From the NCBI GenBank assembly GCA_031260125.1, contig JAIRKM010000019.1, forward strand, positions 1 to 36,550: a stretch of DNA of 36,550 nt, read 5' to 3'. Shown here piece after piece: positions 1 through 36,550 of this stretch. This stretch comes from Helicobacteraceae bacterium. GTDB lineage: Bacteria > Campylobacterota > Campylobacteria > Campylobacterales > SZUA-545. Numbering within the stretch: position 1 is the stretch's first letter; the number at the start of each line of letters is the position of its first letter. The position numbers and the translations under genes were made by a program. The notes below the pieces were generated by a model. That model had not been told where the DNA came from, ran no database searches, and saw only the letters and a list, made by a program, of their open reading frames with translations.

Positions 1-90
<90 letters not shown>

Positions 91-291
91 GACCAATAGC
101 CAGCCGATGAAAATTAGCGTTAGCTACGCATATTTTCTGGGACTTCCGTCTAATATACTGCTTTTGATCGACAAGAGGGGCGCGGTCAAGCAAGAATCTT
201 AAAGCGTTTGGCAAAGCCGCGGCATATGTTTTTTTAACTGCCGTCAAATAAGTAGCTGACTAAAATGTTCACAGATAAGATTTTGACTTTA
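91..291. other. Short stretch with no confident gene
   Basis: Non-coding or unassignable DNA between the poly-C edge and the methyltransferase stop codon. A plus-strand frame stays open from the poly-C through an ATG at 107 to a TAA at 200-202, with a hydrophobic core (YAYFLGLPSNILLLI). It could be the 3' end of a truncated gene, but nothing identifies it. If the methyltransferase has a cognate endonuclease downstream, as in HinfI-like systems, it would lie past this edge; none is visible here. Confidence 0.3.
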
Positions 292-1377
292 TTATCTATT
301 GTTTTGCTTTATATATTCATACCGTAGATCGTTCATTGGTTTAAGGTCATTACTATTCTTATAAAAGAAATAGTTCCAGCCGTTATTGTTGGACAAGTTA
401 AGGTACTTTGCTGACATCTTATGAATAGACAAAACATCTTTGCCGTCATCTACATAACCACTGCTTGTTAAGGTTCCTATAAAGTCGCCTTTTTTGTTAT
501 AAAGTTTTTTGCCATCTTTAAGATAACCTCTTTGAATTAGCTGTTTTGGGCTTACTCGCGGCGGTTTTACTTCTAACGCTAAATTGTGTAAATCTGTATT
601 TTCCGGCTTGACTCTTTCAATTCGTTTCTTGGCGATGTCAATATATTTTTGCTCCATTTCTAGCCCAATGTAATTTCGCCCAAGTTTTTTCGCTACCGCT
701 CCCGTTGTGCCTGAGCCGAAAAATGGGTCTAAAACAACATCATTTGGCTTGCTTGTAGAAAGAATAATTTTATAAAGCAGTTTCTCTGGTTTTTGAGTTG
801 AATGCGCTTTTTTGCCGTCTTCGTCTTTTAGGCGTTCGCTCCCAATACAAATGCCTATCTCCCAAACGCTTTTATCTTGCTTGCCGCCGTTTAGATGTTT
901 CATTGTCTTGTAGTTAAAAGTGTATTGTGATTTTTGGCTTGGAGAGCACCAAAGCAAAGTTTCGTGGGAGTTTTGGTATCTCGTGCCACCAAAGTTCGGC
1001 ACAGCATTTGGCTTACTCCACACGACATCATTAAGAATCCAAAACCCAAGATTTTGCATAATGCAGCCGAGCCGATAGATGTTTTGGAAAGCGCCGATAA
1101 CCCAAATTGAGCCGTTAGGTTTTAGTATCCGCTTGCACTCTTTTAACCACTTTTGGCTAAATTCATCATACTCTTTATAGGTATTGAACTTATCCCAATT
1201 GTCTTGAACCCCGTCAAACTTTGCGCCATTTGTTCGCAGCAATTCACCCTCTGTTTGCATCCAATACGGCGGATCGGCGAAAATCAAATCAACCGATTTA
1301 TCGGGGATAAGTGAAAGATTGGTGATACAATCGCCGACGATAATCGTATTTAAGTATTTTTCGATTTCTTTTATCAT
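292..1377 (-). CDS. Beta-class adenine DNA methyltransferase, HinfI/CcrM-like (probable GANTC)
   Basis: Site-specific DNA methyltransferase of 361 aa. The catalytic motif IV DPPY is at residues 35-38 and precedes the SAM-binding DPFFGSGTT motif at 217-225; this order defines the beta class. The C-terminal ~90 residues (from about 272) resemble the RAMA DNA-binding extension of CcrM and M.HinfI, and the length matches M.HinfI and its Helicobacter relative. GANTC specificity is inferred from that similarity and not seen directly. No endonuclease gene is visible; the downstream side runs into the damaged window edge. The gene is visibly more AT-rich than its neighbours, suggesting horizontal acquisition. 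A perfect TATAAT lies only 5 nt before the ATG and no well-placed Shine-Dalgarno is seen, so the mRNA may be leaderless. An orphan regulatory methylase is the main alternative to a restriction-modification role. Confidence 0.88.
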   Translation of the reverse strand: MIKEIEKYLNTIIVGDCITNLSLIPDKSVDLIFADPPYWMQTEGELLRTNGAKFDGVQDNWDKFNTYKEYDEFSQKWLKECKRILKPNGSIWVIGAFQNIYRLGCIMQNLGFWILNDVVWSKPNAVPNFGGTRYQNSHETLLWCSPSQKSQYTFNYKTMKHLNGGKQDKSVWEIGICIGSERLKDEDGKKAHSTQKPEKLLYKIILSTSKPNDVVLDPFFGSGTTGAVAKKLGRNYIGLEMEQKYIDIAKKRIERVKPENTDLHNLALEVKPPRVSPKQLIQRGYLKDGKKLYNKKGDFIGTLTSSGYVDDGKDVLSIHKMSAKYLNLSNNNGWNYFFYKNSNDLKPMNDLRYEYIKQNNR

Positions 1378-1382
1378 ATTTA

Positions 1383-1388
1383 ATTATA
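1383..1388 (-). promoter_or_regulatory. -10 box TATAAT for the methyltransferase
   Basis: A perfect TATAAT on the minus strand ends 5 nt before the ATG at 1377. A start site the usual 6-8 nt downstream would fall on the start codon. No convincing -35 box is present, which is common in this phylum. In the same intergenic stretch, 1409-1425 is a small hairpin (GCCTG, 7-nt loop, CAGGC) without a T-run. Confidence 0.55.
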
Positions 1389-1484
1389 TCTTACCTCTCA
1401 CATATTGAGCCTGCCTTTGACAGGCAAAATTATGATTGCTTTAGAAGGCGCAAAAAGCGGCAATTTTGAGTTTTGTTCTGGAGT

Positions 1485-1569
1485 TGGTGCGGTCGAGAGG
1501 ACTCGAACCTCCAAGGGTTGCCCCGCTGCCGCCTGAAGACAGTGTGTCTGCCAATTTCACCACGACCGC
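1485..1569 (-). tRNA. tRNA-Leu (anticodon CAG)
   Basis: A class II tRNA reads on the minus strand. The acceptor stem GCGGTCG (1569-1563) pairs with CGACCGC (1495-1489), followed by discriminator A (1488) and an encoded CCA (1487-1485). The anticodon stem CTGTC/GGCAG closes the loop TTCAGGC, giving anticodon CAG for leucine CTG codons. The long variable arm and the T-loop TTCGAGT are as expected. It is co-oriented with the operon upstream and the methyltransferase downstream. tRNA-Leu genes are common integration targets, and both neighbours here have a possible mobile origin. Confidence 0.95.
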
Positions 1570-1597
1570 ACGTTTGCAGAGCAGAATTTTAATCGCT

Positions 1598-1906
1598 TTA
1601 ACCTGAAAGTGCCGATAGCGCCTGAACCTTTATCTCTTTAAGCGCTGCTTTGAGCGATCTGTTCTCGCTTTCCAACTCCTTTATCTGCCGAAAAAGCCTC
1701 GTTTCGCTGTCATCTTCGCCGCGCTCCTTGCGCACGTAAGCCCGAATTTCCTCAATTTGATAAAGCGTCTTGCGCGAAACATTAGCCTCTTCCGAAAGAG
1801 ATCGAAAATTTACCGCTCTGCCGCTCTCCTTGAGCCGCTCCAACGCTCTTAAAGCCTCCGCTGTCGTTTCGGCGCGTTTTTTGTCCCGCCACTCTTTTAG
1901 CGCCAT
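1598..1906 (-). CDS. Small helix-turn-helix protein, TnpC/DUF6262-like
   Basis: A 102-aa basic protein. Residues 32-52 form a helix-turn-helix (core RSLSEEANVSRKTLY), and residues ~66-94 are a charged heptad-like helix, probably a coiled coil for dimerisation. This layout resembles the DUF6262/TnpC family, small proteins encoded beside tyrosine recombinases in Tn554-like transposons. That assignment comes from pattern memory and is not certain. Its ATG overlaps the stop of the preceding gene (TAATG), so it is the last gene of the gap-pgk-tpiA-fabI operon. No recombinase gene is nearby. It may be a domesticated remnant or a small DNA-binding regulator of this operon. Confidence 0.7.
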   Translation of the reverse strand: MALKEWRDKKRAETTAEALRALERLKESGRAVNFRSLSEEANVSRKTLYQIEEIRAYVRKERGEDDSETRLFRQIKELESENRSLKAALKEIKVQALSALSG

Positions 1907-2103
1907 TATTGTCGTAATTTTTGAAGGTTATTAAATCCATCCTGTATTGATTGGCTCTGATCGATAGAGTCATCCCTATCAAAGATGGAGGTTTTATTAT
2001 AGACAAATGCGCCCATTACAATGGCGATCGTTAATATAACGGTAAAAACCACCAATTGCACCGCAAGCAGTTTTTGCTCTCTTATCAAAATAAACTTCAG
2101 CAT
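1906..2103 (-). CDS. Small single-pass membrane protein
   Basis: A 65-aa protein with one hydrophobic segment at about residues 12-36 and a polar, Asp/Gln-rich C-terminal tail. The start at 2103 is chosen because GGAGAGAAAAG stands just upstream; an earlier start at 2136 would add an unlikely basic extension. It overlaps the NUDIX gene by 7 bp and shares a TAATG junction with the HTH gene, so all three are probably translationally coupled. I do not recognise a family. The positive N-terminus and polar tail suggest the tail may face the periplasm. Confidence 0.65.
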   Translation of the reverse strand: MLKFILIREQKLLAVQLVVFTVILTIAIVMGAFVYNKTSIFDRDDSIDQSQSIQDGFNNLQKLRQ

Positions 2104-2665
2104 CTTTTCTCTCCTTTGTAAACGTTTACAAACCACATAAAAGCAAACAGCAAACCAGATGTCTTAACGATCGATTCATCGTACATAAACTCCTGCATTT
2201 TTTTAACAGGAAGCTCTATCACGTCGATCTTTTCCGTATCCACGCCGCCGCCCTCCCCCACTTTCTGCGAGTTAGTCACCTCTGCAAAAAATAGAATCTG
2301 AGAGCTTCCCGCAAAACCGACGGCAGAGTAAAACTTGGTGATCTTTCTAAGCCTTGAAGCGTCTACTTTATAGCCAGTCTCCTCGCTAATTTCCTCCGCC
2401 ATTATCTCTTCGATCGATTTGTCTTTATCAATAATGCCGGCGCAAAGCTCATATGTGTATCCGTCACTGTTGCGCAGGTAGATCGGGGGGCGAAACTGCC
2501 TTACAAGTATAAAAGCGTCCTTATCCGCGTTATATATAAGCGCGGCGACGCTGTCGCTTGATTGCACAACCTCCCAGATTCTCTCTTTGCCATCTTCGTT
2601 ATAAACCATCTTTATCGGCTTAACAAAACGCGGTTTTTCTAACGGAAGAAGTTGCACGTCTTTTA

Positions 2666-2669
<4 letters not shown>
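2097..2669 (-). CDS. NUDIX hydrolase (ADP-ribose/UDP-sugar pyrophosphatase type)
   Basis: A 190-aa cytoplasmic hydrolase expected to cleave nucleoside diphosphates linked to a sugar or similar moiety. The NUDIX box begins at Gly78, with the metal-binding core EEISEETGY at 92-100. The catalytic glutamates (93, 96, 97) are kept, but the usual Arg of the REUXEEXGU motif is Glu92, and the upstream Glu of the GX5E part is Lys. The overall pattern (FILVRQFRPP, then YELCAGIIDKDKS) resembles the NUDT14/UDP-sugar diphosphatase subgroup. It overlaps the permease gene by ATGA. Substrate cannot be assigned from sequence. Confidence 0.88.
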
Positions 2670-5182
<2,513 letters not shown>

Positions 5183-5186
<4 letters not shown>

Positions 5187-6385
5187 TGCCCCTCCTCGCT
5201 CATCAGCGCCTGAACGCCCGGCAATATCTTTCCTTCCAGCAGTTCCAGCGACGCGCCGCCTCCGGTAGAGATAAAGGTCATCTCGTCCGCGTCGTCGGCT
5301 CGCTGCACAACATCGGCGGTATCGCCGCCGCCTACAATTTTGGTGGCATGGCTTTCGGCTATTCTGTGTGAAATTTTGAAACTGCCTTTGGCAAACTTTT
5401 CGATCTCATATACCCCCATAGGTCCGTTCCAAAGGATCGTCTGCGCCCCTTCAAGCGCCTCTCTGAAAAGCCTCGTGGTAGCAGGTCCTATATCCAAACC
5501 CTTCCAGCCAGCCGGAATCTCCTTTGTCGTCGTGTAGATGATCACCGCTCCCGCGTCCACGCTCTGCGCGCATACCACATCAACGGGCAGGTATAGTTTT
5601 ACATTGTGCCTCTTGGCTTCTTCTAAGATACGCAGCGCATCCGGAATGAGATCGTCCTCGACAAGCGAATCCCCCACGTCTTCGCCTAGCGCCTTCAAAA
5701 AAGTAAACGCCATGCCGCCGCCGATAATGAGCTTATCCACCTTATGTAGCAGATTTTCCAGCGCCTGAAGTTTGCCTGAAACTTTGCTGCCGCCAATCAC
5801 CGCTATGAACGGGCGTGTGGGGTGGCGCAAAACGCGATCAAAAAAATTGATCTCCTTGCTCAACAGAAAGCCCGCCACCTTCTTATCGTTAGGGAAAAAT
5901 TTCGTGATCGCCTCCACTGAAGCATGAGCGCGGTGGCTGACGCCGAACGCGTCGTTGATATAAATTTCCGCCATGTCCGCAAGCCGTTTGGCAAAGGTCT
6001 CGTCGTTTTTCGTCTCCCCCTTCTCAAAGCGGAGATTCTCCAGCAAAAGTACGCCGCCCCCTTCAAGCGCGGCTACCTTTTTGGCCGCATCTTCGCCAAC
6101 CACATCGGCGGCTAGAATCACATCTCTTTTTAGCAGCGTTTGCAGCCGTTTTGCTATGGGAGCGAGCGAATATTTCGCGTCAAATTCGCCTTTGGGACGC
6201 CCATTGTGGCTTGCTAAGATCACCGCGCAGTTGTGATCGACGCAGTAGTTAATCGTGGCAAGAGCCGACCGTATGCGGCGATCGTCGGTGATGTTGCCAA
6301 ACTCATCCTGTGGCACGTTAAAATCGCAGCGAATAAAAACTTTTTTGTCCGCGATGTCAATATCTTTAATCTGCTTGAGTTCCAT
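5183..6385 (-). CDS. pgk: Phosphoglycerate kinase
   Basis: Transfers phosphate between 1,3-bisphosphoglycerate and ADP. The 400-aa protein carries the N-terminal substrate motif RCDFNVP (19-25), HNGRPKGE, the domain-bridging region [10 protein letters not shown] and the C-terminal nucleotide motif GGGDTADV, then [11 protein letters not shown]. It overlaps the 3' end of gap by 20 bp and tpiA by 4 bp, so the three glycolytic enzymes are probably made from one message by coupled translation. Confidence 0.97.
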
Positions 6386-7337
6386 AGCCTCTCCTTTGGA
6401 CTGAAATTGCGCTTAACGCAAGATCGACGACCCGCGAGGCATAGCCCGTCTCGTTGTCGTGCCACGCTGAAACAGACACGAGTCTGCCGCTGCATAGCGT
6501 AAGCGTGAGATCGATAATTGCGCTTGCGCGTGTAGAGATTATATCCGTCAAAACTTTATGATCCTCCGCCGTATCAAAGAGGTCTCTGCCGAGAAGTTCC
6601 GACTCTTTCTCAAAAACGGCGTTGATTTCCGCCGCGCGCGCAGCTTTCTTCAATAGGTAAGTCGCCTGCATAATGGAGCCGTTGGGTATCGGCACGCGCA
6701 GCGCGATCGCCTTCGCCTTTGCTTTGTAGGCAGAATCGATACGCCACAGGTTGCTCGCGGCGTTGGATATGGCGGGAATAATGTTTCTCCCGCACGCCCT
6801 GCCCCGCCTCGCCTCGTCGTGTTTGGCGTCTAAAAGCCGCTGATCGCTCGTGTAGCTGTGAATGGAGGATGCGATGAGAGCCTCTATGCCGAACTCCCTC
6901 TCAAGCGGACTGCTCATAAGCCAAAGGGCGTTTGTGGAGCAACTCCCCGCGGAGATAATAGACTCTTTAGATGAAGCTAACGGAGCAATTGTGGGAATGT
7001 CGTCCTTTGGCATAGCGGAAAGAATCACCCTTTTCGCGCCGCGATCGATGTAGGTTTGCAGCCGATCTTTTGTCAGGAAGATACCGGTGCATTCAAGTAC
7101 AAGCTCGGCGCTGAAGCGGCACTCCTCCGGCTCTTTTGCCTGCGTAAAACGCGCCTGCCTTATAGAGCTGTCGTCAAAGCCGCCGTGAACGGTGTCGTGC
7201 CTGAACAGATAGAGCAGAACATCTTGATCGATAAGATCGTTTATCTCGATAATTTTTAGTCTCTCTTCAGCGGCGATCATTCTAGCGCACGCCCTGCCGA
7301 TACGCCCAAAACCGTTAATCGCCACCGTTAAAGCCAC
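6366..7337 (-). CDS. gap: Divergent glyceraldehyde-3-phosphate dehydrogenase
   Basis: A phosphorylating GAPDH-family dehydrogenase of 323 aa starting with GTG (GGAG upstream). Seen: Rossmann motif INGFGRIGR, catalytic Cys133 in GSCSTNA, His160 in SIHSYTSDQ, Arg214 in LRVPIPN, and the C-terminal WHDNETGY. Several normally invariant positions differ. The region usually IIPTTTGAAKA reads [11 protein letters not shown] (residues 186-196), which removes the threonines that bind the phosphate. NASCTTN has become AGSCSTN, and Trp-Tyr has become Trp-His. The closest remembered pattern is the Helicobacter HP0921-like type. It may be a true glycolytic enzyme that has drifted, or a relative with a different substrate such as erythrose 4-phosphate. 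Its operon place with pgk and tpiA supports a glycolytic or gluconeogenic role. Confidence 0.88.
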
Positions 7338-7364
7338 CCGATTCGCTCCAGAATAAAAGCGCGA

Positions 7365-7373
7365 ATTTTAGCA
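7365..7373 (-). promoter_or_regulatory. Extended -10 promoter of the gap operon
   Basis: TGCTAAAAT reads on the minus strand about 28 nt before the GTG start of gap, leaving room for the GGAG ribosome site. The same nonamer occurs before uup (32194-32202). No clear -35 box is present. It would drive the eight-gene operon down to 1598. Confidence 0.55.
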
Positions 7374-7387
7374 TTTAGCGCTTATGT

Positions 7388-7396
7388 TGCTATACT
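7388..7396 (+). promoter_or_regulatory. Extended -10 promoter of rsfS
   Basis: TGCTATACT on the plus strand is followed by AAGGA (7416-7420) and the GTG start at 7427. It lies back to back with the gap promoter, only about 15 nt apart, so polymerase binding at the two may interfere. Confidence 0.5.
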
Positions 7397-7426
7397 TTCG
7401 GCTTTTAATGTACGAAAGGAAACCAT

Positions 7427-7753
7427 GTGAATCTGCACGATCGTATGGAGAAGATTAGAACAGTCCTCGATCAAAACAAAGCCGAACAGATAGAGATCTT
7501 CAACCTTGAAAACAGCGAATATATGGTAAATGGGGTTGTACTGGCTACGGCGCTTGCCGATCGCCATCTACAGGCGCTGCTGGAAAACGTCAAAAGCGCC
7601 CTGCCATATGAAAAGATACTCCACGCCGACACCAGCGATGAGTGGATCGTCATTGACCTGGGCGACATTCTGATTCACATAATGGCGCAGCACGCGCGGG
7701 ATAAATACAATCTTGAGGCGTTTCTTGACGAGTTCAAGAAAAGGCGGGGCTAA
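7427..7753 (+). CDS. rsfS: Ribosomal silencing factor RsfS
   Basis: A 108-aa DUF143-family protein that binds ribosomal protein uL14 and blocks subunit joining in starvation. Seen: the family core DEWIVIDLGDILIHIM and HARDKYNLEAF near the C-terminus. The start is GTG: an ATG two bases earlier is followed at once by TGA. In C. jejuni the homologue follows nadD next to gapA; nadD is absent here. Its stop codon overlaps the stop of the convergent cheW gene. Confidence 0.93.
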   Translation: MNLHDRMEKIRTVLDQNKAEQIEIFNLENSEYMVNGVVLATALADRHLQALLENVKSALPYEKILHADTSDEWIVIDLGDILIHIMAQHARDKYNLEAFLDEFKKRRG

Positions 7754-8187
7754 ATCTCCCTAAGATTCATCAACTCGTCAATGTTCAGCAGGTTAATCAT
7801 CTTGCCGTCTATATTGACAAGCGCCTCTATGTAGCGCGGTTCAATCGCGTTGCCTATCGGCGGTGGCTCCTGTGTTTGAGCGGGATCGATCGTCTCGATC
7901 GTCTCGATCGCGTCAACCGTGATCGCCATCGTCCGATCGTCGCCAAATTTGAGCGCAATGACGATCGTCTCGTTGTTATATGGCGGGCTGATCGTGGAAA
8001 ACTTGTGCCGAAAATCGATCACAGGCGTGATCTCTCCGCGCAGGTTAATAACTCCCAGCACCCACTCCGAACAATCCGGCACAGGAGTAACCTGCGTCAA
8101 GCCGGTCGCAATCTCCCGCACCCTCGAAAGACGAATGCCGTATGAGATGCCAAGCATTGAGAAGATCAGAAAAACTTCCTTGTTCAT
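7750..8187 (-). CDS. cheW: Chemotaxis coupling protein CheW
   Basis: A 145-aa scaffold linking chemoreceptors to CheA. The single CheW domain shows YGIRLSRVREI near the N-terminus, GVINLRGEITPVIDFR in the middle, and a C-terminal LVNIDGKMINLLNIDEL. It overlaps cheA by 4 bp and is the last gene of the taxis operon. A short coding repeat, GATCGTCTC in near-tandem around 7885-7905, encodes an ETIETID stretch. Confidence 0.95.
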   Translation of the reverse strand: MNKEVFLIFSMLGISYGIRLSRVREIATGLTQVTPVPDCSEWVLGVINLRGEITPVIDFRHKFSTISPPYNNETIVIALKFGDDRTMAITVDAIETIETIDPAQTQEPPPIGNAIEPRYIEALVNIDGKMINLLNIDELMNLREI

Positions 8188-9932
8188 TGGTAGTACGATC
8201 CCGCATTAAGCTGCCGCTCTAACTCTTTACTGACGATTCCAAGCGGATCGAGAATCAACTCCACCGTACCATCGCCCTGCACCATCGCGCCGCCTATCCC
8301 CTTGACATGGCGGAAGTTCTTTTCCAGCGATTTAATCACCACCTGCTGCTGCGCCCCAAAGCTGTCCACAAAGAGCGCCGCCCACCCCTCGCCCGCGCGC
8401 ACGACGATCAGCATGCCGTCTGTAATCTTTGTGTATTTTGCCGCTATGTTAAAAAGCCGATGCATTATGATGATCGGGATAAAACGATCCCGCAATATCA
8501 AAATTTTATGGCTGCCATCGGAGCTGGATCGGATCATCTCCTCCGTCGGTTGAAGAGACTCCACGACCGCCGAAAGCGGAAGTATATAGCGATTTTCGCC
8601 GATGGAAACGTTAAGCCCGTCCAAAATGGCGAGAGTAAGCGGCAGCACAATGCTAAAACGGGTACCCTTCCCCGCCGCCGAGTAAAGGCGCACCATGCCG
8701 CCGAGCTTTTCAATGTTGCTCTTTACAATATCCATGCCAACGCCGCGTCCGGAAATATCCGAAATGCGATCGACAGTCGTCAGACCCTGCAAAAAGATCA
8801 GGTTGAGCTTGTCGTCGTCTGAGAGTCTCTCGGCTTGTTCCGCCGTGATCAGCTCCTTTTGCACCGCCTTTTGTACAACTTTTTCTATGTCGATCCCGCG
8901 CCCATCGTCCGAGATGGATATGATGATCTGTCCATTTTCTTGCACCGCCGATATGGTGATCAGCGCCGAAGCGTCCTTTCCCTTGTCTTCTCGTTCCTCG
9001 ACGCTTTCCACGCCGTGATCTACCGCGTTTCTTAAAATATGCATAAGCGGGTCGTTAAGCCCCTCAATCATGATCTTATCGATCTCGACGCCGCCGCCGC
9101 TGTGCTTAAAATGCACCTGCTTGCCGAGTTTTTTTGCCAGATTGCGCACGATCTTCGGCAGTTTGGCGTAGATCTGTTCTAGCGGCACCATGCGTACGCT
9201 CATTACCGCGTCCTGAAGATCGCGTATGTGGCGTTCCAAAGATTCCAAACGCTCCGCAATCTCCTCTTTGGGCGCGCCGTTTGGCAGCCTTTCTGTGATA
9301 CGAGAGAGCATAGCGTTGGTGATCACAAGGTCGCCCACGCGGTTAAGCAAAAGATCGATCTTGTCCAGATCGACGCGGATACTAGAGGCTTGGATCTTTT
9401 CGGTGGTTCTCTTTTCGTCGCTCTCTTCTCGCGCGATCGGCTTGTCGCTAGACTCCGATTCACCCTTTGCTCTTTCAATATCCGCCTCACTGAACAACAC
9501 AAACCCGTCTTCGCCTATCCGCTCCTCAACCGCCTGAACGCTTGGCTGCGTACCAAACTGCGATAGCTGCGCCTCTACGTACTCCAGCTTCGTGTTAAAA
9601 CTCTTCTCGTCGATCTCGCCCTTTGCCTCCCATTCCAAAATCTCCTGCATCACGTCCAGCGAATCGACTAAAAAACTCGCCATTCCGCTCTTGTATTCAA
9701 TCTCGTTATCCCGTAGCTTGGCGAGCAGACTCTCCAGCGCGTGGGCGTATCTGCTCAAATACACAAACTCCACTCCCCCGCTGCTACCCTTGATCGTGTG
9801 CAGAATCCTGAAAAGCTCAGCGAGCGATTCGGCGTCGAGGGAATCCTGCTCCTCCGCCGCCAGCGCCCGTTCGTAAGCGTTTGAAAAAAGCTCCGCCGCT
9901 TCGCCTAAGAATAGCTCCTGATATTCGGTCAT
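8184..9932 (-). CDS. cheA: Chemotaxis histidine kinase CheA, without receiver domain
   Basis: A 582-aa kinase. The HPt domain (1-~105) carries the phosphorylated His45 in HTIKGSSGG. A charged linker (~125-180) follows, then the dimerisation helices (~183-250), the ATPase domain with N-box Asn302 (HILRNAVDHG), DDGRGID (~342-348) and GRGVGMD, and a C-terminal CheW-like domain (~435-575). No separate P2 CheY-binding domain is obvious. In Campylobacter and Helicobacter CheA normally ends in a fused receiver (CheAY); here the protein stops right after the CheW-like domain. The gene abuts the receptor gene with no gap. Confidence 0.96.
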   Translation of the reverse strand: MTEYQELFLGEAAELFSNAYERALAAEEQDSLDAESLAELFRILHTIKGSSGGVEFVYLSRYAHALESLLAKLRDNEIEYKSGMASFLVDSLDVMQEILEWEAKGEIDEKSFNTKLEYVEAQLSQFGTQPSVQAVEERIGEDGFVLFSEADIERAKGESESSDKPIAREESDEKRTTEKIQASSIRVDLDKIDLLLNRVGDLVITNAMLSRITERLPNGAPKEEIAERLESLERHIRDLQDAVMSVRMVPLEQIYAKLPKIVRNLAKKLGKQVHFKHSGGGVEIDKIMIEGLNDPLMHILRNAVDHGVESVEEREDKGKDASALITISAVQENGQIIISISDDGRGIDIEKVVQKAVQKELITAEQAERLSDDDKLNLIFLQGLTTVDRISDISGRGVGMDIVKSNIEKLGGMVRLYSAAGKGTRFSIVLPLTLAILDGLNVSIGENRYILPLSAVVESLQPTEEMIRSSSDGSHKILILRDRFIPIIIMHRLFNIAAKYTKITDGMLIVVRAGEGWAALFVDSFGAQQQVVIKSLEKNFRHVKGIGGAMVQGDGTVELILDPLGIVSKELERQLNAGSYYQ

Positions 9933-11648
9933 CTATACGTCCGCGCCCGTAGCCTGCCCGCCGCGCGCCGCTTTCATAAGCTGATCGGCAAGAGTCGAAA
10001 CTCTCCGCGCAATCCCGCCCGTATGCGCCGCCGTTTCACCGCTTTGGTGGTTGACCGCTACAAGCTCCTCAATTGATTGGTTTATATTGCCCACCTTGTT
10101 CATTCCGCTGTGCATAGCGGCGGTTACGGCGTTTACCAGATCGTGCGTGCTTGAAACCTTATTGGAAAGGTCTTCAAACCCTTCGATCATCCTCTTTGAT
10201 ATTCCCATGCCTTCGTTCGCTTTAAGCTGCGTCTGGGCAACAAGCTCCTTGATCCGCTTCGCCGCTTCCGCGCTCTTGCCTGCCAAACTGCGCACTTCGC
10301 TCGCTACCACAGCAAAACCCTTGCCCGCTTCACCCGCCGTCGCCGCTTCCACCGCCGCGTTAAGCGACAGGATATTGGTTTGAAACGAGATCGAGTCGAT
10401 TACGGCGGTCGCCTCTTTGATCAGCGCGGTGGAGGCGTTAATCTCCTCCATTGCCTTAACGGTATCGTGAGAAAAGACGAGTCCGTTTGCCGCCGACTCT
10501 CTTGCCTCGATCGCGATTGCCGCCATCTGCTCCGCCTTGTGCGTCGTCTCCTCAATATCTTGAATGATGTCGCGCACGGAAGCGGTGATCCGATCAACGC
10601 TAGAAGATTCTCTCGCCGACACCTCTGTCAAAGAAGCCACGGCGCCGATCAACTCTTCTGAAGCGCCGCTCAACGCCACGCTGTGCTTGAGATTCATCGA
10701 CGCGATCTGACCTAGCGCCGCTCCCAAGCCATTGACGCAGTTTATAAGCCGCGCCGATTCTCCATCGCGAGCGCCCCTTTCCACCGGCCTCGTAAATTCC
10801 CCGCGGCGGTAGAGTTCCAGCGTCTCTAGCACGCTTTGAATGAGAGCGCCGATCGTTTGCATCATGCGGTTAAACGCCTTTACAAGCTCGCCGTTCAGAG
10901 GAGTCTCAGGTTCGCCGACCAATCGGCGGTTTATATGCCCTCTGTCCACCTGCGCGCATAAAAGCAGCACCTCGCCAAGCGTTTTGATGTCTTCATCGCG
11001 CTGTTTTTCGCGCAGACTGGCAATCCTGTTTATCTGTTTGGAGATCGCTCCTTCACTACCCGAAAGCTCCGCAAGGCGCTCAAACTCGTTGGATTCACCC
11101 GTAACAAACCCTTCAAGCCGCTCAATGTGCGCGGCAATCTCCAAAAAGTACCGCCGCCTGCGGTAGATTCCCAGATACCAGTGCGCTGCGCATATCGTAA
11201 GCGCCGTTATAAACGTGAGCGCTCCCGCGAATAAAATTTTCACGTCGTTTTTGCGGCAAAGATCCTTAACCGTCTTCAGCTCGCCCGTCGCCTGCGCAAG
11301 CAAAGCGGTAATCTCGCCGTTAAAATCAAAAAGCGCGTCTTCGTCTCCGCCTTTATCCATAAAAGCGGTGAATTTACCTTTCAGGCGCGTTCCCGCGCCT
11401 TTGTCCTCCTGTTCGATCGCGCTTATTGCCGACCACACAAACGTACGTTCCGCCTCTGTTTTAAGCTCCCACCCGTTATCGATCGCGGCAGAAAAAAGCG
11501 ATTTCAGATGGCTATGCGCCCTTTCTAGCCCCGCGCGCCGCTCCGCCACTGCACCCGATTGTATAACCTGCGCTCTGAGATAGGCAAACGAAGCAAAAAG
11601 CGCCGCCGCAATCGCGATCCAGTAAACCGCCGATACCCTCCTGCTCAC
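9933..11648 (-). CDS. Methyl-accepting chemotaxis protein, probable partner of the CetB-like PAS protein
   Basis: A 571-aa transmembrane receptor. Membrane helices lie at about 7-24 and 137-160, enclosing a ~110-residue extracytoplasmic region with no recognised fold. A HAMP-like linker region follows (~163-290), and the signalling hairpin is at 419-467 (SFQTNILSLNAAVEAA, then FAVVASEVRSLAGKSAEAAK). No CheR-tether pentapeptide ends the protein. The ATGA overlap with the PAS gene suggests the pair acts like CetA/CetB of C. jejuni, where the PAS protein senses redox state and signals through the receptor. CetA proper lacks a large periplasmic domain, so this may be a variant with a second input. 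Confidence 0.93.
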   Translation of the reverse strand: MSRRVSAVYWIAIAAALFASFAYLRAQVIQSGAVAERRAGLERAHSHLKSLFSAAIDNGWELKTEAERTFVWSAISAIEQEDKGAGTRLKGKFTAFMDKGGDEDALFDFNGEITALLAQATGELKTVKDLCRKNDVKILFAGALTFITALTICAAHWYLGIYRRRRYFLEIAAHIERLEGFVTGESNEFERLAELSGSEGAISKQINRIASLREKQRDEDIKTLGEVLLLCAQVDRGHINRRLVGEPETPLNGELVKAFNRMMQTIGALIQSVLETLELYRRGEFTRPVERGARDGESARLINCVNGLGAALGQIASMNLKHSVALSGASEELIGAVASLTEVSARESSSVDRITASVRDIIQDIEETTHKAEQMAAIAIEARESAANGLVFSHDTVKAMEEINASTALIKEATAVIDSISFQTNILSLNAAVEAATAGEAGKGFAVVASEVRSLAGKSAEAAKRIKELVAQTQLKANEGMGISKRMIEGFEDLSNKVSSTHDLVNAVTAAMHSGMNKVGNINQSIEELVAVNHQSGETAAHTGGIARRVSTLADQLMKAARGGQATGADV

Positions 11649-12031
11649 GACTCTTCCTCCTTTCTCAACTGTTCATAACGCTTTTCATAACGATTGATCT
11701 CATCTTCGTTTGCTCTGTTTCTCACCGCCAGAAAGCCCTCTCCATAGGCGGATTCGATCGGGAAGATCGTCGTGAAAACCCAGAACGATTCGCCGCTTTT
11801 CGTGGTATTTTTTATAAAGCCCCTCCACGTCGCGCCCCTTGAAATCGTCTCCCAGAGCTGTTTGAAGACGCTCTTTGGCATATCGCTGTGCCGTATCAGC
11901 TTGTGTGTCCTGCCCAGCAGTTCCGCCTCCTGAAAGCCCGATACGCGGCACATTTCGTCATTAACATATCGTATATTCCCGTATCTATCCGTTTCCGATA
12001 TAAGAAGCGTTTTCTCATCTACTAAAACCAT
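11645..12031 (-). CDS. cetB: Aer-like PAS domain protein (CetB-type redox sensor)
   Basis: A 128-aa soluble protein made of one PAS domain. It matches the FAD-binding PAS of Aer: NDEMCRVSGF, then LIRHSDMPKSVF (38-60 region), W-x-GFIKN, and SGESFWV. It has no membrane segment and no signalling domain and must act through a partner. The overlapping downstream receptor is the obvious one, as in the CetA/CetB energy-taxis pair of C. jejuni. Here the pair is embedded in the che operon. FAD binding is inferred from family similarity. It begins 3 nt after the cheV stop. Confidence 0.85.
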   Translation of the reverse strand: MVLVDEKTLLISETDRYGNIRYVNDEMCRVSGFQEAELLGRTHKLIRHSDMPKSVFKQLWETISRGATWRGFIKNTTKSGESFWVFTTIFPIESAYGEGFLAVRNRANEDEINRYEKRYEQLRKEEES

Positions 12032-12034
12032 TGA

Positions 12035-12955
12035 TCATTCCTTTGAGTTTTTCATGTACCGCTCCACAAGCGCGAACAGCGCGTGCGTGTCGGATTTATT
12101 GACAAAATCGGTTACGCCCAACCCTCTGATCTTCTCCGCGATGCCGCTACTGGTCATACTGGAGTTGACGATTACCGGCAGGGACGAGAGCCTAGCGTTC
12201 TGTTTCATGTGGGCGATCACCTGAAAGCCGTCTTTCATCGGCATCTCCAGATCGGTAACGATCATGCCGATGTCGCCCGGATCGATCGTGTCAAGACGAT
12301 CGATCAGTTCCGCGCCATCGCCGTATATTTCGTATTCGATATTAAGAGACCCAAAAAAGTCCGCGAGCTTTTTCGCAGCCGTCGCGCTGTCCTCCGCGAT
12401 CAGCGCCTTTTTGTGAATGAAGCGATCTGGCTTAGGCTCCGGCACGACAAACGGCGGCATTTCCGGCGGAAAGCCGCTTTCGCTCATCAGCCGCTCAATG
12501 TCAAAAATAGAGCCGGGGCGCTCTCTGCCGCCAATTGTGATCTTCGTTTCGTAGAGGATTTTGAGCATGTGCGACGAGAGTTTTTTCAACTCGTAGCTAA
12601 ATCGATCCTCGATCCCGATGATCTCTCTGGCAAAAAAACCGATCCGCTTAAAGTTTACATTGCAGACGACTCCCACGCTGTACACGCTCGGATCGCATGC
12701 GGGCATGCCAAGCCACTTGTCGAGATCGACAAAGGTTACAACCTCGCCGCGTATATCCGCCACTCCGATAATGATGGACGACGGATCGCGGTTTGGAACG
12801 ATCTCAATCTCGTTTAGTATCACGAAATTTTGTACCTTTGAAACGTTTACCGCGTATATCTCCATATTGCCCGTATAAAAAAAGGCAAGCTGCATGATGT
12901 TGTTGAGATGGCTTTCGGTCATGCTGCTAACGATTTTTTGCAGATTGGTGTTCAT
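12035..12955 (-). CDS. cheV: Chemotaxis protein CheV (CheW-receiver fusion)
   Basis: A 306-aa hybrid. An N-terminal CheW-like domain (~20-165; VADIRGEVVTFVDLDKWLG) is followed by a receiver domain (~182-303). The receiver has acidic residues in IAEDSA, the phosphoacceptor Asp235 in VTDLEMP, and the conserved Lys287. CheV couples receptors to CheA and adapts signalling when phosphorylated. It overlaps the upstream propeller-receiver gene by 4 bp. With CheA lacking its own receiver, CheV may act as the phosphate sink or adaptation element. Confidence 0.94.
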   Translation of the reverse strand: MNTNLQKIVSSMTESHLNNIMQLAFFYTGNMEIYAVNVSKVQNFVILNEIEIVPNRDPSSIIIGVADIRGEVVTFVDLDKWLGMPACDPSVYSVGVVCNVNFKRIGFFAREIIGIEDRFSYELKKLSSHMLKILYETKITIGGRERPGSIFDIERLMSESGFPPEMPPFVVPEPKPDRFIHKKALIAEDSATAAKKLADFFGSLNIEYEIYGDGAELIDRLDTIDPGDIGMIVTDLEMPMKDGFQVIAHMKQNARLSSLPVIVNSSMTSSGIAEKIRGLGVTDFVNKSDTHALFALVERYMKNSKE

Positions 12956-14268
12956 TTTAAGCGCTCGTACAGTTTCTGTGTTATCTTGATCACCGCCTCT
13001 TGTCTGAACGGCTTCACCAAGTAGCCCGCCACGCCCATCTTGAGCATCTGAACCACCTTGCTGTGCGATCCTTCGGTTGTGGCCATTATGATTTGCAGGT
13101 GCGGGTATATCTTCATCTCCCTGATACTCTTGACCACCTGCTCTCCGCTCATAGTAGGCATATTCCAGTCAAGAAACATCGCCTTCGTGTCAGGGTGTTT
13201 TTCCAGCAGAAGAAGCGCCTCTTCGCCATTGGATGCCTCAAGCGCCATGATGGACGGAAAGGAGTACCTGATTGCGCCGATAATCACCTTGCGCATCGTG
13301 ATCGAGTCGTCCGCAACGATGATCTTAAACACGCTTTCGCCATCCTGCGATTGGGCGCTTAAATAGCCGGCAATGCGTTTATCGCCGGAGAGATCAAAAA
13401 AAAGCATACTACCCGAAAGGGTGGCGAGAACAAGCTGTCCCGACGCGCTGTCGTACGTGAAGGCGGTAATAGCGTCTCCGAGCTTGTCTATGATCAGCGG
13501 CTCACGGTTGATATTCAGCAGATTTAGCAGTACAAGTTCCCCTGCCATAGAGGAGATCAGCACGCCATCGGTTCCAAAGCGGCGCATCTGTGTGATCGCG
13601 CCTTTTCCCAGCGTAATTACCCGCAGCGCTTTGCGGCTCTCCCTGCCGCTCACTCCGATCCGCCCGCTTTCGTCCGCGCTAAAGAGATAGCCGCCGCAAA
13701 AAAGAAGCCGCGTAATCGCCGCGTTGTGCAACTCTAACTTCTCACGATTAAATCCGCGCAGGCTTGCAAGCGTAACGCCAAAGCGCGCGTCAGCCGCCGC
13801 GATATGCTCATTCTCGTCGTCAAACGCAAGAGAAGAAACGGCAGCGTCCAGTTTTAACTCCAGCAGCACGGAAGCGTCCCTTGTGTCCCACACTGAACAT
13901 CTTCCAGCGCTGTCTCCCAGCGCCGCGAGCGTTCCGTCCATGCTTACGGCAAAGGCGCTTATATCGGCACGATCGGCCGGTATACCGCACGCCTTCGTCT
14001 TCTGATGATCGTCAACCGAATACCTCTCAACGGCGCGTTCTGCCATATTTATGGCAAACACCGCGTCGCTGGAAACCTCGAACTCAAATGGGCGCTTTGG
14101 GTCTATATCGATGTTAAACGCGTCAGTTACGTACTGCGTGGAAGCCTCCAAAACGCGCACGAGACAGAAGCCGCCCCCGTTCGTAAGCACCAGCAGCCTG
14201 CCGTCATTGATGTGCCTGACCTGTATCAGCGGCTTGCCAACCCGCAAGTTTCGCTTTACTACCGCCAT
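12952..14268 (-). CDS. WD-type beta-propeller fused to a CheY-like receiver
   Basis: A 438-aa protein, first gene of the taxis operon, with GGGGAGG just before the ATG. Residues ~1-300 contain degenerate WD-type repeats, clearest at ~104-130 (FAVSMDGTLAALGDSAGRCSVWD) with weaker copies at ~145-290, consistent with a beta-propeller. Residues ~313-438 are a complete receiver: Asp320/Asp321, phosphoacceptor Asp367 in FLDWNMP, Thr397, and Lys419 in VKPF. There is no signal peptide or output domain. The receiver resembles CheY, so CheA phosphorylation is likely. The propeller may bind a motor or cytoskeletal partner or switch when the receiver is phosphorylated. I know no characterised protein with this architecture. 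Confidence 0.82.
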   Translation of the reverse strand: MAVVKRNLRVGKPLIQVRHINDGRLLVLTNGGGFCLVRVLEASTQYVTDAFNIDIDPKRPFEFEVSSDAVFAINMAERAVERYSVDDHQKTKACGIPADRADISAFAVSMDGTLAALGDSAGRCSVWDTRDASVLLELKLDAAVSSLAFDDENEHIAAADARFGVTLASLRGFNREKLELHNAAITRLLFCGGYLFSADESGRIGVSGRESRKALRVITLGKGAITQMRRFGTDGVLISSMAGELVLLNLLNINREPLIIDKLGDAITAFTYDSASGQLVLATLSGSMLFFDLSGDKRIAGYLSAQSQDGESVFKIIVADDSITMRKVIIGAIRYSFPSIMALEASNGEEALLLLEKHPDTKAMFLDWNMPTMSGEQVVKSIREMKIYPHLQIIMATTEGSHSKVVQMLKMGVAGYLVKPFRQEAVIKITQKLYERLK

Positions 14269-14286
14269 GCCTCCCCTTTTTATAAG

Positions 14287-14295
14287 TTTTTAGCA
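14287..14295 (-). promoter_or_regulatory. Possible extended -10 of the taxis operon
   Basis: TGCTAAAAA on the minus strand lies about 19 nt before the ATG at 14268, one base off the TGCTAAAAT found before gap and uup. I see no sigma-54 or sigma-28 type promoter here. Confidence 0.35.
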
Positions 14296-14329
14296 ATAAA
14301 GCATAACACGTTCCAAAGGAAGCAGATAT

Positions 14330-14335
14330 TACAAT
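14330..14335 (+). promoter_or_regulatory. -10 box of the acyl-CoA synthetase gene
   Basis: TACAAT on the plus strand, with a predicted start near 14342. An A-run (14347-14354) runs into a strong ribosome site AAGGAGG (14353-14359), 5 nt before the ATG. No -35 box is evident. Confidence 0.45.
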
Positions 14336-14364
14336 GACAGCACCCTAAAAAAAAGGAGGCTCTA

Positions 14365-16296
14365 ATGACAGAATCTAAACTTTACAACCTATTGAGCGCG
14401 CATGGAATCACCGTTGCGCCGTATAAATCGATCGCCTTTGATGAAAAGCCGGAGATTGACTTCTTTCCGGCTGCGCTGAAGATCGAATCACCAAAGGTAG
14501 TGCATAAAAGCGAATATGGAGCGGTAAAGCTCAATATCGCAAGTAACGAGCAGCTTCAAGCGGCAAAAGCGGAGATTATCAAAAACGTGGAGAGCCGCGG
14601 CGTGAAGCTTGACGCAAGCGATCGCTTTATCGCCACTAAGATGATGCGCGGCGAGGAGTTGTACTTCGGCATGGTTAATGACGACGTATTCGGCAAGACG
14701 ATCCTCTTTGGCAAAGGCGGCGTTCTGCTGGAACTCTATAAAGACGTTGGCTATATCAGCCTTGATGCCGAGAGAGAGGAGATCGGGCGGGCGCTACGAT
14801 CGACCAAAATATCCAAGTTGCTGGATAACTTCAGAGGACTGGGCTTTTCGATCGATGGCGCGGTTGATTTTGTCGTTAAACTGCAAGAGTTTATCAGGAA
14901 AAACCCGACGGTCAGCGAAATGGACATAAACCCTGTGCTGCTTACCAGCGAAGGGTTGATCGCCGTTGATGCCCGCGTAACGTTTGACGACAAAGCGGAC
15001 GTGAAAACGCGGGCGCGCGGACGCTCCAACTTTTTTGACAATAGGCGCGTCGCCGTGATCGGCGCTTCGTCCGATCCGAGCAAAGTTGGATACGCAATAG
15101 CAAAAAACGCGCTTAATTTCAAAGGCGAGGCGTACTTTGTGAACGCCAGAGGCGGTGAGCTATTTGGTAAAAAGCTCTATAAAAGCGTGCCGGAACTGCC
15201 GAACGATGTTGATGCCGCCGTGATTAGCATACCCGGCAAATTTATTCTGCAAACGCTGGAGGAACTTGTCGATAAAAACGTGAAGAACGTGATGGTGATC
15301 AGCGCGGGCTTCAAAGAGGTCGGCGATCTGGAGGGCGAACAGAAGCTGATCGATTTGGTCAACAAGCACAACCTAAATATGATAGGACCAAACTGCCTAG
15401 GCTACTACAAAGGCGAAGACAGCCTGAACCTCACCTTTGGATCAAACAACGTACTCGACGGCGATATCGCCGTTGTAAGCCAGTCTGGAGCAGTGCTGGC
15501 GGCTTTGATGGATAAGGCGTTTCAGTACAAGATCGGCTTCAGCCATATCGTTTCCGTAGGCAACATGGCAGACCTTGACTTCGGCGACCTGATCGGCATG
15601 CTCGAAAGCGATCCTAAGTGCAAGGCAATAAGCCTCTACGTGGAAGGCATGAGTAACGGAAAAACCTTTCTTGAGGCGGCGCGGCGATGTAAAAAACCGA
15701 TCTATGTTTTCAAAACGGGGCGCAGCAATGAGTCTAAGGCGGCGGCGTTCAGCCATACCGGCAACCTCAGCGGCAACTACGAGATGTTTAAGGGATTGCT
15801 TGAAAGCGCAGGTTGCATAATGCTTGATAATATCGAAGCGCTTATCTTCCGACCTGCGCTTGCGAAGGCAAAAAATATCCTGATTATCACCAATGCGGGC
15901 GGTCCCGCCTCGATCCTCACGGACTACATCGTCGATCACGGCAAGTCGCTTTATAAACTTACCGACGAGAACATCAGAGTGCTGGATGCGGCTTTGCCTT
16001 TTAACTGGCCCAAAGCCAATCCAGTGGACATTATCGGCGACGCTATGAGCGATCGCTACGAAAAGACGCTGGAAATCACGCAGGAGTTTGATGGCGTCGA
16101 TCTGATCTACGTGGTCGTTACACCGCAGTTTATGACCGATGGCGACAAGATCGCGGAACTTCTGCTGAGGAAGTGGAAAAAGCCCGTGATTCCCGTAATG
16201 CTTGGCGGTAGCGATCTGCAAAAGGGCTTCGATCTGCTGAAAAACAATGGGGTTCTTTCGTTTGACACATTAAAGGGAGCGACTGAACTGCTATAG
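14365..16296 (+). CDS. ADP-forming acyl-CoA (acetyl-CoA) synthetase, beta-alpha fusion
   Basis: Converts acyl-CoA, ADP and phosphate to the acid, CoA and ATP, a one-enzyme route to acetate in many anaerobes. The 643-aa chain has an N-terminal ATP-grasp domain (~1-210; MDINPVLL at 186-193), a CoA-binding Rossmann domain (~225-350; VAVIGASSDPSKVGYAI, then GPNCLGYY), and a ligase domain to the end with the phosphohistidine motif SHTG (His464). Beta-before-alpha order differs from the alpha-beta fusions best studied in archaea and protists. There is no acetyltransferase domain, so it is not a Pat-type protein acetylase. Direction and acyl preference cannot be read from sequence. Confidence 0.9.
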   Translation: MTESKLYNLLSAHGITVAPYKSIAFDEKPEIDFFPAALKIESPKVVHKSEYGAVKLNIASNEQLQAAKAEIIKNVESRGVKLDASDRFIATKMMRGEELYFGMVNDDVFGKTILFGKGGVLLELYKDVGYISLDAEREEIGRALRSTKISKLLDNFRGLGFSIDGAVDFVVKLQEFIRKNPTVSEMDINPVLLTSEGLIAVDARVTFDDKADVKTRARGRSNFFDNRRVAVIGASSDPSKVGYAIAKNALNFKGEAYFVNARGGELFGKKLYKSVPELPNDVDAAVISIPGKFILQTLEELVDKNVKNVMVISAGFKEVGDLEGEQKLIDLVNKHNLNMIGPNCLGYYKGEDSLNLTFGSNNVLDGDIAVVSQSGAVLAALMDKAFQYKIGFSHIVSVGNMADLDFGDLIGMLESDPKCKAISLYVEGMSNGKTFLEAARRCKKPIYVFKTGRSNESKAAAFSHTGNLSGNYEMFKGLLESAGCIMLDNIEALIFRPALAKAKNILIITNAGGPASILTDYIVDHGKSLYKLTDENIRVLDAALPFNWPKANPVDIIGDAMSDRYEKTLEITQEFDGVDLIYVVVTPQFMTDGDKIAELLLRKWKKPVIPVMLGGSDLQKGFDLLKNNGVLSFDTLKGATELL

Positions 16297-16309
16297 CGCC
16301 GCCTATTTC

Positions 16310-16345
16310 GCGCTCCATCGCCTTTTGGCGGCGGAAGCGCGTTTT
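16310..16345 (+). terminator. Probable terminator after the acyl-CoA synthetase
   Basis: An imperfect GC-rich hairpin: GCGCTCC and CGCC pair with GGCG and GGAAGCGC around a TTTT loop. It is followed by GTTTTC. The T-run is short, so termination strength is uncertain. Confidence 0.45.
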
Positions 16346-16539
16346 CGGATTAAGGCAGGGTTTAAGTCTTTAAGCGCCATATGGAAGAGTTAAGATTTAA
16401 GTTCGGGGATACTGACAGAAAACAATAATCAAAATCATAGAAGACTCAATTATTGGAGTCTCTTTATATGATCTTGTATGCTGTCAATGTCGTCATCTTG
16501 AAGTACTTCATGGTATTCGAACGCGTCGTGAGGTTGAGA
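16346..16539. other. AT-richer intergenic region with a short palindrome
   Basis: No gene is supported between the terminator and metK. The notable element is a perfect inverted repeat AGACTC/GAGTCT with an 8-nt loop at 16442-16461; its arms contain GACTC and GAGTC, both fitting GANTC, the probable site of the methyltransferase at 292-1377. I see no SAM-riboswitch structure, although the next gene is metK. Confidence 0.45.
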
Positions 16540-16545
16540 TACAAT
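16540..16545 (+). promoter_or_regulatory. -10 box TACAAT of metK
   Basis: TACAAT ends 7 nt before the metK ATG. The only Shine-Dalgarno-like GAGG lies too far upstream (16529-16533) and would not be transcribed from this promoter, so a leaderless mRNA is likely. Confidence 0.45.
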
Positions 16546-16552
16546 AACGCCT

Positions 16553-17686
16553 ATGTATATTTTACGAACAGCCGAATCGGCTACAGAGGGGCAAAGCGAC
16601 AAGATCGCCGATCAGATCAGCGACGCCGTGGTGGACGCGGTTCTGCAAAAGGATATAAAAGGATCGGTCGCGTGTGAGACGTTAATCTCTAATGGGTTTT
16701 GCATTGTGGCGGGCGAGATGACGACAGACAGCTATGTGCCGATCGTGGAGATCGCAAAAAACACGATCCGCGAGATCGGCTACACAGACGGCGCGTACGG
16801 ATTTGACTACCGCAGCGCGGGCGTGATCACCGCTGTCAATGAGCGCACAAGCGATCTCTCCGAAGGCGTGATGATAGATGGCAAGATCGGCGCGAGCGAC
16901 TCTAGCCAAGTCGTGGGGTTTGCCTGCAACGAAACGCCGGAGATGATACCTTTTGAAACCTCTTTAGCGCGCAATCTGGCAGAAAAATTAGCCGAAGTAC
17001 GAAAGAGCGGTCTGCTGCCGTTTTTGCTTCCAGATGGGAAAACGCAGGTAATAGTACGTTTTGACGGGGATAAACCGGTGGCGATTGAGCGTATCGTCAT
17101 ATCCGTACAGCACGCGAGGCAAACGCCGCTCAAACAGCTTAGAGAGGCGGTGATCGAAGAGGTGATCAAAACCACGGCGCCAAAGGAACTGCTATCTGAT
17201 TGCGAGATGGCGGTTAATCCCGCCGGAACTTTTGTAATTGGCGGCCCGCAATGCGATACTGGATTGACAGGGCGTAAAAGTATCGACGATTGCTACGGCG
17301 CTAGAGTGCCGCACGGCGGCGGAGCGCTCAGCGGCAAAGACCCTATGCGTATCGATCGGCTTGGCGCGTATCTGGCGCGTTATCTGGCGAAAAATATCGT
17401 AGCCACTGGCGCGGCAAAGAGCGCAGAGGTGCGGCTCACCTATCAAATTGGCGCGCCGGAGCCGATCGCCGTTGCCGTTCATACGGCATCCGACAGCGGC
17501 GTTGACGATCAAGCCTTATCGGCTCGAATAGCAAAAGAGATCGACCTTACAAGCGGGACAGCGGCAAAACGGCTTGAACTGCTCAAGGCGCAGTACCGCA
17601 AAATCGCCGTCTACGGTCATTTTGGGCGCTCTGGTTTTGGCTGGGAAGAAACCGATCTTGCCTCTGAAATCAAGCGGTTCATTTAA
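16553..17686 (+). CDS. metK: S-adenosylmethionine synthetase-like protein with altered active-site motifs
   Basis: Makes S-adenosylmethionine from ATP and methionine. The 377-aa protein aligns end to end with bacterial MetK: ACETLISNG, GEMTTDS, GKTQV, GGPQCDTGLTGRK (230-242), HGGGALSGKDP (254-264) and YGHFGR near the end. Two hallmark sites differ. The GHPDK motif reads GQSDK, so the catalytic His is Gln14; Asp16 and Lys17 are kept. The signature GAGDQG reads GASDSS (113-118). In E. coli MetK this His is important for catalysis. The protein looks more like the E. coli-type enzyme than the C. jejuni one. It may be a working variant or a paralogue with shifted chemistry. No other metK is in the window. 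Confidence 0.88.
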   Translation: MYILRTAESATEGQSDKIADQISDAVVDAVLQKDIKGSVACETLISNGFCIVAGEMTTDSYVPIVEIAKNTIREIGYTDGAYGFDYRSAGVITAVNERTSDLSEGVMIDGKIGASDSSQVVGFACNETPEMIPFETSLARNLAEKLAEVRKSGLLPFLLPDGKTQVIVRFDGDKPVAIERIVISVQHARQTPLKQLREAVIEEVIKTTAPKELLSDCEMAVNPAGTFVIGGPQCDTGLTGRKSIDDCYGARVPHGGGALSGKDPMRIDRLGAYLARYLAKNIVATGAAKSAEVRLTYQIGAPEPIAVAVHTASDSGVDDQALSARIAKEIDLTSGTAAKRLELLKAQYRKIAVYGHFGRSGFGWEETDLASEIKRFI

Positions 17687-17743
17687 GAGCAGATAAGTTA
17701 GAGTTTGTAGTGCATTTCATATCTTAAAACATAAGGAAAAGTC

Positions 17744-17998
17744 ATGTCTGTAAAGATCACCGATGCCTGTATCTGCTGTGGCGCCTGTGTGGACGAGTGT
17801 CCCGTCGGCGCTATTTTGGACGACAGCGAAAACCCCGAAGGGGAAGCCGCTTACTACGTGCAGCCGAAAGCATGCGTAGAGTGCGAAGGGCACTACGACG
17901 CTCCCGCCTGTGCTTCACAGTGTCCTACTGAGGGATGTATCGTCTATTCCGAAGGCAACAAAAGAGGCATGCTGGCAGGCACTCCCGTCGCCGCGTAA
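17744..17998 (+). CDS. 2[4Fe-4S] ferredoxin
   Basis: An 84-aa electron carrier. The first cluster motif is CICCGACVDECP; the second is CVECEG followed, after an insertion, by CASQCP, the longer spacing of the Allochromatium-type ferredoxins found across Campylobacterota. A ribosome site AAGGAAAAG precedes the ATG. The position upstream of ndk matches the C. jejuni order. It probably serves low-potential oxidoreductases. Confidence 0.95.
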   Translation: MSVKITDACICCGACVDECPVGAILDDSENPEGEAAYYVQPKACVECEGHYDAPACASQCPTEGCIVYSEGNKRGMLAGTPVAA

Positions 17999-18009
17999 CT
18001 GCCTGAAAC

Positions 18010-18030
18010 GCCGGCTTTAGCCGGCTTCTG
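18010..18030 (+). terminator. Rho-independent terminator after the ferredoxin gene
   Basis: A perfect hairpin GCCGGC-TTTA-GCCGGC (18010-18025) followed by TTCTGTT. It stands 12 nt after the ferredoxin stop and directly before the ndk promoter. Confidence 0.6.
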
Positions 18031-18037
18031 TTACAAT
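18029..18037 (+). promoter_or_regulatory. Extended -10 promoter of the ndk-fabH operon
   Basis: TGTTACAAT on the plus strand, with a predicted start near 18044. It is followed by a T-rich leader and a G-run (18059-18064) that serves as the ribosome site for ndk at 18074. Confidence 0.5.
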
Positions 18038-18073
18038 CCCCCGTTTTTACAATTTTTTGGGGGGATTTGCTAG

Positions 18074-18487
18074 ATGGAAAAAACCCTTTCTATCATAAAA
18101 CCAGACGCCGTAAAAAAGGGCGTTATAGGCAAGATAATTGATCGCTTTGAGTCGAATGGATTGAAGATCTCCGCGTTGAAAAAGATACGTCTGGATCGCG
18201 TTCAGGCTGAGGCTTTCTACGCCATTCACAGAGATCGCCCGTTTTTTGGCGATCTCGTCGAATTTATGACAAGCGGTCCAATCGTCGTTATGGTGCTTGA
18301 GGGTAGCGGCGCCGTTGCGAAAAACCGCGAGTTGATGGGGGCGACCAACCCTAAAGAGGCAAAAAAAGGTACTATACGCGCCGATTTTGCTGAAAGTATC
18401 GACGCAAACGCCGTACACGGAAGCGACAGCGCGGAAAACGCTGAAAAAGAGATAGCGCAGTTTTTCGGGGCGTTTGAGATACTCTGA
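18074..18487 (+). CDS. ndk: Nucleoside diphosphate kinase
   Basis: Balances nucleoside triphosphate pools by ping-pong phosphotransfer. The 137-aa protein has IIKPDAV at the start, the phosphohistidine His115 in NAVHGSDS, and the usual [17 protein letters not shown] segment. Its TGA overlaps the next ATG (TGATG). First gene of the operon. Confidence 0.98.
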
Positions 18488-18846
18488 TGCGCATTGCATT
18501 TGCGCGCGCGGGCAATTCGCCAATCGCGGCATGCGTGCGAAGTGGCGGTATCTCGCTCATAGGCTCTCTCGTCAGAAAGGGGAGTTTGGTTCTGTTCAGC
18601 GGTGAGATCGAGGGTTCATTGCGGCTGACGTGCGATCGGTGCGCGGAAGAGTACGAACACCGCTTGAACGAGCCGGTTGAGCTTCTGATCTCAGACGGCA
18701 TTTTTGACACGCAAGGGGAGGAGGAGCAGCCTCTGGCGGTTGTCGAAATGTCCGATGGCATGATCGATATGGAGGCGATTCTGGCGAGTGAAGTTCAGTC
18801 GATTATATGCGACTATCACCGCTGCAAAAAGTGTAGCGCTATCTAA
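18487..18846 (+). CDS. DUF177/YceD-family protein
   Basis: A 119-aa protein of the YceD family, encoded before rpmF in most bacteria and linked to 23S rRNA accumulation. Seen: the core GSLRLTCDRCAEEYEHRL with a CxxC pair, an acidic middle, and a C-terminal CxxC-type cluster (CDYHRCKKC), which may bind zinc. Coupled to ndk by a 1-bp overlap; rpmF follows 20 bp later, as expected. Confidence 0.9.
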   Translation: MRIAFARAGNSPIAACVRSGGISLIGSLVRKGSLVLFSGEIEGSLRLTCDRCAEEYEHRLNEPVELLISDGIFDTQGEEEQPLAVVEMSDGMIDMEAILASEVQSIICDYHRCKKCSAI

Positions 18847-18866
18847 CGTAACAAAAGGAGAACAAA

Positions 18867-19013
18867 ATGGCAGTACCAAAAAGACGAGTGTCGCACACGA
18901 GAGCGGCAAAGCGGCGTACGCACTACGCGGTTACGCTTAAATCGCCTGTGAAGTGCAAGTGCGGGGCGTTTAAGCTGCCGCACCATGTATGCCCTAGCTG
19001 CGGCGCGAAATAG
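18867..19013 (+). CDS. rpmF: Ribosomal protein bL32
   Basis: A 48-aa protein of the large ribosomal subunit. It begins [12 protein letters not shown], as is typical for bL32, and has four cysteines (30, 32, 42, 45) forming the zinc ribbon. AAAGGAG lies 6-8 nt before the ATG. It sits between DUF177 and plsX, the canonical location. Confidence 0.97.
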
Positions 19014-19016
19014 TTA

Positions 19017-20036
19017 ATGATTAGAGTCTCAATTGACGCGATGGGCGGCGACCTAGGAGCGCAGCCTATCATCGAAGGAACCGCGCAGGCGCTGGAAGCC
19101 GTGCGGTTTGAACCGATCCTTGTCGGCAGGAAGGCGGAGATACTAGACATTCTCGCGCCTAAATACCACAACGCGGTGCGCATTGTCGAAGCGGAAGATA
19201 TGATCGCTATGCATGACGCGGCTACGGACGCGCTTAAACGTAAAGAGAGCAGCATCTTTAAGGCGGTCGATCTCGTGGCGAAAAAGGAGGCAGACGCCGT
19301 TGTTTCCGCGGGACACAGCGGAGCGACAATGAGTCTGGCGACGCTGAAGATCGGACGGCTCAAAAAAGTGCATCGCCCCGCGATCGCCACGCTTATGCCC
19401 ACAAAGATCATCGACAAGCATACGCTGGTGCTGGACGTGGGCGCGAATGTGGATAGCGAGCCTAAGCACCTCTTTCAGTCGGCGGTTATGGGGCAGGCGT
19501 ACGCAAAGAAACTTCTCAAGCTGGACAATCCACGTGTAGGGCTTCTTGCAAACGGCGAAGAGGATTCCAAAGGGGACAAGCTGGTAAAAGATACCTTTGC
19601 GATGCTAAGCGCGATCCGCAAGGACGGCTTTAACTTTCTAGGCAACGCCGAAGGATCGGACGTTTTCAAAGGCGGATTCGACGTGATCGTATGCGACGGC
19701 TTTGTCGGAAATATCCTCCTGAAAACCAGCGAGGGCGTGGCGGAGGCGATCTTTTCCGTACTTAAAAACAGCGCGGCGAAATCTCCGGCGGCGTTGCTTG
19801 GCGCCTATCTGCTCAAAGGGGCTTTCAAGACGCTCAAACGGCAGATGGACTATGCGGAGTACGGCGGCGCGCCGCTAATTGGCATAAACGGCTGCGCAAT
19901 CGTCAGCCATGGCAAAAGCAACGCTAAGGCGATAAAAAACGCCATCTTGCAGGCGATCCGCTTTGTAGAATCGAGCGTAAACAGCGAAATTTCCGTCTAT
20001 CTTGAACGTTATCAGAGCGTGGAAAAAGGTATATGA
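19017..20036 (+). CDS. plsX: Phosphate acyltransferase PlsX
   Basis: Makes acyl-phosphate from acyl-ACP, the first step of bacterial glycerophospholipid synthesis. The 339-aa protein starts with the family hallmark SIDAMGGDLGA, and shows AGHSGATMS, LDVGANVDS, and FDVIVCDGFVGNILLKTSEG. It begins 3 bp after rpmF and overlaps fabH by 4 bp (ATGA). Confidence 0.97.
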   Translation: MIRVSIDAMGGDLGAQPIIEGTAQALEAVRFEPILVGRKAEILDILAPKYHNAVRIVEAEDMIAMHDAATDALKRKESSIFKAVDLVAKKEADAVVSAGHSGATMSLATLKIGRLKKVHRPAIATLMPTKIIDKHTLVLDVGANVDSEPKHLFQSAVMGQAYAKKLLKLDNPRVGLLANGEEDSKGDKLVKDTFAMLSAIRKDGFNFLGNAEGSDVFKGGFDVIVCDGFVGNILLKTSEGVAEAIFSVLKNSAAKSPAALLGAYLLKGAFKTLKRQMDYAEYGGAPLIGINGCAIVSHGKSNAKAIKNAILQAIRFVESSVNSEISVYLERYQSVEKGI

Positions 20037-21022
20037 GGCGCTTTGCTTCTATAGTGTCCGTAGGGGCGTACGCCCCAAAAAAGGTACTCACCAACGCCGA
20101 TCTGGAAAAGATGGTCGATACAAGCGACGAGTGGATTTTTAAGCGCACGGGAATTAGAGAGCGCCGTATTGCCGCGGACGACGAGGCGGCAAGCGATTTG
20201 GGAGTCTGCGCGGCAAAGATCGCGCTGGAGAGGGCAAATAGGCGCATAAAAGATATCGACTTGATCATTCTTGCCTCTTTGTCCGGCGATTTTCATTCTA
20301 TGCCATCCACCGCCTGTGTTTTGGCGGGTAAACTTGGCGCAAAAAATACCCCCGCTTTCGATCTACTGGCGGCGTGCAGTGGGTTTGTCTATGGGCTAAG
20401 CGCCGCGAAAGCCTACATTGAAAGCGGAATGGCTCAAAGCGTGCTACTCGTCGGCGCGGAAGCCGCCAGCCGTTTTATCGACTACACCGATCGTTCCACA
20501 TGCGTTCTCTTCGGCGATGGCGCGGGCGCGTGCGTCCTCGCCGCCACAGACGACCCCCAAAAAGCGGTGATCGACGTTGAAATTGCCACTAACGGCAAAA
20601 AATGGGATTTTCTGACGATCGACGGCGGCAGCAGCAACACGATCCAATCGGGCGGCGTTCCCTTCATAAAGATGAGAGGAAGCGAAACCTTCAAGCTCGC
20701 CGTACGCACGATCAGCACCTCCGCAGCCGCGATCTGCAAAAAAAACGGTATTAAGAGCGAAGAGATCGATCATTTTATCCCGCATCAGGCAAACGAGCGG
20801 ATCATACGGGCTGTCGGAGCGATACTTGGGCTTAAAGACGAGCGGATCGTTTTGACGGTCGATCGCTTTGGCAACACCTCCGCCGCCTCTATTCCAATGG
20901 CGATTAACCATATCTACGAGGAAAATAGGCTCAAAACAGGCGATCTAATGCTGCTAGACGCCTTCGGCGGCGGCTTGACATGGGGTAGCGCCCTGGCGCG
21001 GTTCGCCGGTTGTCCGCTCTGA
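20033..21022 (+). CDS. fabH: 3-oxoacyl-ACP synthase III
   Basis: Starts fatty-acid synthesis by condensing acetyl-CoA with malonyl-ACP. The 329-aa protein has the full Cys-His-Asn triad: Cys115 (AACSGF), His251 (PHQANERI) and Asn281 (FGNTSAAS), with the glycine-rich FGDGAGA and FGGGLTWGS. Coupled to plsX and to the next gene (TGATG). Confidence 0.97.
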   Translation: MRRFASIVSVGAYAPKKVLTNADLEKMVDTSDEWIFKRTGIRERRIAADDEAASDLGVCAAKIALERANRRIKDIDLIILASLSGDFHSMPSTACVLAGKLGAKNTPAFDLLAACSGFVYGLSAAKAYIESGMAQSVLLVGAEAASRFIDYTDRSTCVLFGDGAGACVLAATDDPQKAVIDVEIATNGKKWDFLTIDGGSSNTIQSGGVPFIKMRGSETFKLAVRTISTSAAAICKKNGIKSEEIDHFIPHQANERIIRAVGAILGLKDERIVLTVDRFGNTSAASIPMAINHIYEENRLKTGDLMLLDAFGGGLTWGSALARFAGCPL

Positions 21023-22164
21023 TGAAAATCTGCTTTTTCAATATGGCGCTCGCATGGGGCGGCGGCGAGCGATGGCATTTAGATGCCGCGATCTCCGCCA
21101 AAAAAGAGGGGCATACGGCCTATGTCGCCGCCCACAAAAAAGGCGTCCTGCTCCTGCGCGCAAAGGAGTCGGGGATAGAGACCGCGCCGTTTGCGATTGG
21201 TAACTACAGCTTCTTAAATCCCTTCAAACTTCTTGAGGTTGCCCGCTTTTTCAGAGGCTTTGACGTGGTGGTGTTAAACTTCTCCAAAGACCTAAAGATC
21301 GCCGCGCTTGCCGCCAAAGTTGCCTCCCGATCCGGCGGAAAGATACGTGTCGTCTACCGCCGCGGACTTGCGGCGGCACTCAAAAACAGCTTTTATAACC
21401 GCCTTATATTCAGCCGCTTTCTCGATGGCGTGATCGTCAACTCTTTGGCCACAAAAGCATCTCTTCTAAAAAACAACAAAACGCTTTTCCCCAACGATCG
21501 CATCAAGCTCATATACAACGGGATCGACACGGCAAAATTTACACCCGCCGCGCAAAAAAGAACCGGAGGCGAGATTGTGGTAGGAACGCTGGGGCGGTGC
21601 GTCTATCAAAAGGGGCACGATCTTTTCCTGCGAATAGCCGCTGTGCTGAAACGGCGCGGCGTCCAATGCCGTTTTAGGCTAGGCGGTAGCGGCGAACTGC
21701 TTCATAGCCTAAAGCGGCAGGCAAAAAGTCTGGGGATCGCGGATATGGTGGAATTCGTGGGCTTCGTGGACGAACCGTCGGCGTTTATGCGCGATCTGGA
21801 TATTTTTGCCCTCACCTCGCGGTGGGAGGGCTTTGGATTTGTAACGGCGGAAGCGCTTTCGTGCCAAGTTCCAGTCGTGGCGTTTAATGTCAGCAGTACG
21901 CCCGAAATCGTCTCAAACGGGGAAAACGGCTTCCTGATCGATCTGCCGGAGGGAGGTTTTGACGCCGCGCTGGAGAGCTTTGCCGATAAGATCGAGCTAC
22001 TGATCGCAGATACTCTCCTACGGACGAAGATGGGCGAAAACGGGCGTTTGAGAGTCTGTGAGCGCTTTGATCGAGAGAGGAATATGTCAGAGGCGCTTGA
22101 TTACCTCGCCGTAATCGCAAAGGGCGCGGCGGCGGATCGCCGAAAGCAGACGCCATCCGGCTAG
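21022..22164 (+). CDS. GT4-family glycosyltransferase
   Basis: A retaining, GT-B fold glycosyltransferase of 380 aa, probably acting on lipopolysaccharide core, capsule or another surface glycan. The N-terminal acceptor domain has FNMALAWGGGERWHLD; the C-terminal donor domain has LIYNGIDTAKF, GTLGRCVYQKGHD and the E-x7-E motif EGFGFVTAE. The start at 21022 is chosen because the ATG overlaps the fabH stop. Attachment to a lipid/ribosome operon is unusual but may only mean read-through expression. Donor and acceptor cannot be assigned. Confidence 0.88.
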   Translation: MKICFFNMALAWGGGERWHLDAAISAKKEGHTAYVAAHKKGVLLLRAKESGIETAPFAIGNYSFLNPFKLLEVARFFRGFDVVVLNFSKDLKIAALAAKVASRSGGKIRVVYRRGLAAALKNSFYNRLIFSRFLDGVIVNSLATKASLLKNNKTLFPNDRIKLIYNGIDTAKFTPAAQKRTGGEIVVGTLGRCVYQKGHDLFLRIAAVLKRRGVQCRFRLGGSGELLHSLKRQAKSLGIADMVEFVGFVDEPSAFMRDLDIFALTSRWEGFGFVTAEALSCQVPVVAFNVSSTPEIVSNGENGFLIDLPEGGFDAALESFADKIELLIADTLLRTKMGENGRLRVCERFDRERNMSEALDYLAVIAKGAAADRRKQTPSG

Positions 22165-22185
22165 GCGTGCGAAAGCGCGAAAGTT

Positions 22186-22911
22186 TCACGACAGATGGCT
22201 GTGAGGATGGGTGTGCGGCGGCAGATCGCCGTGCGAGTGCAATATCTCCAGCCGCAGATTGGCGGCTAGGGTCAATCCGCCGCTACTGAGCGTGTATATT
22301 TTATCGACGACGCGCTCAATAAACTCCTGATTATGCGACACGATAATAACGCTCTTGTCCAGCTTTGCCAAAATCTCCGCAAGCCGCAGTTGATACGCGT
22401 AATCAAGGGCGTTTGTCGGTTCGTCGAGCAGTAGCAAACTCGGCTCTTTGATCAGCACTCCGGCGAGTGCCGCCAGCTTTTTTTCACCGCCGGAGAGGTG
22501 GTACACCACTTTGCCGCGCAAATTTTCGATGTCAAGCTCGCGCATCATCGCAAGCGTCCTCTCTTGCGCCTCGCTACGATCTACGCCGGCGGCAAGCAGG
22601 CTGAACGCTATGTCGTCCTCCACGATCGGGCAGAGAAAGTGATTGTCCGCGTCCTGCAAAAGATAGCCGATTTTGACCCGTATCGGCTCGTAATCTTCCA
22701 TACTTGCCATGTGTTTATGAAAAAGCCGTATCTCGCCGCCGTCGATCTTTTCCAAACCGGCCACACATTCGAGGAGCGATGTTTTGCCGCAGCCGTTTGG
22801 ACCGATGATCGCGATCTTCTCCTTATGCCCCACTTGCAGATTGATGCCGCTGAAAATCTCGCGATCGAGACGCTTGAACGACAGGTTTGTCAGCTCGACG
22901 GAGCAGCTCAC
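22186..22911 (-). CDS. nikO: ECF-type nickel/cobalt transporter ATPase (NikO/CbiO)
   Basis: A 241-aa ABC ATPase energising an ECF-type metal importer. Seen: Walker A GPNGCGKTS (37-45), Q-loop LLQDADNHF with the CbiO-family hallmark, signature LSGGEKK, Walker B LLLLDEPTNALD and switch His in VSHNQ. The C-terminal ~17 residues are His-rich (HSHGDLPPHTHPHSHLS), consistent with nickel or cobalt handling. GTG start overlapping the nikQ stop (GTGA). Nickel is the more likely substrate for a hydrogenase- or urease-bearing Campylobacterota, but that is inference. Confidence 0.88.
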   Translation of the reverse strand: MSCSVELTNLSFKRLDREIFSGINLQVGHKEKIAIIGPNGCGKTSLLECVAGLEKIDGGEIRLFHKHMASMEDYEPIRVKIGYLLQDADNHFLCPIVEDDIAFSLLAAGVDRSEAQERTLAMMRELDIENLRGKVVYHLSGGEKKLAALAGVLIKEPSLLLLDEPTNALDYAYQLRLAEILAKLDKSVIIVSHNQEFIERVVDKIYTLSSGGLTLAANLRLEILHSHGDLPPHTHPHSHLS

Positions 22912-23609
22912 AGGAAAGTCCCCGCTGGAATAAACGCGGCGGCGGCGAGCGCGATCAGCGCGTAGTCGGCAAGCGCGAACGGGCTTGGGCTGGAAAGCGC
23001 GTATATTCTGCCGTTGAACCCCCGCGCGCGCATAGTTTTTTCAAGCGCCTGCGATCGCGCAAACGCTTTGACGATCAGCGCCCCTAAAAAGCTGGCAATC
23101 AGGCGGTAGCTTTGCAGATTGGCGCGAAGCTGCCAGCCGCGCAGAAGCAACGCGCGGCGGAAGTGCGCGAATTCGGCGCGAATGAGCGTGGAAATTTTGA
23201 CAAGAAAGTAGAGTAAAGCGGTCAGCTTTTGGGGTGCGCGAAGGCGTAGAAACGCGGCGGCGAGCGCGAATGGATCGCCCTTTGAAAAGAGTGCTAACGC
23301 CGTTAGAAGCACAAGATTTGATCGCACAAAGATCAACAGGGCAAGGCGCGGCTGATCGGCTAAGAGCAGGCTGGCGGCTACGACGACCATAAACAGATTC
23401 AGCAGGATCAGCCTCTTAAAGACAAGTAACGGATCGCAGAAAAACAGGAGCATAGCGGGAAGCGCCGCCATTGGTAGCGAGATCGTCTCTGCGGGCGCTA
23501 CCGCCACGCTATAGGCGGCGAGCGCAATCACCCTGCTTTCATACAGCGGCGCGCTCTGAAAATGCCCCATATAAATTCCCCCCAAAAAACACACACCATA
23601 CAACCACAA
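22908..23609 (-). CDS. nikQ: ECF-type nickel/cobalt transporter transmembrane protein (NikQ/CbiQ)
   Basis: A 233-aa membrane protein with about five to six hydrophobic segments. The CbiQ-family region follows the membrane domain: a helix with AEFAHFRRALLLRGWQ, then SQALEKTMRARGF, the ATPase-coupling arginine-rich motifs. A shorter start at the Met of MGHFQSAPLYESR (23570) is possible. No substrate-binding nikM/nikL gene lies upstream; the next 140 bp are non-coding. The binding subunit must be encoded elsewhere, or the system is incomplete. Confidence 0.85.
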   Translation of the reverse strand: MWLYGVCFLGGIYMGHFQSAPLYESRVIALAAYSVAVAPAETISLPMAALPAMLLFFCDPLLVFKRLILLNLFMVVVAASLLLADQPRLALLIFVRSNLVLLTALALFSKGDPFALAAAFLRLRAPQKLTALLYFLVKISTLIRAEFAHFRRALLLRGWQLRANLQSYRLIASFLGALIVKAFARSQALEKTMRARGFNGRIYALSSPSPFALADYALIALAAAAFIPAGTFL

Positions 23610-23749
23610 GCCTTAAACCTAGGAAAAAGCGGGGCTACGCAAAAGTCGCGGGAATGACGAGAAGCGGAACGAAGGAGCGATAGGCGCATAGGACGCGCTA
23701 ACGCTAAAAGCTAGGGAATAACTTTAGTCGGTAGCGCGTAATAAGTCCG
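23610..23749. other. Non-coding spacer with inverted-repeat fragments
   Basis: No gene seen. CGCGCTA (23694-23700) is repeated inverted as TAGCGCG (23732-23738) just after the methyltransferase stop, and could form a long-loop hairpin without a T-run. The stretch GTCGCGGGAATGACGAG near 23645 resembles fragments of the GTCATTCCCGC-type dispersed repeats seen in many bacteria. Confidence 0.3.
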
Positions 23750-24609
23750 TTAGCGGTAGATGACTACGCTAAATCCGTCGCCTATTGGCGTCGGATTGAT
23801 TTTGTATTCTTTACCAAAATCGGCGATCGCCGATTTTACGCCGCCATACTCGGGGTTGAAGTAATCGTGAATCAATATCGCTCCGCCCTCGACCAACTTT
23901 GGATAGAAGAATCTTAATCCAGCCAAAATCGGATCGTATAGATCGAAGTCGAGATTCACAAAGCAAAAACGATCGTCGATTCCTTGCGCGGTCTGCGGAA
24001 AAAATCCCTTTTTTATGACCGCTTTATTCGGATAGGGTAACTTGGCTTTTACAATATCTTCAGAGGTCATTTCAAAGTAGCTGATTTTATCCGCAAATTC
24101 GGAAAATCCGCTGATATTGTCTTTCGCCGCCTCTTTTTTGTCAAAACCCGTAAAGGTATCGAAAAGATATAGCGTTTTGTCAGGGAAAACGCGGTTGATC
24201 TCTCTTGCAAAATCGCCTTGAAAAACGCCGCCTTCGGCTACGGAACCTTCGGTCTTTCTTTCTTTGAGCATTTCGCCCAATTTTTCAAGAAAAACTATCC
24301 TTGCGCGAACGGGAACCGTTACGTATTCAATGTTGATTTTGTATCTATCTACGCCGAGATCAATGAGTTGTTGGGGAACGGACTCTATGCCCGTTAAGGT
24401 TGCGATTATCACAACGTCGTAATTATGATCGCTTATCGCTTTCGGAGGGTATATTTTCTTGCTATAAGTATTTGCCCCCCCCCATTAACATCTGTCCAAC
24501 GTTTGGGATCGTTGTCTAGGAAGCCGATTACATCGTATTTTTGCTCTACGCTCGACATAATCGACTTTGCGGTTCCACCAGAACCGAAAATAAACGCTTT
24601 TTGCTTCAT
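23750..24609 (-). CDS. Phase-variable TylF-type sugar O-methyltransferase, out of frame at a 9-G tract
   Basis: One gene split by a frameshift at a homopolymer. From the ATG at 24609, with AAGGAG 6 nt upstream, it encodes an N-terminal Rossmann-like domain (KAFIFGSGGTAKSIM, then VIGFLDNDPKRW). At the G-tract the frame shifts, and the reading frame ends at a TAA at 24435-24433 after 58 codons. In the next frame it continues without a stop from the tract to 23750 (YPPKAI, then DVVIIATLTGIE, a TylF/MycF-like domain with VAEGGVFQGDFAREI and HDYFNPEYGGVKSAI). Seven or ten G would join both parts into a ~286-aa protein. The family O-methylates sugars, and capsule methyltransferases in Campylobacter are controlled this way. 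The present sequence is OFF; a GTG at 24412 could give a truncated protein. Confidence 0.85.
24475..24483 (-). repeat. Poly-G tract (9 G) acting as a predicted phase-variation switch
   Basis: Nine consecutive C on the plus strand, read as G on the coding strand, about 43 codons into the methyltransferase gene. Slipped-strand changes to 7 or 10 restore the full frame; 8 or 9 do not. It is the only such tract inside a gene in the window. Confidence 0.85.
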
Positions 24610-24626
24610 TGAAGCTCCTTTCTCGC

Positions 24627-24725
24627 CGCGGCGGTGTAAAATTTTACAAGCTACCCGCCGATTTTACTAGAAAACCAATTACGCGGCGGTGCAAAATTTC
24701 ACAAACCACCCGCCGATCTTATTGG
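24627..24725. repeat. Two direct copies of a ~44-bp repeat, 55-bp period
   Basis: Copies start at 24627 and 24682, each beginning CGCGGCGGTG and sharing most bases over ~42 positions, to CCCGCCGATTTTA and CCCGCCGATCTTA. Within each copy GGCGG and CCGCC are inverted around an AT core (TGTAAAATTTTACA in the first, a perfect palindrome). On the minus strand the cores read GTAAAAT, like a -10 box, and lie just upstream of the phase-variable gene. They may be promoter or operator elements, or copies of a dispersed palindromic repeat. Confidence 0.7.
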
Positions 24726-24793
24726 TTCGCAATAAAAGATGCGCTTGGCGTCCCTGTCATACCGTGCGGGATAACAGAGGCACACAAGCAGAG

Positions 24794-26599
24794 TCACACA
24801 CTTTCCCGCGTCATTTTTTTACGTGTGTTTGGATCGAGATATTTTTTGCGTACTCGGATAGATTTGGGAGTGATCTCCACAATCTCATCATCGGCGATCC
24901 ACTCAAGGGCAGTTTCCAGCGTATGCTCTCTTGGCGGTACAAGTTTGATCGCATCGTCCGATCCGCTCGCCCGCATATTTGTAAGCTGTTTGCCCTTGAT
25001 TGGATTTACATCCAGATCGTTTGGGCGGGAGTGTTCGCCGAGTATCATTCCTACATAAACTTTATCCTGCGGTTTTATGAAGATTACGCCGCGATCTTGC
25101 AAATTGAAAATGCTATACGCCACCGCCTCGCCGTTTTCCATCGATACAAGCGCTCCGTTGCTTCTGCTCTCAACCGATCCATTAAATGGGCGGTAGTCTA
25201 AAAATGAGTGGTTCATAACGCCTTCGCCTTTAGTGTCGGTAAGAAACTGTGTGCGAAGTCCTATCAAAGCGCGAGCTGGAATTTCAAACTCCATCCGTGT
25301 ATATCCAGCGCCCATAGGTATCATCGTTTTCATCTCCGCTTTTCTCTTGCAAAGTTTTTCAATAATAGCGCCCGAAAACATTTCGGGAAGATCGACAACA
25401 AGATGTTCAAATGGCTCCAGCCTAATGCCGTTTTCCTCTTTGATAATCACCTCTGGTCTGCCTATTGAAAACTCAAAGCCTTCTCTGCGCATACTTTCGG
25501 CAAGCACGGTAATTTGCAGCTCTCCACGTCCAGAAACTTTGAATCTGCCCTCGTTTTCTTCTTCCATCTTCATGGCGATATTCGTGTGCATCTCTTTCTC
25601 TAGGCGATCGCGTAGTTTATTTGACGTTATATGTTTTCCCTCTGTGCCTGCAAGGGGAGAATCATTAACGGCGAATAGTACGGAAAGCGTAGGTTCTTCT
25701 ATATGCAGCGGATCGAGCGGCATAGGGTTTGCCGGATCAACAAGGCTGTCGCCGACATCGATCGTTTCAAAACCGGCGATCGCCACGATATCTCCTGCGT
25801 GCGCCTCCTCGATTTCCATTCGTGTAAGCCCGTAAAAACCGATCAGTTTTGTGATTCGCCCGCTTACCTTGTCTCCATCCGATTTCACAAGCATATGCGT
25901 TTGATTTTTACGCAGTCTGCCGTTAAATATCCGCGCTATTCCAATCTTGCCCACATAGCTATCATAATCAAGCGTAAATACCTGCGCCTGTACGTTATTT
26001 GCGCTGTCGCCGCTTGGCGGCGGAACTTCGCGCACGATCGTCTCAAAAAGCGGCCGCAGGTCTTTGCCGTCGTCCTCAAGTTTCAATTTAGCGTAGCCGT
26101 TTACGCCCGAAGCGTAGATGATGGGAAAGTCAAGCTGGCGTTCGCTCGCCTCCATCTGTACGAGCAGATCAAAAACTTCGTTGACCACGCGATCCGGATC
26201 GGCGGCGGGCTTGTCGATTTTATTGACAACGACGACGGGGCGCAACCCAAACCAAATCGCCTTCTTGACGACAAAGCGCGTTTGCGGCATAACGCCCTCC
26301 TGCGCGTCCACAAGCAGCAGTACGCCATCTACCATCTTCAGTACGCGCTCCACTTCACCTCCAAAATCGGCGTGTCCGGGCGTGTCTATGATGTTGATCT
26401 TGTAGTCTCCATAGCGAATTGCGGTGTTTTTGGAGAGGATTGTTATGCCCCGCTCGCGCTCTTGATCGTTGGAATCTAAAGCACACTCCTCGATCCGCTC
26501 ATGCTCGGCGAAGGTGCCCGATTGCCTTAAAAGCCCATCGACCATTGTGGTTTTGCCGTGATCTACGTGGGCGATCACGGCGATATTTCTTATTTGCAT
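24794..26599 (-). CDS. typA: Translational GTPase TypA/BipA
   Basis: A ribosome-associated GTPase of 601 aa involved in stress-responsive and low-temperature ribosome assembly. Seen: G1 AHVDHGKTT near the N-terminus, switch [11 protein letters not shown]3 [12 protein letters not shown]4 VNKIDKP, EF-G-like domains II and III, and the BipA-specific C-terminal domain ([17 protein letters not shown], then [20 protein letters not shown]). Length is normal. It starts 53 bp after exbD and may belong to the same transcript. Confidence 0.97.
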
Positions 26600-26652
26600 T
26601 CAGCTCCGTCCTTATAAAAGGGAAAATGGCGCGAATTATAGCGCGGCAATCC

Positions 26653-27042
26653 TCACCCTTTTTGCGCGGCAATCGAAATGTTCTCCAGCGAACGCTCCTT
26701 GAGCGCGTTGATAAGCTCTATAAAATTTTCAAAACGGCTGGAACGATCCGCTCTAATGATGATCATATCTTCCCTATGCACGTAATCGAGCCTCAGAAGC
26801 AGTGTGTAAAAATTAACCGATTCACCGTTAAAAAAGAATTCGCCGTTTTCGCTTATAGTAATCTCAATTTTATTTTGCCCGCTTGCAGGTACAATGGGTA
26901 CGCTTGCGTTAGCCTCCGGAAGCGCCACTTTGATAACTCCACTTGATATAAAAGAAGCGGTAATAAGAACGATGCAAAGCAAAACGAGCATAATATCAAT
27001 AAACGGAAGAACGTTTATGGATTCAATCTTTTTTAGCTTCAC
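26653..27042 (-). CDS. exbD: ExbD/TolR-family biopolymer transport protein
   Basis: A 129-aa inner-membrane stator partner that uses the proton gradient with ExbB. A single N-terminal membrane helix (~11-33) carries the essential Asp16 (PFIDIMLVLL), and the rest is a small periplasmic domain. It overlaps exbB by 20 bp. No tonB or tolA follows, so the energised partner is elsewhere. ExbD (TonB-linked) or TolR cannot be fully separated on sequence; the pattern favours ExbD. Confidence 0.92.
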   Translation of the reverse strand: MKLKKIESINVLPFIDIMLVLLCIVLITASFISSGVIKVALPEANASVPIVPASGQNKIEITISENGEFFFNGESVNFYTLLLRLDYVHREDMIIIRADRSSRFENFIELINALKERSLENISIAAQKG

Positions 27043-27454
27043 GCGTTTCCCAGAGCGTCAGCAAGATATCCGACTTGCGTACCAGCAGGTTATACACGAA
27101 CGACGAAGGAATTGCGACAATCAAGCCAAAAGCCGTAGCTTTGAGGGCAAGAGCGAGTCCGACCATTATTACGCTTGGGTCTATACTGGTAGTGTCGGCG
27201 GCAATGTCTATAAATGTCATCATAATACCGGCGACTGTGCCGAGCAGTCCAATATAAGGGGCGTTTACCGCGATCGATGCCAGAAGAGAGAGATTTTTGG
27301 TTAGGGCAATCTCTAATAACTCTTTACTGTCAAATTCGTTCAAGCGGACAAACTTATAATAGATAAGTCTCTCAATAACTATCCAAACGGCGATAAATCC
27401 CATTACGGCGAGTATTCCAAAGATAATATACTCTATAAGCTCTTTCTCGATCAT
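27023..27454 (-). CDS. exbB: ExbB/TolQ-family biopolymer transport protein
   Basis: A 143-aa inner-membrane proton-channel protein with three membrane helices (~10-28, ~64-84, ~100-122). The family core NAPYIGLLGTVAGIMMTF and the third helix GLALALKATAFGLIVAIPSSFVYN are clear. It is the short form typical of Campylobacterota. It overlaps the M48 peptidase gene by 4 bp and exbD by 20 bp. Confidence 0.93.
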   Translation of the reverse strand: MIEKELIEYIIFGILAVMGFIAVWIVIERLIYYKFVRLNEFDSKELLEIALTKNLSLLASIAVNAPYIGLLGTVAGIMMTFIDIAADTTSIDPSVIMVGLALALKATAFGLIVAIPSSFVYNLLVRKSDILLTLWETREAKKD

Positions 27455-28647
27455 TGTAGACGATCCAAGCGTTCAATGATGTTTGGATGAGTTTCATAAA
27501 AAAGCGCGTAAAGCGGTTGCTTTTTAGGAAAGCTCTTGTTTTCATTTATCAGCTTGATCAACGCAAGTTTAAGAGCTTCTTTACTTGTCAGTTCTGCCCC
27601 AAATTGGTCGGCGGCGAACTCGTTTCTGCGGCTGATAAAGTTAAAAAGCGGCGCGGCAAAGAAAAAGAGAGGAGAGGAAAACAGTACAAAAGAGAGCATA
27701 ATCACATGTGAGGATTTCTGTAAACCAAAAAACTCAAAGTAACCAGAAGGCAGGTTAGCAAAAATCGCCAGAAAAGCAAAGAGCAAAACGCCGATTACGG
27801 CTATATTTTTGTATATATCCTTGTGCCTAAAATGCCCAAGCTCATGCCCAAGAACAGCTAGTATTTCGTCTTTTGAAAGTTTCTCGACAAGAGTATCGTA
27901 AAGAACCACAGACTTAGTCGCCCCTATGCCGGCAAAATACGCGTTGAGTCTCGTGTCTCTTTTTGAGGCATCAACGCAAAAGACGCCTTTCGATTTGAAG
28001 CCGGCTTTTTCAAGTAACGCGATAATGCTCGCGCCTAGTTCCGTTTGATCGATAGGAGTAAATTTATCAAAAAATTTTGCGCGAATAACTGGAAACAGCA
28101 TATTGATAGCAATAAGCATGATCATCAAAATAAAGAAGACAGCTATCCATCTGCTTATGGCGTAGTCAAGGAGGATCTCGGACAAAATATACGCAATAGC
28201 CGAAACCAGCAAAAGCGTTATAACCAGCGATTTAACCCAATCTGCGGTAAAGATAGACTTTGTGGTGTTGTTAAAGCCATATTTTGCATCAACAATAAAG
28301 GATTTATAGTAATTTATCGGCAACGTTAAAATTTCATTAAAACATACGAAAAGCGCCATTAAACAAACCGCTTTTAACGCACTGCTCTCAATATATATGA
28401 AATCCAAAAATCGTAACCCAAACGCGATCCACCATAGAAAGATAACGGCATTATATATGGTAGAAAATATGGATACTTTCTCTTGAACCTTGCTATACTC
28501 AGCCGCGCTTTGCCACACCGCGTCGCTTAAAATCTCCGCCTTTTGCCCTTGAAGTCTTTTCACATAGCGAATTTGCATAATGGAAAGCGCAATCGAAACA
28601 ACAACAGACAAAAAAAATACAGCCAGCAAAAAAACGGCAATCGCCAC
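27451..28647 (-). CDS. M48-family integral membrane zinc peptidase (Ste24-like)
   Basis: A 398-aa membrane metallopeptidase. The zinc motif HELGH is at 268-272 and the third ligand Glu343 is in NEFAADQFG, with about seven membrane helices around them. The long N-terminal region with NYYKSFIVDAKYGFN is the Ste24/CAAX-protease pattern; the shorter HtpX lacks it. It probably processes membrane proteins or peptides in the inner membrane. Bacteria with this family usually lack prenylated substrates, so the natural target is unknown. Confidence 0.92.
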   Translation of the reverse strand: MAIAVFLLAVFFLSVVVSIALSIMQIRYVKRLQGQKAEILSDAVWQSAAEYSKVQEKVSIFSTIYNAVIFLWWIAFGLRFLDFIYIESSALKAVCLMALFVCFNEILTLPINYYKSFIVDAKYGFNNTTKSIFTADWVKSLVITLLLVSAIAYILSEILLDYAISRWIAVFFILMIMLIAINMLFPVIRAKFFDKFTPIDQTELGASIIALLEKAGFKSKGVFCVDASKRDTRLNAYFAGIGATKSVVLYDTLVEKLSKDEILAVLGHELGHFRHKDIYKNIAVIGVLLFAFLAIFANLPSGYFEFFGLQKSSHVIMLSFVLFSSPLFFFAAPLFNFISRRNEFAADQFGAELTSKEALKLALIKLINENKSFPKKQPLYALFYETHPNIIERLDRLQ

Positions 28648-28711
28648 AATGCACCTCAGTTAATTAAGTGAGAGGGCTAATTGTATAACGTCCGACCTTT
28701 ATTAGCGTCGG

Positions 28712-29440
28712 TCAGCGGGTCTTTAATTCGCCCGATCGGAAGTACTCTTTTGCCTCGCCTTCTTGCCTGCCCTCTCGAAACGTCCTCTCAATCCTCAACT
28801 CGCCGGACTCATAATACTCCCTTTCAACGCCATCCGGCGATCCATTTGAATAGGGCTTAGCCTTCCATAAAGCGCCGGATTTATGATATTCCTTTACCTC
28901 TCCCGCTATTTTGCCATCGACAAAAGGGGTCTCTTTCATTATGATGCCCGATTTATAGTATCTCGTTTCTATCCCGTCTTTTTTGCCGAGTTTATATTGG
29001 GTTTTTGTCTGGATGTTACCATCGGAATCGTAGGTTATTTCAAACCCGTCGATCGCCCCATCAACAAATGCCGTTTCTACCCATACGGCGCCGCTCTCAT
29101 AGAACTGTCTGTCTAAGCCGTTTTTTACTCCATTGATATATGGAGTTTCCCACCAGAGTTCGCCGGACTCAAAATATAGATTTAATGTACCGTTTATCTC
29201 ACCGCCTGAAAAGGGGGTTTGAGAAAAGATACTGCCGTTTTCGTAGTAGACGTTTGCGATACCGTTCTTTTTGCCGTCCTTAAAGGGTGTTTCCATTTTG
29301 AGCGCGCCGGATTCAAAATAAACGATCGACAGATAATCACATTCACATTCGCTTCCATCGTAATAGCGCGTGATATTGGAATCTTCTTCTTGAGCATAGG
29401 AAAAAAGCAGCAACGCTACTATTAAGAATATCTTGTTCAT
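28712..29440 (-). CDS. Secreted MORN-type repeat protein
   Basis: A 242-aa protein with a signal peptide (~1-17) and about nine ~23-residue repeats of the MORN_2/YwqK type (consensus YYESGxLxxETPFxDGKxxG). Such repeats form an extended beta-strand sheet that often mediates binding to surfaces, lipids or partner proteins. YwqK-family proteins in Bacillus are linked to toxin immunity, but no toxin gene is adjacent here. It starts 4 bp after psd, so it belongs to the same transcript. A periplasmic or outer-membrane location is likely from the signal peptide. Confidence 0.82.
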   Translation of the reverse strand: MNKIFLIVALLLFSYAQEEDSNITRYYDGSECECDYLSIVYFESGALKMETPFKDGKKNGIANVYYENGSIFSQTPFSGGEINGTLNLYFESGELWWETPYINGVKNGLDRQFYESGAVWVETAFVDGAIDGFEITYDSDGNIQTKTQYKLGKKDGIETRYYKSGIIMKETPFVDGKIAGEVKEYHKSGALWKAKPYSNGSPDGVEREYYESGELRIERTFREGRQEGEAKEYFRSGELKTR

Positions 29441-29444
29441 TGTT

Positions 29445-30257
29445 TTAACTCTTTGATAAAATTCCGATCTCTTCGGAAAATTTTACTTTACACCCGCTCG
29501 CAACATTGAAGTCGGCGGCGCCTTCCTGAGAGATCATTACGATTGTCGAACCCATCTTGAAATAACCAAGCGAATCGCCTCGCTTGACCGACATATTTAA
29601 TCTGTGTTCACTGCTGTGTTCTGCATTGATCAAATTTTCAAACTCCGGCATAAATTCAAAAAAGATTTTTCCCACGTTTAAGGCGGCGACAAAAACCAAT
29701 ATCCAGCGTTTACCATTATGATCTTTCGCCTCTAAAATCGCGCGCTCATTCAAACAGAATAAGTTGCGTTTATTGCGTAAAAATAGTTTATTTACAGGGT
29801 AGAGCCGACCGGGGATATGGACGACTCTTATAAGTTTCAGATCGCAAGGCGCGTGATAGTGGTGATAGTCGCGCGGTGAAAGGTAAAAATTTTGATAGCT
29901 TCCGCCTTCAAATATCTTTGCGTCAATATTCAGCAGAAGCGGATCGACGGAGTACGAGACGCCTTTGATTTGAAAAATCGTCTTATCCGTTACCCTACCG
30001 CACTCTGTTATAAGGGCATCGCAAGGGCTTATTATTGAGAATGGATCACGCGGCATCTCTCTCATGTTTATAAGCGATCTGGTAAAAAGTTCATTTAGAG
30101 ATCGGTAGTTTACTGGCGGCTCATATTCACTCATATCTAGTTTGAACAAAAACGCGTATAAACGGTTTATCTGCCGCTGAATCGCGGGGTAGTGTCTCTT
30201 ATCGGCTATGCGCCCAAAGATGTGCGACATTGCGTTTGTTATATGTTTACGATGCAT
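29445..30257 (-). CDS. psd: Phosphatidylserine decarboxylase proenzyme
   Basis: Makes phosphatidylethanolamine from phosphatidylserine at the inner membrane. The 270-aa precursor self-cleaves at its GST motif (236-238, in YFKMGSTIV), giving the pyruvoyl enzyme. YHHYHAPCDL, with the family histidine pair, is also present. The start at 30257 is chosen because AAGGAAAG lies just upstream; a TTG at 30278 is a weaker alternative. It overlaps the uup stop by 11 bp. Length matches C. jejuni Psd. Confidence 0.94.
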   Translation of the reverse strand: MHRKHITNAMSHIFGRIADKRHYPAIQRQINRLYAFLFKLDMSEYEPPVNYRSLNELFTRSLINMREMPRDPFSIISPCDALITECGRVTDKTIFQIKGVSYSVDPLLLNIDAKIFEGGSYQNFYLSPRDYHHYHAPCDLKLIRVVHIPGRLYPVNKLFLRNKRNLFCLNERAILEAKDHNGKRWILVFVAALNVGKIFFEFMPEFENLINAEHSSEHRLNMSVKRGDSLGYFKMGSTIVMISQEGAADFNVASGCKVKFSEEIGILSKS

Positions 30258-32172
30258 AACTTTCCTTTTTTTCTTCAAGTGTGAGATAGCAATTTACGTT
30301 TTCTTCTAAAGAAGTTTTTATCATTGAAAGCTGCTCGCTTATCCTAATCAGCTCGCCACGGTCGAAAACAGGGCTGCATATAGCGCTTTCTAGCTCCTTT
30401 ACCTCTCTCTCCTGCTGCTCTATCAGAAGCGGAAGCTGCTCCAATAGTTTTTGCTCTTTATATGAGAGCTTAAAACTCTGGCGCTTTTCCTCTCTTCTAT
30501 CATTGTGCGCTTTATCTGTGGATATCTCTTCTATCTTTTGAATAATCGCTTCGTCATCCAGAAAATCGGAGTAGCTTTGGTAGCGCTCCGTTATTGTTTG
30601 ATCGGGGTTGATGATCCAGAGTTTTTGCGCAATTTTATCTACAAAATAACGATCGTGACTTACAAAAATAAGCGCCCCTAGAAAACTTCGCAGATACTCT
30701 TCCATTATGTTGATCGTGGGAATATCCAGATCATTTGTAGGCTCGTCTAAGAACAAGCAGTCATATTTTTTTGACAGCAGCAGTGCAAGCGCAACTCTGT
30801 TTTTCTCCCCTCCGCTTAAAATCCCAATTTTTTTATCCAAAAACTCTTTAGGAAAAATCCAGCTTTTCATATAACCATACACATGAATGCTGCGCCCCTG
30901 CACCTCTATGTGATCGCCGCCGTTTGGGCAGAAAGTTTCTAAAAGCGTTTTGCTATCATCGAGCATCAACCTGTGCTGATCAAAATATCCGATCGTATCG
31001 ATTTTTTTATCAATTGTGCCGAAAAGTGGTTTATTAAACCCGATTAGGCTTCGTAGCAGGGTTGTTTTCCCGCTGCCGTTCCTTCCTGTTATGGCGATCT
31101 TTTCTTGCTGTGTTACTCGTGCGCTGAACGGTTTAATTAAAACTTTTTTATCTATTCCGATCGAAACGTTTTGCAATTCAAATAGAATCTTCTTTTTGTT
31201 TATGCTCTCTTTCCTACTGAACGCCTTTTGTTCTCTTTCTAGCTCTAGTTTGATCTTTCTGATAATCGAGGGATTTTTTTTCGCCTCCTCTTTCATTAGT
31301 TTAATCTTTTCGACTCTTCCAACATTGCGCTTTAGCCTTGCCTTTACGCCGCGGTTAAGCCACTCAATTTCTCCTCTGAGCCGTTTTACCAGTGTTTCGT
31401 GGCTTTTAATCATATTTTCTAAAATTGACGTCTTTTGTTCCAAATACGACATATAACCTCCGCGAAACGATCGCAGCGTCCCATCTTCTACCTCAACGAT
31501 TCTCGTAGCTATACGATCGATAAAATATCGGTCATGTGAAATGATAAGAAGCGTACTTCTGCTTTCTAGCAGCGTCTCTTCGAGAAAGCGAACCATATAA
31601 ACGTCAAGGTGGTTGGTCGGTTCGTCCAATAAAAGTAAAGCGGGCTTTTTTAATATCAAAATACCAAGCGCGACACGCCGTTTTTCACCGCCGCTTAACG
31701 TACAGATTTTCGCGTTTTCAAGCGCTTTTAGCTCAAATTTTGTCAATACGCATTCCACCTGCGCCGTTAAATCCCATGCGTTATGAAAATCCAGCAGATT
31801 CACAAGCGCCGTTATGCGGCTTAGCGTTTGACTGTCTTGATTTTCTTCAAGCTGCCTGCTGAGCGCCTCATACTCGCTCTTTGCCAAGCTGAGAGTTGAA
31901 AGCGAATTCTCGATCGCCTCGCGGACGCTCAACGCTTCGTCCAGCGCGGGCGACTGATCGAGCGTTTCAATTGTGAGCGCTTTTTGTGCCATTCTGCTTC
32001 CGCTATCCGCCTCTAGCGTGCCGGCGACGATCTTCATCAGCGTCGATTTTCCGCTACCGTTTTTACCGACAACAGCCGCTCTTTCGCCCGTTTCAATGGT
32101 AAATTCAACGTTATTTAAGATCGTATTGTTATCAAATTGTTTTGTTATCTCTTTGAGATCGACAAGAGGCAA
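30247..32172 (-). CDS. uup: ABC-F family ATPase, Uup-like
   Basis: A soluble 641-aa protein with two ABC ATPase domains and no membrane segments, acting on ribosomes or nucleic-acid structures. First cassette: GKNGSGKST, LSGGEKRRVALG, LLLLDEPTNHLD. Second: GRNGSGKTT, LSGGEKNRVALA, LFLDEPTNDLD. Between them is the linker with WLNRGVKARLKRNVGRVEKI, the Uup hallmark, and a coiled-coil C-terminal extension (~550-641). First gene of the uup-psd-MORN transcript. Confidence 0.93.
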   Translation of the reverse strand: MPLVDLKEITKQFDNNTILNNVEFTIETGERAAVVGKNGSGKSTLMKIVAGTLEADSGSRMAQKALTIETLDQSPALDEALSVREAIENSLSTLSLAKSEYEALSRQLEENQDSQTLSRITALVNLLDFHNAWDLTAQVECVLTKFELKALENAKICTLSGGEKRRVALGILILKKPALLLLDEPTNHLDVYMVRFLEETLLESRSTLLIISHDRYFIDRIATRIVEVEDGTLRSFRGGYMSYLEQKTSILENMIKSHETLVKRLRGEIEWLNRGVKARLKRNVGRVEKIKLMKEEAKKNPSIIRKIKLELEREQKAFSRKESINKKKILFELQNVSIGIDKKVLIKPFSARVTQQEKIAITGRNGSGKTTLLRSLIGFNKPLFGTIDKKIDTIGYFDQHRLMLDDSKTLLETFCPNGGDHIEVQGRSIHVYGYMKSWIFPKEFLDKKIGILSGGEKNRVALALLLSKKYDCLFLDEPTNDLDIPTINIMEEYLRSFLGALIFVSHDRYFVDKIAQKLWIINPDQTITERYQSYSDFLDDEAIIQKIEEISTDKAHNDRREEKRQSFKLSYKEQKLLEQLPLLIEQQEREVKELESAICSPVFDRGELIRISEQLSMIKTSLEENVNCYLTLEEKKESYAS

Positions 32173-32193
32173 GCGTACTCCTTACAAAAGACA

Positions 32194-32202
32194 ATTTTAG
32201 CA
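32194..32202 (-). promoter_or_regulatory. Extended -10 promoter of uup
   Basis: TGCTAAAAT on the minus strand, identical to the nonamer before gap, followed by AAGGAG and the ATG at 32172. Confidence 0.55.
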
Positions 32203-32264
32203 CATCGCGGCGCACTACGCCCGCCCTTTACCCCTTGCCGCCGCTTTTTATAGGCGGTTATCGT

Positions 32265-32270
32265 TAGAAT
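32265..32270 (+). promoter_or_regulatory. -10 box of the CPA2 antiporter gene
   Basis: TAGAAT on the plus strand, 38 nt before the ATG at 32309, with AGGA (32297-32300) as a ribosome site. Confidence 0.4.
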
Positions 32271-32308
32271 CTATGTAGAAAATCGCATACTAAAACAGGA
32301 TTGCTCTA

Positions 32309-33928
32309 ATGGATCATATTTTATTTGTTGTAGTAATCACGGCGCTGATCGCGGTGGTTTACAATCTCTGCCTCAAAAAACTTGATATCCCGCCGGTGAT
32401 AGGCTATATCGCCGCCGGCGTTACCGCCGCTCTGATCTTTTCCGTCAACAAAGGCTCAGAGGCGCTTGATGAGATTGGCGAATTTGGAATTGTCTTTTTG
32501 ATGTTTACGATCGGGCTGGAATTTTCGCTCGCCTACCTGCGCGCGATGCGAAGAGAGGTTTTTCTCTTCGGCATTATGCAGGTAACGATCACCTCCGTCC
32601 TCTTTTGCGCGATTGGATTTTTTGCGTTCGGTATCGAACTGAAGATCGCTGTCATAATCGGCAGCGCCCTTTCGATGAGTTCAACGGCGATCGTATTGAA
32701 AATCCTGAAGGATAACGGGAGTATCAGCAAGCCGTTTGGCAGACAGGTATTGGGAATCTTGATCTTTCAAGATATCGCCGTAATCCCCATTCTTCTGATG
32801 GTTACGCTTTTTTCGCCGCAGCCGGATGGCATGATGGATCCGATGAGGCTGATCGTAAAAATGAGCGTATCGGCGGTGATCGTGCTGGTGCTTCTCTCAA
32901 CAGTGGGCAAATACGCGATGACGCAGCTTCTAAAGTACGCCAGCAACTCGCAGACGCACGAGATATTTGTAGGCACCGTCCTGCTAGTGGTAGTTGCGGC
33001 GGCTCTGCTGGCGCACGAGTTTGGGTTCAGCTACTCGCTTGGCGCGTTGATCGCCGGAATTATGATCGCGGAGACGCGCTACAAACATCAGGTTGAAGCC
33101 GATCTAGCGCCCTTTCGCGATCTGCTGCTGGGCGTTTTCTTTGTGACTGTGGGCTTACAGATCAACCTGCGGCTCTTTATCGACAACGTCGTTTTTATAT
33201 TGCTTTTCGTCGTGGGAGTGATGATCTTAAAAGGGCTGATCGTCTATGCTATTTCACGCGCGCTAAGCGATAAAAAATCGGCGATCAGAAGCGCTGTATC
33301 CCTGATGCAGATGGGAGAATTTTCATTTGCCATATTTGCGCTTTCATCGGCTATGATGCCGCAAAACGATCTGCTTGGAATGATCACAGTCGCGGTGGCT
33401 ATTTCGATGGTATTAACTCCATTTATGCTCAAGAAAATGGAAAATATAGCTTCACTTTTTGAAAAGAAACGCGGCGGCGCGGCGGCGGCGGCAATTGCGT
33501 TTGACAGCGCCAAAGTGAAAGATCATGTGATCGTCGTGGGTTATGGCGAAGCGCTGGGACAGCAGGCGGCGCAGATGCTAAAAGAGCAAGATGTGCCGTA
33601 TGTATGTATTGAGGGGCAGTACAATAGAGTAGAGGATGGCATCGATCGCGGACACGCGGTAATGCTGGGCAACGCCACACAGCTAAGCATATTGGAAGGA
33701 GCGGGGCTTAAAAGCGCCCGCGCCATTATAGTGGCGATTGATCGCGAGCATGAGATACGCCTGATCGTTGATAACGCTTTGGAGGCAAATCCAGATATAA
33801 ATATCGTGCTGAAAACAAACAATAGAGCGCAAAATGAACTGTTTTTTGACGCGCCGAATATCAGTATGGTGGACGAGTACCACGAGGCGGCGCGCCTGAT
33901 GATCGAATATGCGCTTAATGCCCGCTGA
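32309..33928 (+). CDS. CPA2-family potassium/proton antiporter with TrkA-N domain (KefB/KefC-like)
   Basis: A 539-aa inner-membrane antiporter moving K+ or Na+ against protons. About 12 membrane helices span 1-~375, including the CPA2 signature LGILIFQDIAVIPIL and FGFSYSLGALIAG. A cytosolic Rossmann domain follows (~400-539; DHVIVVGYGEALGQQAA, a TrkA-N type fold that binds NAD(H) and gates the channel). The nucleotide motif has one extra residue between glycines. No KefF/KefG ancillary gene is next to it. The ion is not certain from sequence. Confidence 0.92.
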   Translation: MDHILFVVVITALIAVVYNLCLKKLDIPPVIGYIAAGVTAALIFSVNKGSEALDEIGEFGIVFLMFTIGLEFSLAYLRAMRREVFLFGIMQVTITSVLFCAIGFFAFGIELKIAVIIGSALSMSSTAIVLKILKDNGSISKPFGRQVLGILIFQDIAVIPILLMVTLFSPQPDGMMDPMRLIVKMSVSAVIVLVLLSTVGKYAMTQLLKYASNSQTHEIFVGTVLLVVVAAALLAHEFGFSYSLGALIAGIMIAETRYKHQVEADLAPFRDLLLGVFFVTVGLQINLRLFIDNVVFILLFVVGVMILKGLIVYAISRALSDKKSAIRSAVSLMQMGEFSFAIFALSSAMMPQNDLLGMITVAVAISMVLTPFMLKKMENIASLFEKKRGGAAAAAIAFDSAKVKDHVIVVGYGEALGQQAAQMLKEQDVPYVCIEGQYNRVEDGIDRGHAVMLGNATQLSILEGAGLKSARAIIVAIDREHEIRLIVDNALEANPDINIVLKTNNRAQNELFFDAPNISMVDEYHEAARLMIEYALNAR

Positions 33929-33951
33929 TGGCGTTGACTACGGCGGCGCGG

Positions 33952-35151
33952 TTACTCAAATTTGAGCATATCCATCGCCTGATCCATATCCTTGTCGCCG
34001 CGTCCGGATACGTTGACGATCACCGTTTTGCCGCAGATGTCTTTTATCTTTTTTAGATAGGCGACCGCATGCGCCGATTCAAATGCGGGGATAATTCCCT
34101 CCACGCGGCTGAGCCACACAAAGGCGTTTAGCGCCTCTTTATCGGTAATCGAATCGTATTTGACCTTGCCCGACTCCTTGAGCGCCGCATGTTCGGGACC
34201 TATGCCCGGGTAGTCCAACCCCGCTGAAACCGAATGCGCCTCCAAAATCTGCCCCTCTTCGTTTTGCAACAAGTAACTTAACTGCCCGTGCAAAACGCCT
34301 CGCGATCCGCGCGCCAAACTCGCGCCGTGTTTGCCGCTGTCCAGCCCCAAGCCGCCCGCCTCGATCCCGATACACTGCGTTTGCGCGTCGTCCAGAAAGT
34401 GATGAAAGGCGCCGATCGAGTTGCTGCCGCCGCCAATGCAGGCGATTACATAATCGGGCAGTTTGCCGCAAGCTTCCAATATCTGCGATCGCGCTTCGTA
34501 ACTGATGATCGCCTGAAAATCGCGCACCATCATTGGATACGGGTGAGGTCCCGCAACCGTGCCGATAATATAATAGACCTCTCTAGCGTTTGTAACCCAA
34601 TGACGAATCGCCTCGTTCATCGCGTCTTTGAGCGTTTTAGAGCCGCTCTGAACCGAATGAACTTTCGCGCCCAAAAGCTCCATTCTAAACACGTTCAACG
34701 CTTGACGCTCCACGTCCCTCGCGCCCATAAACACCTCGCACTCCAACCCCAATAAAGCGGCGATCGTCGCCGTCGCGACGCCGTGTTGCCCCGCGCCCGT
34801 TTCGGCGATCACCTTTTTTTTGCCCATTCTTTGCGCGAGCAAGCCCTGAAGGACTGTGTTGTTGACCTTATGCGCTCCCGTGTGGTTGAGATCTTCGCGC
34901 TTTAAAAAAATCTCCGCTTCAAGCTCGCGGCTTAGGTTTTTGGCGTAATAAAGCGGCGTAGGGCGACCAACGTAATTTTTAAGCAGATCGTTCGCTTCGC
35001 TCCAAAACGCTTCGTCGCTTCTTAATTCGCGGTAGGTTTTTTCAAGCTCGATAAGAAGCGGCATAAGCGTTTCGGACACAAATCGCCCGCCGAAAACGCC
35101 GAAATGCCCGTTCTCATCGGGATCAAAAGCAGATGGAGCGGGGATGTACAT
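33952..35151 (-). CDS. trpB: Tryptophan synthase beta chain
   Basis: Condenses indole and serine to tryptophan with PLP. The 399-aa protein has the PLP lysine Lys95 in [17 protein letters not shown], the phosphate-binding GGGSNSIG, and the C-terminal SGRGDKDM. This is the trpB1 type that normally pairs with TrpA. No trpA or other trp gene is in the window, so it is either split from its operon or works alone on indole. The ATG at 35151 overlaps the apt stop by 1 bp (TGATG); a longer N-terminus is implausible. Confidence 0.95.
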
Positions 35152-35705
35152 CACTCGCCATCTATATCTAATATGGAGTAAAAGCTGGTATGCCTCTTCA
35201 CCGCGTCCGCGCCGCCAAGCGCAAAAAGGTTGATAACAAAACACGCCTCAATGCACTTCGCGCCTGCCTTCTCAACCAGCTTGATCGACGCCTCCGCCGT
35301 GCCGCCCGTAGCGATCAGATCGTCTATAAACAACGCTCTGGCGTTCTTGATCGCGCTAAAAGCGTCCATATGTATCTGCACTTCGTTAAAACCGTATTCA
35401 AGCGCGTACTTCTCTGAAATGGTCGTATAAGGCAATTTGCCGCGCTTGCGAATTGGCACAAAACCGACGCCAAGCGCCATAGCCAGCGGCGCGCCAAAAA
35501 TGAAACCGCGCGATTCCGCGCCGACGACGAAATCGATTTTCGCGTTTTCGTAGCGTTCGGCGAAATGGTCGATCACCATCTTGAAGGCTTTCGGATCGCC
35601 CGTCAGCGTCGTGATGTCCTTAAACTGAACGCCGGCTTTTGGAAAGTCCGGCACATTGCGAATGCTTTCTAGCAAAAAAAGTTTTTGACTTTCAGACAGC
35701 TTCAT
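35151..35705 (-). CDS. apt: Adenine phosphoribosyltransferase
   Basis: Salvages adenine to AMP with PRPP. The 184-aa protein has the type I PRTase motif [14 protein letters not shown] and the APRT segments [14 protein letters not shown] and [10 protein letters not shown]. Together with the coiled-coil protein and rpiB it forms the order rpiB-hypothetical-apt, also known in Helicobacter pylori. Confidence 0.97.
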
Positions 35706-35723
35706 ATTCCGATTCTCCCACTA

Positions 35724-36059
35724 TTAAAGTAACGCCTCTATCTTCGATTCCAGCCCTTTTATCTTGTGCCTGATCCGTTCATTTTCAATGCGATATTGCG
35801 CGTTTCTCGCCTTAAACGCCTTTACGTCGTTGCGCAACCTGTTCATCTCTTCATTGAGAATATCGGTGTTGCCCAGACTGCGTTGGAGTTGCAACTGATA
35901 TTTTCGTATCAGAATCTCCGCTTCTCTGAGCGTTTCTTTGAGGATCATATTGCTCTTATGCTCTTTTTCCATCAGGTTTCTGTAGTAGAAAGTCTTGAAA
36001 AATAAGAACCCGCCCCCTACCAGCACGATCGTCAAAAGTATCCAATCAAGAAAGATCAT
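35724..36059 (-). CDS. Coiled-coil membrane-anchored protein of unknown function
   Basis: A 111-aa protein with one N-terminal membrane helix (~3-22) and a long charged coiled coil (~30-110). The start at 36059 has GGAAAAGAG upstream and leaves a 14-bp overlap with rpiB; earlier starts would read deep into rpiB. A hypothetical gene sits at the same place between rpiB and apt in H. pylori, which supports a real gene. The layout suggests an inner-membrane protein with a cytoplasmic or periplasmic stalk; no function can be assigned. Confidence 0.75.
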   Translation of the reverse strand: MIFLDWILLTIVLVGGGFLFFKTFYYRNLMEKEHKSNMILKETLREAEILIRKYQLQLQRSLGNTDILNEEMNRLRNDVKAFKARNAQYRIENERIRHKIKGLESKIEALL

Positions 36060-36510
36060 AATCTCTTTTCCGCGCTTCAATCTGGTCGATTTTCGCCAGC
36101 CGATCTCCGTGCCGTCCGCCGGCAAACGCGGTATCCAGCCACGCTTTAAGGATAGACTGCGCCACACCTGTTCCTATCACTCTTGATCCCATGCATAAGA
36201 TATTCGCGTTGTTGTGCGATCGCGCCATCTGAGCCGTATACGCATTGTGGCATAAAGCGGCGCGAATGCCTTCATACTTGTTTGCGGCAATACTCATGCC
36301 AATCCCCGTACCGCAAACAAGTACGCCGAAACTGTCGGGATTCTCTTGAACGTATGCCGCCACCTTTTCGGCAATGTCCGGATAATCCACGCTCTTTGTG
36401 TCGTTGCAACCCACATCTACCACTTCGTACCCGACGCGTATGAGATAGTCCGCCACTTCCCGTTTAAAATCGACAGCGGCGTGATCGTTCCCAATAACAA
36501 CGCTTTTCAT
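36046..36510 (-). CDS. rpiB: Ribose-5-phosphate isomerase B
   Basis: Interconverts ribose 5-phosphate and ribulose 5-phosphate in the pentose phosphate pathway. The 154-aa LacA/RpiB-family protein has GNDHAA near the N-terminus, the active-site CGTGIGMSIAANK, and HNNANILCMGSRVIG. First gene of the rpiB-hypothetical-apt-trpB transcript, which supplies phosphoribosyl precursors. A perfect TATAAT ends 7 nt before its ATG and no Shine-Dalgarno is seen. Confidence 0.96.
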   Translation of the reverse strand: MKSVVIGNDHAAVDFKREVADYLIRVGYEVVDVGCNDTKSVDYPDIAEKVAAYVQENPDSFGVLVCGTGIGMSIAANKYEGIRAALCHNAYTAQMARSHNNANILCMGSRVIGTGVAQSILKAWLDTAFAGGRHGDRLAKIDQIEARKRDYDLS

Positions 36511-36517
36511 AGGGCGG

Positions 36518-36523
36518 ATTATA
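36518..36523 (-). promoter_or_regulatory. -10 box TATAAT of rpiB
   Basis: A perfect TATAAT on the minus strand, 7 nt from the rpiB ATG. The sequence between (CCGCCCT) has no ribosome site, so transcription would start at or next to the start codon. Confidence 0.55.
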
Positions 36524-36550
36524 ACGAATTTGATTAAACCGCTCTCACGC

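Follow-up and report, generated by a model that had tools for sequence, protein, structure and literature searches.

A poly-G tract as a probable translational switch in a two-domain methyltransferase gene of a Helicobacteraceae bacterium

Results

Two reading frames meet at a nine-G tract

The window (the whole stretch of DNA analysed, 36,550 nucleotides) is contig 57 (JAIRKM010000019.1) of a 1.64 Mb, 87-contig Campylobacterota MAG (GCA_031260125.1), whose nearest named relatives are the Helicobacteraceae MAGs Iy174_bin57 and Kf353_bin5. From their names and from general knowledge, we take both relatives to be termite-gut MAGs. On the minus strand of the window, a short frame and a longer methyltransferase frame meet at an uninterrupted run of Gs (Table 1). 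The frame from ATG 24609 begins MKQKAFIF and ends VNGGGQILIARKYTLRKR; up to the tract it reads MKQKAFIFGSGGTAKSIMSSVEQKYDVIGFLDNDPKRWTDVN-GGG, and a short tail then leads to the stop at 24435-24433. From the tract, the downstream frame runs without a stop as far as 23750, 2 bases out of phase with the upstream frame. Translation with 7 G gives a single 285-aa protein and with 10 G a protein of 286 aa with one extra Gly, so a change of length alone, judged from the sequence, converts a truncated product to a full-length one. The tract and the frame arithmetic given in the original prediction were borne out, and the strong ribosome-binding site that it described was found. AGGAG-type sites also precede most copies of the gene in the bacterial family.

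Table 1. Features of the methyltransferase locus, in window coordinates.
Feature	Position	Strand	Basis
Poly-G tract, 9 G on coding strand, putative switch	24475..24483	(-)	Counted in sequence; position matches that of the tract in every homolog of the bacterial family
Upstream frame, 58 codons at 9 G	24433..24609	(-)	Translation from ATG 24609
First 42 codons of upstream frame, start of PglD_N-like Rossmann domain	24484-24609	(-)	Translation; Pfam
Downstream frame, remainder of PglD_N-like domain and TylF-type methyltransferase	23750..24474	(-)	Translation; Pfam
PglD_N (PF17836), residues 5-67 of joined protein, split by tract	24407..24597	(-)	Pfam E 7e-5, just over gathering score; predicted Rossmann fold
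TylF methyltransferase domain (PF05711)	23795..24307	(-)	Pfam; fold neighbours SpnH, MycF, NovP
Ribosome-binding site AAGGAG, 5 nt before ATG	24615..24620	(-)	Read from sequence

The tract is exceptional in the window. With the contig end left out, G/C runs of lengths 4 to 8 number 92, 15, 3, 0 and 0, and there is one run of 9, whereas under a first-order model the expected number of runs this long or longer is 0.05. The tract also stands at the same place in every examined homolog of the bacterial family. Its length exceeds the in-frame homopolymer of at least 7-8 G that is taken to mark a poly-G contingency locus; the PhasomeIt threshold is at least 7 G/C (PMC6321876).

The neighbouring genes are typA and ECF-type transporter genes, and the sole glycan context is a glycosyltransferase gene on the opposite strand, at a distance of about 1.6 kb. 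Two near-identical, partly self-complementary 30-bp repeats (24630-24659 and 24685-24714 on the plus strand, 55 bp apart) lie in the interval between typA and the start of the methyltransferase gene; with up to 3 mismatches allowed, they occur nowhere else in the genome. The transcript folds well (z -3.5).

The joined protein has two predicted Rossmann-type domains

Pfam recognised two domains in the joined protein: PglD_N at residues 5-67, which only marginally passes its cut-off (23.7 bits against 23.4), and TylF at residues 101-271 (45.6 bits against 23). The PglD_N score of the homologs L052 and L053 falls just below the cut-off, and L055, L060 and L030 are unmatched. A search of the joined protein against NCBIfam gave no family match. 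An AlphaFold model of the joined protein shows two Rossmann-type domains (mean pLDDT 78.7), as had been expected of it, with lower confidence near the tract loop and at residues 152-180.

The original prediction divided the protein into an upstream Rossmann-like part and a downstream TylF part. Both domains were found, but the division between them does not fall at the tract. The tract encodes residues 43-45, in the loop that follows the second strand of the PglD_N-like domain, after 'FLDNDPKRW', and since these residues lie within 5-67, it is the first domain that is interrupted and not the domain junction. The view that the two-domain fusion is an unfamiliar one did not stand either: the fusion is widespread. 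An Oscillospiraceae MAG has it as a single open frame, and it is present in numerous further Campylobacterales genomes, where most copies carry a tract too.

The best neighbours among solved structures in a Foldseek search were SpnH (E 4e-11), MycF, NovP and CalS11, all of them sugar O-methyltransferases, and sequence matches among solved structures also point to the TylF/MycF/NovP/SpnH family. In the alignment, the acidic positions D220 and D222 and the HDY motif are conserved. By analogy with these enzymes, the protein made in the ON state is most likely a SAM-dependent methyltransferase that would methylate a sugar hydroxyl in a surface glycan. A surface-glycan sugar is suggested as the target by the fold neighbours together with the phase-variable methyltransferases of C. 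jejuni and H. canadensis; Cj1325 of C. jejuni is listed as an N-methyltransferase, which calls for caution in assuming O-methylation.

Tract position is conserved and tract length varies among close relatives

A second copy of the gene lies on contig 63 of the same genome. It is 66% identical and has G8 at the corresponding codon, and its assembled sequence is likewise out of frame. All copies found in the sister genomes (G005, G006, G007 and G008) likewise have a G tract at this position, and with the paralog the lengths run from G8 to G19 where the assembly passes through the tract. Both copies in G008 are broken into two pieces at the tract, and L031 enters the tract and then continues as a corrupted version of the L028 sequence, which looks like an error. 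Because contig ends and error-like sequence of this kind often occur at long G tracts, the assembled lengths of long tracts are unreliable.

Both sides of the tract are conserved at the protein level. For the upstream 42 codons, a comparison of the window with L031 (93% identical) gave dN 0.041 and dS 0.414; for the downstream 236 codons, a comparison with L028 gave dN 0.018 and dS 0.106. Both halves are thus under purifying selection, with dN/dS about 0.1-0.2, and neither frame is decaying. Nine Gs in all relatives together with a decaying downstream frame, the pattern named beforehand as contrary to switching, was not seen. Among relatives, then, the tract position is conserved, its length varies and both flanking frames are maintained.

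The genes that flank the family copies differ from genome to genome (window, L021, L028/L031 and L029): typA here, and an MFS transporter gene, a sugar dehydratase gene and others elsewhere. The varying neighbours suggest that the methyltransferase gene may move as a single-gene cassette.

Tracts occur at three sites of the enzyme across Campylobacterales

At E <= 1e-25, homologs turned up in 12 of the 399 genomes covered by an order-wide search, and a search centred on one of those genomes gave 17 of 118. Outside the bacterial family of the window, 24 of 28 loci either contain a G tract of at least 8 within the gene or break off at a contig end there; the exceptions are L059, L061 (cut by a contig end), L073 (six Gs) and L077. 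Most carry the tract at site A, the loop after strand 2, as in the window. Five loci outside the bacterial family carry it at site B, the turn before strand 2, and three at site C, the GG turn that precedes the [HD]DY motif. Seven loci have an assembled length that is in frame, and across the family the assembled lengths fall in all three phases. A tract is also present in the single-contig genome G420.

A quick tree of the methyltransferase part requires at least 4 changes of site A on well-supported branches, which is no firm count, as it omits two site-C rows and the segments taken from L076 and L080 were identical. As read from these sequences, the tree fits repeated gain, loss or relocation of tract sites. 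The tract-free comparison outside Campylobacterota is one sequence, L030 from the Oscillospiraceae MAG, which encodes the same two-domain protein (44% identical) in one open frame with no tract. Because most of the enzyme family in this order carries a tract, the tract looks maintained by selection. We consider it an evenly balanced question whether phase variation is close to being the rule for a PglD_N-TylF methyltransferase subfamily of Campylobacterales, with tracts at three alternative glycine-tolerant sites.

The clade is rich in poly-G tracts

In the genome as a whole, a first-order model expects 11 G/C runs of at least 8 and about 2.4 of at least 9, and 32 and 26 were observed; many runs of at least 12 were seen where 0.03 were expected. 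Several tracts lie near the starts of genes, the types of which were recognised by eye from their translations: TonB-type receptors, RCC1-repeat-like and GLUG-like lipoproteins, a nucleotide-sugar epimerase, and glycosyl- and methyltransferases. Nine loci of the genome (L001, L003, L005, L007, L013, L022, L023, L025 and L026), where genes for RCC1-repeat-like and GLUG-like lipoproteins begin, share a repeated leader with C9-C16, which is ISDLVKK-like on the G strand and FLTRSLIGLVSSVLF-like on the C strand. This lipoprotein family seems to share one switch cassette.

Genomes of the genera g1 and g4 contain 26-60 runs of at least 9, and those of the other five genera of the bacterial family 0-1. 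The MutS1 mismatch-binding domain was found in 0 of 10 g1/g4 genomes and in 3 of 5 tract-poor genomes, the latter being incomplete assemblies. The tract-rich, MutS1-less pattern fits a loss of mismatch repair, with few independent lineages to compare.

The window itself opens, at positions 1-90, with 64 Cs, a brief interruption and 20 more Cs, and other contigs of the clade end in similar C/G runs. This contig end is either another poly-G tract or an assembly artefact of one. We considered whether poly-G contig ends are an artefact of two-colour sequencing and rejected it, since the tract-poor relatives, with hundreds of contigs each, have 0-1 G/C runs of at least 9. One possible source study, unconfirmed as the source, used HiSeq instruments (PMC9137090). 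Both observations make it more likely that the contig ends are real long tracts that break the assembly.

Discussion

A probable contingency locus

The conserved position and variable length of the tract, the purifying selection on both frames and the tract-rich genome all support phase variation through a slipping G tract, as originally predicted, and we hold it very probable that the locus is a translational phase-variation (contingency) locus. The number of Gs would change through slipped-strand mispairing as the DNA is replicated. With 7, 10 or 13 G, one class modulo 3 in the sequence as it stands, the full two-domain methyltransferase would be made; with 9 G, the sequence predicts a stop about 13 codons past the tract and a 58-residue fragment. 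Since the tract encodes glycine and, judged from the alignment and the model, lies in a loop of variable length, the ON protein should accommodate varying numbers of glycines. Members of one clone would in that case vary in surface methylation, with possible effects on phage adsorption or contact with the host. Against switching stands the single tract length in the window.

That the gene is a broken one in the course of being lost, with the tract a chance frameshift, might be thought from the out-of-frame consensus, and a clearly decayed copy does exist in a relative: in L032 of Kf353_bin5 (3001-3078), the first 26 codons are joined to later sequence. Decay of the window gene, however, is disfavoured by the low dN/dS of both halves; there is no further frame damage, and every copy in the bacterial family, like those of many other genera, shows a tract at this place. 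We regard this explanation as very improbable. Long G runs can also slip in transcription. Ribosomal frameshifting or transcriptional slippage might thus make some full-length protein at any tract length, with the tract setting the amount, and this would suit assembled lengths that occur in all three phases with under half in frame. We think it improbable, although somewhat less so than gene loss: no other frameshift signal was noticed in a non-systematic look, the copies vary in length as expected for mutation, and changes in G-tract length are documented in related bacteria from reads and host passage (PMC3025981, PMC2823697).

A different question is whether the gene is OFF in this genome, as the original prediction had it. 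The consensus of 9 G is indeed out of frame, but the state is insecure, because it depends on one assembly consensus and because the sequence just beyond the tract is odd. The 14 bases 3' of the tract are CAAATACTTATAGC, where a 95%-identical relative has CGAAACC.CTTTGGC; the window is thus one base shorter with several mismatches, while the remaining sequence differs by 3.5%. The relative's version would put 9 G in frame, and post-tract sequence in relatives is visibly error-prone, as in L031 compared with L028. The gene could therefore be ON here, the nine-G reading or the adjoining sequence being an assembly or sequencing error in a locus that may still be variable. The stretch varies among other family members as well, so true divergence is possible, and the window sequence further 3' is clean; we consider an ON state possible but rather unlikely.

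Most work on poly-G phase variation concerns pathogens, Campylobacter and Helicobacter among them. The mechanism and phase-variable methyltransferase genes in this order are already known; the apparent novelty lies in how large the repertoire is in one group of insect-gut relatives and in the recurrence of tracts within a single enzyme family. The poly-G device is here deployed on a large scale in one apparently insect-gut-associated clade, next to sister genera that are nearly tract-free, some of them with MutS1. This is a natural contrast for asking what selects such switches, be it phages, other bacteria or an insect host, which has no adaptive immunity; it also bears on whether the loss of mismatch repair precedes the build-up of tracts. 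If the three sites of the methyltransferase are independent gains, selection would have repeatedly made this one activity switchable, and if the subfamily is switched almost as a rule, the rule would include gut symbionts with no detectable MutS1 and a large poly-G repertoire that are not known pathogens. An enzyme family with repeated tract sites is a concrete target for study.

Comparison with known systems

Within the library searched, neither phase variation in termite Campylobacterota nor macrocin methyltransferases in Campylobacter were the subject of any paper that we found. The closest described parallels are poly-G tracts inside phase-variable methyltransferase genes, which we liken to the window gene by description and not by sequence. 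Cj1325 of Campylobacter jejuni is a poly-G contingency locus with G8-11, the lengths of which change on host passage (PMC3025981), and it is grouped with flagella genes (PMC8355987); it differs in being a pathogen gene that is listed as an acetimidino-N-methyltransferase. HCAN_0647 and HCAN_0671 of Helicobacter canadensis are methyltransferase genes with G9-14 tracts for which ranges of length are seen in reads, and HCAN_0671 is listed as frame-shifted (PMC2823697).

By fold, by sequence and by its Pfam match, the window protein is closest to TylF, MycF, NovP and SpnH, from which it differs in sharing about 20% identity with them. These enzymes act in the biosynthesis of antibiotics or related natural products and, to our knowledge, have no N-terminal PglD_N-like domain. 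That domain resembles the N-terminus of PglD, with a match to PF17836 just over the gathering score, but is fused here to a methyltransferase, whereas in PglD it is fused to an acetyltransferase.
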